Position numbers and translations under genes: made by a program. A stretch of DNA of 64,000 nt, taken from NCBI GenBank assembly GCA_012729055.1, contig JAAYDW010000068.1:62001-126000 (forward strand). Reading direction: 5' to 3'. Shown piece after piece: positions 1 to 64,000 of the stretch (position 1 is its first letter; each line of letters starts with the position of its first letter). The notes under the pieces were generated by a model. The model ran no database searches, was not told where the DNA came from, and saw only the letters and a list, made by a program, of their open reading frames with translations. The stretch comes from Deltaproteobacteria bacterium. GTDB taxonomy: Bacteria > Desulfobacterota > Syntrophia > Syntrophales > Smithellaceae.

Positions 1-2771
1 GTGTTGGCCGACGGAATATCGAGACCGGAGCCGATGATGGTCGTGCAGACCAGCACGTCGCATTCGCGGCGGATGAATCCGGCCATGGTTTTCTCGATCT
101 CGGCGGGTTTCATCTGGCCGTGCACCACGCCCACCCGGGCGTTCGGAACCAGCCGCTGCACCAGGCGCGCGACGGAATAAATGGAGCGCACCCGGTCGTG
201 GACGAAAAAGACCTGGCCGCCCCGGTGGAGCTCCGCGTCCACGGCGGTCCGGATCGTGTCCTCGTCGAATTCCAGAACGTAGGTTTTGATCGGCCGGCGG
301 TCCTGGGGCGGCGTGTTGATGATGGACAGGTCGCGGATGCCGACCAGCGACAGGTGCAGCGTGCGCGGTATCGGCGTAGCCGAGAGCGTCAGCACGTCCA
401 CCAGCGTCCGCAGTTTTTTCAGTTTTTCCTTGTGCGTGACGCCGAAGCGCTGTTCTTCATCGATGATCACCAGGCCCAGGTTGTTGAACTCCACATCCTT
501 CGAAAGCAGCCGGTGTGTGCCGACGACGATGTCGACCCGACCCAGACGCAGATCCGCGAGCGTTTTTTTGACGTCGGCCGCGCTTTTAAAGCGGTTGAGC
601 GCTTCCACGCGGACGGGAAAGTCGGCCAGCCGTCGGGAAAACGTCGCGTAGTGCTGCTCGGCGAGAATCGTCGTGGGCGCCAGGAGCGCTGCCTGCCGGC
701 CGTCCAGAACCGCGCGGAACGCGGCCCGGAGCGCGACTTCGGTTTTGCCGAATCCCGCGTCTCCGCAGATGAGCCGGTCCATGGGCTTGGCGTCGTCCAT
801 GTCGGCGTGGATGTCTTCAATGGCGCGGGCCTGGTCGGGGGTTTCTTCAAACTCGAACGTGGCGCAGAATTCCTCGTAGAGGCGATCCGGCGGAGCGAAG
901 GCTTTGCGCTCCAGCGCCTCCCGCGCGGCGTAAATCGCCACCAGTTCCTCGGCCACGTCGCGGACGGATTTCCTGACGCGTTCCTTGACGGCGTCCCAGG
1001 ACGTTCCGCCCATCTTGTCGATTTTCGGCGGATGGCCGTCCGGTCCCAGATAGCGCTGGATTCTATCGAGCGCGTTTACCGGCAGGTAGAGCTTGTCTCC
1101 CTCCGCATATTCGATGACCATGAAGTCGTTTTCAATTTTAACGACGGATATTTTCTTGAGGCCGCGGTACCGGCCGATGCCGAAATCCCTGTGCACGACA
1201 AAGTCCCCCTCGGCCAGGTCGCCGAAGGATTTGAGAAAGTAGCCTTCGCGCTGCGGGCGGGAGCGACGGCGGACGGTTTTCCGGACAAAGAGTTCTTCTT
1301 CGCTTACAAACGCCAGCCCCAGGGCCTCCAGGCTGAAGCCGCCGGAGATTTTTCCTTCCCGCAGGAAAAGGCCGGTATCGCCGGCCCCGTCGCGGAGGGC
1401 GGACAGAAGCGGCGCATCGGCGGGAAGCAGCCGCACCGGCAGGGCGCAGCCCTCCAGCAGATGCTTCATCCGGGCCGCGTCTTCCGGCGTGGGGGAAAAA
1501 AAGAACACGGTCTGGCCGGCCGCCAGGCGGGCTTGAATTTTCTGTGCCGTATGCCTGAGCAGCGCTTCTTCCCGCACTTCACCGGTCGGCGTTTCTCCGC
1601 CCGTTGTTTCCGCCGGCGCGGCAATCGTTACAAAGGGAACTGCGCTTGCAGCGTCATCGAGCGCCAGTCCGATCAGGCGTATTTGCTGAAAGCCGGCCAG
1701 GCGCGCGGCGAGGGTTTCGCGGGACAGATACAGGTTTGCGCTCTCCAGGTAAAACCGGCCGGCGGCCCTGGCCTTGTACAGCAGTTTGTCGATGGCCGCG
1801 GCGGCGCTTTGGGCGGTCTGGTCGATCGCCAGCGGATCGCTCAAGAAAAAAAGCGCGTCGGACGGCAGATAGTCGAAAACGCAGGAAAGCGTCTCCGCGC
1901 CGGCCGGATCGTCCGCGTCCTCGTAAAACAGGGGCAGAAAAATCGGATTAACGAAGGTGGCGGACTCGCGCCGCAGGGTTTCCACGAGCCGGTTGCGCAA
2001 ATCGCGCGGCAGGTCGAGATCGTCGGCCCGGCGGCGGACGTTGCGCACGGCGCGGTTTTGCCGGACGTCGTCCACGAGAATTTCACCGGCCGGTCCGAGG
2101 ACAAAGGCGTCCACGGCCTGGCCGGAGCGCTGGGTGGCGGCATCGAAGCGGCGGATCGTTTCGATGTCGTCGCCCGCTATTTCGAGACGCAGCGGCGCTT
2201 TTTCAGTCGGAGGGAAAATGTCCAGAATATTGCCGCGCAGGCTGAATTCCCCCGGTTCCTCCACCAGCGCAACCCGGGAATAACCGCCCGCCGCCAGACG
2301 CGCGGGAAATTCCTGAAGGAGCAGCGGATCGCCGGCGGCCAGGATTTTCAGATACCGCTGAAATTCGGCAAGCGGCATGACTTTCTGCATGAGGGCCGTA
2401 AAGCTGGTGACGAAAATCCGGCGGCCCTCCACTTGGAGACGGGTCAAAGCGCTAAGCCTCGCCAGCTCCTCCTCGCGCTGCAGGGCAAACATGTCGATGG
2501 ACAGGAAATCCAGCGGCGGATAGTGCAAAACCGTGTCCGGCCCGAGAAAAAGCCCGAGGTCGCGGGCAAAAAGCTCAGCTTCCCGCGGCGTGGGGCAAAC
2601 CACCACGATCGTGCGGTCGAACTGTTCGTACACGAGCGCCGTCGCGAGCGGGCGGGCGGCGGGGGCCAGTCCCCGGACATCGACGACCGGCGTCCGGCCG
2701 CCGATCCGTTCGTAAAGTTCGCGCAGCGGCGGCGCGTCCGGGAGCCGTTTTTTATCGATGATTTTTCTCAA
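1..2771 (-). CDS. mfd: Mfd transcription-repair coupling factor (3' end outside window)
   Basis: This is the ATP-dependent DNA translocase that removes stalled RNA polymerase and recruits UvrA. The minus strand stays open from about 2771 to the window edge, so the C-terminal part is missing. Visible motifs in order are a UvrB-like N-terminal region, the RNA-polymerase interaction region ([12 protein letters not shown] near 1170-1200), Walker A ([15 protein letters not shown] near 740-780), the DEEQRFG box near 435-460, the SATPIPRTL motif near 380, and a [15 protein letters not shown] stretch near the edge. The likely start is TTG at 2771, four bases after GGAAGAG, because no ATG or GTG lies nearby in frame. 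It starts 31 bases after the nadA stop, so the two may be co-transcribed. A 916-codon frame on the opposite strand is a shadow. Confidence 0.95.
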
Positions 2772-2802
2772 GGAACTCTTCCAAATGTTGCATGCGGCGG
2801 GG

Positions 2803-3723
2803 TTATGACGAGGCCAGCATCCTGTCCAGCGTCTTGCGGGCGGCTTCGCTCACCTCGGGCGGCACGGTGATCACCGGCTGCATGGTCAAAAGCGATTGTT
2901 CGATGTCATCCAGCGTGATTTTCTTCATATCGGCGCACAGCAGGCCGGGCGAGGCGAGAATGAAGGTTTTGCCGGGGTTGTGTTTTTGCAGCTGTGAAAA
3001 AATGCCTTCTTCCGTTCCGATGATGATTACTCCGGCTTCCGTTTCCCGGGCAAACCGAAGGATGGCCGACGTGGAGCCGATGAAATCGGCGAGCGCCAGC
3101 ACGTCGGGCCGGCATTCCGGATGGGCGACAAAGGGCGCCCGCGGATATTCCCGCTTGCGCGCCAGGACGTCTTCGGCGGTGAGCGACTGGTGGATCGGGC
3201 AGCAGCCCTCCCAGGCGACGATGTCCCGGCCCGTGGCCGCGGCGACGTGGCGCGCCAGGTTGCCGTCGGGCAGCAGCACGACCTTCCGGGAAGAAGGCAA
3301 AGACCGGATGATGTTAAGCGCATTGGACGACGTGCAGCAGATGTCGCTTTCGGCTTTCACTTCCGCCGTGGAATTGATGTAGGTGACAAAAAGCGCGTCC
3401 GGTTCCCGCTGCCGCATTTTCCGAACCGACTCCGCCGTGGCCATGTCGGCCAGCGGGCAGCCGGCGTCCGCGCGGGGCAAAAGAACGGTTTTTTGCGGCG
3501 AGAGCATGGCCGCGCTTTGCGCCATGAAGTGCACGCCGGCGAAAACGATGACCGCCGCCTCAGCGCGCGCCGCCGCCTGCGCGAGCGCCAGTGAATCGCC
3601 CAGCACGTCGGCGATTTCCTGAATTTCCGGCCGGACGTAGTAGTGGGCCAGCAAAATGGCGTTCTTCCGGGTCAGAAGCGCGCGGATTTTTTCCTGTTGG
3701 GGCGTCATGAATACATCCTTCAT
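2803..3723 (-). CDS. nadA: Quinolinate synthase NadA
   Basis: NadA condenses iminoaspartate with dihydroxyacetone phosphate to quinolinate in NAD biosynthesis and uses an oxygen-sensitive 4Fe-4S cluster. The 306-residue length suits the short class of the family. Cluster-cysteine regions expected for NadA are visible: SDICCTSSNA mid-protein, WEGCCPIHQ about 60 residues later, and LLCADMKK near the C-terminus. The N-terminal AHYYVRPEIQEIADVLGDS segment is typical. Two starts are possible: the first ATG (3723, preceded by GAAGGA) or MTPQQ fifteen bases downstream. No nadB or nadC lies in the window. The gene precedes mfd on the same strand. Confidence 0.95.
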   Translation of the reverse strand: MKDVFMTPQQEKIRALLTRKNAILLAHYYVRPEIQEIADVLGDSLALAQAAARAEAAVIVFAGVHFMAQSAAMLSPQKTVLLPRADAGCPLADMATAESVRKMRQREPDALFVTYINSTAEVKAESDICCTSSNALNIIRSLPSSRKVVLLPDGNLARHVAAATGRDIVAWEGCCPIHQSLTAEDVLARKREYPRAPFVAHPECRPDVLALADFIGSTSAILRFARETEAGVIIIGTEEGIFSQLQKHNPGKTFILASPGLLCADMKKITLDDIEQSLLTMQPVITVPPEVSEAARKTLDRMLASS

Positions 3724-3770
3724 TTTTCCTTCTTTTCCCTAGCGCAAATACCCGGAGACTTCAAGGGGAA

Positions 3771-3795
3771 CCTTGCACCTTGCACCTTGTACCTT
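3771..3795. repeat. Short heptamer tandem repeat between nadA and moeA
   Basis: Three imperfect copies of CCTTGCA (third copy CCTTGTA) followed by CCTTTC lie in the 123-base divergent gap between nadA and moeA. The array is short and no function is evident. It could affect promoter spacing for either gene. Confidence 0.5.
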
Positions 3796-3846
3796 TCTTT
3801 CGTCTTTGATAAGGTGCGTCCAGTTTGAAAGAATGGAGAACACAAC

Positions 3847-5064
3847 ATGATATCAGTAGAGGAAGCTTTTGCGACCATCCTCGGCTCCTGCCGGACGCTG
3901 GGACTGGAGAAAGTCGATATTCTGGAAGCCTGCGGCCGCGTGATCGGCGAAGACGTTTTCGCGCCGCGCGATATTCCCTTTGCCGCGAATTCCGCCATGG
4001 ACGGCTACGCCGTCCGGTCGGCCGACACGCGGGGCGCTCACGCGCTCGGTCCGGTGGAGCTCCGGGTGATTGAAACCATCGCCGCGGGAAATCTGCCCCA
4101 AAAAACCGTCAAGGCCGGCCATGCCGCGCGGATCATGACGGGCGCGGTGCTGCCCCGCGGAGCGGACGCGGTGGTCCGCCGGGAGGACACGGATGAAAAG
4201 GGCCGCACCGTCCTGATTAAAGTCGCCGCACCCGAGGGGCTGGATATCCGTTTCCCCGGCGAAGACGTGCGAAAAGGCGAGCGGGTCATCGCGGCAGGAG
4301 AGGTTTTGCGCCCCGGCCACATCGGCATGCTGGCCGCGCTGGGCCGGGCGTTTGTGCCCGTCTACAGCCGGCCGCGGGTGGCCATCCTGTCCACCGGCGA
4401 CGAACTGGTGGACATCGAAACGGAGCCGGCACCGGGCAAAATCGTCAACTCCAACAGCTATTCGCTGGCCGCGCAGGTGTCGGCCTGCGGCGGTCTGCCG
4501 CAGGTGTCGGCGATCGTCCGGGACAAAAAGGAAGAACTGGCCGGCGCTTTTACGACCGCGCGGCGCGCCGACGTCATTTTATCGTCCGGCGGCGTTTCGA
4601 TGGGCGATTACGATTTCGTGAAAGACGTGATGGGCGATCTCGGCAACGCCATGCATTTCTGGCAGGTGGCGATGCGTCCGGGCAAGCCGCTGGCCTTCGG
4701 TTCCATCGACGGCACGCCGCTGTTCGGTTTGCCCGGCAATCCCGTCTCCGTGATGGTGTCGTTCGAGCAGTTCGTCCGCCCCTACCTGTTAAAGATGCAG
4801 GGACATTCCCGCATTCTGCGCCCGACGCTTACGGCGGTGTGCGCCCAGGACATCAAAAAGGGCAAGGGCGTGAAGAACTTCCTGCGCGCCGTGGTGGAAA
4901 AGGAAAAAGACGGCTATGTCGCGCGCCTCACCGGCGAGCAGGGGTCCGGTATCCTCAAGTCTATGGTGACCGCGAACGCTTTCATTGTCCTGGATGAAGG
5001 CATCACCCAGGTGAAAAAAGGCGAGAACGTCACCGTGCAGCTTCTGGATGCAACAAGCTTCTGA
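3847..5064 (+). CDS. moeA: Molybdopterin molybdenumtransferase MoeA
   Basis: MoeA inserts molybdate (or tungstate) into adenylylated molybdopterin, the last step of molybdenum cofactor synthesis in the cytoplasm. The 405-residue protein shows the full family layout: the N-terminal MDGYAVRSAD segment, IMTGAVLPRGADAVV, the MoCF-type nucleotide-binding region with SSGGVSMGDYDFVKD, FGLPGNPVSVMVSFEQF, and a C-terminal beta domain. The start is the ATG after a TGGAGA site. It stands alone, divergent from nadA, with no other cofactor gene near. Some anaerobes use MoeA paralogues for tungsten, and sequence alone does not settle the metal. Confidence 0.95.
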   Translation: MISVEEAFATILGSCRTLGLEKVDILEACGRVIGEDVFAPRDIPFAANSAMDGYAVRSADTRGAHALGPVELRVIETIAAGNLPQKTVKAGHAARIMTGAVLPRGADAVVRREDTDEKGRTVLIKVAAPEGLDIRFPGEDVRKGERVIAAGEVLRPGHIGMLAALGRAFVPVYSRPRVAILSTGDELVDIETEPAPGKIVNSNSYSLAAQVSACGGLPQVSAIVRDKKEELAGAFTTARRADVILSSGGVSMGDYDFVKDVMGDLGNAMHFWQVAMRPGKPLAFGSIDGTPLFGLPGNPVSVMVSFEQFVRPYLLKMQGHSRILRPTLTAVCAQDIKKGKGVKNFLRAVVEKEKDGYVARLTGEQGSGILKSMVTANAFIVLDEGITQVKKGENVTVQLLDATSF

Positions 5065-5213
5065 AAGAACCTTCTCCATCCGCATGTTTCGTTGTCCGGG
5101 AGGGATCCGCCCGTTCCGCCGGCCGGTGTTTTGCCGGGTTTCTTGCATGTTGCTCCGATCCGGATTTGATGTTATGGGGTGTCTACTAAAAACTTTGTTG
5201 TGAAAGGATCAGT

Positions 5214-5948
5214 ATGCGTAAATTAATCGTGGTGGTTGCTGTCTTGCTTTTGGCCCTGCCCGTCTTGGCGGCCCCTCCGGCGACGGATCATCAGAAAACG
5301 CTGTATGCCATGGGGGTTCTTCTGGCCAGGCAGCTTGCAGTTTTTGAACTTTCTGCCGAAGAGTATGAATTCGTCAAGGAAGGCATCGCGGATATAGCTG
5401 CGGGCAAAAAACCGGTTGCAGAGCCGGAAGCCTTTGGAACGAATATCAACGCCCTGGCTCAGGAACGGATGAAGATCGCCGCCCAGAAGCAGAAGGAACT
5501 GTCCAAACCTTACCTGGAAAAGGCGGCGGCCGAACAAGGAGCCCAAAAGACCGCGAGCGGACTCATCTATCAGGAAATGCGCCCGGGAACGGGCGCCTCG
5601 CCCAAAGTGTCCGATACGGTCAAGGTGCACTATGTGGGGACGCTGATCGACGGCAAGGAATTTGACAGTTCCGTCCGGCGCGGCGAGCCGGTCGAATTTC
5701 CCCTGGGGCAGGTCATTCCCTGCTGGGTGGAAGGCGTCGGCATGATGAAGGTCGGCGGCAAGGCCAAACTCGTCTGCCCCGCGGAGCTGGCTTACGGCGA
5801 TCAGGGCAGCCCGCCCGTGATTCCCGGCGGCGCGACTCTGGCGTTTGAAGTGGAGCTGCTGGAGATCAAGGCGCCGCCGGCGCCCGCTCCCCAGGTTGCC
5901 CCCGCGCCCAAAAAGCCGGCGTCGACCAAGAAAAGTCCGAAGAAATAA
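5214..5948 (+). CDS. Exported FKBP-type peptidyl-prolyl isomerase (copy 1)
   Basis: This 244-residue protein begins with a clear signal peptide (hydrophobic core ending LPVLAA) and has an FkpA-like helical N-terminal domain of about 100 residues. A complete FKBP domain follows at about residues 115-220 (VKVHYVGTLIDGKEFDSS, then PVIPGGATLAFEVELLEI). A proline/lysine-rich tail closes the protein. It should act as a periplasmic folding chaperone and prolyl isomerase. A near-copy follows directly downstream, and the two genes share long stretches of near-identical codons. The ATG follows AAAGGATC. An intrinsic terminator follows the gene. Confidence 0.92.
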   Translation: MRKLIVVVAVLLLALPVLAAPPATDHQKTLYAMGVLLARQLAVFELSAEEYEFVKEGIADIAAGKKPVAEPEAFGTNINALAQERMKIAAQKQKELSKPYLEKAAAEQGAQKTASGLIYQEMRPGTGASPKVSDTVKVHYVGTLIDGKEFDSSVRRGEPVEFPLGQVIPCWVEGVGMMKVGGKAKLVCPAELAYGDQGSPPVIPGGATLAFEVELLEIKAPPAPAPQVAPAPKKPASTKKSPKK

Positions 5949-5972
5949 GCCGCCGGGCATTTTGCGGCTAAG

Positions 5973-6008
5973 AAAAAAAGGGGCGGCCGTCAACCGCCCC
6001 TTTTTTTT
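5973..6008 (+). terminator. Rho-independent terminator after FKBP copy 1
   Basis: GGGGCGG (5980-5986), a seven-base loop, and CCGCCCC (5994-6000) are followed by eight T. Seven A on the left extend the stem, so it could work in both directions. Confidence 0.9.
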
Positions 6009-6099
6009 GAGGCGGCGGAGTTTCGTCCAAGAATTGTTTGAATCTGGCCGGATATTCGTGTAAAGAGGGCTCACAACTATTTCCCAGGAAAGGATGGTT

Positions 6100-6822
6100 A
6101 TGCGTAAAATACTCTTGGTCGTTTTGATCGCCTTAATCGCTGTTTGGGGCTGTTCTCCGGAACCGCCGAAGACGGAAGAACAAAAGGCTTTCTATGCGCT
6201 GGGCGCGCAGCTTCAAAAACAGATATCCATTCTGGATCTCACAGCCGAAGAATTGAAATACGTGCAGATGGGCATGGCGGACGCGGCCGCCGGCAAGAAA
6301 CTGGCCGCCGAGCCGGAGACTCATATGCAGAAACTCGGCGAAATGGCCCAGGTCCGCATCGCGAAAGCGACGGAAAACAGTAAAGCCGCCGGCAAGGCGT
6401 ATGCGGAGAAAGCCGCCGCCGAACCGGGCGCGAAGAAAACCGCCTCCGGTCTGGTGTACAAGGAAATCAAGGCGGGCACGGGCGCCCAGCCCAAACCCAC
6501 GGACACCGTCAAAGTGCACTACGTGGGGACGCTGATTGACGGAAAGGAATTCGACAGTTCCGTCAAGCGCGGCCAGCCTGTTGATCTGCCCCTGTCCCAG
6601 GTCTTTCCCTGCTGGGCGGAAGGCGTCGGTATGATGAAAGTCGGCGGCAAATCGAAGCTCGTCTGTCCTTCGGATACCGCTTACGGCGACCGGGGACGTC
6701 CGCCCGTGATTCCCGGCGGTTCGACGCTCGTCTTCGAAGTGGAGCTCCTGGAGCTCAATCCGCAGGCTGCGCCTCCGGCGTCCGCTGCAAAGCCGGACGC
6801 GAAGCCCGCCGCGAAAAAATAG
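6100..6822 (+). CDS. FKBP-type peptidyl-prolyl isomerase lipoprotein (copy 2)
   Basis: This is a tandem paralogue of the preceding gene, with the same helical N-terminal domain and FKBP fold. The N-terminus (MRKILLVV then AVWGC) ends in a cysteine that may be lipidated, so this copy may be anchored in a membrane while copy 1 is soluble. ATG at 6100 is preferred over ATG at 6094. It sits six bases after AGGAAAGG and matches the MRK start of copy 1. The FKBP domain (about residues 110-215) retains the aromatic and FDSS residues of an active domain. The tail is Ala/Pro/Lys-rich. Confidence 0.9.
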   Translation: MRKILLVVLIALIAVWGCSPEPPKTEEQKAFYALGAQLQKQISILDLTAEELKYVQMGMADAAAGKKLAAEPETHMQKLGEMAQVRIAKATENSKAAGKAYAEKAAAEPGAKKTASGLVYKEIKAGTGAQPKPTDTVKVHYVGTLIDGKEFDSSVKRGQPVDLPLSQVFPCWAEGVGMMKVGGKSKLVCPSDTAYGDRGRPPVIPGGSTLVFEVELLELNPQAAPPASAAKPDAKPAAKK

Positions 6823-6855
6823 TTTTGCAAGGGCGTCAGCAGCTGTCTTTTTTCC

Positions 6856-6884
6856 GGGAGAACGGGAGTGGCTCCCGTTCTCCC
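6856..6884 (+). terminator. Strong hairpin after FKBP copy 2
   Basis: A perfect 13-bp stem (GGGAGAACGGGAG with CTCCCGTTCTCCC) closes a three-base loop. The following T tract is short (CTTTT at 6891-6895), so this is a probable but not textbook terminator. Confidence 0.65.
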
Positions 6885-6997
6885 GTCCGTCTTTTGGATA
6901 AACCCCCTGCCGGAAAAGCCGCCTGTCTGTCTTTTGCGGCTTGTCCGTGGCTTGCCGGGTATTTCCGGACCGGATCAGCGCACCAGGAGAGTTGAAT

Positions 6998-8368
6998 TTG
7001 ACATATTGGGATAAGTGGCTGGATGTGCCGGCCGCCGGGCTTCTTTTTAAAATTCTGAAAATCAGGCAAAAGCTCCGGCAGATACAAGACGCCATCGGTA
7101 TGGATGAAGCCCGGCTCGGGGAGTACCGGCTGGCGCAGTTGAAAAGCGTGATGGCGCACGCCTGGTCCCAGATTCCTCTGTACCGGGAGAAATGGCGGGC
7201 CGCCGGCCTTCGTCCTGAGGACGTCCAGTCGCTGGATGATCTGGCGAAGTTTCCGATCCTCTCCAAGGAAGAGCTGCGCAATGCGCCGCCGGCGGCGACG
7301 GGATTGTCCCGGGACAGACATTACGTGTTTAAAACAACCGGCTCCAGCGGCTCTCCGATCAGCATCGCCTATGACCGCGACAAGGGATTTTATGAAATCG
7401 CGCTGATCTCGACATTTTCCATCAATCTCCATTTTCAGCTGCGCCTGAAAAAAGGCATGAGCATCCTGGTGCTCGACGATGAGGCCATGGAGATCCTGCC
7501 GGCGATCGAGTTCCCCCGGTTTAAGAAATTTCTGTTCGACGCGCTCGAACCGGTGGAAAACCAGATCGCGCACATCAACCGGGTGCGCCCGGATTATCTG
7601 GTCACCTATCCGAGCGTGCTGAAAAACATCGCGCTTAGAGTACAGGCCGACCAAATCAAAATCCACCAGCCGGCGCTGTTAATGACGACGGGAGAAAGCC
7701 ACGACGATCATACGCGCAAAATTATCGGCCAAACTTTTGCGGGCGAACTGATCGACGGTTACGCGGCCACGGAAACCGGTGTGATCGCGGTGGAGTGCCC
7801 GCGGCACAACGGACTGCATGTTCTGGATTACCGGGCGATTATCGAGATTGTCGATGACGAAGGGCGTCCGGTGCCGCCGGGGCAGTCGGGCAACGTGGTG
7901 GCGACCGACCTCGTCAACAGGGCTTTTCCGCTCATCCGGTATTCGGGCATGGGCGACATCGCCGGCTACCGGCCCGGCCGCTGTACCTGCGGCTTACGGG
8001 CGCTGCCGCTCCTCGACAGAATCGAGGGGCGCAAAATCGATTCCATTCTCCTGCCGGACAACAGGATCGTCCACCCTTACCGGTTGACCCTGCTCGTGCA
8101 GGATCTTCCCGGTGTGCAGAAATTTCAGATCCGCCAGGAGACGCAAGATGAAATTCTCGTTCTCATCGTGAGAGATCCGGCCGGCGCCCGGGAGGCGTCG
8201 TCCGCCGAAGATCTGCCGCCGTACCGCGAACTGAAAAAGCGCCTGCAGGATGTTCTGGGCGGCGGCATGACCGTCCGCCTGCGGTTTGTCGACGACATCC
8301 CCCGCAGTGAAAATTCGCACAAATACCAGACTGTCGTTTCCCTCGTCCATCCCCCGGGGCGCTCCTGA
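6998..8368 (+). CDS. PaaK/CapK-family acyl- or aryl-CoA ligase (AMP-forming)
   Basis: About 456 residues of the phenylacetate-CoA ligase type, which adenylates a carboxylate and transfers it to CoA. The phosphate-binding loop TTGSSGSP, the A5-type motif DGYAATETG, the GMGDIAGY segment and a C-terminal GRKIDSILLPDN hinge are visible. A cysteine pair (GRCTCGLRALP) before the hinge is usual for this family. The start is taken as TTG at 6998, six bases after AGGAGAG. An in-frame ATG at 6941 has no good ribosome site. The substrate cannot be read from sequence. The adjacent ADP-forming synthetase subunit suggests organic-acid activation. Confidence 0.85.
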   Translation: MTYWDKWLDVPAAGLLFKILKIRQKLRQIQDAIGMDEARLGEYRLAQLKSVMAHAWSQIPLYREKWRAAGLRPEDVQSLDDLAKFPILSKEELRNAPPAATGLSRDRHYVFKTTGSSGSPISIAYDRDKGFYEIALISTFSINLHFQLRLKKGMSILVLDDEAMEILPAIEFPRFKKFLFDALEPVENQIAHINRVRPDYLVTYPSVLKNIALRVQADQIKIHQPALLMTTGESHDDHTRKIIGQTFAGELIDGYAATETGVIAVECPRHNGLHVLDYRAIIEIVDDEGRPVPPGQSGNVVATDLVNRAFPLIRYSGMGDIAGYRPGRCTCGLRALPLLDRIEGRKIDSILLPDNRIVHPYRLTLLVQDLPGVQKFQIRQETQDEILVLIVRDPAGAREASSAEDLPPYRELKKRLQDVLGGGMTVRLRFVDDIPRSENSHKYQTVVSLVHPPGRS

Positions 8369-8584
8369 AAGAAAATGACCGCTTCTTTTCCGTCAGCGGA
8401 ACCTGCGGATAAATTCTTTTCCCTCCGTGTCCCGCGCGCCTAAAAACATCGGTCCTCCCTTCTTGAATTCCCGGCCGTAATCTGGTAACGGCTACGGCAA
8501 CGTTTCCAGCGGAAAGAAATAGCCCGCGTGCTTTTGCCTTTCCGACCATTGTTCCGACCACTTCACGAGCATGAGGGAAGAAAA

Positions 8585-10054
8585 ATGATTCGATCGATTG
8601 AAGAAAGTCCGCTGTATCCCATTATCAATCCCCGGAGCATCGCTTTTTTCGGCGCGTCCAATAATTTTCTGCGCATGGGGTCCATGATGCTGTCCTCCGT
8701 GCAGGCGCTGGGCTACGAGGGAAAAATCTATCCCGTTCACACGAAAGAAAAAGAAGTGCGCGGCCTTCCGGCTTATGCAAGCGTGCTGGATCTGCCCGAG
8801 GTGCCCGATCTGGCGATCATCGTTTTGCCCACGGACATTGTCTGCCAAACGCTTGAGGACTGCGGCAAAAAGGGCATCCGCCATGCCATCGTCGTTTCCG
8901 GGGGATTCCGCGAGGCAGGGGCGGAAGGCGTCGAGCGGCAAAAAAAACTGGCGGCCGTCGCCTGCCGCTACGGCATCCGGTTTCTGGGACCGAACTGTCT
9001 GGGCATCGCCAATCCTTATCTCAAACTCAATCCGACAACGATCACGGCGGAAGGGGAGCCCGGATTTGTGGGGCTGGCCTCCCAGTCCGGCAGTTTTATC
9101 ACCCAGATGTTCAATTATCTGCACCGTCAGGGAATGGGATTCAGCGCGGCCGTCAGCGTGGGAAACGAGGCCAATATTGACCTTGTGGACTGCCTGGAAT
9201 ATCTGGGCGCCTGCCCGCGCACCAAAGTGATTACGCTGTACGTCGAGGGCATCACCCGGGGCAAGGCATTTATGGAAGCGGCCCGGGCCATCACGCCCCG
9301 CAAGCCCATCGTGGCCCTTTACGTGGGCGGATCCGAAGCGGGGCGGAAGGCGGGGCTTTCCCACACGGGGTCGCTTTCCGGACCGAACGAAATCTACGAC
9401 GGCATTTTCCGGCAGTGCGGCATTCTCCGGGCGCAGACGCTTGCGGAAATGTTCGACTATGCGCTTGCGCTGGGCACGCTGCCCAAACCGGCGGGCAACC
9501 GCGTTGTCATCCAGACGCATTCCGGCGGTCCGGGCGCCACGGCGGCCGACGCCTGCGGGCGCGCGGGTTTGACGCTGCCTTCGCTTTCGGCCGAAACCGT
9601 GGAGAAACTCAAACCCATGATCCCCAAAACGGCCAGTACGGCCAATCCCCTGGATCTTACCTACAGCCTCAATTCATCGGAAAATTTTTACAACATTCCC
9701 GATATCCTGCTTGGAGAAAAAAACGCGGACGTTCTTTTGGCGTACATCCTGTCACCCGGCATCTTCGTCGACCGCGTTTTGAAGGAAATGGGCGTTCCCG
9801 AAGAGACGATTCCCGCCGAGCGGGAAAGACTGCTGGCGCAGCATGCGGCTGAGTTTGCGAGCCTCAGGGAACTCCATCCCGACAAGCCGGTTGTCGGCTT
9901 CACCTACCGGAGCCTTCAGGAAAAGATGGTCCGCAGCCTGCTCGACCGGGGCGTTCCCGTTTTTCCGGATCCCGAGCGGGCCGCGCGGGCCATTGCGGCG
10001 TTGCTCCAGTACCACCGGGGGCGCGACAAAGCGGCCGCCGACAAGCGCAGGTGA
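8585..10054 (+). CDS. ADP-forming acyl-CoA synthetase alpha-type subunit (no ATP-grasp domain)
   Basis: About 489 residues carrying a CoA-binding Rossmann domain (IAFFGASNNFLRMGSMM near the N-terminus) and succinyl-CoA-ligase-like domains. The probable phosphohistidine motif is GLSHTGSLSG. Acyl-CoA synthetases of this superfamily convert acyl-CoA, ADP and phosphate to acid, CoA and ATP, or run the reverse. The ATP-grasp (beta) domain is absent here and no beta gene is adjacent, so activity would need a partner elsewhere. ATG at 8585 follows GGGAAG. An upstream in-frame ATG at 8528 lacks a site. A second protein of this type is encoded at 47680. Confidence 0.85.
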   Translation: MIRSIEESPLYPIINPRSIAFFGASNNFLRMGSMMLSSVQALGYEGKIYPVHTKEKEVRGLPAYASVLDLPEVPDLAIIVLPTDIVCQTLEDCGKKGIRHAIVVSGGFREAGAEGVERQKKLAAVACRYGIRFLGPNCLGIANPYLKLNPTTITAEGEPGFVGLASQSGSFITQMFNYLHRQGMGFSAAVSVGNEANIDLVDCLEYLGACPRTKVITLYVEGITRGKAFMEAARAITPRKPIVALYVGGSEAGRKAGLSHTGSLSGPNEIYDGIFRQCGILRAQTLAEMFDYALALGTLPKPAGNRVVIQTHSGGPGATAADACGRAGLTLPSLSAETVEKLKPMIPKTASTANPLDLTYSLNSSENFYNIPDILLGEKNADVLLAYILSPGIFVDRVLKEMGVPEETIPAERERLLAQHAAEFASLRELHPDKPVVGFTYRSLQEKMVRSLLDRGVPVFPDPERAARAIAALLQYHRGRDKAAADKRR

Positions 10055-10140
10055 TCGGAAACCGACTGTTTTGCGGCAAGCAAACCAGTTGACTTACCCG
10101 CTTTAAATTTTTATACTTTTAAACAGGTGGATTGAAAAGT

Positions 10141-10182
10141 GCCGCCCGGCAGGCGCAAACAGTTTCGCTCCTGCCGGGCGGC
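10141..10182. repeat. Inverted repeat in the leader of the ankyrin operon
   Basis: GCCGCCCGGCAGG (10141-10153) and its exact complement (10170-10182) enclose a 16-base loop. An A run, not a T run, follows on the plus strand, so it is not a plus-strand terminator. It lies 77 bases before the ankyrin gene and could be an mRNA leader structure. Confidence 0.6.
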
Positions 10183-10259
10183 AGAAAAAAGCGGGAATGA
10201 AAACCGTAACTTTTTTTTCAACGACAGATCCAATCGCTCCTGAAGCCCGGAGAAAAACC

Positions 10260-12548
10260 ATGAACTGCAAAAAGCGCCTCATTGGACCCTTATTTTTGTT
10301 GCTTGCCCTTCTGCCGCCGGCCGGCGGTTTTGCGGACAGCCGGTTTCCGCTTCCCGACGCTCCTCTTCTGGAAGCGATCAGAAAGGACGACGCCCCGGGC
10401 GTGCAGTCCCTTCTGGAAGCGCCCGGCGGCCGCGAGCTGGTCAACCGTCAGGGGGCAAGGGGGGACAGGCCGCTTGCGACGGCCGCCCGCCGGGGAAACC
10501 TGGCCATCGTCAAACTGCTCGTTGAAAACGGCGCGGCGGTGGACGGCGGGCGGGAAGAGGGAGAAAGAACGCCCCTGCTCGAGGCCGCGTGGCAGGGACA
10601 TGCGGACGTCGTTCAATACCTGATTACGAAAGGCGCGGATGTGAATGCGGGAGGCAAAGGGCTTACGCCGCTGCTTGCGGCCTGCGCCCAAAGCAGTATT
10701 CCCATCGGCCCTCCCGGGAATAAGGCCAAAACGATCCGGATCCTTCTCAAAAACGGCGCGGACGTCAATGCCGCGGACGAGTCGTGGCTGAAAACGGGCC
10801 GGACGCCGCTCATGTGCGCCGTTTTGCACGGAGATCCGGCATTGGTGCAGGCTCTGCTAGCTTGTGGCGCCAGGCAGGATATGAAAAACAAAGACGGAGA
10901 CACGGCCCTGGCGCTGGCCAGGAAAAAGGGGCTCGAGTACATTGCGCAACTTCTGGAAAAAGCCGCCTCCGGCGTGCTGCCTTCGCCGCCCGTCGACGCC
11001 GCAACGGATCCGTTGTTTCAGGCGGTGAAAAAAGGGCGCTTGAAGGACGTGAAAGCTCTCGTTGCGGGGGGCGCAGACGTCAATCTCCGGGATACCTCAG
11101 GAAGCACGCCGCTTTTGCATGCGGCCGACGGCAATTCTCCGGCAATGGTCCGCCTGCTTTTGCGCCTGGGCGCCGACGTCAACGCAAAGAACGGTTCCAA
11201 CAATACGGCGCTGATTTATGCCGCCTTGAAGGGGCATGAGCGGGCGGCGGCGGAGCTTTTAAAAAACAAGGCCGATGCGAACGCGAGGAACATGGCCGGA
11301 CAGGACGCCCTCATTTTCGCGGCGACGGGCGGGAAAGCGAAGATGGTCGGAGCCCTGCTGGCCAGCGGCGCCCGGACGGACAACACCTACGGCGAAGGAA
11401 AAACCGCGCTTCTGGCGGCGGCGAGCGGCGGCCATTCCGGCGTCGCTCAGCTGCTTCTGGCCCACCGCGCGGATGTCAACGCGGCGGACGACAGCGGCCG
11501 GACCGCTTTGATCATCGCCTGCGAAAAAGGCGAGGCCGGTTTGGCGGAAGCGCTTTTGCAGGCCGGGGCGGATGTCGGACGCAAGTCGAAAGACGGAGAT
11601 ACGGCGCTCCATAAAGCCATAGCCGCCAAAAATATCAGGATGGTCAAAATGCTTGCCCGGCATGGCGGAGATTTCGACCGGCGGGAAGCATTGGGCCGGG
11701 CGGTGATTGCCGGCCATCTGGAGACGGTCAAGCTTCTGTACACCAGGGACGTGGACATCAACGCGCGCGGCTTTGCCGGCACAACGCTTTTGATGCTGGC
11801 GGCGGACGAAGATCTGGAACTGGTCAGGTTTCTCGTCGCCCGGGGGGCGGATGTGACCCTGGCCGACGATGAGGGAAACACCGCCCTCATGAAGGCGGTG
11901 ATGTCTTTTAAAAAAACCGGTCCGGCGACGATAAAATTTCTCGCGGCGCACGGGGCCGACGTCAATGCGGTCAACAAAGACGGCGAGACGGCGCTGATTC
12001 TCGCTGTCAAAAAGGACGACGTCCAGGCCGTCCGGACATTGATCGGCCTGGAAAGCGCTTTGGGGACGAGGGACCGGGAAGGAAAATCCGCCTGGACGCA
12101 TGCGTTTGAGCGCGGCAAGACCGATCTCGTGAGCCTGCTGGAAAAAGCCGGAGCGGCCAGAGATTACCTGGGCATGGAATGGAAGGGCCATGTATCGCGG
12201 CAAAAGGAAGCGTTCATAAAAATTGTCGAAACAAAAGAAGAGTGGTCCAATGTGTGGCGAAGGGCGCTGGAAAAGCCGGCCCCGGACGTGGATTTCGAAA
12301 ATTATGTCGTGGCCTCGGTCTTTTTGGGTCATTCCGCCCCCTGGCTGTATTCCATCGGATTTGCCGGCCCCCGGCAGCGCGGCGAAAGGTGGGTGATCTC
12401 GTACGCGCTTCACGATGTGATGCTGCGCCTGACCGGACCTTTTCAGGCGGGCGGCCAGTACGCGATGAAGGTGTTCGAAAAAAAGAAGGGCGCGGAAATG
12501 ATTCTGGAAGAAGCCGGCTCCACATCCGGGAGCCGCCGCAGAAGGTAA
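10260..12548 (+). CDS. Exported long ankyrin-repeat protein
   Basis: A 762-residue protein with a signal peptide (about residues 1-25, ending GGFADS). About sixteen ankyrin repeats follow, recognisable by recurring GADVNA and TPLL/TALI units, from about residue 35 to 635. The last ~120 residues are not ankyrin. They contain ENYVVASVFLGH and a predicted beta-rich segment that faintly resembles the PrcB C-terminal domain. The protein probably acts as a periplasmic binding scaffold. ATG at 10260 follows GGAGA. The first ATG at 10197 would bury the signal peptide. It heads a tight same-strand cluster with the next three genes. The partner is unknown. Confidence 0.85.
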   Translation: MNCKKRLIGPLFLLLALLPPAGGFADSRFPLPDAPLLEAIRKDDAPGVQSLLEAPGGRELVNRQGARGDRPLATAARRGNLAIVKLLVENGAAVDGGREEGERTPLLEAAWQGHADVVQYLITKGADVNAGGKGLTPLLAACAQSSIPIGPPGNKAKTIRILLKNGADVNAADESWLKTGRTPLMCAVLHGDPALVQALLACGARQDMKNKDGDTALALARKKGLEYIAQLLEKAASGVLPSPPVDAATDPLFQAVKKGRLKDVKALVAGGADVNLRDTSGSTPLLHAADGNSPAMVRLLLRLGADVNAKNGSNNTALIYAALKGHERAAAELLKNKADANARNMAGQDALIFAATGGKAKMVGALLASGARTDNTYGEGKTALLAAASGGHSGVAQLLLAHRADVNAADDSGRTALIIACEKGEAGLAEALLQAGADVGRKSKDGDTALHKAIAAKNIRMVKMLARHGGDFDRREALGRAVIAGHLETVKLLYTRDVDINARGFAGTTLLMLAADEDLELVRFLVARGADVTLADDEGNTALMKAVMSFKKTGPATIKFLAAHGADVNAVNKDGETALILAVKKDDVQAVRTLIGLESALGTRDREGKSAWTHAFERGKTDLVSLLEKAGAARDYLGMEWKGHVSRQKEAFIKIVETKEEWSNVWRRALEKPAPDVDFENYVVASVFLGHSAPWLYSIGFAGPRQRGERWVISYALHDVMLRLTGPFQAGGQYAMKVFEKKKGAEMILEEAGSTSGSRRRR

Positions 12549-12552
12549 GGCC

Positions 12553-13182
12553 ATGCGCGAAATTGCCGAAACGGCTTTTGGAAGAAACACGCTGGCGGCG
12601 GGGCTTGTCTGTCATGCCGCGGCCCTTGTGGCGGGCATGCTGTCCGCCTCCGGCGGCGCCGCCTTTTTTCAGATCGTCTATCCCGCCTCCTGGGGACTTT
12701 TGATCGCCGCCTCCTTTGCGCAACTGCGCCACCGCGGCATCCGTCCCTTCGCCGCCTGGCGTTTTTACCTGATCGCGGCGGCGGCGGTGTTCCCCGTTTT
12801 GGGACCGCTCATCGCGCTGGCCCTGCTCTACAGCGCGCCGGCGAGCGGTTCGGCAACGGGCGATCTGACAGGCTGGCCGGCCGCTCTTTGGCGGCTTCGG
12901 GCCAACATCCTGCTTCTTTTTGTTTTGCTCCTGGCTCTTTTTCTGCTCTTTGCCGTTTTGTCCCGGAAAGACGATCCGTATTTTCGACGGCAAAATGCCG
13001 CGGGTGTTGCGTTGCCCGGCGGAGTCAAACACAAAATAAACCGGCCGGCGCCGGAGGCGGAAGACCGGTTGCTCGGAGGCGTAAAAAAGGATAGGAAGAA
13101 AACAGTGTCTTCTGCGGTCGGGTTCCGGAGAGGAGGCTTGGCCGGGAACGCACAAATCAGCGCCGGGCTTGAGACCATGTAA
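12553..13182 (+). CDS. Hypothetical inner-membrane protein
   Basis: A 209-residue protein starting four bases after the ankyrin stop with an AAGG site. Three or four hydrophobic segments are visible in the first 140 residues (for example LVCHAAALVAGML and ILLLFVLLLALFLLF). The C-terminal ~70 residues are basic and low-complexity. No family was recognised. Tight coupling to the ankyrin gene suggests a membrane partner of that protein. A 313-codon frame on the opposite strand is judged a shadow because the plus-strand frame has membrane segments and operon spacing. Confidence 0.6.
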   Translation: MREIAETAFGRNTLAAGLVCHAAALVAGMLSASGGAAFFQIVYPASWGLLIAASFAQLRHRGIRPFAAWRFYLIAAAAVFPVLGPLIALALLYSAPASGSATGDLTGWPAALWRLRANILLLFVLLLALFLLFAVLSRKDDPYFRRQNAAGVALPGGVKHKINRPAPEAEDRLLGGVKKDRKKTVSSAVGFRRGGLAGNAQISAGLETM

Positions 13183-13200
13183 AAATGCAGGGAGGGTATT

Positions 13201-14064
13201 ATGCGCAAGGTTTTATTTTTTCTGGCCGTTCTGATTTTTCTGGCCGCGCCGCTTTACGCCGCGCAATCCACGATCAAGATTGCGGAAGGATCGTCCTGCA
13301 TGGGCGACGACAAATCCCGCAAGCAAACCGAAGCGGCGGCGCTGGCCGAGGCCAAGCGCAACGCCGTCGAATCCGTCAAAACCTATGTATCGTCCGCCAC
13401 CGAGGTTAAGGACTTCGAGCTTCAGCAGGATCTGGTGTCCGCTTACGCCAACGCCACGGTGACAGTTTTGGAGGAGCTGGAAAAGGGGTGGTACAAGGAC
13501 CCCGCGACGGGCGACTGCTATCGGATCAAGCTCAAGACGGAAGTCGTTCCCGATGAAAAGGCGATGAAGAAGGCGCAGCAAAAAGCCAAAGAGGCAGCCT
13601 GGGACGATCCGTCCATGCCGCTGTCCGTGAAGGTCTGGACGGACAAGGCCGACTACCGCGCGGGCGAAAAGATCCGGATTTATCTCAAGGGCAACAAGCC
13701 GTTTTACGCCCGGGTGATTTACCGCGACGCAGCCGGCAGCCACCTGCAGCTTTTGCCCAATCCCTACCGGCTGGACAATTATTTCCAGGGCGGCGTGGTC
13801 TACGAGATTCCCTCCGGCCGCGACCGGTTCGAACTGGAAGTTCATCCGCCCTTCGGCGAGGAAAACATCATCGTTTACGCCAGCGTGTCGGAACTGGGCG
13901 GACTCGCCCTCAGGGAAGAAGGCGCGGTTTTTGCCGTGAAGACCCGCGCCAAAGACATCGGCGCGAAAACGCGCGGTGTGAAAGTTCAGGCGGCGACCGA
14001 AGGCAAGCCCGACGCGCCGGCGGAATTTTCCGAAGGCCGCGCGGCGGTCAAAACCCGCAAGTGA
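13201..14064 (+). CDS. Exported DUF4384 domain protein
   Basis: 287 residues with a signal peptide ending APLYAA. A helical, alanine-rich N-terminal domain resembles the LPP20/FlgT class (EAAALAEAKRNAVESV). A DUF4384-like beta domain follows at about residues 140-240, with YRAGEKIRIYLKGNKPFYARV and LLPNPYRLDNYFQGG. Such domains occur in cell-surface and envelope-stress proteins of proteobacteria, with no assigned reaction. ATG follows AGGGAGGG. It is the third gene of the ankyrin cluster and lies 29 bases before the BMP-type gene. Confidence 0.8.
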   Translation: MRKVLFFLAVLIFLAAPLYAAQSTIKIAEGSSCMGDDKSRKQTEAAALAEAKRNAVESVKTYVSSATEVKDFELQQDLVSAYANATVTVLEELEKGWYKDPATGDCYRIKLKTEVVPDEKAMKKAQQKAKEAAWDDPSMPLSVKVWTDKADYRAGEKIRIYLKGNKPFYARVIYRDAAGSHLQLLPNPYRLDNYFQGGVVYEIPSGRDRFELEVHPPFGEENIIVYASVSELGGLALREEGAVFAVKTRAKDIGAKTRGVKVQAATEGKPDAPAEFSEGRAAVKTRK

Positions 14065-14093
14065 AGCCGGTCTGAAACGAACAGGAGAGGAAG

Positions 14094-15881
14094 ATGAAAA
14101 AAACGGGAATAGTATTTTCGCTGTTGCTGCTGGCAGGAATTCTTCTGGCCGCGGGGCAGGCCCTGGCGCTTGCGCCGCAGCCGCCGACCGTCGCGCTGAT
14201 TTTCGATATCGGCGGCCGGGGGGACGGCGGCTTCAACGACGCGGCCCAGCGGGGTCTGGAAAAAGCCGTCTCCGAACTGGGTGTGAAGGCCGTTTATATC
14301 GAGCACCGGCGGAATCTGGAGCTCGCTCACGCCGTCGACGAAGCGGCGGCCTCCGACGCGCGGGTGATCATCGGCGTGGGATTTGCTTTTTCGGAAAAGC
14401 TCCGGCGTCTGGCCGTCCGCTATCCCGACAAGAAGTTCATCGGTGTGGACTACAGCGCTGAATACGACGAACAGGGCCGGCTGATGCCCCTGCCCGCCAA
14501 TCTGGCGGGACTTTCGTTCCGGGAAGAGGAGGGTTCTTATCTGGTCGGGGCCATAGCGGCGCTCAAGAGCAAAACGGGCCGGATCGGTTTTGTGGGCGGC
14601 ATGGACAGTCCGCTTATCCGCCGGTTTCAGGCGGGCTATCTGGCGGGCGCGCAGGCGGTCCGTCCCGACGTCCAGGTTCTCTCCCGCTACGCCGGCATCA
14701 CAGGCCGGGCCTTCAACGATCCGGCCAAAGGCTACCGCTTGGGCATGCGTTTGTATCGGGAGGGTGCGGACATCATCTATCATGCGTCGGGTGTGACGGG
14801 CAACGGCGTTTTCCGCGCGGCGAAGAAGATGAACCGCCTGGCCATCGGCGTGGATATCGACCAGAGCGCGCAGGCGCCGGGACATGTGCTGACGAGCATG
14901 ACCAAGCATGTCGACGTGGCGGTGTTCAACAGCGTGCGAGACTGCGCCGCGGGCCGCTTTACCGGCGGACTTAAGACGTTCGGCCTCAAGGAAAATGGCG
15001 TCGGCTTCGTGTACAACGATGAAAACAAGAAGCTGATTTCCGACGAGATCTACGCCCGGGTGTCCGATCTGCAGGCGAAGATTATTGCCGGCAAGTTGAA
15101 AGTGACAGCCGTCGCCGACCAGCCCTTCCTGCTGTCGCGACAGAATCTACAGAACTTGCTTGCGGATCTGCGCTCGGAAGTCGAAAGCGCGCTTCGTAAA
15201 CTGGACGGCGATCTGCAGCGCAGCGCCCGGGCGCTGGCCGGCCGGGACCTGCAGGGCGACGACGCGCGGCTTGCTCTGCAGAAGCTTTACGCCGACAATC
15301 CCTACATCATCGACTGCGAAACGGTCAGCGACCAGGGCATCATGCTGGCCGTGGAACCGCCCGCGCACAAGTCATCCGAAGGCGCCGACATCAGCAGACA
15401 GGCGCACATGATCAAACTGTTCAAGACGCGCCGGCCGGTGCTGAGCGGATCGTTTAGGTCCGTCGAAGGCCCGCAGGCCGTGGTCATTCACCATCCCGTC
15501 TTTTCCGCGGACGGACGCTTTGCCGGCTCCATTGCGGCGTTGTTTGCCCCGGAATATCTTTTTTCCGGAATCATAGGACCGGTGGCCGCCGGTCTGCCCG
15601 TCGGTTTTTTCCTGATGCAGACCGATGGATTGATCATCTATGATGTGGCGACGAACCAGGTCGGACACGCGGCCGCTGAAAAGCAGCGACGGCCGTTTCT
15701 GGAACTCACAAAAGCGGCGGGCAAAATGGCCGCCGCTCGGGCGGGGAATGAGTCGTACACCTATTCGAGGAGGCCGGGGGAAGCGCCGGTGACGAAGGTA
15801 ATTCTGTGGCAGACAGTCGTGTTGCACGGCACGGCGTGGCGTCTCGGCGTCGACTGCGCGACGGAGCATCTGGAAAAATAG
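14094..15881 (+). CDS. BMP/PnrA-type periplasmic binding protein fused to a Cache-like domain
   Basis: 595 residues with a signal peptide (ending GQALA). Residues ~30-340 are a basic-membrane-protein (PnrA/Med) fold, the binding protein of nucleoside-type ABC importers: FDIGGRGDGGFNDAA, KFIGVDYSAEY, KSKTGRIGFVGGMDSPLI. After a helical linker, residues ~345-590 resemble the dCache sensory domain (LYADNPYIIDCETV, FFLMQTDGLIIYDV) that normally sits outside chemoreceptors and kinases. No transmembrane or signalling segment follows. No ABC permease is adjacent. It ends three bases from the convergent hybrid histidine kinase, which is a candidate signalling partner. This joining is unusual. Confidence 0.8.
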   Translation: MKKTGIVFSLLLLAGILLAAGQALALAPQPPTVALIFDIGGRGDGGFNDAAQRGLEKAVSELGVKAVYIEHRRNLELAHAVDEAAASDARVIIGVGFAFSEKLRRLAVRYPDKKFIGVDYSAEYDEQGRLMPLPANLAGLSFREEEGSYLVGAIAALKSKTGRIGFVGGMDSPLIRRFQAGYLAGAQAVRPDVQVLSRYAGITGRAFNDPAKGYRLGMRLYREGADIIYHASGVTGNGVFRAAKKMNRLAIGVDIDQSAQAPGHVLTSMTKHVDVAVFNSVRDCAAGRFTGGLKTFGLKENGVGFVYNDENKKLISDEIYARVSDLQAKIIAGKLKVTAVADQPFLLSRQNLQNLLADLRSEVESALRKLDGDLQRSARALAGRDLQGDDARLALQKLYADNPYIIDCETVSDQGIMLAVEPPAHKSSEGADISRQAHMIKLFKTRRPVLSGSFRSVEGPQAVVIHHPVFSADGRFAGSIAALFAPEYLFSGIIGPVAAGLPVGFFLMQTDGLIIYDVATNQVGHAAAEKQRRPFLELTKAAGKMAAARAGNESYTYSRRPGEAPVTKVILWQTVVLHGTAWRLGVDCATEHLEK

Positions 15882-15884
15882 CTG

Positions 15885-18449
15885 CTAGGAATTCCCGGCG
15901 CGTTCCGGGGGGCGGCGGCTCGCCGCGATGGCGTCTTCGATGGCGCAGCACAGCTCCTGCTGGTCGAAAGGTTTGCGCACCAAGAGATGCACGTCTTTCG
16001 TGTCTTCGCGGCTCAACGTCAGCGCGCCGTGCCCCGTCATGATCATGAAGGTTTTCTCCGGCTCCAGGCTTTTCATGGTTGAAATCATCTCGCAGCCGTT
16101 CATGTCCGGCATGCACTGATCGGAAATGACCACGTCCACATCGTCGCTGTGTTCCCGGTACCACGTGAGCGCGTCTTTCGGATTGTCGAAGATGACCGCG
16201 CTGTGGCCGAGATTTTCCGCGTACTTTTCCATGATGTCCAGCATGTACTTTTCGTCATCCACCACCAGCAGGCGCCGCAGGACGGGAGGCTTTTCGGGGA
16301 TCCGGCGTGTTTCCTCCCGCGCGTCGGCGATGAGCAGATCCATCTCGAAAGTCGTCCAGCTTTTGCCTCGCCTGGCCTCGTCCGCGGGCCGGCCGTTTTT
16401 TTCCGGGGGGATGAAATCCGTGGTGTGGCGGATGCGCGCGCCGAAGCGGTCCAGCGTGCTCTTTACCGCCAGCAGTCCGATGCCGCTGCCGCCATGCGTT
16501 GAACGGACCTTTTCCGCAAACAGACGGGCGAGGACATGCTCCGGAATGGGCGGACCGTCATTGGCCACGCACACCCGGATGACGTCTTCCGCCTGCGTGT
16601 TTTCTTCCTTTTCCCAGGAAATGCTGATCACGTTGCTGCCGCCGCGGGGAAACTCGGCGACGGCATTGTTGATCAGGTTGACGACGACGCCCATGAATTC
16701 TCCGGCGTTGCCGAACACCGTGACGGGCGGCGATGTCTCGCAGATCTCGACGGAAACGGTTTTGCCCTGATCCTGCGCCATGGGCTTGTACTGGCCCTTG
16801 GACAGGGACACGGCGCCGCGGATGGCCGGCCGCATCTCGAAGCTGCCCAGGGAATGATCGCGCTTGACATAGTCCCGGATGCCGGACGTGACGTCGCGGA
16901 TGACCAGGCCGCCGCTGTCCACGTAAGAGAGATATTTGCGCGCGGCTTCCAGATTTTTCCGGAATTCCAGGAGCTGGCGGGGAAGCTGCCCGGTCAGGAA
17001 ATGCTGCAGCGGCGGGAAGAAGCCGTTGCCGCCGGTTTCCGGCCGGGTGGACGGATCTTCGGTCGGCGCGCTCGGGAGAGCCTGCGCCAGTTCTCCGCGC
17101 GCCGTCTCGATGCGGGCCAGCGTCTTTTCCATCCGGGACAGATACATGCGGGTGAGGTCCTGGCCGCCGGTGATGCCCCCGAGCGCGTTGTTGATGTCGT
17201 GGCTCAGGCCCGCGACCAGCGCGGCGATGGCTTTTTCCGTCGAGGCCTGCGCGAGCGCCGCGTCCTTGGCCACAAGTTCCGCCTCCATTTGCTTGAGGTC
17301 GCTTACGTCCTCAGACATGCCCAGGAGATACTCCAGCCGCCCCCGCTCGTCGTAGAGGGGAATCAAATTGGATTTCAGGGTGGACAGGCGGCCGTCGCTC
17401 GCGGGGACCGTATGTTCGAAAGTGACGGCCGATCCGGTGCTGAGCGCCGCGTCCTCGAATTCGGAAAGCACGCGGGAGAGTTGGGGGGAATTGCGGCGGA
17501 GGTCGTCCCACATTTTATTGCCGATGACGTACCGGCCGTCGTTCTTGTAATCCTTCATGTACACGGCCATCGGAAAATTGCCGAAGACCTTGGCCGTCAG
17601 ATCGCGGCTCTTGAGCAATTCCTCTTCGGCCTTTTTTCGCTCGGTGATGTCCTTCGCGATGCACATGACCGATCCGACGCCTTCCTCCCGGGTTTTTACC
17701 GGATCGATGCTGGTCATGTAGTAATGCGCCTCGCTTGGCCGGGGGACCCATATCTCCATTACGTGATGGCGGCCGTCGGCGAAGACCTCGGTTACCGCGG
17801 CGTGGAGCCGGTTGGCTTCCTCCTGGGGAAACATGTGCCAGACGAGCTGCCCGGGGATGTCCGAGACGTCCATCCCCACGGCCTTTGCGAAGGCCCGGTT
17901 GGCGTAGCGGAAGGTGCCGTCGGGGTTGAAGATGAAGATCAGGTCGTTGGATTCTTCAAACAGGATTCGGTATTTTTCTTCGCTTTCCCGCAGCGCTTCC
18001 TCGTTTTGCTTCTGCCGCGTGACATCCGTCTGCACGACGATCATACGCAGCGGCCGGCCGTCCCTGGCGACGACCCGGGCCATGTTCAACACCCAGCGAT
18101 AGTCGCCGTCCCGGTGCAGGATGCGGTATTCGCAGTTGACGGTTTTGACTTCTCCCCGGACCAGCAGGGCGAATGCCGCGAAGGTTTTGTCCCGGTCGTC
18201 GGGATGGACCAGTCTTTCCCAAAATGAAATATCGCCGCCCATGTCGTGCGCGTCATAGCCTAGCATGGACATCCACTGGCGCGAAAAATGCGCTTCATTG
18301 CTTTGGACATTCCATTCCCAGACGCTGTTGCCCGCATCTTCCAGAACGGCTTTCAGCACGTCCCGGCCTTCGCGCCGGGCGCGTTTCTCCCAGCTGGAAA
18401 AAGCGCCGCGGAAAAAGTCATGGATTTTCTCGAGCTTAAAGCCGGGCAT
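15885..18449 (-). CDS. Three-PAS hybrid sensor histidine kinase with receiver domain
   Basis: An 854-residue cytoplasmic kinase with no transmembrane segment. Domain order is PAS (about 37-147), PAS with PAC (150-275), PAS (285-390), HisKA with GLSHDINNALGG (His417), HATPase (N-box NLINNAVAEF near 591, G-box GGSGIGLL near 653), and a C-terminal receiver (VVDDEK near 729, phospho-acceptor Asp777, Lys826). The unusual HDINNAL form of the H-box is found in some Desulfobacterota kinases. The start is ATG at 18449 after AAGG. Upstream in-frame codons overlap the divergent esterase promoter region. It probably transmits phosphate to an unlinked regulator. Confidence 0.9.
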   Translation of the reverse strand: MPGFKLEKIHDFFRGAFSSWEKRARREGRDVLKAVLEDAGNSVWEWNVQSNEAHFSRQWMSMLGYDAHDMGGDISFWERLVHPDDRDKTFAAFALLVRGEVKTVNCEYRILHRDGDYRWVLNMARVVARDGRPLRMIVVQTDVTRQKQNEEALRESEEKYRILFEESNDLIFIFNPDGTFRYANRAFAKAVGMDVSDIPGQLVWHMFPQEEANRLHAAVTEVFADGRHHVMEIWVPRPSEAHYYMTSIDPVKTREEGVGSVMCIAKDITERKKAEEELLKSRDLTAKVFGNFPMAVYMKDYKNDGRYVIGNKMWDDLRRNSPQLSRVLSEFEDAALSTGSAVTFEHTVPASDGRLSTLKSNLIPLYDERGRLEYLLGMSEDVSDLKQMEAELVAKDAALAQASTEKAIAALVAGLSHDINNALGGITGGQDLTRMYLSRMEKTLARIETARGELAQALPSAPTEDPSTRPETGGNGFFPPLQHFLTGQLPRQLLEFRKNLEAARKYLSYVDSGGLVIRDVTSGIRDYVKRDHSLGSFEMRPAIRGAVSLSKGQYKPMAQDQGKTVSVEICETSPPVTVFGNAGEFMGVVVNLINNAVAEFPRGGSNVISISWEKEENTQAEDVIRVCVANDGPPIPEHVLARLFAEKVRSTHGGSGIGLLAVKSTLDRFGARIRHTTDFIPPEKNGRPADEARRGKSWTTFEMDLLIADAREETRRIPEKPPVLRRLLVVDDEKYMLDIMEKYAENLGHSAVIFDNPKDALTWYREHSDDVDVVISDQCMPDMNGCEMISTMKSLEPEKTFMIMTGHGALTLSREDTKDVHLLVRKPFDQQELCCAIEDAIAASRRPPERAGNS

Positions 18450-18585
18450 TCTCCGCCTTTCTCGGTCGTTTTTTATTTGGTGAACATCTGGTGTAAAATG
18501 ATGTATGTATTCTATCCATGTCGCCGGAAAAATCAAAGGATTTTTCGGGCGGCCGGCGCGGATGCGGCAGGGAGGGGTATCGGGT

Positions 18586-19692
18586 ATGAGAAAAAAAAGA
18601 CTTATCACGTTCATCCTGACGACGGTGTTTGTCGTGTGGCTTGCGGGATCCGGCGCTTGGGCCGATGATCTCCGGCCGGCGCGGGGAACTCTGGACCGGT
18701 GTAACATCGACCTTCAGCAAAGTTCCGTTTCGGGACTTTCGGCGGGCGGATTTATGGCCGGTCAGTTTTTGGCGGCCTACTCCGGCGTGATGTCGGGCGT
18801 CGGCGTATTTGCCGGCGGCCCTTACGGCTGCGCGCGCGGCGACATCATCAAGGCCCTCGACGACTGCATGGCCTGTCCATCCCTGCTCACGTTTGCGGTG
18901 ATGACCGATCTGGTGCAGAAAGCCCGCGCGCTGGCCCGCGAAGGCCGGATCGATCCCCTGGAGAATCTGCACAGCAAAAAAGTGTACCTCTTCAGCGGGC
19001 TCGCGGATAAAACGGTTTCCCCCGGCGTGGTGGACCGGGCCTACGACTGGTATCTGAAAGCAGGCGTCCCGCGCGCCGGCATCCATTACAAGAAAAGCGT
19101 GCCGGCGGGGCATGCAATGCCTACGGTTGCATACGGCAATGCCTGCGATGAAGTGGACCGGCCGCCCTGGATGAGCGCCTGCCGCTATGACGGGGCGGGA
19201 GAAATGCTTAGGCATATCTACGGGCCGCTGAAGCCGGCGCGAAAGGCGACGGGCCGGCTCATCGAATTTGCGCAAAAGGATTTTGTCGATTTTGCCCCGG
19301 CGACGCCCGGAGAACTGGCCGCCCGGACCGGCCTGCACGAGTTCGGCTACGCGTATGTGCCGAAATCCTGCGCGGACGGAGCTGTGTGCCGGATTCACGT
19401 GGTGTTTCACGGCTGCCGCCAGATTGTCGATGCGGATCCGGAAGGGAAGGATCTGCAAAAAGGCGGCGTTCCCTTCGGCCTGCAGATGGTGCTCCACGCC
19501 GGATACAACGAATGGGCCGACGCCAATAACCTCATCGTCGTGTATCCCCAGGCGCAGAAAAGCGCGGCCAATCCCAACGGCTGCTTCGACTGGTGGGGAT
19601 ATCTCGGCGGCGGCCCGGACGCCTACCTGACGAAGGATGCCCCGCAGATGAAGGCGGTGCGCGCCATGATGAAGGCCGTGAGCGGGAAATAA
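18586..19692 (+). CDS. PHB-depolymerase-family exported esterase
   Basis: A 368-residue alpha/beta hydrolase with a signal peptide (ending SGAWA). The nucleophile elbow GLSAGGFM, a candidate Asp in SGLADKTVSP and a candidate His in PAGHAMPT form a likely catalytic triad. The family hydrolyses polyhydroxybutyrate or related polyesters, and many members are feruloyl or acetyl esterases, so the substrate is uncertain. Cysteine-rich stretches (CARGD..CMACP) suggest periplasmic disulfides. ATG at 18586 follows GGGAGGGG. An upstream ATG (18505) would lie before the signal peptide. It is divergent from the hybrid kinase. Confidence 0.85.
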   Translation: MRKKRLITFILTTVFVVWLAGSGAWADDLRPARGTLDRCNIDLQQSSVSGLSAGGFMAGQFLAAYSGVMSGVGVFAGGPYGCARGDIIKALDDCMACPSLLTFAVMTDLVQKARALAREGRIDPLENLHSKKVYLFSGLADKTVSPGVVDRAYDWYLKAGVPRAGIHYKKSVPAGHAMPTVAYGNACDEVDRPPWMSACRYDGAGEMLRHIYGPLKPARKATGRLIEFAQKDFVDFAPATPGELAARTGLHEFGYAYVPKSCADGAVCRIHVVFHGCRQIVDADPEGKDLQKGGVPFGLQMVLHAGYNEWADANNLIVVYPQAQKSAANPNGCFDWWGYLGGGPDAYLTKDAPQMKAVRAMMKAVSGK

Positions 19693-19706
19693 GAGACCGG
19701 CATTTT

Positions 19707-19724
19707 CCCCGGACATCACCGGGG
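19707..19724 (+). terminator. Hairpin after the esterase gene
   Basis: CCCCGG and CCGGGG pair around a six-base loop 15 bases past the stop codon. No T tract follows, so the terminator role is only probable. Confidence 0.4.
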
Positions 19725-19786
19725 CGCGCAATGCCGCCGTCCGGATGGAAGATTTACAATACCGCCGCGGTGCGAGGGTTTTTGAG

Positions 19787-19818
19787 TTGACACAACCGGA
19801 TGTTTTTTTGTATCCGGT
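19787..19818 (+). promoter_or_regulatory. Candidate promoter with inverted repeat before the PAS-LuxR gene
   Basis: TTGACA at 19787-19792 is followed by the inverted repeat ACCGGAT (19795-19801) and ATCCGGT (19812-19818). The -10 match is weak (TATCCG). The repeat could be an operator, perhaps for the downstream regulator itself. Confidence 0.4.
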
Positions 19819-19872
19819 AACTGTGCAAAGAAAAGGTCTGTCTGTTTTCTCGTTCATGGCGCGGGTAAATTC

Positions 19873-21150
19873 ATGGAGACGAATCGTCTGATTCATCAAT
19901 TAAGAGCATGGGAAGAGGACATTTTCAAAGAGTGGCTGCGCCGGATGCGCGCCTCCGGCTGTCTCAATTCCCGGATCACGAACCGCGAGGATTTTTCCCG
20001 GCGCTTTGCAGGCGTCATCGCGGCGCTTGACGCCTGCGCACGGGAACCGCAGTCGTCCCGGTCGGCCCGGAGCGCACAGGACTGTCTGTGCCTGGCCCAG
20101 CCGTTAATCGAAGAAGCGCGCTTTGGGCAGGAGCGCGGCATGGACCTGGCGTTCTTCCTGGGGTATTTCAAGACCTTGATTTCCTGCATCGAGAAACGGA
20201 TGCCAGGCGCGGTCCCGGACTTGCCGCGCCTGGCCGAAGTGATGGCGAAACTGCGGCAGGTGGCGGATTCTATGGAGCTGACCGTTGTCGCCGGCTGGCA
20301 GGCGGACCGTCCGGACCGGACGGCGAAGCGTGCGCTGCATTCGGGAACATCCGATAAACTGCTCGGCGCGATATTCATGTCCGTCGGCGAAGGAATTCTG
20401 CTGGTGGACGAGGATTTCGAGATTGTCCGGGCGAATCAGCATGCCTGCGAGATTTACGGATTGCAGCATGAGAATATCGTCGGCGCGGATATCCGGTCCC
20501 TGCTGGAAGAAACGGGAGCGTCGCTGCTGGTCCGGTATTTCAGCGAAATAGCGGAGGGGCAGCGCAGGCATGCCGAGGTAACCTGTCTGTATGTGGACGG
20601 CAAGACCTTTCCCGCGACTGTGACGGTAACCCGCAGCGATCTCGACGGCCGGATGTACTGGTCGCTCATCGTCCGGGACGACACAAATCAGAAGGCGATG
20701 GAAAAGCAGCTGCGCGATGAAAAGCAGCAGATCGAGGAGATGAACCTGACGCTGAAGACCGTGATGAAGAGCATCGAGCAGGACCGCAGGGATTTTGAAA
20801 ACCGGGTGGCGGCGAAAATCAAAACGTCCCTGTTGCCCGGCCTAAAAAAGATTGATGCCGCGTCCGAGGCGTCGGTCCGGAGGAGTTATCTCGCCATTCT
20901 GGAAGAGCAACTGGTTTCCCTGACTGCGGGTTTTGAAAAGGAGCTGGATCCGAATCTCCTGAAACTCTCCAGAACGGAAATTGAGGTCTGTCGCCTGATT
21001 CAGGCCGGCTGCTCGGGCAAGGACGTCTGCAACGCCATGAAGCTGTCCTTCGATACCGTTCAAACACACCGCCGGAACATCCGGCGGAAGCTGGGATTGA
21101 GCGGCGAGAAATTGAACCTGCGTGTCTTTTTGATGAACCGCATTTTATAG
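19873..21150 (+). CDS. PAS-domain LuxR-type transcriptional regulator
   Basis: 425 residues. An N-terminal helical domain (about 1-145) has no obvious signature. A PAS domain follows (about 162-272: GILLVDEDFEIVRANQHACE). A coiled-coil linker (270-345) leads to a C-terminal LuxR/GerE helix-turn-helix (about 360-420: LSRTEIEVCRLIQAGCSGKDV then VQTHRRNIRRKLGL). It binds DNA and probably responds to a small ligand, redox or oxygen signal through PAS. It lies 65 bases before two fumarate-reductase-type flavoprotein genes on the same strand and is the obvious candidate for their local control. No receiver domain is present. Confidence 0.88.
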   Translation: METNRLIHQLRAWEEDIFKEWLRRMRASGCLNSRITNREDFSRRFAGVIAALDACAREPQSSRSARSAQDCLCLAQPLIEEARFGQERGMDLAFFLGYFKTLISCIEKRMPGAVPDLPRLAEVMAKLRQVADSMELTVVAGWQADRPDRTAKRALHSGTSDKLLGAIFMSVGEGILLVDEDFEIVRANQHACEIYGLQHENIVGADIRSLLEETGASLLVRYFSEIAEGQRRHAEVTCLYVDGKTFPATVTVTRSDLDGRMYWSLIVRDDTNQKAMEKQLRDEKQQIEEMNLTLKTVMKSIEQDRRDFENRVAAKIKTSLLPGLKKIDAASEASVRRSYLAILEEQLVSLTAGFEKELDPNLLKLSRTEIEVCRLIQAGCSGKDVCNAMKLSFDTVQTHRRNIRRKLGLSGEKLNLRVFLMNRIL

Positions 21151-21215
21151 CAGGAAGGCCGGACGCTGTAACGGCGAGGCGGAACAACGATACAAAAAAT
21201 TGAGGAATGCCGGAT

Positions 21216-22625
21216 ATGTGGAACGAAGAGTATGATGTGGTGATTATCGGTTCGGGATTTGCCGGGCTGGCGGCGGCCATCGAGGCCCGCAAGCTTTGCT
21301 CTTCCGTGATTGTTCTGGAAAAGATGGCCGTGCCAGGAGGCAATTCCACCATCAGCGGCGGCTTGTTCGCCGCCGCAGGATCGCGCCTGCAGGCCAGGGA
21401 GAACATCGAAGACTCGCCGGAACTGATGCTGTCGGACATGCTTGCCGCGGGGTGCAATTTCAATCACCGGGAGTTGGCCCGCATCGTTGCTGAACGGTCC
21501 GCCGAGACGCTTCTGTGGACGATCGACGACCTTGGCGTAAAGTACAAATCCGAGCTCAGTCATCTGGGCGGACATTCCGTGCCGCGGACGTACAACACGG
21601 AGAATACGTCGGGGGCAGGTATTGTCCGGCCGATGCTGGTCCGTTGCCGGGAGATGGACATTCCGATCCGCCTCAAAACATTTCTGGCGAAGCTCATCAT
21701 CGATGCAGACGGCGATATGGAAGGCGTCGAAATCCGGGAAGACTATATCTTTCCCAACCGCGAAAGCGGCGTCGCAAAACGCATCCGGGCGAAACAGGCG
21801 GTAATTCTGGCGACGGGCGGATTCGGCCAGGACAAGGAATTTCGCGCGATTCAGAATCCCATGCTGACGGAAGACATTGAATGTACGAACCACCGGGGCG
21901 CAACGGCGGAAAGTCTCATCTGTGCGCTTCAAGCCGGCGCGACGCCCGTGCAGTTGTCCATGATTCAACTGGGGCCCTGGGCCTCTCGTGACGAGGAAGG
22001 CTTCGGTGTCGGCTCCATGTTTTCCATGCTGGCTGGTTTTCCCTATGGTATCCTGATCGACCTGCGCACGGGCGAACGCTTCGTGAACGAACAGGCGGAC
22101 CGCAAACTTCTGGTGGACGCCATGCTGAGTTCCGGCCGGGAGTCGATCGCCATCGTGGACGAGATGGGAGTGCGCCATGCCTCCACGCTGGAGCAATGTC
22201 TGAAACGGGGTGTCGTGCGGAAATTCAATACGATTGAGGAGCTGGCCATCGCCAATCAAGCGCCGCTGGCGCCGCTTCAAGCTACCGTGGCCTCCTACAA
22301 TGCGGTCATCGAGCAGGGACGCGATGACCGGTTTGGAAAGCCGATACCCAGGGACCTCGAGCCTTTGACCCATCCGCCCTTTTACTGTATACGCCTGATT
22401 TCCAAGGTTCACCACTGTATGGGCGGTATCCGGGTCAATCCAAAAGCGCAGGTTATCCGGATCGATTCCAATCAGCCGATCGGCCGCTTCTACGCGGCAG
22501 GTGAGATCGTCGGGGGCGTGCACGGCGCCAGCCGCCTGGGCAGCAACGCCATTCCCGAATGTTTGGTCTTCGGCCGGATTGCCGGCGCCAATGCGGCCAG
22601 CGAGCCGTCACGGTCGTCCCTCTGA
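21216..22625 (+). CDS. Cytoplasmic fumarate-reductase-type FAD flavoprotein
   Basis: 469 residues with an N-terminal FAD Rossmann motif (VVIIGSGFAGLAAAIEA) and no signal sequence. Residues matching the Shewanella flavocytochrome c active site are present: the His of CTNHRGAT, an Arg in NEQADRK, the paired His of KVHHCMGG, and the Arg of HGASRLGSNAIPEC. It should reduce an activated double bond (fumarate, urocanate, methacrylate or similar) or run the reverse. No heme domain is present, so the electron donor is a separate protein. ATG at 21216 is preferred over 21207 because GAGGA lies nine bases upstream. A Tat-exported paralogue follows. Confidence 0.85.
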   Translation: MWNEEYDVVIIGSGFAGLAAAIEARKLCSSVIVLEKMAVPGGNSTISGGLFAAAGSRLQARENIEDSPELMLSDMLAAGCNFNHRELARIVAERSAETLLWTIDDLGVKYKSELSHLGGHSVPRTYNTENTSGAGIVRPMLVRCREMDIPIRLKTFLAKLIIDADGDMEGVEIREDYIFPNRESGVAKRIRAKQAVILATGGFGQDKEFRAIQNPMLTEDIECTNHRGATAESLICALQAGATPVQLSMIQLGPWASRDEEGFGVGSMFSMLAGFPYGILIDLRTGERFVNEQADRKLLVDAMLSSGRESIAIVDEMGVRHASTLEQCLKRGVVRKFNTIEELAIANQAPLAPLQATVASYNAVIEQGRDDRFGKPIPRDLEPLTHPPFYCIRLISKVHHCMGGIRVNPKAQVIRIDSNQPIGRFYAAGEIVGGVHGASRLGSNAIPECLVFGRIAGANAASEPSRSSL

Positions 22626-22704
22626 GGGCGTACTCCGGCGGAAGAGCGCGGCCTGCCGGTGAACTTTATCTGTGATTCCTTCGGATTGCGACAAATTTTC
22701 CCGA

Positions 22705-22730
22705 CATCGGGTATATGATAATACCCGATG
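22705..22730. promoter_or_regulatory. 26-base palindrome upstream of the exported flavoprotein
   Basis: CATCGGGTAT and ATACCCGATG are exact complements around ATGATA. Half-site-like words recur nearby: TTTACCCG at 22731-22738, AATACCCC at 22742-22749, and AATCGGGTATG near 22803. The 322-base gap 22626-22947 otherwise holds only a GGAGG ribosome site at its end. This looks like a regulator-binding region for the flavoprotein promoter, with the PAS-LuxR protein as first candidate. Confidence 0.55.
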
Positions 22731-22947
22731 TTTACCCGTTAAATACCCCTTATTCATTTTTTTATCCGGTGCTAGAAAAGAAACGTCATTTATGCGGGCG
22801 TAAATCGGGTATGCGAACAACGCGACCATATTGCCGGGATCGCAACAGGAGGGCAATCCTGACGCTACCGAAATTTTCCCCGCTGCTCGAAAAAGTGGGC
22901 GGACAGGGTCCGCCGGAAACAATAAACCTTTTTCTTTGGAGGCTGTG

Positions 22948-24519
22948 ATGGATCGAAACGAAAAGAAGGATGTAAGAAACGAACAACGGGAAGCCCAAGG
23001 TCTGACCCGCCGCACACTGCTCAAGGGAGCGGCGGCGCTGGGTGCTCTGACTGCCGGTGGGATGGCGCTCAACATGGCGGTGCCGGGGTCGGCGGAGGCC
23101 GTTGAACGACCCCTGCCCAAAAAATGGGACGAAACGCTTGACGTGATCGTTGTCGGTTCCGGATTTGCCGGGTGTTCCGCCGCCGCGCAGGCGGCAATCG
23201 AAGGCGCTAAAAAAGTGGTGGTTCTGGAAAAAATGCCGACCTATGGAGGCAACTCCATTATCAACGGCGGCGTTTACGCTTCCTGGGACGATAAATTCCA
23301 CTATCGCGAGAAACTAAATCTGGGCAAGGACAGCGTTCAGTTGCACATTGAGGATACGCTCAAGGGCGGCGACTTTTTCAGCATTCCGTCACTGGTGAAG
23401 GTCCTGGCCGAAGGGGCCACGGATGCGCTCAACTGGATGATCGACGACGGCGGCGCAGTGATCCGACCGACGGTTGTCCGGGCGGGCGGCCATTCGGCTT
23501 ACCGCACGCATGCGTCGGGAACCGGCGCGGTTTATGTGAACGCCCTCAAGCGGATCGCGGAAAAGAACGGCGCAAAATTCCGGATGGGAACGCAGGTGAC
23601 CTGGATCTGGAGAAAAGACGCGGATCCGAAAAGCCCGGTTCTGGGCGTCGAAGTCAAAAAGGGCAGCAAAGTGTCCAATCTTAAAATCACGAAGGGCCTG
23701 ATTCTGGCCTCCGGCGGATTCAGCCGCGACGAAAAGATGCGCGCCGATCACTATCCCTATCTGGCCGGCAAGTGGAACTGCACCAATCACAAGGGCGCCA
23801 CGGGCGAAATAATCCGTTACGCCCAGGCCGTTGGCGCGGACACGCTGCAGATGAACTTTATCCAGTTGTATCCCTATGCCGATCCGGATACGGGCATTCT
23901 GGACACGCCGGCGCTTTACCCCTTCAACGGTCCGGGCAACGGCATCGTTTACGTCACCAAGCAGGGCAAACGCTTCATCAGCGAACTGGCGCGGCGCGAC
24001 CATGTGAGCTTCGCGCAAATCGCCCTGGGGCCCCAGGGCAAACCCACCTATACGATTTTCAGCGACGAGATGGTCGAAAAATTCGGTGGCACCCGGAAAG
24101 AAGTCGAGACGGGATTGAAGCACAACCGTCTGGTCGTCGCCGACACGATTGCTGAACTGGCCAAAAAAGTGGGAATTCCCGCCGATGCGCTTGTCGATAC
24201 CATTGAAAAGCACAACCGGTATCTGGCGGAAGGCAAAGACCCTGAATTCAACAAACCCATTACCAAGGCCATGACGCCGATGGTCAAAGGGCCCTTCTAT
24301 GCCGTTGCCCAGTGGCCGGCGGTTCACCACTGTATGGGAGGCCTGCGAATCAATGATCAGGCCCAGGTGGTTGATGTTTTCGGCGACGTCATTCCGAAGC
24401 TCTATGCGGCGGGCGAAGTGTCGGGCGGCGTTCACGGCTCCAACCGTCTGGGCAGCAACGCCATTCCCGATTGTGTTGTCTTCGGACGCGTCGCCGGCAA
24501 GAACGTGGCGAAAGCTTAA
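22948..24519 (+). CDS. Tat-exported fumarate-reductase-type FAD flavoprotein
   Basis: 523 residues with a twin-arginine signal (TRRTLLKGAAALGALTAGG) placing it in the periplasm. The FAD motif (VIVVGSGFAGCSAAAQA) and the flavocytochrome-c active-site set are visible: CTNHKGAT, ELARRDH, VHHCMGGLRIN, and HGSNRLGSNAIPDC. It lacks a heme domain, so it resembles the separate flavoprotein subunit of periplasmic fumarate, urocanate or methacrylate reductases, with a cytochrome donor encoded elsewhere. ATG at 22948 follows TTTGGAGG. A longer in-frame start (22831) would place residues before the Tat motif. A strong terminator follows. Confidence 0.88.
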   Translation: MDRNEKKDVRNEQREAQGLTRRTLLKGAAALGALTAGGMALNMAVPGSAEAVERPLPKKWDETLDVIVVGSGFAGCSAAAQAAIEGAKKVVVLEKMPTYGGNSIINGGVYASWDDKFHYREKLNLGKDSVQLHIEDTLKGGDFFSIPSLVKVLAEGATDALNWMIDDGGAVIRPTVVRAGGHSAYRTHASGTGAVYVNALKRIAEKNGAKFRMGTQVTWIWRKDADPKSPVLGVEVKKGSKVSNLKITKGLILASGGFSRDEKMRADHYPYLAGKWNCTNHKGATGEIIRYAQAVGADTLQMNFIQLYPYADPDTGILDTPALYPFNGPGNGIVYVTKQGKRFISELARRDHVSFAQIALGPQGKPTYTIFSDEMVEKFGGTRKEVETGLKHNRLVVADTIAELAKKVGIPADALVDTIEKHNRYLAEGKDPEFNKPITKAMTPMVKGPFYAVAQWPAVHHCMGGLRINDQAQVVDVFGDVIPKLYAAGEVSGGVHGSNRLGSNAIPDCVVFGRVAGKNVAKA

Positions 24520-24580
24520 CCGAAACGGTCCCGGGATTTAGCCGGGTGTGAAAGGACGCCAGGCGTCCGTTGCAAAAAGT

Positions 24581-24630
24581 CGGCGGGGGGGAATCCTGCA
24601 GTTCCCCGGGATTCCCTCCGCCGTTTTTTT
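24581..24630 (+). terminator. Rho-independent terminator after the exported flavoprotein
   Basis: A long GC-rich stem pairs the CGGCGG...GAATCC side (24581-24596) with GGATTCCCTCCGCCG (24609-24623), and seven T follow. Transcription from the plus strand meets the minus-strand ddl gene here. Confidence 0.88.
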
Positions 24631-24669
24631 CGTTTCCGTCGGCAGTCTGCCCAAACGATCTGTGTTGTG

Positions 24670-25800
24670 TTAATCCGTCTTGACGGCCATTTTTTCTCGG
24701 TGGCGCAAAAGGGCAAGTTCAATGAGCCGGTCGAGCAGTCTGCGATAGGGAAGGCCGGTGGCTTCCCAGAGCTTGGGGTACATGCTGATGCTGGTGAAGC
24801 CGGGCAGCGTGTTGATCTCGTTGAGGTAGAAGCCGCCCGTCTTTTTATCGAGGAAAAAATCCACCCGCGCCATGGAATTGCAGTTGAGCGCCCGGAAACC
24901 GGCGACGGCACAGGCCCGGATGGCGGCGGCCAGACGCGCGGGAAGCTTTGCCGGAATGCGCATTTTGGCGCCTTCGGGGTCCAGATATTTGGCTTCGTAG
25001 GAGTAAAACTCGTGCGCAGGCAGGATTTCGCCCAGCACGGACGCCTTGGGCTCTTCGTTGCCCAGCACCGCGCATTCGATTTCGCGGCAGTCGACGCCGG
25101 TTTCAATCATGACCCCGGTGTCGAATTGGAGGGCGTAATCGATTGCGCAGGCGAGATCCTTTTTTACCTTGACTTTCCGGATGCCCACGGAAGACCCGGT
25201 GCACAGGGGCTTCACGAACCAGGGCGGACAAAGCTCCTTTTGCGCCCGCCGCAGCACAGCCGCGGGGCGGCTGCCCCACGCAAAGCGGCTCGCCGTTATC
25301 CAGGGGACCACCGGAATGCCGGCCTGCGCCAGGAGGCGCTTGGCGATGTCCTTGTCCATGCCGACGGCTGCGCCGGCCACGTCCACGCCCACGTAGGGGA
25401 CGCGCGCCAGTTCGAGCAGCCCCTGCAGGGTGCCGTCCTCGCCGTACGTGCCGTGCAGCACGGGAAAGATCACGTCGAGGGAAACTTTCTTCCCGCCGGC
25501 GATATTGTAAACGTGCAGCCGGTTTCCCTCTTCAAAATGATTGACAAGCCAGGCGCCCTTTTTCTGCAGGGCCAGGACGCGGCCGAAGGCTTTATCCGCG
25601 ACGATGACGGGGCGGTCCTGAACATACCAGCGTCCGTCGCGGTCGATGCCCACGGCGACGATGTCGTATTTCTGCGGGTCCAGCGCCGCGACGACGGAGG
25701 CCGCCGAGCAAAGCGACACGTCATGCTCGCCGGACCGGCCGCCGTAGAGAACGCCGATTTTGAGCCGGGACGATTGCCGGGTTTTTCTTGCGAGTTTCAT
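24670..25800 (-). CDS. ddl: D-alanine--D-alanine ligase
   Basis: A 376-residue cytoplasmic ATP-grasp enzyme that joins two D-alanines for peptidoglycan precursors. The N-terminal GVLYGGRSGEHDVSL, FPVLHGTYGEDGTLQG, the GSSVGIRKVK loop, and ARVDFFLDKKTGGFYLNEIN with NTLPGFTSISMYP are all family signatures. ATG follows AAGGATGAACC. It begins 11 bases after the stop of the outer-membrane barrel gene and is therefore the last gene of the mla operon as read here. No mur or fts genes are adjacent, which is an uncommon setting for ddl. Confidence 0.96.
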   Translation of the reverse strand: MKLARKTRQSSRLKIGVLYGGRSGEHDVSLCSAASVVAALDPQKYDIVAVGIDRDGRWYVQDRPVIVADKAFGRVLALQKKGAWLVNHFEEGNRLHVYNIAGGKKVSLDVIFPVLHGTYGEDGTLQGLLELARVPYVGVDVAGAAVGMDKDIAKRLLAQAGIPVVPWITASRFAWGSRPAAVLRRAQKELCPPWFVKPLCTGSSVGIRKVKVKKDLACAIDYALQFDTGVMIETGVDCREIECAVLGNEEPKASVLGEILPAHEFYSYEAKYLDPEGAKMRIPAKLPARLAAAIRACAVAGFRALNCNSMARVDFFLDKKTGGFYLNEINTLPGFTSISMYPKLWEATGLPYRRLLDRLIELALLRHREKMAVKTD

Positions 25801-25811
25801 GGTTCATCCTT

Positions 25812-26588
25812 TTAATAGGTGTAAGTGACGGCCGATCCGCAGGAGAAACGGTCCGTGTATTGCCCTTCGATGTTGAGGCGGAATCCCTTGAACAGCGGGA
25901 TGTCGGCGCCGAAAAACGCGCCCGCCGCGGACTTGTTCTTGAAGGACACGTCGCGCATTGCGCCCTGGAGGCCGAAAACGGCGGCGGACAAATCTCCGTC
26001 GGCCCGGCGGTAATAGGCATAGGGCCCGGCGTAGAGGCGAAGACCGCCGGGGACGGTCGCCTGGAGGGCCGCGCCGAAATTGACATCCCAGACGTGCCGG
26101 AGTTTCAGATCGACCATGTATGGCGTCGTTCCGGTGACGCCTGTCACATCGTCGGTGAAATTGCTGAAGTTGTAGCTGGCCTGCGCGAAAACGCCGGCGC
26201 CGAAGAATGCGGTGACCGGATAAAAGGCCTTGGCGCCCAGTGTTCCGAAAAATTTCCAGTTTTCGTCAAAATGGATTTTGGAGGTCGAAGTCAGGGCGGA
26301 GGCGGAGCGAAAAGCGTCGAAAATTTTGAAATCGGTGACGCCGAGGCGTCCGTAGATTTCCCAGAGGCCGGCCCGGCCGTAGGCCGCCTGCGAGTAAATC
26401 TGGTTTTGCCGCAATACATAATCCGCGTGGCTTACGAGCGTGTCTTCGACATAGCGGTAGCCGATGGCGGTGTTGAGACCGCCGTCGGTTCTGGAGATCG
26501 TCTGCGGCGGACCGAACATGCCTCCCGCCCAGGCGAGCTGTCCCCCCAGCAGTAAAATAAAAAAAACGGTTAGGCGTAGTCGTTTCGT
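25812..26588 (-). CDS. Outer-membrane beta-barrel protein with apparent ACG start
   Basis: About 258 residues. The mature part is rich in alternating aromatic/polar strands (IYSQAAYGRAGLWEIYGRLG, GGLRLYAGPYAYYRRADGD) and ends in an aromatic residue (VTYTY), as in porin-like barrels. The first ATG (26519) would omit the export signal. The frame stays open upstream and encodes TKRLRLTVFFILLLGGQLAWAG, a good signal peptide, preceded by GGAGG nine bases before an ACG codon (26588-26586). Start from ACG, or an ATG lost through mutation or sequencing error, is the best reading. It sits between mlaA and ddl. The barrel family was not identified. Confidence 0.7.
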   Translation of the reverse strand, partial: TKRLRLTVFFILLLGGQLAWAGGMFGPPQTISRTDGGLNTAIGYRYVEDTLVSHADYVLRQNQIYSQAAYGRAGLWEIYGRLGVTDFKIFDAFRSASALTSTSKIHFDENWKFFGTLGAKAFYPVTAFFGAGVFAQASYNFSNFTDDVTGVTGTTPYMVDLKLRHVWDVNFGAALQATVPGGLRLYAGPYAYYRRADGDLSAAVFGLQGAMRDVSFKNKSAAGAFFGADIPLFKGFRLNIEGQYTDRFSCGSAVTYTY

Positions 26589-26609
26589 AAAAAAAATCCT
26601 CCCGGCGTT

Positions 26610-27503
26610 TTATTCCTCAGGTTGGGCCGCTTCCGGCCGCGGCGCGTCCCGGTCCATTTTCCGGAAGCACAGGGATCTGGCCCGGCGTTCCTCCACTTCC
26701 TTCATGCGGTACTGGATGTAGCCGTTGCGAATCGCGATGTAGGGATCGATCGAGGCTTCAACCACCGCTTCGTAGTCCCCGAGCCGCAGCGACGTTTTGT
26801 TGACCGTTTCGACGGACTTGGTGATGATGGAGACGTACCAGATGTTCAGAAACGAAAGCGGGTAGAGCGCCTGATTGCCGAGAATGTCCGCCGAATCGCG
26901 CGGGCTCGACGGTCCGAAGAAGGGCCAGACGATGTAAAAGCCGTGCCCAACGCCGTAGACGCCCAGCGTTTGCCCCAGGTCCGTATCCTGCTTTTTTAAA
27001 AGGAGTTCGCCCCCGCCGGCGGGATCCAACAGCCCGCCGATGCCCCACACGGTGTTGATGAAAAAGCGGCCGGTTTCCGTGGCCGCGCCGGCGAAATCCG
27101 TCTGCAAGAGGCAGCTCACCAGGCGGGTCGGGTAGTGCAGATGGAAAAAGAAGTTTTTAACGCTGAGGCGCGCCGGTTCCGGCACTACCACCTTGTATCC
27201 CCGGGCGACCGGCTTGAGCAGCCAGAAATACATCTTGTCATTGACCGTGTGCATGGCCCGGTTGAAGGGTTCGATCGGATCGGCGATCGTGACGGGCTTG
27301 TCCGCGAAAGGATCGTCCGCGTCGTCTTCATCTTCCGTGTACTCTTCTTCGAAAGCATCCTGCTTCGTTTCTTCCACAGCAGCCGCGGCGGGCGCGGAAG
27401 AAACAGTCCCGTCCGCCGCGGGACCGGCGGCCGGACAGACCTCCGGCCCGGCCCACAAAACGAGCATCAAAAAGAGCAGGATCAGGGACAGACAGTATCT
27501 CAT
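26610..27503 (-). CDS. mlaA: MlaA/VacJ outer-membrane lipid transport protein
   Basis: 297 residues with a signal peptide, an acidic linker (about residues 45-70), then the MlaA domain: DPIEPFNRAMHTVNDK, a GRFFINTVWGIGGLLDPA segment and YIVWPFFGPSSPRD. MlaA extracts phospholipid from the outer leaflet of the outer membrane and hands it to MlaC. The classical lipobox is not clear (a cysteine in PEVCPAAG has the wrong spacing), so anchoring may differ from E. coli. It belongs to the mlaEFDCA run and is 21 bases from its neighbours on both sides. Confidence 0.93.
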   Translation of the reverse strand: MRYCLSLILLFLMLVLWAGPEVCPAAGPAADGTVSSAPAAAAVEETKQDAFEEEYTEDEDDADDPFADKPVTIADPIEPFNRAMHTVNDKMYFWLLKPVARGYKVVVPEPARLSVKNFFFHLHYPTRLVSCLLQTDFAGAATETGRFFINTVWGIGGLLDPAGGGELLLKKQDTDLGQTLGVYGVGHGFYIVWPFFGPSSPRDSADILGNQALYPLSFLNIWYVSIITKSVETVNKTSLRLGDYEAVVEASIDPYIAIRNGYIQYRMKEVEERRARSLCFRKMDRDAPRPEAAQPEE

Positions 27504-27524
27504 AACCGGGCGACCGTTTACCGT

Positions 27525-28118
27525 TTAATGGGTTTTGACCTTCTTGCGCAGCGTTTCCAGGAGCTCCTCCGGCGTGCCGGAGGCCAGGATTTCGCTAAAC
27601 TGCGTCCGGTAATTCTGTACGAGGCTCACGTTTTCCACGACCACGTCGTAGACTTTCCACTTGCCGCTTTTGAGGATCATCCGGTAGTAAATGGGCACTT
27701 CCTTGGAGGACGTGACGATCTTGGACTGCACTTCCGCCTTGTCGTTTCCGACCATCGTTTCCTTATAAAAGACGACTTTTTCATTGGAATATTCGAGAAT
27801 CCTGTCCAGGTAGGTTTTTTCCATCACCTGCTCGAACAAATCGACAAATTCCCGCCGCTGATCGGGCGTGAACTTGTTCCAGTTGCGCGTCAGCGTGCGC
27901 CTCGAGAATTCCATCTCGTCGAACATGTCCTTGTAGATCACGCGCAGCTTTTGGGTCTTGGCTTCCTTGGCCTGCGGACCCTTGAGCTTCGGATCTTTCA
28001 AAACGTCCAGCACCCGGGTGACGGTGTTTTCGACGGCAGCGGTCGGAGCGCCGGCCCAGGCCGGCGCGGCCAGCATCAAAAAGATCAACAAACCACCTGC
28101 GATAAAATGTTTTTGCAT
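27525..28118 (-). CDS. mlaC: MlaC periplasmic phospholipid shuttle
   Basis: 197 residues with a signal peptide (ending APAWA). The MlaC/Ttg2D fold is shown by FSRRTLTRNWNKFTPDQRREF, YKETMVGNDKAEVQSKIV, and SGKWKVYDVVVENVSLVQNYR. It carries phospholipid across the periplasm between MlaA and the MlaFED complex. Spacing to mlaD is 20 bases and to mlaA 21 bases. Confidence 0.93.
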   Translation of the reverse strand: MQKHFIAGGLLIFLMLAAPAWAGAPTAAVENTVTRVLDVLKDPKLKGPQAKEAKTQKLRVIYKDMFDEMEFSRRTLTRNWNKFTPDQRREFVDLFEQVMEKTYLDRILEYSNEKVVFYKETMVGNDKAEVQSKIVTSSKEVPIYYRMILKSGKWKVYDVVVENVSLVQNYRTQFSEILASGTPEELLETLRKKVKTH

Positions 28119-28138
28119 ACTTCAAAGCCTCCTGCAGC

Positions 28139-28618
28139 CTATTTCTTTTCCGGATTTTTCGTTTCGCCTTTTTTGACGTCGCCGAAGGCGTACTTGCTGA
28201 TGAGCGACTCGATGTCCACGGGGGCCTGCGTGTCCGTGATGACGTCGTTGGGCTTGAGGACATCGCCGCCGCCGCCCGGATCGATGCTCAGGTACTTGTC
28301 GCCGATCAGCCCCTCCGTCTTAATCGCGGCGATGGCGTCGTCGTAGATCCTGATATCTCTTTTGACGCGGATCTCCACGACGGCCCGCTGGTCTTCCTGA
28401 TCCATGGTAATCCGTTCCACGCGGCCGACGTTGATGCCCAGAATGTTCACGGGATTGCCCTTGCGCAGGCCGGACACGGAGGTGAATTTGGCGACGAGCG
28501 GATACGTGTCGTCGCCGAACAGATTCAGTTTGCCCAGCTTGACGGTCATGTACCCGACGCACACCAGTCCTAAAACGACGAAGATGCCGACGGCGGTTTC
28601 CAGTCTGTACCTTTTCAT
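28139..28618 (-). CDS. mlaD: MlaD, MCE-domain subunit of the lipid transporter
   Basis: 159 residues with one N-terminal transmembrane segment (ETAVGIFVVLGLVCVGYM) and an MCE domain (about 37-115: VAKFTSVSGLRKGNPVNILG, VGRVERITM). It forms the hexameric periplasmic ring that links MlaC to the MlaE permease. ATG at 28618 is chosen because GGGGAG lies eight bases upstream. It begins four bases after the mlaF stop. Confidence 0.94.
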   Translation of the reverse strand: MKRYRLETAVGIFVVLGLVCVGYMTVKLGKLNLFGDDTYPLVAKFTSVSGLRKGNPVNILGINVGRVERITMDQEDQRAVVEIRVKRDIRIYDDAIAAIKTEGLIGDKYLSIDPGGGGDVLKPNDVITDTQAPVDIESLISKYAFGDVKKGETKNPEKK

Positions 28619-28622
28619 ACGT

Positions 28623-29864
28623 TTACTCCCCGGCGGCACAGGACAGCCGCCCGATTTCTTTTTGTTGAGACCTGGCCAGTAAAATCACCGAATCGATATC
28701 GCCTTGGGACTGCCCTTCGGCGATGCCGGCGAGGATGACCAGATCCACGGATCCGCCGGACGCCGACGGACAGGCTTTTTCCCCGATGAGGGGAATCATG
28801 TGCGCGTTGAAGTCGCGGACGAAATCGCTTACGATGCCTTCGGTTTCGGCAAGCGTCGAATAGGGAACCATGGTGAGAATTTCGTTCGTGCTGCGGCGGG
28901 TGGAAAAGCCGCCGATGGCGCTGAAGTGCTTGTCGATGTAAAGCCCCATCGTCGACAGAACTTCCTGCGCCGTATCGTACCCGACGCGGGACATGATCGC
29001 GTGCAGCTCCTGGAGACCGAAAACCACCAGGCAGTAAGGATCTTTCTGCGACCGCCGCTTCATCTGAACGTGGTTGAGAATCTTGAACTGGCGCTGCGAG
29101 TACAGGCCGGTCAGCTCTTTCTGCAGCGCCTCGAGCGAGCCGATGACCTCGTCCATGAAGGGATGATCGAAGCTTTCCAGTTCTTCCGGCGTGCCCTGAA
29201 AGACGATCTGCTTGTTGTAAAGCGCGAGGATGCGGTTGGAGATGAAATACACGTCCGGAATCTCATGGCTCACCAGGATGGCGGTGAAGTTGAATTTACG
29301 CTGATACTGGGCGATCATGCTCAGGATGGCGTTCTTGCGGACCGGATCCTGCCCGGTGGTCGGCTCGTCGAACAGAACGATCTGCGGGTCCGTAATCAGC
29401 GCGCGGGCCAGCGCCGCTCGCTTCTGCATGCCGCCGGAAAGCTCCGACGGGTACTTGTCGACGGCTTCCGTAAGCTCCGTTTGCTTGACCCGGGCCATGA
29501 CCCGGCGGTGGATTTCCGTTTTCTTCAGATTGGTGGTTTCCCTGAGCGGGAGCGCGATGTTGTCGTAGACCGTCTGCGAATCGAACAGCGCGTTTTGCTG
29601 AAACATATAGCTGATCCGCGCCAGGGAAGCGTCCAGGACGGATTTTTTCGTTCCCGAAATCGGCCGGCCGCGAAACAGGATCACGCCTTCGTCGGGCTGG
29701 ATGAGCCCGATGATGTGCTTGAGGATCACGCTTTTGCCCGCGCCGGACAGGCCGATGATCGTTGTGACCTGGCCTTCGTAAATCTGCAGATTTACCCGGT
29801 CCAGGACCGTCTTATCCCCGAAGCGCTTGGTGACATTTTGAAATTCGATGAGCGGCGCGTCCAT
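28623..29864 (-). CDS. mlaF: MlaF ATPase with C-terminal degenerate GGDEF-like domain
   Basis: 413 residues, about 150 longer than usual MlaF. Residues 1-245 are a standard ABC ATPase: Walker A GLSGAGKS (38-45), signature LSGGMQKRAALARAL (142-156), Walker B IVLFDEPTTGQDP (162-174), and a SHEI switch. Residues ~255-405 have the order of a GGDEF domain (LVVFGLQELHAIMSRVGYDTAQEVLS), but the GGDEF motif position reads FSTRRSTNEIL, so catalysis is not expected. It may bind a nucleotide or regulate lipid transport. It overlaps neither neighbour: 10 bases to mlaE and 4 to mlaD. Confidence 0.92.
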   Translation of the reverse strand: MDAPLIEFQNVTKRFGDKTVLDRVNLQIYEGQVTTIIGLSGAGKSVILKHIIGLIQPDEGVILFRGRPISGTKKSVLDASLARISYMFQQNALFDSQTVYDNIALPLRETTNLKKTEIHRRVMARVKQTELTEAVDKYPSELSGGMQKRAALARALITDPQIVLFDEPTTGQDPVRKNAILSMIAQYQRKFNFTAILVSHEIPDVYFISNRILALYNKQIVFQGTPEELESFDHPFMDEVIGSLEALQKELTGLYSQRQFKILNHVQMKRRSQKDPYCLVVFGLQELHAIMSRVGYDTAQEVLSTMGLYIDKHFSAIGGFSTRRSTNEILTMVPYSTLAETEGIVSDFVRDFNAHMIPLIGEKACPSASGGSVDLVILAGIAEGQSQGDIDSVILLARSQQKEIGRLSCAAGE

Positions 29865-29874
29865 TTTTTTCTCT

Positions 29875-30720
29875 CTACATCAACAGGGAGGTGACCACGT
29901 AGTCCGACACCAGGATCAGCACGCAGGAGATCACCACCGCGGATGTGGTGGCGAGCCCTACCGCCTGGGCGCCGTGGCTGTCGCGGCGCATATGCGCGAA
30001 GTAGCCCTGGTAACAGCAGACGGTGGCGACGAGCACCGCAAAGACGATCGACTTGATAAATCCGTTGGTGACGTCGGCCAGAACCACGTAAACCTGGGTG
30101 CTGTGCCAGTATACGCCGGCGTTCAACCCCAGGAGCATGACTGCGGAAAGGTAGCCGCCGAAAATGCCCACCAGATCGGCGATAGCAGTGAGCAGCGGGA
30201 AACTGATGATCGCGGCGGTGATTTTGGGGCTGACGATATAGCGGATGGGATTAATGTGCATCGTCTGCAAAGCGTCGATCTGCTCGCTGATGCGCTGGAT
30301 GCCGATTTCGGCGGCGATGGCCGAGCCGGCCCGCGCCGTAATCATGATGGCCGTGAGCACCGGGCCGAGTTCCATGATGAGCGACAAAGCCACCAGGGAC
30401 CCCACCGCCCCTTCCGCTCCGAACTGCGTCAGCGCGTGATAGGCCTGCAGACCCAAAACCATGCCCGTGAACAGGCTGACCAGCATGATGATGGTGATGG
30501 ACCGGGCGCCGATAAAGTAAATCTGCTGGATGGTTTTGGAAAACTGCTTGCGCCGGAACGTCTGCCACAGGGCCTGTCCCAGGAAAATCGTCGCCGCTCC
30601 CAGGTTGTTGACCCAGCCGATCACCGCCCGGCCGATCATGGTAAAGGGATCCAGCCATGGCCAGCCTTCCCGTGTTCCATTGTTATTGTAATTATTTCTT
30701 ATGGTTATCTCCAGCGCCAT
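29875..30720 (-). CDS. mlaE: MlaE permease subunit
   Basis: 281 residues with five to six membrane segments and the MlaE signature (GFIKSIVFAVLVATVCCYQG, and the conserved SAIAAEIGIQRISEQIDAL segment). It forms the inner-membrane core of the Mla phospholipid transporter. ATG at 30720 (MALEITIR) is chosen, preceded by AAGGAATCC. The first in-frame ATG (30777) lies inside the predicted promoter. It heads the operon mlaE-F-D-C-A-barrel-ddl. Confidence 0.93.
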   Translation of the reverse strand: MALEITIRNNYNNNGTREGWPWLDPFTMIGRAVIGWVNNLGAATIFLGQALWQTFRRKQFSKTIQQIYFIGARSITIIMLVSLFTGMVLGLQAYHALTQFGAEGAVGSLVALSLIMELGPVLTAIMITARAGSAIAAEIGIQRISEQIDALQTMHINPIRYIVSPKITAAIISFPLLTAIADLVGIFGGYLSAVMLLGLNAGVYWHSTQVYVVLADVTNGFIKSIVFAVLVATVCCYQGYFAHMRRDSHGAQAVGLATTSAVVISCVLILVSDYVVTSLLM

Positions 30721-30767
30721 TTCCGGATTCCTTGGTTTTGACGGTTCGTTTACTATTCTGAGAGTCG

Positions 30768-30796
30768 ATAGTAACATCGGCTCTTTCTTTTGACAA
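30768..30796 (-). promoter_or_regulatory. Sigma-70-type promoter of the mla operon
   Basis: On the minus strand TTGTCA (30796-30791) and TACTAT (30773-30768) are separated by 17 bases, about 48 bases upstream of the mlaE ATG. It is back to back with the promoter of the HExxH protein gene. Confidence 0.7.
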
Positions 30797-30880
30797 GAAA
30801 TTCCTTGTTCCCGAAGAAGACGAAAGAATAATAATATCTTGCAGAATTTGACCTTTGCTCGGCCGCAATCCGAGCCGGTA

Positions 30881-30909
30881 TTGACACGCGCCGGGAGAAT
30901 AGCTATATT
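30881..30909 (+). promoter_or_regulatory. Sigma-70-type promoter of the HExxH/FmdB pair
   Basis: A perfect TTGACA (30881-30886) and TATATT (30904-30909) are separated by 17 bases, 31 bases upstream of the ATG at 30941. Confidence 0.8.
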
Positions 30910-30940
30910 TCGGCCAGCAATAACGGGTGAAGGTGTTTTT

Positions 30941-31477
30941 ATGATTCGTTATTTTAACGCAGCGCAGATCCCGGTGGCGGCCAGGGCGTTTAACGACGCG
31001 GAAAAACTGGTACTTCGTCACTTTCGTTTGAGCGAGGACGATCTGCGCAAAAACAAATACGACGTAAAAACGCTTGCATTTCTTGATGAGCATGAAGTAA
31101 GAGACGGAGCGTTTGCACATCTGTGTAAATATTCCTATGAAAAGCCTTCCGAAAGAGCGCCGGAAGGAAGGGAAGGATTTGATTTTTACCGGGTATGTCT
31201 GCAGGACAATATTATTCTGGACGCGGTGGACCGGGCCAATTCCTTCATCAAGTTGAGTCCTTTGATGCTTTATATCGCGGTTCACGAGCTGATTCACGTT
31301 CTGCGCTTCGGCGACGGAACCGCCGATTTTGAAGCGCCTGCGGAAGAAAAGGACCGGGAGGAAAAGATCGTACACAACCTGACGCGCAGCGCCCTCGAGC
31401 CGGTCCGCTACAAAGAGATGGATATGGTTCTGGACTGCTTCAGCAGCCAGTTCTCGATCAGCGATTTATATAATTAA
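30941..31477 (+). CDS. Hypothetical HExxH-containing protein (possible zinc metallopeptidase)
   Basis: 178 residues with no signal sequence. LYIAVHELIHVLRFGDGT (about residues 106-123) carries HELIH, a zincin-like zinc site, followed by acidic residues that could supply a third ligand. The protein is not a recognised peptidase family and may only bind metal. ATG at 30941 follows GAAGG and the promoter. A longer in-frame start (30839) lies upstream of the promoter -35. It precedes an FmdB-type zinc ribbon gene by 17 bases, so the two are probably one transcript. Confidence 0.75.
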   Translation: MIRYFNAAQIPVAARAFNDAEKLVLRHFRLSEDDLRKNKYDVKTLAFLDEHEVRDGAFAHLCKYSYEKPSERAPEGREGFDFYRVCLQDNIILDAVDRANSFIKLSPLMLYIAVHELIHVLRFGDGTADFEAPAEEKDREEKIVHNLTRSALEPVRYKEMDMVLDCFSSQFSISDLYN

Positions 31478-31494
31478 TGTAAGGAGGTTGACTT

Positions 31495-31773
31495 ATGCCT
31501 ATTTACGAATACCGGTGCAAGAAGTGCGGCAAACAATTTGAGGCGTTTCAGGGGATCACAGAGCCGGATCTGAAAACCTGTAAATTCTGTAAGGGGAAGG
31601 TTCAAAAAATGATGTCGCTTTCCTCCTTCAGCCTGAAGGGGAGCGGCTGGTACGCAACCGACTATGCGGGCAAGAAACCGCAGCCGGCCAAGCACAAAGA
31701 GGAATCCTCTCCGGCCGCAAGCGCTTCATCCGCTTCCGAGGCTCCTGCGACGTCCGGCGGCAAGGAAGACTAG
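31495..31773 (+). CDS. FmdB-type zinc ribbon protein
   Basis: 92 residues beginning [16 protein letters not shown] with paired CxxC (CKKC, CKFC), the hallmark of the FmdB putative regulatory zinc ribbon family. The mid-protein [12 protein letters not shown] motif is typical. The Ser/Ala-rich C-terminal tail is low-complexity. The ATG follows a strong TAAGGAGG. The family is small and DNA binding has been suggested but not shown. It is co-transcribed with the HExxH protein. Confidence 0.9.
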
Positions 31774-31786
31774 CCGCGTATTCATC

Positions 31787-31824
31787 AATAAAAAAGGCGG
31801 CCCGTGTAAGCCGCCTTTTTTATT
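31787..31824. terminator. Bidirectional Rho-independent terminator
   Basis: A 15-bp perfect stem (AATAAAAAAGGCGGC with GCCGCCTTTTTTATT) closes an eight-base loop. It ends the FmdB transcript, and its A/T flanks serve the convergent galT-like gene too. Confidence 0.9.
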
Positions 31825-31859
31825 GCCGCTTTCATCCGAAACAAGCATCCTTTCTCCGT

Positions 31860-32906
31860 TCAACGCTTCAGGTCTGAAAAGTACGCCTGCAATTCCCGGC
31901 AGAGCTGTTCCGGGACGACCGGGCAGATGATTTCGTCGTGCAGCTTTTCAAAGTAATTCAAGTCGCTCGTACCCAGCGGGTTGAGTTCGAAACGCGGAAT
32001 AATTTTCCCCTGCACCCAGAAATTTTTCTCCGGCGTCATCGTGGCGTACAGAGACAAATTGAAGCTCATGAAATTGTTGACGTAGAGGTGCGCAAACACG
32101 CGGGCCAGGCCCGAAAGCAGCTCTTCAAAGTTGGCTTCGGTCAAATCAAAAAACGATGTTTTTTCCCGGAAATAAAAATCGACTTCTCCGGCCATGCCCT
32201 TGGGTGAAAAGGCGGCCAGCCAGGAGATGGCGCCGGTGGCGGCGATGAAGCGTTCTTTGGCGTTCTGCTCCAGGATCAGGAGGTTTCGCCAGAGATGGCC
32301 GCCGCCGGAGGCTTCGGCATAATTTTGCGCGCTGGACAGCAGGCGGCGGACGAAGTTGGTCGGATGTCGGCTCACGATGGTCTGCAGGTGGGGGTGGATC
32401 AGACCTCCGCCCGAGGGCGGCATGTAGTTCCAGTTGATCGAGCAGTACGAATAGCCCTTTTGCAGCTCTGCGATGCGGTATAAGTAGTCGCGGCAGACGG
32501 CGAATCCGTCGTGCATGGCGTCCGCCGTCAGTTGGTCGAGGCCGAGAAAGTGACAAGACGAGAAGATCGCCACGGAGTTGGCGGCATCGTAGGGAAACGC
32601 GTTGGGAAAAAGCCAGGCGTCGCCGCGCCGGAATTTCCCCTCGGCGATAATATCCGGCGTAAATTTGGGAGTGAGCCTCTCGAAGAGTTCCGGGCAGAAG
32701 GGGCAGATCGCGGGAGGCGACTTTTCCAGATAGGGGGCGGGGTCCGGCTTCTGGGCGGGCCGCACGCGGTAGGGCAGAATGCGGCTTGCCACGCCGGTGG
32801 TTTCGTCGTAGCGTTCCTCGATCACCAGTTCCTTTTCTTCAAATCCGGCAAAGGGATTCAGGTAGCGGCCGACGGTGACTTCTTTGTGCAATCCGATGTC
32901 TTTCAT
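31860..32906 (-). CDS. Galactose-1-phosphate uridylyltransferase-like HIT-fold protein
   Basis: 348 residues with a CPFC zinc site (about residue 70) and a GGGLIHPHLQ motif (HxHxQ) of the GalT/HIT superfamily, where the middle His is nucleotidylated. It lacks neighbours of a Leloir pathway, so the nucleotidyl acceptor is open: galactose phosphate, another sugar phosphate, or ADP-dependent phosphorolysis as in other branch members. ATG at 32906 overlaps the upstream DHH gene stop as ATGA. The region to the terminator on its 3' side is short. Confidence 0.8.
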   Translation of the reverse strand: MKDIGLHKEVTVGRYLNPFAGFEEKELVIEERYDETTGVASRILPYRVRPAQKPDPAPYLEKSPPAICPFCPELFERLTPKFTPDIIAEGKFRRGDAWLFPNAFPYDAANSVAIFSSCHFLGLDQLTADAMHDGFAVCRDYLYRIAELQKGYSYCSINWNYMPPSGGGLIHPHLQTIVSRHPTNFVRRLLSSAQNYAEASGGGHLWRNLLILEQNAKERFIAATGAISWLAAFSPKGMAGEVDFYFREKTSFFDLTEANFEELLSGLARVFAHLYVNNFMSFNLSLYATMTPEKNFWVQGKIIPRFELNPLGTSDLNYFEKLHDEIICPVVPEQLCRELQAYFSDLKR

Positions 32907-33973
32907 GAGGGATCCTCGCGAGGTGAAGGTATTTGCGCGGTTTGCCTTGCCGCATGGCCCCTTTTCAGACACTGGTCCAGAAAACGATCGATGCTGGCAT
33001 GGGACAAATCGCCTTTCAATTCCGTTTTTAAAACGTCCAGGAGAATTTCAATGCGGGCGGCGCTGCGGTGACCGCCTCCCTGGCCCACGAGGCCGCAGGC
33101 GCTTTGCGCCAGCGCGCCGCAGTCCTGCCGGTAGCCGTCTCCCCGGAAGATGATGATCAGTTTGTCGTTGACGATGCCCGCAACCACGACGTAAGAGGTG
33201 CCGATGACGTGCAGGTAAAAGTCCGCGACCTGGACGCAGACATCCGGGCTTTCCACCTGGCCCAAAAACCCGACGCGGCGGCCGCGGAAATGCCTCATGG
33301 TGTGAAAGGCCTGATCGAAGTATTTCAGGTAGCTCATCGGCGTCTGATTGAGCTCGATGCGCCGGATGAGCGGAATGTTGGCGCGCCGGCTGTGAAAGGT
33401 GTAGGCGCGGATGTCGTCGGCGATGGTGTCGCGGTCGAAATTGTCCGTGTCCGTCTTGATGCCGTAAAGCAGCGCCGTGTGCAAGTTGCGCGGAATGCGG
33501 ACGCGCGCGGCCAGAAGGTATTCCGTGAAAACCGTCGAGAGCGCGCCGTAGGCGGGGCGGATGTCGGCCAACGGCGCTTCCCACTCGCCCTGGCGGGGGT
33601 GATGATCGAAGACGAACGTGGGTCTTAGCGAAAAGAGGGATTCGCTGAAAAAGGACGGCTGCGCGTCCACCAGCGCGATATGCCGGTGGGCGGCCGGGTC
33701 CACCTGGCCCAGCTGGCGGATCGTGAGGCGCATTGCGTGCGCGAGCTCCCGATTCTGCTGGCGCCGGATGGGCTCCGTCGCGGCCAGCGTGCAGCGGGTG
33801 ATATTTTTTCTGCGCGCGAGGATTTCGCTAAGCGCCATGGCCGAGGCGATCGCGTCCGGATCGGGGCTGCCATACATCAGAATCAAGAGCGAATCGTCGG
33901 GAGAGATGATTTCAAGGAGTCTTCTTAAATGCTGCTGCGTCTCGTTTTTAACGACAATGGATTGCAAATGCAT
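32903..33973 (-). CDS. DHH-family phosphoesterase
   Basis: 356 residues. The DHH motif (FVFDHHPRQ) and a preceding SPDPDAIASA metal site give the DHH phosphoesterase core. A C-terminal DHHA1-like domain with GLVGQGGGHRSAARIEI completes it. Relatives degrade short oligonucleotides (NrnA), pAp or cyclic dinucleotides. It is between selD and a galT-like gene on the same strand, overlapping the latter by four bases. The ribosome site ACGAGG lies very close to the ATG. Confidence 0.9.
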   Translation of the reverse strand: MHLQSIVVKNETQQHLRRLLEIISPDDSLLILMYGSPDPDAIASAMALSEILARRKNITRCTLAATEPIRRQQNRELAHAMRLTIRQLGQVDPAAHRHIALVDAQPSFFSESLFSLRPTFVFDHHPRQGEWEAPLADIRPAYGALSTVFTEYLLAARVRIPRNLHTALLYGIKTDTDNFDRDTIADDIRAYTFHSRRANIPLIRRIELNQTPMSYLKYFDQAFHTMRHFRGRRVGFLGQVESPDVCVQVADFYLHVIGTSYVVVAGIVNDKLIIIFRGDGYRQDCGALAQSACGLVGQGGGHRSAARIEILLDVLKTELKGDLSHASIDRFLDQCLKRGHAARQTAQIPSPREDPS

Positions 33974-33999
33974 ACCTCGTGGCTTGCAAAACGCTTGCC

Positions 34000-35061
34000 T
34001 TATGCCAGAAGAATTTTGCCGGGGCGGGTGTCCGTCACATCGCCCACAATCGCCGCGTCGCCGATCCCCGCGTCGCGCATGGCTTTTACGAGCGGTTCCG
34101 CCTTGTCCGCCGGAAGACTGAAAAGCAGGCCGCCCGCCGTCTGCGGATCGAAGCAGACGTCAAAGATCCAGTCCGGACAGGAGGGCGCCTTTTCCACCTG
34201 GCCCAGGCGGTAGTTCCGGTTGCGGTACAACCCGCCGGGCAGATAACCGGTTTCCACCAGTTCCCGAATACCCTCCAGAATGGGGATTCGGGCCGCCGCG
34301 ATGCGCAGGCCGACGTCGCTGCCTTCAACGGTTTCGCAGGCATGCCCCAGGAAACCGAAGCCCGTGATATCCGTGCAGGAATGGATGTCTCCCGCGGAAA
34401 TCATCAGTTCGGCGGCTTGTTTGTTGAGCGTCGTCATGCAGGCTGTCGCTTGTTCGACGAGCGCCGGCGCGGCCACTCCCGCCTTGAGCGCCGTCGCGGC
34501 GATGCCCGTGCCGAGCGGTTTGGTCAGGATGAGCTTGTCGCCGGGGCGCGCGCCGCGGTTGAAAAGCACGCGGTCCGGATGAATCGTGCCGGTCACCGAG
34601 AGCCCGTACTTGATTTCGGTGTCTTCCACGCTGTGGCCGCCGACCAGCAGCACGCCCGCTTCGCGCATTTTGTCCAGTCCACCGCGCAAAACGTCGCGCA
34701 GCACCGCTTTGTCCATCGTCTTTATGGGAAAACAGACGATGTTCATCGCGGTCAACGGCCGGCCGCCCATCGCGTAAATGTCGTTCAGGGCATTGACCGC
34801 GGCAATCCGGCCGAAGGTGAAGGGATCGTCCACCGTCGGCGTGAAGAAGTCTACCGTCTGCACCAGCGCCAGGTCGTCGGAAAGTTTGTACACGCCCGCG
34901 TCTTCCGCATGTTCATATCCGGTCACCAGATTCGGATCGGAGATGAGCGGCAAATCGCGCAGAATGTCGGACAGGTCCCCCGGACCGATCTTGCAGGCTC
35001 AACCTGCGCTTTGAACGGTTTCTGTCAAACGAATGGGTTTTTTCTCTTCCATCTTGTCCAT
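34000..35061 (-). CDS. selD: Selenide, water dikinase SelD (selenocysteine-containing)
   Basis: 353 residues when the UGA at 35001-34999 is read as selenocysteine (position 21: SAGUACKIGPGDL). E. coli SelD has cysteine here in the same GCxCK setting. The rest of the protein matches SelD: DFFTPTVDDPFTFGRIAAVNALNDIYAMGG, DITGFGFLGHA, and DPQTAGGLLFSLP. It makes selenophosphate for Sec-tRNA and selenouridine. The first ATG is 35061, and another is 35052. If the UGA were a real stop, the remaining frame starting at MPLISDPN would lack the catalytic loop. A SECIS-like hairpin follows the UGA. It is 26 bases upstream of the DHH gene. Confidence 0.93.
34974..35001 (-). other. UGA Sec codon with SECIS-like hairpin in selD
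   Basis: Minus-strand TGA (35001-34999) is followed after 12 bases by GGTCC-GGG-GGACC (34986-34974). Bacterial SECIS elements are short hairpins just after the UGA with G residues in the loop, which this matches in position and form. Stem extension beyond five pairs is imperfect. Confidence 0.75.
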
Positions 35062-35276
35062 ACCTGAAAAAAAATTAAAGATTGAGCCGCTTCCTTCGGA
35101 AACGTTTCTGGTTTTTAGCATAGATGATCGTATTTTCCAACTTCATTTCATTCCGGCCGGCGCCGGCTTTCATCCGACGGGCGCCGGGCCGCACAACCGT
35201 CGGTCGGCTTCAATTTTTGTTGATTTATTGCGCTCAATCAGATTATAGAACAGTACCTTTAAAAAGGATGAAAAGC

Positions 35277-36662
35277 ATGGCTATTCGCTATTACAGTACC
35301 AATCGCTTCGTGTACTCCATTCCGGGCATCGAGCCCTTCACGGCGACCGTTTCCTTCCGGGAAGCGCTCCTGGCCGGTCAGGCGCCGGATGAGGGGCTTT
35401 TTGTTCCCGATCCGATCCCGCAGTTGTCCATGTCCGATATCATCGGGCTGCGGGACCGGCCCTACTGGCAGGCCGCGCTGCTGGTGGCCCGGACCTTTTT
35501 GTCCGACGAATTTTCCGACGACGTTCTTGCCGACATCGCGCAGGATGCGTACAATTATCCCGTGCCGCTCGAGGCGGTTTATCCGCGCGCATTCATTTTG
35601 CGCCTGGACCAGGGGCCGACGGCGTCCTTCAAGGATTTCGCCGCGCGGATGATGGCGCGGCTGATGAGCCATTGCCGCCCCGAAGGAGAAAGGCTCAACA
35701 TTCTGGTGGCGACGTCCGGCGATACGGGCAGCGCGGTGGGCGAGGCCTACAAGGGCGTCCGCGGCATCGATGTGACCATTCTGTACCCGGCGGACGAGGT
35801 GAGCCTGATGCAGAAAAAGCAGCTCGACACCATCGGTGGCAACGTGCGGGCGCTGTGCGTGAACGGAAAATTCGACGATTGCCAGAATCTGGTGAAAGAG
35901 GCGTTTGCCGACCGGGAGCTGGCGCGGTTCAACCTGTCGTCGGCCAATTCCATCAATTTCGGCCGCATTCTGCCGCAGATTGTTTATTACGTTTACGCTT
36001 ACGCGCAGCTCGCCGGGGCGGGGGAAGAAGTTCTGTTTTCTGTTCCATCCGGCAATTTCGGCGACGCCCTGGGCTGCGAATACGCCCGCCGGATGGGTCT
36101 GCCGGTGGCCAAGCTCATCATGCCCACCAACGAAAATGATGAATTTCCGCTGTATCTGGAAACCGGCCGCTACACCAAGGTATCGCCGTCGCGGGCCTGC
36201 ATTTCCAATGCGATGAACGTCGGCCATCCCAGCAATCTGGCGCGTTTTTTTGAACTCTACGGCGGAACGGTCGACCGCGCGGGCGTGGTCCACCGCTATC
36301 CCGATCTCGCAGAAATGCGCCGCCGCATTTTCTCGGTGAGCGTCACCGACGAGCAGACCCGCCGGACCATCAAAAGCGTTTACGACCGCTACCGGGTGAT
36401 CCTCGAGCAGCACGGCGCGGTGGGCTGGGCGGGGCTCGAGGCCTATCAGAAAAAAAGCGGCGATACGAAACTGGCCATCTGCCTGGAAACCGCGCATCCC
36501 GCCAAATTTCCCGAAGAAATCAAGAGCCTCCTGGGCATCGATCCCGAGCTTCCGGAAAGCATGAAAGACCTGGCCTGCCGCGAGGGCGGCGCCGTTAATA
36601 TGTCCAGAGAGTTTCTGGTATTTAAGAGATACCTGCAGGACACGCTCAGGATTCGGGAGTAA
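35277..36662 (+). CDS. thrC: Threonine synthase
   Basis: 461 residues of a PLP-dependent lyase that turns O-phosphohomoserine into threonine. The N-terminal TVSFREALLAGQAPDEGLFVP segment, the PLP-lysine region GPTASFKDFAARM, and the SGDTGSAVGEAY loop that grips phosphate are clear. It is the longer E. coli/yeast-like type. ATG at 35277 is preferred (AAAAAGG eight to nine bases upstream) over ATG at 35268. It diverges from selD, with a 215-base gap in which I saw no other gene. Confidence 0.94.
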   Translation: MAIRYYSTNRFVYSIPGIEPFTATVSFREALLAGQAPDEGLFVPDPIPQLSMSDIIGLRDRPYWQAALLVARTFLSDEFSDDVLADIAQDAYNYPVPLEAVYPRAFILRLDQGPTASFKDFAARMMARLMSHCRPEGERLNILVATSGDTGSAVGEAYKGVRGIDVTILYPADEVSLMQKKQLDTIGGNVRALCVNGKFDDCQNLVKEAFADRELARFNLSSANSINFGRILPQIVYYVYAYAQLAGAGEEVLFSVPSGNFGDALGCEYARRMGLPVAKLIMPTNENDEFPLYLETGRYTKVSPSRACISNAMNVGHPSNLARFFELYGGTVDRAGVVHRYPDLAEMRRRIFSVSVTDEQTRRTIKSVYDRYRVILEQHGAVGWAGLEAYQKKSGDTKLAICLETAHPAKFPEEIKSLLGIDPELPESMKDLACREGGAVNMSREFLVFKRYLQDTLRIRE

Positions 36663-36811
36663 CGCGTCGTTTCGCGTGTCCTGATGTTTTCCGTCCGGTG
36701 AGGACGGCGGCAAAAAAGCATCGCGCCGTGTTTCATCATCCGGGCCGCAACGTTTGGCGGCAAGAGAAACGCGGGGATGCCCCGGACGATTTGGACCATC
36801 GGGAGGCGCAC

Positions 36812-37588
36812 ATGACACGCGAAGAAATTTATCTTTCCGAAACGGCGCAGGTGTGGCAGGCGGCGCTGGCGCAGGATCTGTTTCCGGGCGACCTGGTCAT
36901 TGAAATCGCCCGCTTTTTTTTGGGAACTCCCTATCAGGCCGGAACGCTCGAGGCGCCGGGTCCGGAGAAACTCACGGTTACCCTGACGCAGTTCGACTGC
37001 ATGACGTTTGTCGAAACCGTGCTGGCCCTGGCCCGCTGCGCCGCGGCCGGAAAGCTTTCCGTTGCGCAATTCCGGAAAAACCTCACGCTCATCCGTTACC
37101 GTGGGGGGAAAATCGCCGGCTACGCCTCGCGGTTGCATTATTTTTCCGACTGGATCCGGGACAACGAAAAAAAGAGTGTGCTGCGGAATGTCACGGCCGG
37201 TCTGGGCGGCCGTCCCCGGCGCAAAAAAATCAACTTCATGACGACGCACCGGACTTTGTATGCCGGCTTGAAAACCGAAAGCCAGTTTACCCGCCTGGAA
37301 AAAATCGAAAAGAGCCTTTCCCGCCGGTTCTGGCGCGTGGTGGAGGCCAAAAATCTGGCGCGTCTGCAGGGCGGTCTTCGCCCGGGAGACGTCTTCGCTC
37401 TCACAACGGAGCAGGAGGGGCTCGACGTCGCGCATATCGGTTTCGTCGTGAAGGAGGGGAGAAGCCTGCGTCTCCTGCACGCGTCGCGCCGGGAAGGCGC
37501 GGTGGTCGTATCCGGAAAAACGCTTGCGGCTTTTGTGAAAGGCAATCGGAAGTTCAGCGGCGTCATGGTCGCGCGTTTTTGCCGCTGA
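36812..37588 (+). CDS. DUF1460 amidase-like protein
   Basis: 258 residues of the NlpC/P60-related DUF1460 family, thought to be N-acetylmuramoyl-L-alanine amidase-like. The catalytic Cys lies in TQFDCMTFVETVLALAR and the probable His in LDVAHIGFVV. LLHASRREGAVV near the C-terminus is also family-typical. No signal peptide is seen, which is odd for a cell-wall enzyme. Export or intracellular recycling are both open. ATG at 36812 follows GGGAGG. Confidence 0.8.
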   Translation: MTREEIYLSETAQVWQAALAQDLFPGDLVIEIARFFLGTPYQAGTLEAPGPEKLTVTLTQFDCMTFVETVLALARCAAAGKLSVAQFRKNLTLIRYRGGKIAGYASRLHYFSDWIRDNEKKSVLRNVTAGLGGRPRRKKINFMTTHRTLYAGLKTESQFTRLEKIEKSLSRRFWRVVEAKNLARLQGGLRPGDVFALTTEQEGLDVAHIGFVVKEGRSLRLLHASRREGAVVVSGKTLAAFVKGNRKFSGVMVARFCR

Positions 37589-38165
37589 AGGAAGATCATC
37601 AGGATGTCCGGGTCGGCAATGGTCCGGTGGGTACCGCTCCGGCAAACGACTTCCTGAAAAAAAATTTCAATAATCCCTTTTCCGGAAACGGGAAATAGGT
37701 TGTTATTCATAAATATTTGTCTCTCAAAGCCGCGGCCGTCGGCCGGACGTCCCTCAAAAAAAGCTTTCTAAAAAGGGCTTGACAACTCGTCCGGGCTCAT
37801 CTATGTACAATCAACGTTCGTTGTATATGAATTGCCGAAAAGGTCGATTGTCCGCTCAGCGTCCACGGAAGTCGGGAGTCGGGTGTTAGCGACTGAGGAC
37901 AAGAATCCGCAGGACGGGCGGCGTGATGATGAGATGAAACAATCCTTCGGCGCCCGCCTGCTCCGGATCGCCCTATCCCCGGCGATCCGGGTTTTAGATA
38001 CCGGCGCAGACGCCTCCGACAGGTGAAAACTGCTTGACCATATTTTCCGAATACAGTAACCTGAAAAAAAAGTGCTTCAACCGTTACCACAATACCGTGT
38101 CCAACCGGATCGCGAAATGCGAAAATTTCGGTCCGGAAAAACTTATTAAAAAGGGGGATGTTGCA
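37589..38165 (+). other. 577-base region without a recognised gene
   Basis: The region holds a strong promoter with a palindromic operator candidate near 37779-37828 and then a long leader to the binding-protein gene. Short frames present (such as 37832-38026) show no recognisable family and lack ribosome sites. Confidence 0.6.
37779..37828 (+). promoter_or_regulatory. Promoter overlapped by palindromic operator
   Basis: TTGACA (37779-37784), 17 bases, then TATGTA (37802-37807) make a good sigma-70-type promoter. Overlapping the -10 and the start site is a palindrome of the form ATnTACAA-nn-AACGTT-nn-TTGTAnAT (37803-37828). Such layouts are typical of TetR-type repressor operators. No TetR gene lies in the window. 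The downstream gene starts about 340 bases later. Confidence 0.65.
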
Positions 38166-39398
38166 ATGACGAAGTGGAAAGCTTTATTGTGTTCAATGTT
38201 CATGTTTGCGTTTGTTGCATGGGCCGCGGTGGCCTCGGCGGATGATATCGTGATCGGCTTCACCGGGCCTTTGTCCGGGCCCGCCGCGGAGTACGGGCAG
38301 GATTGTATGTACGGCATCGATATGGCCGTAAAAGAGCTCAATGCGGCAGGCGGCGTAACGGTTAAAGGCAAAAAATACACCTTCCGGATGGAAAGACTCG
38401 ACGACCGGATGGACCCCACCCAGGCGAAAAACAACGCGCTGCGTTTCGTGAATCAGCACAAAGCCATCGCGGTTTTCAGCCCCAACTTCACCGGTCTGGC
38501 GGCGATCATGGGTATTCCCGAACACAATTTTCTCATTGTGGCGTACACCAGCATTCATGCGCTTCTGGACAAAGGTCATCCGATGATCATCAACCCTGTT
38601 CCGAATTTTGTCACCTATGCGCAGCTCATGTCCGACCAGGCTTGGGCGCAAGGTTACCGGAAAGTCGCCATGGTCGTGACGGCGGGTGGTTACGGCGATG
38701 CCTGGCGCAAGGCCTTCCATCATTTGTGGGTTAACAAGGGCGGACAGGTAGTCGGCGACTATCCCGCCAACTATTACTCGGAAACGGACTATTCGCCGCA
38801 GTTGTCGGCCGCTCTGTCCAAAAAACCCGATTTCCTGCTCATCGGCGGTCCTTCGGCGCCGACCGTTCTCGTCATCGAACAGGCCAGAGCCCTGGGATTC
38901 AAGGGCGGGTTCGTGGTGATCGACCAGGCCAAACCGGATTATATTGCGAAATCCATCAAAGATATGAGACTGCTGGAAGGCATGATCAGCACGGGCGCTC
39001 TGAAGGATCTGCCCCTGCCGGCCGTTCCCGGTTTCCAGGCCCGTTACAAAGCAGCGTATAAAAGAGACATGGGCGCGGAGTGCGTGCTGAACTACAACTC
39101 GATGTACGTGGTGGCCCGCGCGATCGAAAAAGCGCAGTCGCTCGACGCCAAACTGGTCCGACGGAATATTCCCAACGCCCTGCCGACCACCGGCGACAAG
39201 GTGCCCAACGAACTGTTTGCCATGCAAGACAACGGCTTCATGTATTGCGGTTTGATCATGCAGCACGTGAAGAACGGCAAGTTCTCGAAGGTGGATTACA
39301 TTCTGGCTTTCCCGAAGACCAAGGCGGAATATGAAAAGTACAAGAAGATGAGTAAAACCAAGGAACCGGAAATGATCCGCTGGGTGCCCATTCAGTAA
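38166..39398 (+). CDS. Branched-chain amino acid-type ABC transporter substrate-binding protein
   Basis: 410 residues with a signal peptide (MKKW-like start, ending AVASADD). The protein is a type-1 periplasmic-binding fold of the LivJ class: IVIGFTGPLSGPAAEYGQDC, YTFRMERLDDRMDPTQAK, and the two-lobed pattern. It probably delivers an amino acid, aromatic acid or urea-type solute to a membrane complex, but no permease or ATPase gene is adjacent. ATG at 38166 follows GGGGG. A GNRA-loop terminator ends the transcript, so it is a single-gene unit. Confidence 0.88.
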   Translation: MTKWKALLCSMFMFAFVAWAAVASADDIVIGFTGPLSGPAAEYGQDCMYGIDMAVKELNAAGGVTVKGKKYTFRMERLDDRMDPTQAKNNALRFVNQHKAIAVFSPNFTGLAAIMGIPEHNFLIVAYTSIHALLDKGHPMIINPVPNFVTYAQLMSDQAWAQGYRKVAMVVTAGGYGDAWRKAFHHLWVNKGGQVVGDYPANYYSETDYSPQLSAALSKKPDFLLIGGPSAPTVLVIEQARALGFKGGFVVIDQAKPDYIAKSIKDMRLLEGMISTGALKDLPLPAVPGFQARYKAAYKRDMGAECVLNYNSMYVVARAIEKAQSLDAKLVRRNIPNALPTTGDKVPNELFAMQDNGFMYCGLIMQHVKNGKFSKVDYILAFPKTKAEYEKYKKMSKTKEPEMIRWVPIQ

Positions 39399-39426
39399 TC
39401 CACAACAGTGTTCGATCCTGAAACCG

Positions 39427-39461
39427 AAACCCCGCTTTTGGAAACAAAAGCGGGGTTTTTT
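39427..39461 (+). terminator. Rho-independent terminator with GAAA tetraloop
   Basis: AAACCCCGCTTTTG (39427-39440), loop GAAA, then CAAAAGCGGGGTTT (39445-39458) and further T. This is one of the clearest terminators in the window. Confidence 0.93.
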
Positions 39462-39616
39462 GCCGGGTTGTCCGCGTCTTCCGGATGATTATTTCACGGG
39501 GATCCCCCCATGAGCAGCATTGCTGAAGCCGAAGAAGCCGGGGCGTTTCCGAAACCGGTCCCGGCGGGCGCCGGCGAAACGGCGGCAACGCAAACAGGCC
39601 GCCTTCCGGGAAACGA

Positions 39617-42600
39617 TTATGCTTCGCTTGTCTGGTCTTTTTTCTCTTCACCCGGACACGGTCGGTTTTTGAAAAACGTGTAATAGAGCAGCGGCACCAC
39701 CACCAGCGTGAGCAGCGTTGCGGCCACGGCTCCGAACATCATGGCAATGGCCAGTCCCTGAAAGATGGGATCGAAGAGCATGACAAAAGAGCCGACGACG
39801 ACAGCCGCCGCGGTGAGCACAATCGGCCGGAATCGGACGGTCCCCGCGCGGATAAGCGCATTGCGCAGTTCGCCTTTTTCCCGCCATTCCATCTGGATGA
39901 AGTCGACAAGCAAAATGGAATTGCGCACCACGATGCCTGCGAGCGCAATAAATCCGATCATGGAGGTGGCGGTGAAAAATGCGCCGAAGATCCAGTGCCC
40001 CGGCAGGATTCCCACCAGCGTGAGCAAAATAGGCGCCATGATGACCAGCGGCGTGACGAAGCTTCGAAACCAGGCCACGACCAGGATGTAGATGATGATC
40101 AGCACCACCGCAAAAGCAATGCCGAGATCGCGGAAAACCTCGTAGGTGATGTGCCATTCTCCGTCCCACTTCATGGCGTACCGGGTGGTGAGCCACGGCT
40201 GCGCCGACGAGTACTGCTTCAACTCGTAACCTTCGGCCAGTTTCAAGGCGGCGATGGCGTCTTTCATTTTCAGAATGGCGTAAACGGGGCTTTCTTCCGT
40301 TCCCGCGACGTCGCCGATGACGTACGTCACATTCTTCAGATTTTTGTGGTAGATCGTTTTCTCCACGATTCCCTCCCGCACGGCAGCCAACTCTCCAAGC
40401 GAGACGGCTTTGCCGGCGGCTGACGGAATCATCAGCGTTTGCAGCTGCCGGAGGTCGGCCCGCTCGGCAAAAGGCATCCGCAGGAAGATTTCCACCGGTT
40501 CTCTCTCCCGGTCCAGGTGGACCACGCCGGCCACGCTTCCGCCCAGCGCAATCCGGACGCTTTGGGCGATGGCGTCCGTCGTGACGCCGCTTTGCGCCGC
40601 CCGAGCGCGGTCGACGACAAACGACAGTTTGCGCTGGTCGTCTTCCACAAACCAGTCCACATCCACCACGCCGTCGGTCTTTTCGAAGATATCGCGCACC
40701 TGTCCGGCGATTTCAATCCGGCGGGATGTTTCCGGCCCGTAAATTTCCGCCACCAGCGTGCTCAGCACCGGCGGCCCGGGCGGCAGTTCCGCAATTTTGA
40801 TCCGCGCGTCGTGCCGGTCGGCGATGCGCTTCAATTCCGGCCGCAGGCGCTTGGCGATGTCGTGGCTTTGCGCCCGGCGGTCCGACTTGCCGACGAAATT
40901 CACCTGGATGTCGGCCACGTTGCTGCCTTCGCGCAGGAAGTAATGGCGGACCAGGCCGTTGAAATTGTAAGGCGCGGCCGTTCCCACATAGGCTTGGTAG
41001 TCGGTCACTTCCGGCACCGTTTTCAGATATTCGGAAAGCGCCCGCGTCACGGCGGCCGTTTCTTCCAGCGTCCGGCCTTCGGGCATGTCGATGATGACCT
41101 GCAATTCGCTCTTGTTGTCGAAGGGGAGCATTTTCATGGTGACCTGTTTGAGAGGCACCAGGAGCACGGCCAGAAGCAAAAGCCCGCCCACGGCGGCAAA
41201 CGCAATCATCCGTTTTTTGGGCGCGTCGATCAACGGGCCGAGCATCTTTTCGTAAAGTCCGTGCGACTTTTCCTCGCGGGGCTCCCCCGAACCTTTGTGG
41301 CGGACTTTTTTCAAAACGATGTAAGACAGCCAGGGGCTGACAATGAAGGCCACCAGCAGAGAAAAGAGCATCGCCGCCGACGCGCCGACCGGGATCGGCC
41401 GCATGTAAGGCCCCATGAGGCCGGAGACAAAGGCCATCGGCAGCAGCGCGGCAATGACGGTAAAGGTGGCCAGGATCGTGGGATTGCCCACTTCATCCAC
41501 GGCCAGCACGGCCGTCTGCGGCTCGACCTTGCGCATCCGGAAATGCCGGTTGATGTTTTCCACGACGACAATCGCGTCGTCCACCAGAATGCCGATGGAA
41601 AAGATCAGCGCAAAAAGCGTTACGCGGTTGAGGGTGTAACCGTAAAGATAATTGATGAGCAGCGTCAGCGCCAGCGTTACCGGCACGGCGACGGCCACCA
41701 CGATCGATTCCCGCCAGCCTAAAAACAAGGCGACAAGCAAGATTACGGAGATCGTGGCGATCAGCATGTGCTTCAGGAGTTCGTCGGATTTGTCCTTGGC
41801 TGTTTCTCCGTAGTTGCGCGTGACGGTCACCTGCACGTCGGACGGGATCAGCGTCCCTTTCAGGGCGGCTGTTTTTTTGAGCGCTTCGTCGGCCACCACG
41901 CTGGCGTTGGCGCCTTTTTGCTTGGCGACGGCAATGGTGACGGCTTCCGCCTGCGAGACGGCATTGCCGGTCAGGCCTTTTTTTGCCGCGGCGGGTCCCA
42001 GTCCCATGAAGACATAGTCGGTCGCCTCGGCCGGGCCGTCGGACACGGCCGCCACATTCCGCAGGTAAACGGGACGGCCGTTTGCGACATGGACGACCAG
42101 ATTGCCCACCTCCTCAGCGTTCGTCAGAAAACTGCCCGTCTCGACAACCGTCTCCCGATTGCCCGATGGAAACGATCCGGAAGGAATAATGACATTGGCC
42201 CGGGCCAGGCTTTGCATGATCTGCAGGGCCGACAGGTTATAGGCGCGCAGGCGCTGCGGGTCCAGCGTCAGGCGCACCTGGCGTTTCTGGCCGCCGATCA
42301 CGGAAAACTCCGAAACGTTCGCGTCCTTCTTCAATTCTCCGCAAAGCTCGAGGGCGATGCGCCGAAGTTCGTAGCCGGTGTACCCGGGCGAAGCGCTCCA
42401 CAGGGTCAGCGCCAGGATGGGAACATCGTCGATCGATTTGGGTTTGACCATGGGTTGGGAGACGCCGGGCGGAATCCGGTCGTAGTTGGACATGAGTTTG
42501 TTGTAGAGCTTGACCAGCGAGTCTTCCATGTTTTCGCCGACGTAAAAGCGGACGATCGTCAGGTTCTGCCCCGGCTTGACGATGGAATAGACATACTCCA

Positions 42601-42847
42601 CGCCCTTGATCTCCCACAGGAGCTTTTCCATCGGAAGGGTCACCCGCTCTTCGACTTCCTTGGGCGTCGCGCCGGGATAGCTGACGAACACGTCCACCAT
42701 GGGGACGACGATCTGGGGCTCCTCTTCCCGCGGCGTGACAAAGACGGCGAAAAGGCCCAGCAACAAGGCGGCGATCACCAGAAGCGGCGTAAGCTTCGAA
42801 CGGATAAAGGCTTTGGCGATTTTTCCGGAGATGCCGATGCCGGTCAT
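39617..42847 (-). CDS. RND efflux transporter permease (AcrB/CzcA superfamily)
   Basis: 1076 residues with twelve expected membrane segments. An N-terminal segment and large periplasmic loops are visible, with signatures [15 protein letters not shown] and [21 protein letters not shown]. The proton-relay aspartates of the fourth transmembrane segment (DD in LVDDAIV) are present. It should export drugs, solvents or metals in a tripartite complex with the upstream membrane-fusion and outer-membrane genes. The substrate is not evident, though the [11 protein letters not shown] start resembles the HAE1-like branch. It overlaps the upstream membrane-fusion gene by four bases (ATGA). Confidence 0.93.
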
Positions 42848-43941
42848 GGCGCTTTTCCTCCCGCGAGGACGCCGCCGTCCTCGGCGCGCTCGACGCCTTC
42901 AACGATCACCCGGTCGCCGGCTGCCAGGCCCGACAGAATTTCCGTGCTGCCTGCAAACGTTGCGCCCGTACGGACCAGACGGTACGTGATGATTCCGCGC
43001 TCATCCACGGTGTAAACCCCCGTCAACTGTCCTTTCTGAACGAGGGCGCCGGCGGGCACCAGGATGGCCTCCTTCCGGCCAACGGAAATCCGGATGCGGA
43101 CAAAAAGGCCGCTGCGGGCCGGAATGCCGCCGGGAGTGATCTTCACGATGAATGTCCGGGAGAGAGGATCGATGGTGGTCAACACCTGGCGGACGGTTGT
43201 GCGCTGCGGCCCGCCGGCGCCGTCGACGACCAGTTCGGCCTCCATGCCGGGTTTGATTTTATCTCTCAGGCGCTCGTCGACGGCCGCTTCCACGTAAAAG
43301 CTGCCGCTTTCCTCGATCACCAGAAGCGGCAGGCCCGGCGAGGCCATGCTGCCCGCGTCGATGCGCTTTTGGGTTACTTTGCCGGAAACGGGCGCCCGGA
43401 CAGAAGTGAACGACTGGTACGTCCGGGCCTCCTCGGCCATCGCTTTGGCCCGCTCGTATTCAGCCTGGGCCACGTTCTTTTGCGTTGTGATCTGATCCAT
43501 TTCCTGTCGGGAGAGCGCCTTTTCATCGAAGAGATTTTTATAGCGCTGCCAGGTGGTTTCCTGGAGCAGTTTGTTTTGTTTTGCGGATTCGAGCGCCATC
43601 GCGGCGGCCTGCGCCCGCTGGGCGGCATCCCGGTCGTCGATGGTCAGAAGCAACTGGCCGGCTTTCACGCGGTCTCCTTCCTGCACCAGAACGGAGGTGA
43701 CCACGCCCATCGCCCGGCTGGCCACCAGGCTTTCGCGGTCGGACCGGACATTGCCCGTGGTCTCGTAAACGTCATCGACAACGGAAGGCGCGACGGCGGC
43801 GATTTTGATCCCCTCAACGACCGGCCGTTTCACCGCTTCTTCCGGACCCTTTCCCTGGCAGGCGGCACACAGCGCCGTAAACAATACCGCAGCCGCCAGC
43901 GCACAAAACGTTTTTAACCCGCGATGGTTCAGACGCATCAT
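42844..43941 (-). CDS. RND periplasmic adaptor (membrane fusion protein)
   Basis: 365 residues with a signal sequence that may carry a lipobox-like LCAAC. The protein shows the adaptor layout: lipoyl half-motif ([18 protein letters not shown]), coiled-coil hairpin (about residues 105-185), second lipoyl half and beta-barrel ([18 protein letters not shown]). It links the RND pump with the TolC-like channel. It overlaps neighbours by four bases on each side, so the three genes are translationally coupled. Confidence 0.92.
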
Positions 43942-45337
43942 GGTTTCTCCCCGAGCGGACGGGACTGTCCGTTTTTCAAGTTCTGTAAAAGCGTTCCGCT
44001 TTCAAAATGAAGCCCGGCCAGGGCTGTTTTGTACGCGTTCTTTGTTTCGACAACAGCGGCGCGCGCCTGTTCCAGACTGGCCTGTGTATTCAGAAGATCG
44101 CTGAGCGACGAAAGGCCGTTTTCATACCTGAGCTTCAACAGACGGGCGCCTTCGTCGGCTGTTTTCAGCGCCTCCTCGGCCAGTTCAATATTCTGTCTTG
44201 CCTCCCCGACGTTCAGATAGGCTTCGTAAATTTTAAAAGAGACGCCTTTCTTCATGGCGGCCAGATGTTCCTGAACTTGCGCTTCCTGATGTTTGGCTTT
44301 TGCCCGTTCATACGCGCGCTTGGTTCCGTCAAACAGGTCCCAGCGCAAAAACGCCATCACCTGCCAGCTTTTGCCTTCGGATCCCAGGGGGGCATTGTGG
44401 TCGTTGAACTGATAGCTGCCGCCCACGCCGATGTACGGATAATAACCGGCCTCGGCCAGGCGGATATTGTTCCGGGCGTTTTCGCCGCGCAGCTCCAGAG
44501 CGCGCACGTCCGGCCGTTTTTCTGCAGAGGCGGTATAGTCGTCCAGCTCCTGAAGTGACAGATCGAAAGCCGCATCAACCACGTCCGGCGAGTCCGGCAG
44601 CGCCAGCAACACGCCCAGCGCGCGCCTCGCCAGGCTGACGTTCTTGCGCGCGACGTTGAGTTTTTGTCTGGCCTCTGTGAGCGACGTTGCCGTGCGCAGC
44701 GCATCGGCATACTGCCCGACATCGTTTTTGTAACGCAGCTCGGCAATCCGCAGACGTTCCCGGGCATCCCGAACGCCGAGCTCCGCCACCTGCACATATT
44801 CCCCGGCGGTTAAAACAGAGAGGCAGGCCCGGACGACCGAAAAAGCGATTTCCTCCTCTTTGCGCCTGACGTCCTCTTCCTTCGCCAGCGATTCCGTCCG
44901 GGACATTTCCAGGCCGACCAGCGCCTTCTTCACGAAGATCGGCTGTTCCACGGCAATGGAGGACTGGTAATCGTTGATCGCCTCGGGGCTGTTTAAAAAA
45001 TCCGGATTGAAATCCGCGGCCGCGATCCGGGACTGGTTGAGCTTGGACATAAAGGCGTAGCCGGGAGTGTTGGTCCGCAGATATCTTTCTTCAATGGAGA
45101 TTTTCGGCAGCAGATAACTGCGGGCAATGCCGATGTCCTGCCGGCCCGCAGCCAGTCCGCTTTTGACGGCTTTGATTTCATGATTGTCGGCGAGCGCTTT
45201 TCGACGGCTTCTCCGACGGTCAACCGCATAGCCGTCTTCTGATCCGCGGCGTGCCCGGAAAGCCCGGACAAAACAAGAAAGACGGCTCCCGTAAAAATCA
45301 GAATCCCTCTTCGGAATCTGCGTGCAGGCGAAACCAT
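43938..45337 (-). CDS. TolC-family outer-membrane efflux protein with apparent frameshift
   Basis: This is the outer-membrane channel of the RND complex. Residues 1-45 (MVSPARRFRRGILIF..., signal ending SGHAA, then TVGEAVEK) are in one frame, and the rest (ALADNHEIKAVKSGLAAG to the end) in another. The break lies in a run of four T (45198-45201, minus-strand AAAA). Adding one base would restore GEAVEKALADNHEIK. The gene then reads as an intact TolC-type protein of about 466 residues. The start is ATG 45337 after GGAGG. Either the sequence has an error or the gene is recently inactivated. An internal ATG at 45050 would give a truncated form without export signal. Confidence 0.8.
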
Positions 45338-45375
45338 TTCCCCGACCTCCTTTTCTTTTCCGGCGATGCGGGTCC

Positions 45376-45579
45376 TTACTTTTTTCCGATCGTCGAAATA
45401 TTGAAAAGGACGTAAGCGGGGCAAAAACCGATCAGGCTCGTGACGACAAAGATGACCGCAATGACGCCCAGAACAATCGCCCAACCGCCGGAAATGGCGC
45501 CGGTCAGGTAAAGAACGGCAATAGCGATCGCCAGCAGAACTCGGATGCCTCTGTCCAGGATTCCCATGTTCTTTTTCAT
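45376..45579 (-). CDS. DUF2892 (YgaP transmembrane-type) small membrane protein
   Basis: 67 residues with two transmembrane segments (GIRVLLAIAIAVLYLTGAI and WAIVLGVIAVIFVVTSLIGF), then CPAYVLF, the usual signature. This domain is often attached to or near rhodanese and redox genes. ATG follows AGGAG with six bases. It is 38 bases upstream of the tolC-like gene and probably co-transcribed. Confidence 0.85.
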   Translation of the reverse strand: MKKNMGILDRGIRVLLAIAIAVLYLTGAISGGWAIVLGVIAVIFVVTSLIGFCPAYVLFNISTIGKK

Positions 45580-45759
45580 AAGACGCTCCTTTCCGGGTGA
45601 CGGCCGTAAATGGGTTGAAAGATGACTCCGCAGTTGATGGACGGTTTCATCCCTGAAGGCGTCCTGTTGTGATGAATGACATCGGTCCGTCGCTTCCGCC
45701 GAGCCGGCGAGCGCTTGCCCGGTTTCTCTTTTTTTCGGCTCGGCCGATGCGTGCCGACG

Positions 45760-45802
45760 ATCATACCTTATACGGTCGTCAGGCGTCAATGATCCGGATC
45801 AA
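45760..45802 (-). promoter_or_regulatory. Promoter with FNR/CRP-type box upstream of the efflux operon
   Basis: Minus-strand TTGACG (45789-45784), 18 bases, then TATGAT (45765-45760). The box ATGATCCGGATCAA (45789-45802, plus-strand reading) differs from the FNR consensus TTGATnnnnATCAA at one base. Its centre lies about 42 bases before the predicted start site, the class II activator position. This suggests anoxic or redox control of DUF2892 and the RND genes. Confidence 0.5.
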
Positions 45803-45830
45803 TGACTAAAAGAATTTTTTGCCGGTCTGG

Positions 45831-46571
45831 CTACCGGTTCAGCGGACAGACTTTCAGGCATTCGTCGCAGTCGATCCAGTAATCGTGGCCGGCGGTGTTG
45901 ATGACGCGCTCGATATGCTTGAGGCCGGCGGCGTCCTTGAGGGCCAGCGGATAAATCGCGTGCTTGACGGTGTGCCCCAGGCAGGTCATCTTGTGAAAAT
46001 CGCCTTCGGCTGTAAAAGCGCCGGCGGGGCAGATTTTAAGGCAGGCGCGGCATTTTTCGGGGCAGGGGAGCGCATCGTTGACCGGATCGCCGGGCAGTTC
46101 GGCGTCGGTGACCACGGCCGCGAGCCGCAGGCGGGAACCGTAGACCGGATGGTACACCTGGCCGCTGCGGCCGAAGGCGCCGAGACCGGCCCGGACGGCG
46201 GCGTGCTTGAGCGACAGAAGGCCCCAGGGTTCAAAATCATGAAACACCATCGGCGCGTAGCTGGGAATCGTCACGGCTGTGTACTTTCCCTGCGCTTCAA
46301 TGAAGTTGCACAAATAAAGCGCGATTTCATCGAGCCGGCGGTAGGCCGTGTGATACGAGCGGTGCAGGCCGTACAGATTGTAATCGGGCGATTTCAGGAT
46401 TCCTGCCGGAATCTGCAGGCCCAGCACGATCACTGTCTGCGCGTTTTTGCAGATGTTTGCCGGATGATGCTTTTCGGGCGCTTCTGCGAAACGCTCTACC
46501 GGCGCGAATCCGACGGCCGAAACGGTGTTTCCCAGGTGTCCGATGATGGCTTCCTTCAGGTCGCTTTGCAT
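45831..46571 (-). CDS. QueG-like 4Fe-4S protein (short form)
   Basis: 246 residues with two ferredoxin-type clusters near the C-terminus (CPEKCRACLKICPAGAF and CDECLKVCPLN) and the SYHTAYRRLDEIA / GRSGQVYHP region seen in epoxyqueuosine reductase relatives. At 246 residues it is shorter than QueG (about 370), so it may serve another cobalamin- or redox-linked function. No queuosine gene is adjacent. It lies 45 bases before marR on the same strand. Confidence 0.75.
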   Translation of the reverse strand: MQSDLKEAIIGHLGNTVSAVGFAPVERFAEAPEKHHPANICKNAQTVIVLGLQIPAGILKSPDYNLYGLHRSYHTAYRRLDEIALYLCNFIEAQGKYTAVTIPSYAPMVFHDFEPWGLLSLKHAAVRAGLGAFGRSGQVYHPVYGSRLRLAAVVTDAELPGDPVNDALPCPEKCRACLKICPAGAFTAEGDFHKMTCLGHTVKHAIYPLALKDAAGLKHIERVINTAGHDYWIDCDECLKVCPLNR

Positions 46572-46616
46572 GTCGATTTCCTTTCTCTTCCGATTGAAAG
46601 CTGTTGCGGTTTTAAT

Positions 46617-47060
46617 TTATTCCGCCGCGGGCAAGACGGCGTCCGGATTGCGCACGGCGCGCAGGAGGCGCCGGAATTCCTGCTGTTCGTTGTCGCCGAG
46701 CGCGGCCAAAAACTCCCGATTGGCCTTCTCCATTTTTTTTTGGAGAAGGGGAACGATCTTCCGGCCCCGGTCCGAAAGCAAAATATGAATGGCCCGCCGG
46801 TCGCTGGGATGGCGGCGCCTTTCGATCCAACCGGACGCCTCCAGCCGGTCGATAACGCCGGTGAGCGTGGCCGTGTCCAATCCCGTCCGCTCGCTTAATT
46901 CCTTTGCCGTGATGGGGTCCCGGCGTCCCAGAAAATTGACGACCATCGCCTGCACGGCCGTCAGATTCGTGTCCGCGAGCGCCTGAGTCCAGAAACGCAC
47001 ACCCGCCTGCTGGGCGCGGGCCAGGAGAAAAAAAATGCAGTCTTCGACTTTGAGAGTCAT
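46617..47060 (-). CDS. MarR-family transcriptional regulator
   Basis: 147 residues with the MarR winged helix: DPITAKELSERTGLDTATLTGVIDRLEASGWIERRRHPSDRRAIHILLSD includes the recognition helix and the DxR wing. It is divergent from the dehalogenase-remnant/DUF1330/acyl-CoA-synthetase genes and shares a short palindrome between them. It probably represses these or its own gene in response to a small organic acid, phenol or CoA-ligase substrate. Confidence 0.93.
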   Translation of the reverse strand: MTLKVEDCIFFLLARAQQAGVRFWTQALADTNLTAVQAMVVNFLGRRDPITAKELSERTGLDTATLTGVIDRLEASGWIERRRHPSDRRAIHILLSDRGRKIVPLLQKKMEKANREFLAALGDNEQQEFRRLLRAVRNPDAVLPAAE

Positions 47061-47093
47061 GGGCCTCTTTCCGTTGTCTTGTAGGCTAATATT

Positions 47094-47103
47094 TTGTGTA
47101 CAA
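47094..47103. promoter_or_regulatory. MarR-type palindrome TTGTGTACAA
   Basis: The palindrome TTGTnnACAA lies in the AT-rich divergent gap. Candidate -35/-10 pairs face both ways around it (minus TTGATA with TATTAG, plus TTGTGT with TGTTAT). Autoregulation by MarR is a natural reading. Confidence 0.45.
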
Positions 47104-47154
47104 ATTATATCAAAAATGTTATGGCGTCAACACCTATGATACAGGAGGTTCGTC

Positions 47155-47295
47155 ATGAAAGTCTTGTCCACGCCGGACGAGCGTTTTGATCATCTCCCCG
47201 GATTCGACTTTGCTCCCCGTTATCTTGACGCGGCCGTCGGCGCAGATGGCCGGTTACCCGTTGTGTCGCCGCTATCAAACAAAAATAAACTCTGA
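47155..47295 (+). pseudogene. Haloalkane-dehalogenase-like N-terminal remnant
   Basis: A 46-codon frame with a strong AGGAGG site begins MKVLSTPDERFDHLPGF and continues DFAPRYLD. This matches the opening of haloalkane dehalogenase family proteins (consensus-like MxVLRTPDxRFxNLxxYPFxPxYLD). After about 27 residues the similarity ends, and a stop follows at 47293-47295, 14 bases before the next ATG. Without the catalytic alpha/beta core it cannot be an enzyme. It is most likely a deletion remnant whose ribosome site now acts in the leader of the DUF1330 gene. Confidence 0.6.
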
Positions 47296-47309
47296 CAAGG
47301 AGAAGAGAG

Positions 47310-47672
47310 ATGAACTTCATCATGCCCACGAAAGACCAGTTCAAACAGCTCATGTCGCAGAATTACCAGGGGCCGATCGTCATGGTCAATCTGCTGAAAT
47401 TCAAACGCGACGGAGGCAAGGAAACCTATCAGAAGTACTACGAGGCGACGAAGACGCTCTTTTCCGGAAAAACGATCAGCCGCATCGTCTACCGCGGCAA
47501 CGGCCTGATGCCGGTGATCGGCAACGAGGAGTGGGACGCCATCGCTCTTTACGAATATCCCTCGATCGACGCTTTTATCGACATGAACCGGGACAAGGCC
47601 TATCAGGATGTCGTGCACTACCGCACAGACGCGCTCGAGGATTCGCGCCTCTACTGCACAATTCCGGAATAG
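47310..47672 (+). CDS. DUF1330-family protein
   Basis: 120 residues of the small ferredoxin-like-fold DUF1330 family: GPIVMVNLLKFKRDGG, YKKYYE-like repeats, and YEYPSIDAFIDMNRD. The family is often encoded beside CoA-ligase or hydrolase genes, with no proven reaction. ATG at 47310 follows AAGGAGAAGAG. A paralogue starts beyond 64000 at the other end of the window, also directly upstream of an acyl-CoA synthetase gene. Confidence 0.85.
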   Translation: MNFIMPTKDQFKQLMSQNYQGPIVMVNLLKFKRDGGKETYQKYYEATKTLFSGKTISRIVYRGNGLMPVIGNEEWDAIALYEYPSIDAFIDMNRDKAYQDVVHYRTDALEDSRLYCTIPE

Positions 47673-47679
47673 AAGGGAA

Positions 47680-49128
47680 ATGACCGCCATGAAAGCTTCC
47701 GCCAGTCTCGATTTTCTGTTTCACCCGCAGTCCATCGCCATCGCCGGCGTGTCGGAAAACGTCAACAAGTTCAACTTCGGCCTGCGATACCTGCAGGGCC
47801 TCCAGGAGTTCGGCTATCCGGGGAAACTCTATCCGCTCAATCCCGCCGGGGGCGAAGTCAACGGCATGACCCTCTACAAAAGCCTCCGGGAGATTCCCGG
47901 CGAGGTCGATTACATCATTTCCGCCATTCCCGCCCCCTTTACGCCGCAGCTGGTCGATGAAGCGGCCGCAAAAGGCGTGAAGGCCATCCATTTTTTCACG
48001 TCCGGTTTCAGCGAGATCGAAAACGCCGAGGGCAAGCGCCTGCAGGCGGAGGTGCTTGCCAGGGCGAAGAAAGGCGGCATCCGCGTGATCGGCCCCAACT
48101 GCCTGGGGCTTTACTGTCCGGCGGGCGGCCTCAGCTTCAACGGCGACTACGCCAGGACCGCGGGCCAGGTGGCCATGATTTCCCAGAGCGGCGGGAACGC
48201 CGCGCACTGCATTCAGGAAGGCGCCGCCCGCGGCGTTTATTTCAGCAAAGTGATCAGCATGGGCAACGGCGCGGACCTCAACGAATCGGACTATCTGGAA
48301 TATCTGGCCGAGGATGAAGAGACGAAAATCATCACGGCGTATCTTGAAGGCGTCCGCCAGGGACCGCGGTTTTTCAAGGCGCTGGAAAAGGCGGCGAAAC
48401 GCAAACCCGTCGTGGTGCTGAAAGTCGGAACGTCCGAATCCGGCGCTGAGGCAGCGGTTTCGCACACGACGGCCCTGGCCGGTTCCGATCAGGTCTGGGA
48501 CGGTCTTCTGAAACAGGCGAGCGTTATCCGCGCCGGAAGCATCGAAGAGATGATGGACGTCGCGCTGGCGTTTCAGCAGATGACCAAGCCCGCGGGAAAC
48601 CGGATGGTGATCGTCGGCATCGGGGGCGGCGCCAGCGTGATCCTTGCGGACGAATTTTCCTCAGCGGGGCTTCCGCTCCCGCGGCTCGGCTTTGAGCTCC
48701 GGCAAAACCTGATCAACGTGTTTCCCACGGAAGCGGGGCGGATTTTCAAAAATCCGATCGACCTCAACAATTTCGAGACGCCCGACAAATTCTTCAGGAC
48801 CATGAGTCTTCTGGACGCCTGCGAGGAAGCCGACATGCTCATTCTCCATGTGGCGTTCGACCATTTCGGCCTCGTCTCCAGCGCGGAAAAGGAATTCTGG
48901 GTGGGCTCGTTTCTCCAGTTGATCGGCCAGAGCAAGAAGAACCTCACCAAGCCGCTCGCAGTGATCCTGCACAGCTACAGCTCCGCGAACATGAAGCCGC
49001 TGGCGCAGAAGGCGGCGACGGAACTGGCCGCCCTGGGCATTGCCGTCTTTCCCTCCATCGGGCGCGCGGCGCTGGCCCTGGGTCGCTTTACCCGCTACTG
49101 TGCAAGGCGAAGCCTATGGAACAGGTGA
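47680..49128 (+). CDS. ADP-forming acyl-CoA synthetase alpha-type subunit (second copy)
   Basis: About 482 residues with a CoA-binding Rossmann region (IAIAGVSENVNKFNFGLRYL), the VIGPNCLGLY motif, and a probable phosphohistidine in AAVSHTTALAG. Like the protein at 8585 it has no ATP-grasp domain. Start is uncertain between ATG 47680 (AAGGG only three bases upstream) and ATG 47689. It begins eight bases after the DUF1330 stop and overlaps the sirtuin start by 13 bases, so all three genes are coupled. Confidence 0.82.
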   Translation: MTAMKASASLDFLFHPQSIAIAGVSENVNKFNFGLRYLQGLQEFGYPGKLYPLNPAGGEVNGMTLYKSLREIPGEVDYIISAIPAPFTPQLVDEAAAKGVKAIHFFTSGFSEIENAEGKRLQAEVLARAKKGGIRVIGPNCLGLYCPAGGLSFNGDYARTAGQVAMISQSGGNAAHCIQEGAARGVYFSKVISMGNGADLNESDYLEYLAEDEETKIITAYLEGVRQGPRFFKALEKAAKRKPVVVLKVGTSESGAEAAVSHTTALAGSDQVWDGLLKQASVIRAGSIEEMMDVALAFQQMTKPAGNRMVIVGIGGGASVILADEFSSAGLPLPRLGFELRQNLINVFPTEAGRIFKNPIDLNNFETPDKFFRTMSLLDACEEADMLILHVAFDHFGLVSSAEKEFWVGSFLQLIGQSKKNLTKPLAVILHSYSSANMKPLAQKAATELAALGIAVFPSIGRAALALGRFTRYCARRSLWNR

Positions 49129-49925
49129 TTGCAAAAGTAGCCGGACAGCTCGTCAAAAGCAGACACGCCATTGCGCTCACCGGCGCCGGCCTCTCGACCG
49201 AATCGGGCATTCCCGATTTCCGGGGGCCCAACGGCATCTGGACGAAGAACCCGGAGGCCGAACGGCAGGCCTACGAAAGCTATTACAAGTTTCAGCGGGA
49301 TCCCCGGCAGTACTGGGTCGAGAGCCTGACCGGCGCCTCGTGGCTCACGGCGCTCTTCAAGGCGCGCCCCAATGCCGGTCACGATGCGCTGGCCCAACTG
49401 GAAAGCCTGTCCATTTTGAAATGCGTCGTCACTCAGAACATCGACAATCTGCACCAGAAAGCGGGCAGCAAAAAGGTTCTCGACTATCACGGCAATATTT
49501 CGCTTTTGCGCTGCTTCGAATGCAACGCACGGTTTGATCCTGAGGAGTACGACCTGGAGAGGCTGCTCGCACAGAACCGTCTGCCGCCCCTGTGCCGCCG
49601 CTGCAACGGCGTGCTGAAATCGGACGTCGTCCATTTCAACGAGGCGATTCCGCCGGACGTCGCCCGGGAGAGCCTGGAGGAAGTCGAGCGCTGCGATTTG
49701 ATGCTGATCTGCGGAACGTCCGCGACCGTTTATCCGTTTGCCATGCTGCCCCGGACGGCAAAACAGAACAATTACCGGCAAAAGACCGTCATCATCGAAA
49801 TCAACGCCGATCCCACGCCGCTCACCCGGGAGGGCATATCCGATGATCTTCTTCAGGGAAAGACGGGAGAAATTCTGCCCAGGATTCTGGAAGAGGTGCA
49901 GAAACTGAAAGCAGCCGGACGCTGA
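49116..49925 (+). CDS. Sir2-family NAD-dependent protein deacylase
   Basis: 269 residues with GAGLSTESGIPDFRGPNG, TQNIDNLH and a catalytic His in DYHGN. A zinc site (CFEC and CRRC) and GTSATVYPFA complete the sirtuin core. Bacterial CobB removes acyl groups from lysines, including those of CoA-ligase active sites, and its 13-base overlap with the preceding acyl-CoA synthetase gene suggests control of that protein or of other ligases here. Its substrate class (acetyl, succinyl or others) is unproven. Confidence 0.93.
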   Translation: MEQVIAKVAGQLVKSRHAIALTGAGLSTESGIPDFRGPNGIWTKNPEAERQAYESYYKFQRDPRQYWVESLTGASWLTALFKARPNAGHDALAQLESLSILKCVVTQNIDNLHQKAGSKKVLDYHGNISLLRCFECNARFDPEEYDLERLLAQNRLPPLCRRCNGVLKSDVVHFNEAIPPDVARESLEEVERCDLMLICGTSATVYPFAMLPRTAKQNNYRQKTVIIEINADPTPLTREGISDDLLQGKTGEILPRILEEVQKLKAAGR

Positions 49926-49958
49926 AAAAAAGCGTCCGCCGGAATAAAAAACGTTGGC

Positions 49959-49998
49959 CGCCCGGGCTTATTCCCGAATGGCGCGAAAAGCCCGGGCG
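49959..49998. terminator. Convergent hairpin after the sirtuin gene
   Basis: CGCCCGGGCTT (49959-49969) and AAGCCCGGGCG (49988-49998) pair perfectly around an 18-base loop. It abuts the stop codon of the minus-strand small gene. No long T run follows, so its role as a two-way terminator is inferred from position. Confidence 0.55.
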
Positions 49999-50319
49999 CT
50001 ACACGACCTGCGGCCCGTCCTTGGTGAATCCGACCACTTGAACCGACGTTTCCGGCGCAATGTAGCGGGAAAAGACGACGGGCACCGCAAATTCTCCGAA
50101 CCGCGCCGTTCCATCCTCCAAGAGCACGCCCCTGTCCCCGATGCTGATTTTGTGAGCGCGGTCCAGGTAAGGAATCACCAGGACCATTCCCGGCCCTTTG
50201 AGCCCCGCATACTGCCCGCGGCGAAAAAGGGCGATTCTCTGCTGCTCCGGGACCATGCGCATGCTCACGGCAACAAACAACATGATTAAAAAAAGAAAAA
50301 GAGAATCAAACGATCCCAT
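49999..50319 (-). CDS. Miniature stomatin/NfeD-like membrane protein
   Basis: 106 residues with one N-terminal transmembrane segment. MVPEQQRIALFRRGQYAGLKGPGMVLVIPYLDRAHKI is the start of a stomatin/SPFH domain, which normally runs on for 150 or more residues. Here it is followed at once by GDRGVLLEDGTARFGEFAVPVVF and IAPETSVQVVGF, a strand pattern like the C-terminal OB fold of NfeD, the usual partner of stomatin. It may be a compact fusion of the two. The ATG follows AAAGG-type bases. It is the last gene of the isf/zinc-ribbon run. Confidence 0.65.
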   Translation of the reverse strand: MGSFDSLFLFLIMLFVAVSMRMVPEQQRIALFRRGQYAGLKGPGMVLVIPYLDRAHKISIGDRGVLLEDGTARFGEFAVPVVFSRYIAPETSVQVVGFTKDGPQVV

Positions 50320-50343
50320 TTTTACCGCCTTTCTTCGCGATGC

Positions 50344-50532
50344 TTAAGGTTCGTGCGCCTTCTTTCCGTAAACGCGCTCATAGGCCGCGCAGTAAGGGCA
50401 GAAGCTGCTTTCGATGCTTTTTACAAACCAGTAGGCGATGCCGCGCTGCTTTTTGCGGGCGCGTGTGCAGACGGGACACTCCACGCAGCGCCGCGCCATC
50501 TGCCGGTCTTTTTCCGTGATTTCCGGGGTCAT
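50344..50532 (-). CDS. Small four-cysteine protein (zinc-ribbon-like)
   Basis: 62 residues with cysteines CVECPVC and CPYC that could bind one zinc. No family was recognised. ATG at 50532 (MTPEITEK) follows AAGGAGA. It lies between an Fe-S flavoprotein gene and the stomatin/NfeD-like gene. Confidence 0.55.
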   Translation of the reverse strand: MTPEITEKDRQMARRCVECPVCTRARKKQRGIAYWFVKSIESSFCPYCAAYERVYGKKAHEP

Positions 50533-50591
50533 GGTTTGTCTCCTTTTCATCCGGTGAAACGGTTTGCTGAAAAAAAATACCGCCTGTCCGG

Positions 50592-51185
50592 TCAGGCCTG
50601 CTGCGTTTGAGGGTCGCCCAGTTTTTTCAAAAGCCAGGCCATGTTCCGTCCCAGCACTTTCATGATATTGAGGCCTTCCTCGTCCTGTATCACGTCTTGT
50701 GGATTCAAACCCATCCCCACATTCCAGTAGCAGGAGCCGGGCACGATCATCTGGTGGTACAAAAAGAAATGGTTGAGCGCGTCAAAGGCGAAGACGCTGC
50801 CCGCCCGGCGCACCGCCACGACGCCCGCTCCGACTTTCCGGCGCAGCAGAAAACCGTTGGCGCTTGCGACCAGGCCGGCGCGGTCGATCAGCGCTTTCAT
50901 CTCGGCGGTGATGTTCGAAAAATAGGTCGGCGATCCGAGCAGAATGCCGTCGGCTTCAATCATTTTTTCGAGACATTCGTTGAGGCCGTCGTTTTGCACG
51001 GCGCAGCGCCGGTCCTGATTTTCGAAGCATTTATAGCACGCGATACAGCCGGTGATCTTTTTTCCGGCCAGCTGCACCAGTTCCGTCGCGATGCCTTCCT
51101 GTTCCAGTTCGCTTAAAACCGTTCGGAGCAGGGCGTGGGTGTTTCCCGTTTTCCGCGGGCTGCCGTTCACGGCGATTACTTTCAT
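50592..51185 (-). CDS. Iron-sulfur flavoprotein (Isf/NADPH-dependent FMN reductase family)
   Basis: 197 residues with the flavodoxin phosphate loop AVNGSPRKTGNT and a cysteine cluster CIACYKCF...CAVQND suggesting the 4Fe-4S site of archaeal-type Isf proteins. LLGSPTYFSNITAEMKALIDRAG is the second flavin region. Such proteins donate electrons from ferredoxin to acceptors or oxidants in anaerobes. It is 155 bases downstream of the glycyl radical enzyme genes on the same strand and could support enzyme activation, but the gap allows a separate promoter. Confidence 0.88.
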   Translation of the reverse strand: MKVIAVNGSPRKTGNTHALLRTVLSELEQEGIATELVQLAGKKITGCIACYKCFENQDRRCAVQNDGLNECLEKMIEADGILLGSPTYFSNITAEMKALIDRAGLVASANGFLLRRKVGAGVVAVRRAGSVFAFDALNHFFLYHQMIVPGSCYWNVGMGLNPQDVIQDEEGLNIMKVLGRNMAWLLKKLGDPQTQQA

Positions 51186-51340
51186 GACTGATTCTCCTTT
51201 GTCCTCGCGTAAACGGCGTCAGCGTAGCGACATTTTTTTGCGAAAGCAAATAAAACATCGAAGCGGGGCAAAAGAATGACCCAGCCTCCGGCCGCTTCGC
51301 AGGGTGTCCCCTTCAACCGGGGAGGAAACCAAGCGGCGCT

Positions 51341-53854
51341 TTACGCCGCTCCATGTTCCGTGCGGGCGATGATGCTGTTTTGCACGTCGCGGCCGAGCCG
51401 CGTGAAATAGGCAACGTAGCCCGCCACACGCACCGTGAGGTCCGAGTAGTCCTCCGGCTTTTCCTGCGCGGCGCGCAGGGTTTCCGACGATACCAGGTTG
51501 AACTGGCAGTGGTGAATCTTCAGATCGACAAAAGTGCGGATGATCGAAGACAGCATCCGGACGCCGCCTTCGCCGGCAAACACGTCGCGGTTGATCCGCA
51601 TATTCAGGGTCTGGCCGAAGAAGATGGAAATATTATCGATCTTGCCTACCGAGTTGAACACGGCCGTGGGGCCGCTCACGTCCGCGCCGCGCGTGGGCGA
51701 AATGCCGTCGGAGAGAGGCTCCCATGCCTTCCTGCCCGAGGGCAGCGCGCCCACGAGTTTTCCGGTGCTCACGTACCAGACGAGAGGATTCTGGTAGGGG
51801 ACCAGGCGCCCTCCTCTGGTGTTTTTGTGCTTCACAACTTCCGTACAGTAAGTTTCCATGACCCAGGCGACCAGGCGGTCGACGTCATCGACGTCGTTGC
51901 CGAATTTGGGCGCCGCAAGCAGTTCCTGCCGCAGCGGTTCGCAGCCGTCGAAGTTTTTTGCAAGCGCATCGAGAAGTTCGGCCATGGAAATCTTCTTCTC
52001 GTCGAAAACCAGTTTTTTGACGGCGATCAGCGAGTCGCCGACGTCCGTGGCGCCCGCCGTGGCGATGCAGGGGCCGAAGTTGAAGCGCGCCCCGCCCGCT
52101 TCGCGGGGAATGCCTTTTTCAATGCAGTCTTCGATGAGAGCGGAGGTGTACACCGTGGGATAGCGTTCGGCCAGCGTGATTTCGGAGTTTTTGTTGGCGA
52201 TCTCGCAGTGATGGGCGAAGTAGGCAAGCTGTTTTAAGTAAGCTTCCTGCAGCTCTTCGAAGGTTTGAAATGTCCGGGGATCGCCCGTGCGGACGCCCAT
52301 ATACTTGCCGTGGTATCGGCTCCAGCCGTCGGAAAGCGCCAGCTCGAGCATTTGCGGCAAAAGCAGAAAAGGCCCCACGTTGAATTCGGAATCGTAGTTG
52401 GCCACGTGCGGCTCGTTGCAGCCGATCGCGCCGCTGGTGCGCGCGAGTTCAAGGGGAACCGGCGGTCCGCCCATCGTGCCGCGGGCGAGGAAGTTTTCAA
52501 CAAAGACATCATTGTTGAGAAACATGGGGTGCCCCGTTCCCAAAACGCACAGCCGGCAGGCCTTGCGCAGAAAATCGTCGGGCGTTTTGCTGTGAACCAG
52601 AACGCCGAAATTCGGTTCGACCAGGCGCGTGTGCATCATTCCCTCCAAGAACAGAAAGGAGAGCTCGTTGGTCGCGTCGCTGCCGTCTTTTTTCAGGCCG
52701 CCCACATCCATGTGATAAGCGGCGCCCGCCTGCGGAATGAAGGGCGACACGCCCTGCGTGAAGCGCATGAGCCAGCAGTCGATGAGTTCCTGCGCTTCTT
52801 CCCGCGTCAGGCGGCCTTCGCGGAGATCCCTTTCATAATAGGGGAACAGATACTGATCGACCTTGCCGGGGCCGACGGCAAACGTAATCGGCGTTTCGCA
52901 CCAGTTGAGAATCTGTGTGAACCAGACCGACTGCAGCGCCTCGTGAAAGGTGCGGGCCGGATGCGCGGGCACGCGGTCGCAGATCGCGGCGATTTTTTCC
53001 AGTTCCGCTTTGCGCGCCGGATCGGCCTCCCGGACGGCCGCTTTCCGGACGCCTGCCGCGAATTTCGCTCCGATGTGCGCCGCCGCTTCCATCGCGAGGA
53101 TGACGCCTTTCAGAAAAGGCACCTTGCGCAGCTCCTGCGGGTCGTTCCAGTCCAGCCGGTCCAAACGCTCCCGAGCGTCTTTCTGGACGCCGAGAAATCC
53201 CTTCCGGAGCACTTTTTCGTAGCCGAAGGAACTGTGCCCGATGTGATGGCGGGTCATACCGTCGCTGATGAATCCGCGGCCGAGGCCGTCGGTTTTTCCC
53301 GGAACCTCGCGAACGTCGACGCGCGGCATCGCGGGCGGTTTCGACCGGGTGATGATGCCGATCTTCTTCAGCTCCGGATCGGGATCGCCGTAGAGGAGTT
53401 CGCGCGTGAGCGGCGGAAGCGTCGAATAGTTCTGGTAAAACCAGTGCCGCTTCCAGTCCCCTTCGCCCTTCCAGTAGGGGATGATTTCTTCCTTGACAAT
53501 GCGGCGGTCTTCATCGCTCATGAATTTGTAGCGGTCGATTTCGATTTCCAGGCGGGTGCCGAGCTGTTCCGCGCCCACCGGAACGGCCTGCGGAGAGCCG
53601 CCGATCCAGCCGACAAAAGGCTCGTCGGGAAAAATTTCGACCGGAAAAGCCGCGACGGCCGCGGCAAACGCTTTGGCGCGCCGGAGGATCATCGGCTCGC
53701 CTTCCGTTTCTTTCATTGTCCGCGCAATCGCCCGGTCGAAGTAAATCGTATAAACGGGGTCCGTCCGCTTCGTGTTTTCGAGGTAAAAGGCGCGCAGCCT
53801 TTGGGTGCGTTCGGTGGGCTTTATCGTAAAAAATTTTTCCGGCAGATCTTCCAT
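51341..53854 (-). CDS. Glycyl radical enzyme, C-x-E type (pair member 1)
   Basis: 837 residues of the pyruvate formate-lyase superfamily. The active-site loop reads GAIGCNEPH (Cys479, Glu481) and the radical glycine is Gly812 in VRVAGYVAYF. Pyruvate formate-lyase has two adjacent cysteines. A single Cys plus Glu two residues on is the layout of the dehydratase/decarboxylase branch (glycerol dehydratase, choline lyase, hydroxyphenylacetate decarboxylase). The substrate cannot be assigned. The residues between ANYDSEF and the second half differ from its neighbour. It begins 19 bases after the stop of the second enzyme. ATG follows AAGGAG. Confidence 0.88.
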   Translation of the reverse strand: MEDLPEKFFTIKPTERTQRLRAFYLENTKRTDPVYTIYFDRAIARTMKETEGEPMILRRAKAFAAAVAAFPVEIFPDEPFVGWIGGSPQAVPVGAEQLGTRLEIEIDRYKFMSDEDRRIVKEEIIPYWKGEGDWKRHWFYQNYSTLPPLTRELLYGDPDPELKKIGIITRSKPPAMPRVDVREVPGKTDGLGRGFISDGMTRHHIGHSSFGYEKVLRKGFLGVQKDARERLDRLDWNDPQELRKVPFLKGVILAMEAAAHIGAKFAAGVRKAAVREADPARKAELEKIAAICDRVPAHPARTFHEALQSVWFTQILNWCETPITFAVGPGKVDQYLFPYYERDLREGRLTREEAQELIDCWLMRFTQGVSPFIPQAGAAYHMDVGGLKKDGSDATNELSFLFLEGMMHTRLVEPNFGVLVHSKTPDDFLRKACRLCVLGTGHPMFLNNDVFVENFLARGTMGGPPVPLELARTSGAIGCNEPHVANYDSEFNVGPFLLLPQMLELALSDGWSRYHGKYMGVRTGDPRTFQTFEELQEAYLKQLAYFAHHCEIANKNSEITLAERYPTVYTSALIEDCIEKGIPREAGGARFNFGPCIATAGATDVGDSLIAVKKLVFDEKKISMAELLDALAKNFDGCEPLRQELLAAPKFGNDVDDVDRLVAWVMETYCTEVVKHKNTRGGRLVPYQNPLVWYVSTGKLVGALPSGRKAWEPLSDGISPTRGADVSGPTAVFNSVGKIDNISIFFGQTLNMRINRDVFAGEGGVRMLSSIIRTFVDLKIHHCQFNLVSSETLRAAQEKPEDYSDLTVRVAGYVAYFTRLGRDVQNSIIARTEHGAA

Positions 53855-53873
53855 CCTGAAACTCCTTACAAGC

Positions 53874-56318
53874 CTATAATTTGTGCTGCGTCCTGGCGAT
53901 CAAGCCATCCTGCAGCGGTTTGATGAGCTGCGTGAAATACGCGCTGTAGCCCGCGACTTTGACGACCAGGTCCCGGTACTTTTCCGGCTCTTTCTGGGCG
54001 CGGCGGAGCGTTTCCGTATCGATGATGTTGAGCTGGACCTGAAAGATTCCCTGGTCCGCAAACGCGCGGAGGAAGGCGGCGAAGCGGGTCATGCCGTCGC
54101 GGCTCCGGAAAATCTCCGGGTCGAAGCGCAGATTGAGCGTGACGCCGGCGGTGAGCTCCGCGGCGTCGATCTTGGCCATGCTCGCCAGAATGGCCGTAGG
54201 GCCGCGAACGTCGCATCCCGCAGAGGGCGACCAGGCGTCCGCCAGCGGCTGCCACGCTTTTCTTCCCGAGGGCAGCGCGCCCACCGCCCAGCCGCCGAAC
54301 ATGTAGTATTGCAGCGGCGCGCCCATCGGGACGGCGTGTCCGCCGCGTGTGTCTTTCTGCCGGGCAACCTCTTCGGCGAAAAGATGGCTGACCCAGGCCG
54401 CCTGCTCGTCGGCTTCGTCGCTGTCGTTGCCGAATTTTGGCGCGGCGCACAAAAGCCGGCGCTGATCGTCGTATCCTGCAAAATCGGCGTCCAGCGCCCG
54501 GCACAGATCGTCCATCGAAATCTTCTTTTCCTCGAAAACCAGTTTGCGCACGGCGGCCAGCGAATCTCCCGCGTCGCTCGATCCCGCGCCGATAACCGTC
54601 CGGAAATTGAACCTGGCCCCTCCGTCCTCGCGCGACTTTCCGCGGGCAATGCAGTCCTTGATGAGGCTTGATTCGAAAGGCGTCGGCAGAAGATCGGCCG
54701 TGACCCGCTCAAAAATGTCCGTGGCCGCGGAAAAATGCTTCATCATGAAGGACAACTGGGCTTTGTATGCGCTGCGGAATTCCTCAAAATCGGCAAAGGC
54801 CCGCGGATCGCCCGTTTCCGGGCCTATTCTTTTTTTGTAGCGCCGGCTCGCGCCGTTGGTGAGCGCCAGTTCGCAGACCGCCGCGAGATTGAAATAGCCG
54901 CCGTAGAAATAGCCCGAGTCGAGCCCCATCAGGACCGGCTCGTAGCAGCCGACGGGCGTGGCGGTCCGCGCCAGCGCCAGCGTGACGGGCGCGCCGCCCG
55001 CGCTTCCCCGCGCGAGCATCTGCGTGGTGAGGACATCGGCGTTCAGGTAGACGGGGTGCCCCGTGCCCAGGGCGGATAGTTCGGCCGCCCGGACGAGCAG
55101 CTTCTGGGGCGTCCGGGGGGAAATCAGAACGCTGATGAAAGGATGCGCCAGCCGGATGTGCTTCATGCTTTCGAGGATCATGCAGGAAAGCATGTTCGTG
55201 GCATCCCGGCCGCAGGCGGTGTATCCGCCTACCGCCAGATGATTGCCGCGGTTGACGTGGTTGAGCTTGATGAGATAGCAGTCGAGGAGTTCCTGGGCGT
55301 CTTCCGGTGTCAGTGCGCCCCGGGTCAGGTCGGCTTCGAGATACGGCAGGAGGTACTGATCGATCCGTCCCGCGGTCTGCGAAAAGATGTTGGGCGTTTC
55401 CCAGTTGATGAATACCTGCGCCAGGAAAATGGATTGCAGCGCCTCGTGAAAGGTCCGGGCCGGATGCGCCGGCACCCGCTCGCAGATCGCGGCGATTTTT
55501 TCCAGTTCGTCTTTGCGCTGCCGGTTTTGTTCCTGTGCGGCGAGCTTTCGGGCGCGGCCGGCAAAGCGCCGACCCGCGTTTTCGGTCGCCGTGAGGGCCA
55601 GAAACGCGGCTTCGAGAAAAGATTTCGCCGCCGCATCGTCAGGAGACAGCGCCGCGAGTTTGTCGGCAACGTCCCGGCGGATACCCTGAAGACCTTTTTC
55701 CAGAATTTCCGGGTATGCGGCCGCATTGTGTCCGTAGTGGCCGCCCGAAATGAAAAAAGGCGTGTAGATCATGGATTGCTTCGGAGGAAAATCGCCCGCG
55801 TCCAGGAAGAGGAGGTCTTTCAAATAGTCCGGCAGCGCCTGCAGATTGGCGCCCGTCTGCGTTTTTTCCCATCTGCCCCCGCCGCGCCAGTAGGGGGCGA
55901 TGTCCTCGATAAGCTCTTTTTGACAGGCGGGATCGAAATCGGCAAGCCCGTATTCGATCGTATCGACCATCAGCGAGGCCAGGCGCTGACCCTTGAGCAG
56001 CACCGCGCAGTCGTCGGGAATGACATCCCGGCAGAGGGGCCGCGGCCCCGCGTGACCGACGATTAATTCATCGGGCCAGATGTCAATGGGCATTTCGCTG
56101 CAGACGGCGGCAAAGACCTTGGCCCGGCTGAGCGCCATCGGCTCGCCTTCGGTTTGCTTCATGATCCTTGTTTCGATGCGCAGACGGTCGATCGATGCGG
56201 TGCAGGGGGTGTCGAGATGTCTCTGCCGCAAACGCAAGATGCGCTCCCGCGCCGGGAGCGCATCTGCGTCCATTGATGTCGGATGCGAAATATGCGCAGA
56301 ATGTTGCGTGTCTTCCAT
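53874..56318 (-). CDS. Glycyl radical enzyme, C-x-E type (pair member 2)
   Basis: 814 residues, superfamily-related but clearly different from pair member 1. The active-site loop is TPVGCYEPVLM (Cys458, Glu460), and the radical glycine is Gly790 in KVAGYSAYFTQL. Near-identical surrounding motifs are VPAHPARTFHEALQS and ALPSGRKAW. The C-terminus ends RTQHKL. ATG at 56318 follows AAGGGA. In-frame ATG 56366 adds a segment without a ribosome site. It lies 44 bases after the activase gene. Two enzymes with one activase suggest either two reactions or one mixed complex. Confidence 0.88.
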   Translation of the reverse strand: MEDTQHSAHISHPTSMDADALPARERILRLRQRHLDTPCTASIDRLRIETRIMKQTEGEPMALSRAKVFAAVCSEMPIDIWPDELIVGHAGPRPLCRDVIPDDCAVLLKGQRLASLMVDTIEYGLADFDPACQKELIEDIAPYWRGGGRWEKTQTGANLQALPDYLKDLLFLDAGDFPPKQSMIYTPFFISGGHYGHNAAAYPEILEKGLQGIRRDVADKLAALSPDDAAAKSFLEAAFLALTATENAGRRFAGRARKLAAQEQNRQRKDELEKIAAICERVPAHPARTFHEALQSIFLAQVFINWETPNIFSQTAGRIDQYLLPYLEADLTRGALTPEDAQELLDCYLIKLNHVNRGNHLAVGGYTACGRDATNMLSCMILESMKHIRLAHPFISVLISPRTPQKLLVRAAELSALGTGHPVYLNADVLTTQMLARGSAGGAPVTLALARTATPVGCYEPVLMGLDSGYFYGGYFNLAAVCELALTNGASRRYKKRIGPETGDPRAFADFEEFRSAYKAQLSFMMKHFSAATDIFERVTADLLPTPFESSLIKDCIARGKSREDGGARFNFRTVIGAGSSDAGDSLAAVRKLVFEEKKISMDDLCRALDADFAGYDDQRRLLCAAPKFGNDSDEADEQAAWVSHLFAEEVARQKDTRGGHAVPMGAPLQYYMFGGWAVGALPSGRKAWQPLADAWSPSAGCDVRGPTAILASMAKIDAAELTAGVTLNLRFDPEIFRSRDGMTRFAAFLRAFADQGIFQVQLNIIDTETLRRAQKEPEKYRDLVVKVAGYSAYFTQLIKPLQDGLIARTQHKL

Positions 56319-56362
56319 GGAACTTCCCTTGATGCTCTTCCTGCAATGCTGTTTAAATACTA

Positions 56363-57280
56363 TCAACCGCCGATTTCAACCGCGATTCCCGCCGTCCGGG
56401 CCCGGTCGCGCAAATTTGCCATCTGCTCGTCCGACAGCGGCGGGATCGATGAAAGGGCATAGCCTCTTTCCAGCTCGGCGTACCGGTGAATACCAAAGAG
56501 ATGATACGGCAAAAGCTCCAGACGCGCAACATGGTTTCCGAGCGATTTGACGAATTTCGCGCTTTCCGAAATATTGTCCACGGAGTCGTTGAATCCGGGA
56601 ATGACGGGAATGCGCACGATGACGTCGTTTTGCCGCGCCGCCCTTTGCAGGTTGTCCAGAATCCTGCGGTTGGACGCGCCCGTCCACGCCCGGTGGGTCT
56701 TGTCATCCATGTGCTTGAGATCGATGTAAACCAGGTCGAGTTTTTCCAAAAGCGGCGCGAATCTTTCCCAGGGCGCAAACGCGCAGGTTTCCATCGCCGT
56801 GTGGAAATGGTTTTCCCGGCACAGGTCAAGGAAGCCGGCCACAAAGGCCGCCTGCAGCGTCGGCTCTCCGCCGCCGACGGTGACGCCTCCGCCGCTGCGG
56901 CGGTAAAAGGCTTCGTCTTTTTCAACTTCCCGCAACAGGGCTTCCGGCGTGTAATACCGGCCCGCCAGTTCGCGGGCGGCCTGGGCGCAGGCGGCGACAC
57001 ATTCGCCGCAGCCGCTGCAAAGGGTGCGATCCGTTTTTACCGAAGCGCTCGCTTTGTCGAACGTGATTGCCCGATTTTTGCAGACTGCCGCGCAGGCCGC
57101 GCACCCCGTGCAATCCGATTGCCTGTATAGAACTTCCGGTTTGGGGCTCTGGGTGTAGGGAGAAGAGCACCAACGGCAGGAAAGGGGGCATCCCTTCGTG
57201 ATCACGAGCGTCCGGATGCCCGGTCCGTCGTGCAGCGAAAAGCGCTCGATTCCGTAAATAATGCCTCTTAGATCGTTCAT
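56363..57280 (-). CDS. Glycyl radical enzyme activase (radical SAM with two ferredoxin clusters)
   Basis: 305 residues. The radical-SAM triad is CPLSCRWC (Cys31, 35, 38). Two extra 4Fe-4S sets follow: CTGCAACAAVC (about 57-67) and CSGCGECVAAC (about 88-98), as in activases of dehydratase/decarboxylase-type enzymes. GGGVTVGGGEPTLQAAF binds SAM. It generates the glycyl radical on the two downstream enzymes. ATG at 57280 follows GAGGG. It overlaps the stop of a 12-codon frame by ATGA. An in-frame ATG (57310) is also possible. Confidence 0.92.
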   Translation of the reverse strand: MNDLRGIIYGIERFSLHDGPGIRTLVITKGCPLSCRWCSSPYTQSPKPEVLYRQSDCTGCAACAAVCKNRAITFDKASASVKTDRTLCSGCGECVAACAQAARELAGRYYTPEALLREVEKDEAFYRRSGGGVTVGGGEPTLQAAFVAGFLDLCRENHFHTAMETCAFAPWERFAPLLEKLDLVYIDLKHMDDKTHRAWTGASNRRILDNLQRAARQNDVIVRIPVIPGFNDSVDNISESAKFVKSLGNHVARLELLPYHLFGIHRYAELERGYALSSIPPLSDEQMANLRDRARTAGIAVEIGG

Positions 57281-57315
57281 CGGTCCCTCTGTCGCGGTAA
57301 TTGCCTGCATAGCAT
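57277..57315 (-). other. Possible leader peptide before the activase
   Basis: A 12-codon frame, MLCRQLPRQRDR, has an AAGGAG seven bases upstream, and its stop overlaps the activase ATG as ATGA. It could couple translation, but chance is not excluded. Confidence 0.35.
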
Positions 57316-57364
57316 ATTTTCACTCCTTGCCGCTACCGGTAATCCCCGGCCATCTCCTGTTTTG

Positions 57365-57396
57365 AAAAAATCTCCGGTCGTCACCGGGATTTTTTT
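57365..57396. terminator. Bidirectional hairpin between activase and acyl-CoA ligase genes
   Basis: AAAAAATC-T-CCGG (57365-57377) and CCGGGATTTTTTT-type bases (57384-57396) pair with one bulge and have long A and T runs. It lies upstream of two divergent genes, so it may be an attenuator or insulator. Confidence 0.6.
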
Positions 57397-57589
57397 AGAA
57401 AATTTCATCTGGAGGTGGACAGCAGGTGTCCGGTATGAGAAGATGAAAACGCCGGCAGCGGATGCAGCGGCACGGATCCGCCGGGAACAAATGCCGTCGC
57501 GGCCCGGGCGGGCTGCTGCCGGTTTGGACGTAAACGACAACACAGGCCGGTTGGCTTGTGATGAAAAAGACAGGAAAGGAAAGATTTCA

Positions 57590-59248
57590 ATGGAAGCAAA
57601 ATTATGGTGTCGATTTTATGATCGCAATGTCCCCCCAACCCTCCGGTATCCCCGCTACCCTGTTCAGCAAATGCTGCACATCAGCGCGGCCATGCTGCCC
57701 CACAAGGCGGCGACCAATTTATACGGCTCGGAACTGACGTTCCGGCAGCTGCGCGACCAGACGCTGCGACTGGCAAACGCCCTGGTAAGGCTGGGGGTCA
57801 AAAAAGGAGATCGCATCGGTCTGGCCATGCTCAACTGCCCGCAGTTCATCATCGCCTACTTTGCCGTTCTTTCGGCGGGCGGCATCGTCGTCAACATGAA
57901 CCCCCTTTATACCCATGACGAGCTCAAGGGGATGATGGAAAACACGGGGATGACGGGAATTTTCACATTCGACGGCGCGCTGCCGCTGATCCGTCCGCTG
58001 GCGAAGGAAGTCGGATTGAAATATATCGTCGTGACAAAAATTTCGGATTACATGGACGGCGCCGCGAGAAGTTCGGCAAAATCGCTGGATCTCGAGGAGG
58101 GGTGGCTCCATTTTTCACAGCTTGTCGACGGCTCCGCCGACACCCGCATTCCCCGGATTGCGTTTTCCCCGGATGATCCGGCCCTGATCCAGTTCACGGG
58201 CGGCACGACAGGCCTGCCGAAGGGAGCGGTCCTGACCCATGGAAATATCATTGCCGCTCTGTGCCAGAGCGGCGCCTGGGGCGAATCCATCAATCAGTAC
58301 GTTCCTTTCGAGAGAAGGCTGGCCATCGCCGCGATTCCTTTTTTTCACGTGTACGGAAATACCGGCTGCATCGGCTGGTCGATGCTGAATGCCGGAACCC
58401 TGATTCTGATGCCGCGCTTCGATCTCGACGAACTGCTGGGGCTCATTGCCCGCACGCCGGAGATCACCTATTTCCCGTCGGTGCCGACCATGATTACGGC
58501 GATGCTCAACCATCCCAGGGCCGAGCAGATCAGGATCGGCGAGCATCTCCGCCTCCTCGGCAGCGGCGGCGCTCCCATGCCGCTGGAGCTGATCCTGAAG
58601 ATACAGGATATGGGGATCTTTTTCAGCGAGGGGTGGGGAATGAGCGAAACGATGTCCAGCGGAATTTCAAATCCCATTATGAACCCGAAAGTCGGATCAA
58701 TCGGCGTGCCGCAAATGGATTTTGACGTGAAGCTGGTGGATCCGGAAAACAGCGTGGAGGAAGTCCGGCCGGGAGAGCCGGGGGAAATCGTCATCAAGGG
58801 TCCGACCGTCATGAAGGAGTACTGGAATAATCCCGGGGAAACGGCCGCGCAGTTGAAGGACGGCTGGCTGTCCACCGGCGATATCGCCCGGGCCGATGAA
58901 GACGGATACCTCTCGATCGTCGACCGGAAAAAGGATATGATCATCGCGGGCGGATTCAACATTTACCCCCGGGAAGTGGATGAGGTCCTCTACCAGCATC
59001 CGAAAATCGCTGAAGCCGTAGCCGTCGGCATTCCCGATCCCTACCGGGGAGAAACCATCAAGGCGTTTATTGTCCTCAAAGCCGGTCAGCAGGCCACGGA
59101 AAAAGAAGTTCTTGAATTCTGCCGGCTGAAGCTTGCCGCGTACAAGGTGCCGAAGCTCGTCGAGTTCCGGGACTCCATTCCGAAGTCGACAAGCGGCAAG
59201 ATTGCGCGGAAAATGTTCCGTGATGAAGAAATAGCCAAAAGGAAATAA
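57590..59248 (+). CDS. Medium/long-chain acyl-CoA ligase (AMP-forming)
   Basis: 552 residues of the FadD-like ANL family that makes acyl-CoA from fatty acid, ATP and CoA. Motifs: FTGGTTGLPKGAVLTH (phosphate loop), SEGWGMSET (A5), DGWLSTGDIARADEDGYLSIVDRKKDMIIAGGFN (hinge), and KSTSGKIARK with the catalytic lysine. The last is also the acylation site that sirtuins control in this family. ATG at 57590 follows AGGAAAGGA. In-frame upstream codons to 57362 lack a good site. A strong convergent hairpin follows with hypB. Confidence 0.92.
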   Translation: MEAKLWCRFYDRNVPPTLRYPRYPVQQMLHISAAMLPHKAATNLYGSELTFRQLRDQTLRLANALVRLGVKKGDRIGLAMLNCPQFIIAYFAVLSAGGIVVNMNPLYTHDELKGMMENTGMTGIFTFDGALPLIRPLAKEVGLKYIVVTKISDYMDGAARSSAKSLDLEEGWLHFSQLVDGSADTRIPRIAFSPDDPALIQFTGGTTGLPKGAVLTHGNIIAALCQSGAWGESINQYVPFERRLAIAAIPFFHVYGNTGCIGWSMLNAGTLILMPRFDLDELLGLIARTPEITYFPSVPTMITAMLNHPRAEQIRIGEHLRLLGSGGAPMPLELILKIQDMGIFFSEGWGMSETMSSGISNPIMNPKVGSIGVPQMDFDVKLVDPENSVEEVRPGEPGEIVIKGPTVMKEYWNNPGETAAQLKDGWLSTGDIARADEDGYLSIVDRKKDMIIAGGFNIYPREVDEVLYQHPKIAEAVAVGIPDPYRGETIKAFIVLKAGQQATEKEVLEFCRLKLAAYKVPKLVEFRDSIPKSTSGKIARKMFRDEEIAKRK

Positions 59249-59292
59249 ACGGCATGGCCGGTGTTTTTGAGGAACACGGCTCTTTTTCGAGC

Positions 59293-59330
59293 GGGAGCTG
59301 ATCCGGAAGGACGATTCCGGATCAGCTCCC
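59293..59330. terminator. Convergent hairpin between acyl-CoA ligase and hypB
   Basis: A perfect 16-bp stem (GGGAGCTGATCCGGAA and its complement) closes a six-base loop, partly overlapping the hypB stop. No T run flanks it, so it is a hairpin stop shared by converging genes. Confidence 0.6.
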
Positions 59331-59978
59331 GACAAACTGTGCAACTTCACGGGCGAGCCAGTCCGTCCACTCGGCAAGGCCCGCTCCCGTTTTGCAGGAA
59401 ACTTCCATGATCCTGATTTGAGGATTGAGCGCGAGAACCCTATGGCGCAAGGCGGCAAGATCGAAGTCGGAAAGCGAGAGATAGTCGATCTTGTTGATGA
59501 CGAGCACATCGCAGATGCTGAACATGAGGGGATACTTGAGCGGCTTGTCGTCGCCTTCGGGAACGCTCAGGATCATCGCGTTTTTGTGCGCGCCCGTGTC
59601 GAATTCGGCGGGGCACACCAGGTTGCCCACATTTTCGATGATGAGCAGATCGAAGTCCTTCGGAGGCAGAGCCTCGAGGCCCTGCGTGACCATGGTCGCG
59701 TCGAGATGGCAGAAGCCGCCCGTCCGGAGCTGGACGGCATCGATGCCGCAGGCGGCTACTTTCTCGGCGTCCACCCGGGATTCGATATCCGCTTCGATGA
59801 CGCCGAGCTTGACTTTGCCCTGCAGCGCCTCCGCCGTTTTGAGAATCAGGCTGGTCTTGCCCGATCCCGGCGAGGACATCAGATTCAAAAGCAGCGTTTT
59901 CTGCCGGCCGAGCCTCTCCCGGACGCCCGCGGCCACCTGGTTGTTGTCGGCAAGGATTTCTTCCTTCACCTCGATCAT
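59322..59978 (-). CDS. hypB: HypB, GTPase for hydrogenase nickel insertion
   Basis: 218 residues with Walker A SSPGSGKTS, EADIESRVDAEKV, a GGFCHLDATM loop with metal-binding Cys-His, and NKIDYL. It lacks the long histidine-rich N-terminus of some HypB proteins, so nickel storage is unlikely. It inserts nickel into [NiFe]-hydrogenase with HypA. ATG at 59978 follows GGAAGAGG. Confidence 0.93.
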   Translation of the reverse strand: MIEVKEEILADNNQVAAGVRERLGRQKTLLLNLMSSPGSGKTSLILKTAEALQGKVKLGVIEADIESRVDAEKVAACGIDAVQLRTGGFCHLDATMVTQGLEALPPKDFDLLIIENVGNLVCPAEFDTGAHKNAMILSVPEGDDKPLKYPLMFSICDVLVINKIDYLSLSDFDLAALRHRVLALNPQIRIMEVSCKTGAGLAEWTDWLAREVAQFVGS

Positions 59979-59992
59979 GCGCACCTCTTCCA

Positions 59993-60343
59993 CTACAGGA
60001 CCTCCATGTTTTTGATGAAATATTCGCGGCCGGCAATGAGTCGGGTGTCCCTGCCGCCGCAGCCGGGGCAGGGCGTGTCGAGCCCGCCCGCGTTTTCGAC
60101 CGTATAGGATTCGCCGCAGTCGTCGCATTCCAGGCGGATCGGCGTCCGCTCGATTTCCAACCTGGCGCCTTCGGCTGGCGTTCCGCGGCTCACGTAGTCG
60201 AAGTAGCGCTGCATCCAGTCGTCTTCCAGATCGCTCAGTTTGCCGACCTGGAGGCGGATGGTCACGACGCGGCGGACATCGTTTTTTTCCGCGTGCGCGA
60301 GAATGATTTTCAGAATGCTTTCCGTGACGGGCAGTTCATGCAT
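59993..60343 (-). CDS. hypA: HypA, hydrogenase nickel metallochaperone
   Basis: 116 residues starting MHELPVTESILKIIL, where the MHE N-terminus supplies nickel ligands. The zinc site CDDC and CPGC is complete. It precedes hypB by 14 bases and follows the ferredoxin-like gene by 18, an operon spacing. Confidence 0.94.
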   Translation of the reverse strand: MHELPVTESILKIILAHAEKNDVRRVVTIRLQVGKLSDLEDDWMQRYFDYVSRGTPAEGARLEIERTPIRLECDDCGESYTVENAGGLDTPCPGCGGRDTRLIAGREYFIKNMEVL

Positions 60344-60361
60344 CGGCGGCCGTTGTCCTTC

Positions 60362-61354
60362 TTATGCCGGAACGAAGTCGGCAGGCCGCGTTTCTTTGAG
60401 CTTCAACGCTTCCGTGGGGCAGACCACCGTGCAGACGCCGCATCCCAGGCACTTTTCCGGATCGACGATGGCGAGTTCGTCCTCCAGGGACAGAGCGTCG
60501 AAGAAGCACCGGTCCAGGCAGGCTTCGCATCCGCTGCACAGATCCCGGTCCACGAACGCTTCGTAGCGGCTGGGGGCGACCCATTTTTTCGGCCCCTTCA
60601 TCACCGCCCAGTTGAGGCAGCAATCCTTGCAGCAGTTGCAGATGACGTGGCCGACCACCTGGCGGTTGTCCACCACGTGCACCAGGCCTTCCTCGCGGCA
60701 CTTTTTCAGAATCTCGACGGCTTCGCTTTTGGAAAGCGCCCGGCCCGTGCCGCGCTCGATGTTGTATTCGGCGGCGCGGTCCACCTGCATGCAGACTTCC
60801 AGCGGTTTGTCGCAGTTTCCGGAAATGACGCGGCAGGAACAGTTGGTCACGGAAAGAACCTTGGCGTCCTGGACGATCTTTTCAACGTCCTCATAGGCCA
60901 GCACACGGGACTGTACCTCGACGCTTTCGTTGACGGGCACCACCCGCATAATGGAACCGGGCAGAATCTCCATGATTTTTCCGCCGTAGGCCGGCCATTC
61001 CTTCTCCATATACTCTTTCCACAGATCCAGGATCTGCCGGGAGATGCCCGGTGTCAGGCTGGTGGAGTCGTGCATCTGCGGGATGGTTTTGACGCGGTAG
61101 AATTTCTTTTCGCCGCCTCTGGTCGCCTTGAAGATCAGCCCCCGGGAAAAAAGGGAGTCCATCATCGTTTCAATGGCCTCGAGCGGCAGCCCGGATTTTT
61201 GCGCGAGATCTTCCGCGGTGGCCGGCGGAGAGGCGAGCAGCAGAACTTTTGCTTCATCGTCGCTGACCAGCGCTTCAAAAATTTTGGGAACCAGGGGTGA
61301 ATCTCCCGCCCCGACAGCTTCCGCCAGCTTTTTGCACAGTGTTGCATTCGTCAT
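60362..61354 (-). CDS. Multi-cluster ferredoxin-like protein with N-terminal winged-helix-like region
   Basis: 330 residues. Residues ~1-85 resemble a winged helix (SPPATAEDLAQKSGLPLEAIETMM). The rest has several cysteine clusters: CSCR...C...C (about residue 172), CNCCKDCC (about 240), and two ferredoxin-type sets CSGCEACLDRCF and CLGCGVCTVVCP near the C-terminus. It is likely an electron-transfer or redox-sensing protein. It precedes hypA directly, which ties it to hydrogenase maturation or a hydrogenase-linked reaction. No hydrogenase structural gene is in the window. Confidence 0.8.
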   Translation of the reverse strand: MTNATLCKKLAEAVGAGDSPLVPKIFEALVSDDEAKVLLLASPPATAEDLAQKSGLPLEAIETMMDSLFSRGLIFKATRGGEKKFYRVKTIPQMHDSTSLTPGISRQILDLWKEYMEKEWPAYGGKIMEILPGSIMRVVPVNESVEVQSRVLAYEDVEKIVQDAKVLSVTNCSCRVISGNCDKPLEVCMQVDRAAEYNIERGTGRALSKSEAVEILKKCREEGLVHVVDNRQVVGHVICNCCKDCCLNWAVMKGPKKWVAPSRYEAFVDRDLCSGCEACLDRCFFDALSLEDELAIVDPEKCLGCGVCTVVCPTEALKLKETRPADFVPA

Positions 61355-61801
61355 CGGTGTTCCTCCATGGCTTTGGCTTTAGATTTTCTTTTTTGGTCTT
61401 GCGCCATAAGGCCGCGCAACGACAAAAAGAAGGATGAACTTTTTTACCGTTGTTGCGTAACCGGGATTTTATTACACCCATTGCGCGGAGGATGCCATGA
61501 ATTTTTTGCGGAAGTGCGCGTCCGAAATTCCGCGCGCGGGATCCCGGCCATGGCCGGCAGAACGCGGAGATCGCGACGATCCGCGCATTTTCCCGAGATG
61601 ATGCGGCAGGCCCGACCGCTTTTGCAGCGCCCGAATGAGAGCTCTGCAAGAAGGGCCGGGAAGGAGTCCGAACTTCAGATTCCATCCCGGCCCCGTTCAG
61701 AAAGGGCGTGTGAGAAAGGTAACGCTATCCGCGTCGGTTTCTTGTCGCGCCGCGCCATGCTGAGACCGCGGCAAGGTTTCCGGCGAAAAAAGAAGGCCGG
61801 A
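61355..61801. other. 447-base region without a recognised gene
   Basis: The region contains an inverted repeat CGCAACGAC (61415-61423) with GTTGTTGCG (61449-61457) about 60 bases upstream of the ferredoxin-like gene start. It may be a control element of that operon. No coding sequence or RNA gene was recognised. Confidence 0.5.
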
Positions 61802-63613
61802 TCAGTCTTTGTAAAGAGAAAGCAGCAGCTCCTGGTATTTCTTCAAAACGAACGGCCGTTTGAGCTTCATCGTCTGGGTGAGCATGCCGTTGTCCACCGT
61901 GAAGTCGTCCGCGATGAACAGGAACTTCTGCGGAACCTCGTAGCCGCCGTAGGTTTTACGCAAGTACGTTATGATTTCTCCGGACAGATAATCCGTCAGG
62001 GCTTTCTCTTTCAACGATGCTTCCAGCGTGTCTTTCAAAAGCGGCTTGATCTTCGGATCCGCCTGCAGCATGGCGAAATCCGGAACGACGATGGCGACGT
62101 TATAATCCTTGCCGTCGCCGTAGAGCATGATGTTCAAAATCCAGCGCAGCAGTTTGGCTTCGTTTTCGATGCCTTCCGGATGGACATACTTGCCGTTGGC
62201 CAGTTTGTATTCGTCCTTGAAGCGTCCGGTGATGTGGAGGAAGCCTTCCTCATCCAGCCAGCCGCGGTCGCCCGTGCGGATGCCGGGAAAGCCGTTCCAT
62301 TTATCCGGCATCATCACCTCCGCCGTCTGCTGGGGTTTGTTGTGGTAGCCCATCATCACGTGAGGACCGTAAACGATGATTTCTCCGTCCAGGCTGTCCT
62401 CCCCGACGCGGGACTTGTCGATCACCACGCGCATATTTTTGTCGACGGTGCCGACCGTTCCGTACTTGTTGCCGTACTTGGGCGAGTTCATGCTGACCGT
62501 GGGGCCCGTTTCGGTAAGACCATAGCCGTCGAAGGTCGGCTGGCCGATATCCTTGAAGAACAGCGCGATTTCCGGTTTGATGAGCGCGCTGCCGGTGACG
62601 AAGAATTTCAAGTTGCCGCCGAAGACATTGCGGACCTGCGAAAAGACCAGCGCGTCGTAATCCTTGAATTCCTTTGTTTTCTCGGGAAGGTCGCGGTTTT
62701 TGACCGCTTCGGCCACGGCCGCGTCGAAAAATTGCTTTTTGACCGGATCGGCGGCGACGCCCTGCATGATCGTATCGTAAACCTTGTTGACGATGCGGGG
62801 AACGACGGAAAGCCCGGTGGGTTTGACTTCCTGGAAGTTCTGGATGAGTTTGTCGACGGATTCGGCAAAGGCGATGCCGCCGCCGCAGTGGATGTAATCG
62901 TGGAGATCGGCGGCCAGGCCGAAGACATGCGCCCAGGGCAGAATGGCCACCACGTGCATGGTTTCATCGAGGCTGAATCCGTCCACGCCGGAACGGGCGC
63001 ACAGCGTCAGGCTGCCGTGGGAGAGCATCACGCCTTTCGGATCGCCGGTGGTCCCCGAGGTGTACACGATATTGGCCAGGTCCGACCAGTGCGGTTTGAT
63101 GGAGGGCGCGGGATTCTTCCGACCCGTTTCCTCGAGGGCCGGAAGGGCATGATCGCCCTCGCCGAAGACGAGGAAGATCTCTTTCAATGTCGGAATGCTA
63201 TTTTTGAACTCTTTGACTTTTTCGTAGACGCCGGCGTGCGCGACAAAAAGGAATTTTACCTCGGCATCCTTGACGATGTACTCGATCACTTTCGGCAGTT
63301 CCTGCAGGTACATGGGGACCAGCACGCCGCCAAGGCCGTGGACCGCCTGTTCGCAAACAAACCATTCCGTGCAGTTGTGAAGAATCACGCCCACTTTGTC
63401 GCCTTTGGAAAGCCCGAGCTTTTTTAAAGCGCCGCGCAGATGATCCACCCGGTCGGCCACGTACCGGTAGGTCACCCATTCATACTGGCCGGAGGCCTGG
63501 TTCTTGGTGCCGAACAGCCGGTTGTCCGGATATTTGGCGACGCTCTGTTCGAATAAATCGACTAAATTGTTCGGATTGTCGTACACGGTATCAACGCTTA
63601 CTACTCTTGTCAT
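61802..63613 (-). CDS. Long-chain acyl-CoA synthetase (FadD15-type)
   Basis: 603 residues of the long form of the ANL family: YTSGTTGDPKGVMLSHGSL phosphate loop, DGYGLTETGPTVSMN, and GDRGWLDEEGFLHITGRFKDEYKLANGKYVHPEGIE. The C-terminal lysine region (FTVDNGMLTQTMKLKR) carries the KR form usual for this branch. It activates long-chain fatty acids for degradation or lipid remodelling. ATG at 63613 follows GAGG. It lies 62 bases after a DUF1330 gene on the same strand. Confidence 0.9.
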   Translation of the reverse strand: MTRVVSVDTVYDNPNNLVDLFEQSVAKYPDNRLFGTKNQASGQYEWVTYRYVADRVDHLRGALKKLGLSKGDKVGVILHNCTEWFVCEQAVHGLGGVLVPMYLQELPKVIEYIVKDAEVKFLFVAHAGVYEKVKEFKNSIPTLKEIFLVFGEGDHALPALEETGRKNPAPSIKPHWSDLANIVYTSGTTGDPKGVMLSHGSLTLCARSGVDGFSLDETMHVVAILPWAHVFGLAADLHDYIHCGGGIAFAESVDKLIQNFQEVKPTGLSVVPRIVNKVYDTIMQGVAADPVKKQFFDAAVAEAVKNRDLPEKTKEFKDYDALVFSQVRNVFGGNLKFFVTGSALIKPEIALFFKDIGQPTFDGYGLTETGPTVSMNSPKYGNKYGTVGTVDKNMRVVIDKSRVGEDSLDGEIIVYGPHVMMGYHNKPQQTAEVMMPDKWNGFPGIRTGDRGWLDEEGFLHITGRFKDEYKLANGKYVHPEGIENEAKLLRWILNIMLYGDGKDYNVAIVVPDFAMLQADPKIKPLLKDTLEASLKEKALTDYLSGEIITYLRKTYGGYEVPQKFLFIADDFTVDNGMLTQTMKLKRPFVLKKYQELLLSLYKD

Positions 63614-63675
63614 AATTTCACCTCGGCATAGAATATTGATAAGGGTCGCATTTGTTTGACGCACGGAAGCTGCTG

Positions 63676-64000
63676 CTACTCCGACAGGATCGCCTTGAAT
63701 TTCACCGGGTCCGTCGCGTAGAGCACCGCGCGTTCCACGCCTTCCGCCCGGAATTCATGAACCTTGAGATACTCGGGGTTCTGCGTCATGGTGAGAAACG
63801 CCTGGCGCGACGGGTACGAGACGAGCATCAGCAGATCCCAGTCCTCGCTACCCTGAAGCAGCTCTTTCGGTTTTCCGAAATAGAGCACCGAAGCGCCGAC
63901 GGCTGCGACGAAGGGTCCGGATTCCTTGATGTAACGGAAGTAGGACTCCCGGCCGCCTTCTTTTTTGAATTTCAGCAGATTGAGCATGACAAACGGCTCC
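63676..64000 (-). CDS. DUF1330-family protein (5' end outside window)
   Basis: At least 107 residues of the DUF1330 family. The frame stays open past the first in-window ATG (63987) to the edge, encoding EPFVMLNLLKFKKEGG, which aligns with GPIVMVNLLKFKRDGG of the paralogue at 47310. The real start therefore lies beyond 64000. It is upstream of and probably co-transcribed with the long-chain acyl-CoA synthetase gene. Confidence 0.82.
   Translation of the reverse strand, partial: EPFVMLNLLKFKKEGGRESYFRYIKESGPFVAAVGASVLYFGKPKELLQGSEDWDLLMLVSYPSRQAFLTMTQNPEYLKVHEFRAEGVERAVLYATDPVKFKAILSE

Follow-up and report, generated by a model that had tools for sequence, protein, structure and literature searches.

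A conserved family of proteins joining a BMP-type binding domain to a double Cache domain

The fusion gene and its neighbours

The stretch of DNA analysed here (64,000 nucleotides, called the window below) contains a plus-strand open reading frame that starts with ATG, is closely preceded by the Shine-Dalgarno-like AGGAGAGG and encodes a protein of 595 amino acids. This protein combines a binding domain of the BMP/PnrA type with a double Cache (dCache) domain, and we refer to it simply as the fusion. Upstream on the same strand lie, in order, an ankyrin-repeat gene, a small membrane protein gene and a DUF4384 gene, with gaps of 4, 18 and 29 bases down to the fusion, and a kinase is encoded convergently on the other strand. 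The features are as follows.

10197-12548, plus strand: ankyrin-repeat protein with an N-terminal hydrophobic segment, heading a probable operon (Ank Pfam models, hydropathy)
12553-13182, plus strand: small protein with three hydrophobic segments (hydropathy)
13201-14064, plus strand: DUF4384 protein, apparently exported (PF14326 at 1.3e-23, hydropathy)
14094-15881, plus strand: BMP-dCache fusion gene (open frame, Pfam and PDB matches, ten-member family)
14094-14171, plus strand: N-terminal export signal, residues 1 to about 26 (hydropathy and sequence; cleavage site inferred)
14193-15107, plus strand: BMP/PnrA binding domain, residues 34-338 (PF02608; alignment to BmpA 9q1u, BmpD 6shu and PnrA/TmpC 2fqw)
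15138-15860, plus strand: double Cache domain taking up the C-terminus, residues about 349-589 (5ERE match, subfamily profile, PF22309)
15885-18707, minus strand: convergent kinase, on the strand opposite to the fusion

The initial annotation of this locus had described the kinase as free of membrane segments, and hydropathy agrees. It had also allowed for an indirect link between kinase and fusion, which we abandon: the two genes lie on opposite strands, hydropathy gives the kinase no membrane segment, and the stretches of 9.5-20 kb read around the nine other fusions that we located yielded no relative of the kinase. We reject the kinase as a partner; it is probably unrelated to the fusion.

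The genes on the other side are more consistent companions within the genus. A DUF4384 gene lies upstream on the same strand at all five full-length fusion loci of the genus. The orthologue is directly upstream of the fusion at three loci: L029 and L030, each truncated by a contig end, and L031, where it follows the genes of two WD40 proteins whose ends are caspase-like. In L032 two WD40-caspase genes stand between it and the fusion. The small membrane protein also has a homologue in L031 (49% identity over 133 residues). Outside these loci the picture changes. The stretches read around the fusion in L004, L092, L135 and L136, the readable loci not known to belong to the genus, yielded neither a DUF4384 gene nor a caspase gene (the L091 stretch ends just upstream of its fusion and was left out of this comparison). 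The linkage therefore looks like a genus trait, and the fusion stands without DUF4384 elsewhere; this is what came of the suggestion in the initial annotation that the accompanying genes be compared.

Several further observations concern these neighbours. Four large WD40 proteins with caspase-like C-termini and N-terminal hydrophobic segments are encoded in the same cluster as the fusion (L031:11799-19461 and L032:2571-7486), and in one of this set, a protein of 1413 residues, the catalytic histidine looks lost by eye. Among the window genes tested with Pfam, none contains a caspase domain. Elsewhere in the genome of the window (L142:6943-11917) there are three caspase-like genes, all encoding an N-terminal hydrophobic segment and two of them ankyrin-like repeats; behind them comes the only other DUF4384 match of the genome besides the neighbour of the fusion. 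In genome G019, DUF4384 sequence and the C-terminal part of the Cache domain share a single open reading frame (L036:8626-9531), which was probably either left behind by a deletion or produced by faulty assembly.

Two binding domains in one exported chain

The BMP half is recognised with ease. Residues 34-338 match PF02608 (Bmp) at 7.8e-62, with 209.4 bits against a curated cut-off of 24.1, and a phmmer search of the PDB returns, among other matches, BmpA (9q1u), Lbp (7x0r), 4pev, BmpD (6shu) and TmpC (2fqw). The C-terminal half is matched by PF22309 (3e-35, residues 366-486, positions 15189-15551), a sensor domain that occurs in kinases, cyclases and chemoreceptors. The general dCache_1 model reaches 30.3 bits, under its cut-off of 45, no NCBIfam family scores above its cut-off for the protein, and Pfam matched no signalling or output domain anywhere in it.

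The identity of the C-terminal half follows from comparison with a solved structure. Searched alone against the PDB with phmmer, this part has 5ERE as its sole match (residues 328-561 of 5ERE, 2.3e-38). The whole fusion aligns to the same entry over query residues 342-588 (4.9e-38), and a profile built from 29 members of the Cache subfamily retrieves 5ERE only, at 3.5e-76. Given this clear homology, the C-terminal half has a Cache fold: residues 322-562 of 5ERE are a double Cache domain with cytosine (PMC8694187). The initial reading of the protein as a nucleoside-type binding fold combined with a Cache domain is therefore borne out. Its own alternative, that the C-terminal half is the ordinary end of a BMP protein, is ruled out, because the PF02608 match already stops at residue 338, at profile position 298 of 301. 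A structure predicted with AlphaFold from an alignment of two sequences (the window protein and its L004 relative) had a mean pLDDT of 38, with about 20-34 per ten-residue block in the Cache part, too low for a usable model.

The protein of 5ERE (Dret_0059 of Desulfohalobium retbaense, a chain of 568 amino acids) was solved in soluble form and carries the same dCache subfamily at its C-terminus, so the arrangement of the fusion is not without precedent. The N-terminal parts differ, however: phmmer finds one matching stretch between the two proteins, limited to the Cache part, and no alignment with the BMP half. The 5ERE protein is named an extracellular ligand-binding receptor. We considered a branched-chain-type binding protein for its N-terminus, and PDB searches with two such proteins did not list 5ERE; its N-terminal type therefore rests on the name.

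The pocket of the BMP half could be compared with those of solved relatives. In BmpA the pocket includes Asp19, Asp24, Phe27, Asp98, Phe151, Phe176, Ala200, Val224, Asp225 and Lys242, and BmpD adds Asn28 (PMC13325309). By alignment to BmpA, BmpD and PnrA, with the numbering matched by eye, the BmpA residues correspond to D38, D44, F47, D119, F178, F207, A231, V253, D254 and K271 of the window protein, and Asn28 of BmpD corresponds to N48. All eleven mapped residues are present, including the stacking pair F47 and F207 and the sugar-side D119, D254 and K271. Ten of the eleven positions are identical in all ten fusions, and the remaining one (V253) is alanine in two. Such a complete pocket leads us to predict that the BMP half binds a nucleoside or a nucleoside-like molecule. 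Against this prediction, almost all Bmp-family proteins in the model bacteria treated in PMC9602780 are predicted there to bind sugars. The pocket is a trait of the BMP family and not of the fusion, as three BMP-only proteins retain 9, 10 and 10 of the eleven positions; in the same kind of alignment, two proteins that fuse BMP to an SBP_bac_3 domain retain 5 and 1. Such BMP-SBP_bac_3 fusions occur in three genomes with similar gene surroundings (L145:8670-10427, L146:7547-9232 and L147:8304-10094). Compared with PnrA/TmpC, BmpA and BmpD, the BMP half thus shares the PF02608 fold family and the mapped pocket residues, but the solved chains stop after the binding domain, whereas the fusion adds the Cache extension.

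The ligand of the Cache half is harder to predict. The ligand subfamilies dCache_1AA, AM and PU have a conserved aromatic pair, W followed by F or Y, in the definition given in PMC11245519, and compared with that definition none of the 29 rows of our Cache subfamily alignment has the pair. Amino-acid, amine and purine motifs therefore do not predict what this half binds. The purine sensors of dCache_1PU, such as McpH, also have the double Cache fold, and nucleobase-type ligands are conceivable for the fusion; those sensors, however, span the membrane and share a conserved W-F pair (PMC11245519), a pair missing from all 29 rows. For the second Cache lobe, 24 of the 29 rows agree with a loosely defined LNxF....Y pattern, and four of the five misses keep a variant recognisable by eye. 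The window protein itself differs in this stretch (15666-15692), where relatives carry an LNxFxDPLY-like sequence and it shows no recognisable variant.

A hydropathy scan of the fusion protein gives one N-terminal segment and one stretch at residues 489-508 within the Cache domain. The latter aligns with 5ERE and is therefore not read as a membrane helix. Since the N-terminus has no cysteine, the export signal is not of the lipoprotein type, a difference from several solved PF02608 proteins that are named lipoproteins. The layout of a transmembrane Cache receptor, with two flanking helices and an output domain, is absent by hydropathy and Pfam, and there is no C-terminal helix. This agrees with the earlier description of a protein free of membrane and signalling parts: the only hydrophobic segment outside the Cache fold is the N-terminal one. 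Judged from its sequence, the fusion protein is apparently soluble and exported. A sensor domain of this kind is normally membrane-anchored, and its combination with BMP is conserved yet uncommon.

Recurrence of the fusion and of its Cache subfamily

The initial annotation had proposed asking whether the fusion recurs in related genomes, and it does: nine other full-length fusions bring the family to ten members. Full-length fusions were found in 7 of 155 genomes of the class, five of these being among the 20 genomes of the genus, and in 4 of 395 sampled genomes of the phylum, two of the four being already among the seven of the class (up to three candidates per genome were scored in the phylum search). 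One further member, L004, comes from a named MAG. Pairwise identity among the ten ranges from 57 to 92%, with 231 invariant columns, and the window protein is 63-66% identical to its genus relatives versus 64-66% to two members of another class. Ratios of dN/dS (NG86) for five pairs are 0.19, 0.21, 0.19, 0.30 and 0.18, the pair of window and L004 being near synonymous saturation. The fusion family is under purifying selection, and a chance or misannotated fusion is excluded by the ten members, the invariant columns and these ratios. A tree of the ten rows has good support for three of seven inner branches and does not resolve the depth, so we make no claim of transfer between lineages. The fusion is a conserved protein family, for which 5ERE already offers a solved soluble precedent; we found no paper describing a BMP-Cache fusion in a literature search that mostly covered journals free of subscription.

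The same Cache subfamily also occurs outside the fusion. It is found alone (for example in L046), after an sCache_2 domain (L039, L044) and after a dCache_1 domain (L042, L045, L093). In L033 (965-2710) it is fused in front of a DctP binding protein of the TRAP type, and in L040 a Cache-only gene and an SBP_bac_3 gene (3-890 and 887-1735) overlap by four bases, like a coupled pair. Short proteins with this Cache domain and no BMP half are present in 25 of 155 class genomes, one of them interrupted by an in-frame stop and another lying at a contig end; these were counted by hand as matches to the Cache part at E <1e-20 within an open frame of 245-640 amino acids, with the G019 remnant excluded. 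Among 13 BMP-less subfamily proteins taken from both searches, hydropathy gives 12 just one segment, close to where the open reading frame begins, and L140 none above threshold. Long open reading frames (674-1363 amino acids) with the same Cache subfamily are present in four of the nine fusion genomes searched. The one that was scanned (G000:C15) is kinase-like, with an N-terminal and a second hydrophobic segment.

These short proteins do not fit what has been written about Cache domains. In PMC4822843, Cache is the largest superfamily of extracellular sensors in prokaryotes and is described as working through membrane helices. Its domains had been found only in proteins with output domains, with the exception of SMP_2, interpreted there as a sensory module severed from the rest of its protein, and a C-terminal membrane helix is given as their only way to signal.

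A possible periplasmic co-receptor and its alternatives

The initial annotation had proposed a soluble co-sensor, and from the sequences this idea is plausible. Our preferred reading, which we put forward tentatively, is that the fusion is a soluble exported two-site binding protein and works as a periplasmic co-receptor for a membrane partner instead of supplying an ABC transporter. The BMP half would close on a nucleoside or nucleoside-like molecule, as its pocket predicts. The dCache half is of the kind that in receptors lies between two membrane helices; here the BMP domain takes the place of the first helix, and the chain ends after the Cache fold. Occupancy by a nucleoside, possibly with a second ligand in the Cache half, could then alter how the protein associates or docks, and the loaded fusion might act on its membrane partner much as other binding proteins stimulate receptors.

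Such stimulation of receptor domains by binding proteins is described as a general and widespread mechanism (PMC9602780). In favour of a co-receptor, the Cache subfamily is paired with binding proteins of several classes, namely BMP in ten fusions, DctP in L033, SBP_bac_3 in L040 and, going by its name, the 5ERE protein, and nearly all BMP-less members scanned have only the one hydrophobic segment near their start. On the other side, no receptor partner adjoining the fusion was recognised at the ten loci read, and a possible membrane partner, in the form of the long open reading frames above, is present in fewer than half of the fusion genomes searched. The description of 5ERE as a monomer (PMC8244302) counts against a dimer step and lowers our confidence slightly. 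A comparison can be made with known periplasmic signalling. In LuxP-LuxQ and other pairs of binding protein and receptor, a binding protein of the periplasm cooperates with a membrane-bound sensor of the Cache type, the two being separate proteins. The fusion likewise combines a binding protein with a Cache-type sensor, but in one soluble chain, and no LuxP/LuxQ-like membrane sensor was recognised next to it, the adjoining kinase having no membrane segment by hydropathy and not being found at the other loci.

The most conventional alternative is transport, with the BMP half delivering a nucleoside to an ABC transporter whose genes lie elsewhere; the Cache half would be only an accessory, for instance for tethering. 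BmpD is described as the binding protein of a family of ABC-type nucleoside transporters (PMC7093131), and the genome of the window has 20 matches to the permease family PF02653. These matches amount to ten loci, however, each with one ATPase open reading frame and none with two Walker A motifs in a motif scan of 7.5-14 kb stretches. The ATPase of a BMP-type transporter has two ATPase domains. Four of the permease loci, read gene by gene, resemble branched-chain amino-acid systems by eye, and PF02608 itself matches the genome once, at the fusion. Nor were BMP-type transporter genes recognised at the fusion loci: L091 has an ABC-like ATPase open reading frame 2.0 kb from the fusion, L092 has an open reading frame with a loose motif match that by eye is something other than an ABC ATPase, and L135 has a convergent frame resembling, again by eye, a peptide-type binding protein. 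Because no BMP-type transporter was recognised and the permease loci have single Walker motifs, we favour the co-receptor over transport, which we consider unlikely.

About as unlikely as transport is a periplasmic ligand store or scavenger with no dedicated receptor, in which the Cache half, as a detached sensor, would do no more than bind or buffer its ligand. The short BMP-less relatives are common, which suits this idea, as does the reading of SMP_2 as a cut-off module (PMC4822843), while the fusion or coupling of the subfamily to several classes of binding protein suggests a shared functional reason. We regard as more improbable still that the fusion does the sensing for a periplasmic module that also contains DUF4384 and exported WD40-caspase-like or ankyrin proteins and controls envelope proteolysis. 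The constant DUF4384 gene of the genus loci, the WD40-caspase-like clusters in L031 and L032 and the second DUF4384 gene behind three caspase-like genes in L142 would all be in keeping with such a module, yet the four loci not known to be of the genus have neither gene type around the fusion, the window genes tested have no caspase domain, and the linkage of DUF4384 to the fusion could be a single inherited event.

The co-receptor reading can be extended from the fusion to the subfamily. It is possible, although somewhat unlikely, that the phylum holds a genuine class of exported helix-less Cache proteins, coupled to binding proteins of several unrelated kinds, which act as soluble dual-input co-receptors. 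If true, a C-terminal membrane helix would not be required for Cache signalling, against what was stated in 2016 (PMC4822843), and a conserved soluble subfamily repeatedly joined to nutrient-binding proteins would show another use of Cache. This general pattern is more interesting than the fusion gene alone, for which the complete predicted nucleoside pocket offers a direct ligand candidate. The genome of the window also encodes a paralogue with a PF22309 Cache domain (L048:8451-9716), a protein of 421 amino acids that has a hydrophobic segment at its N-terminus and an additional region at the C-terminus.
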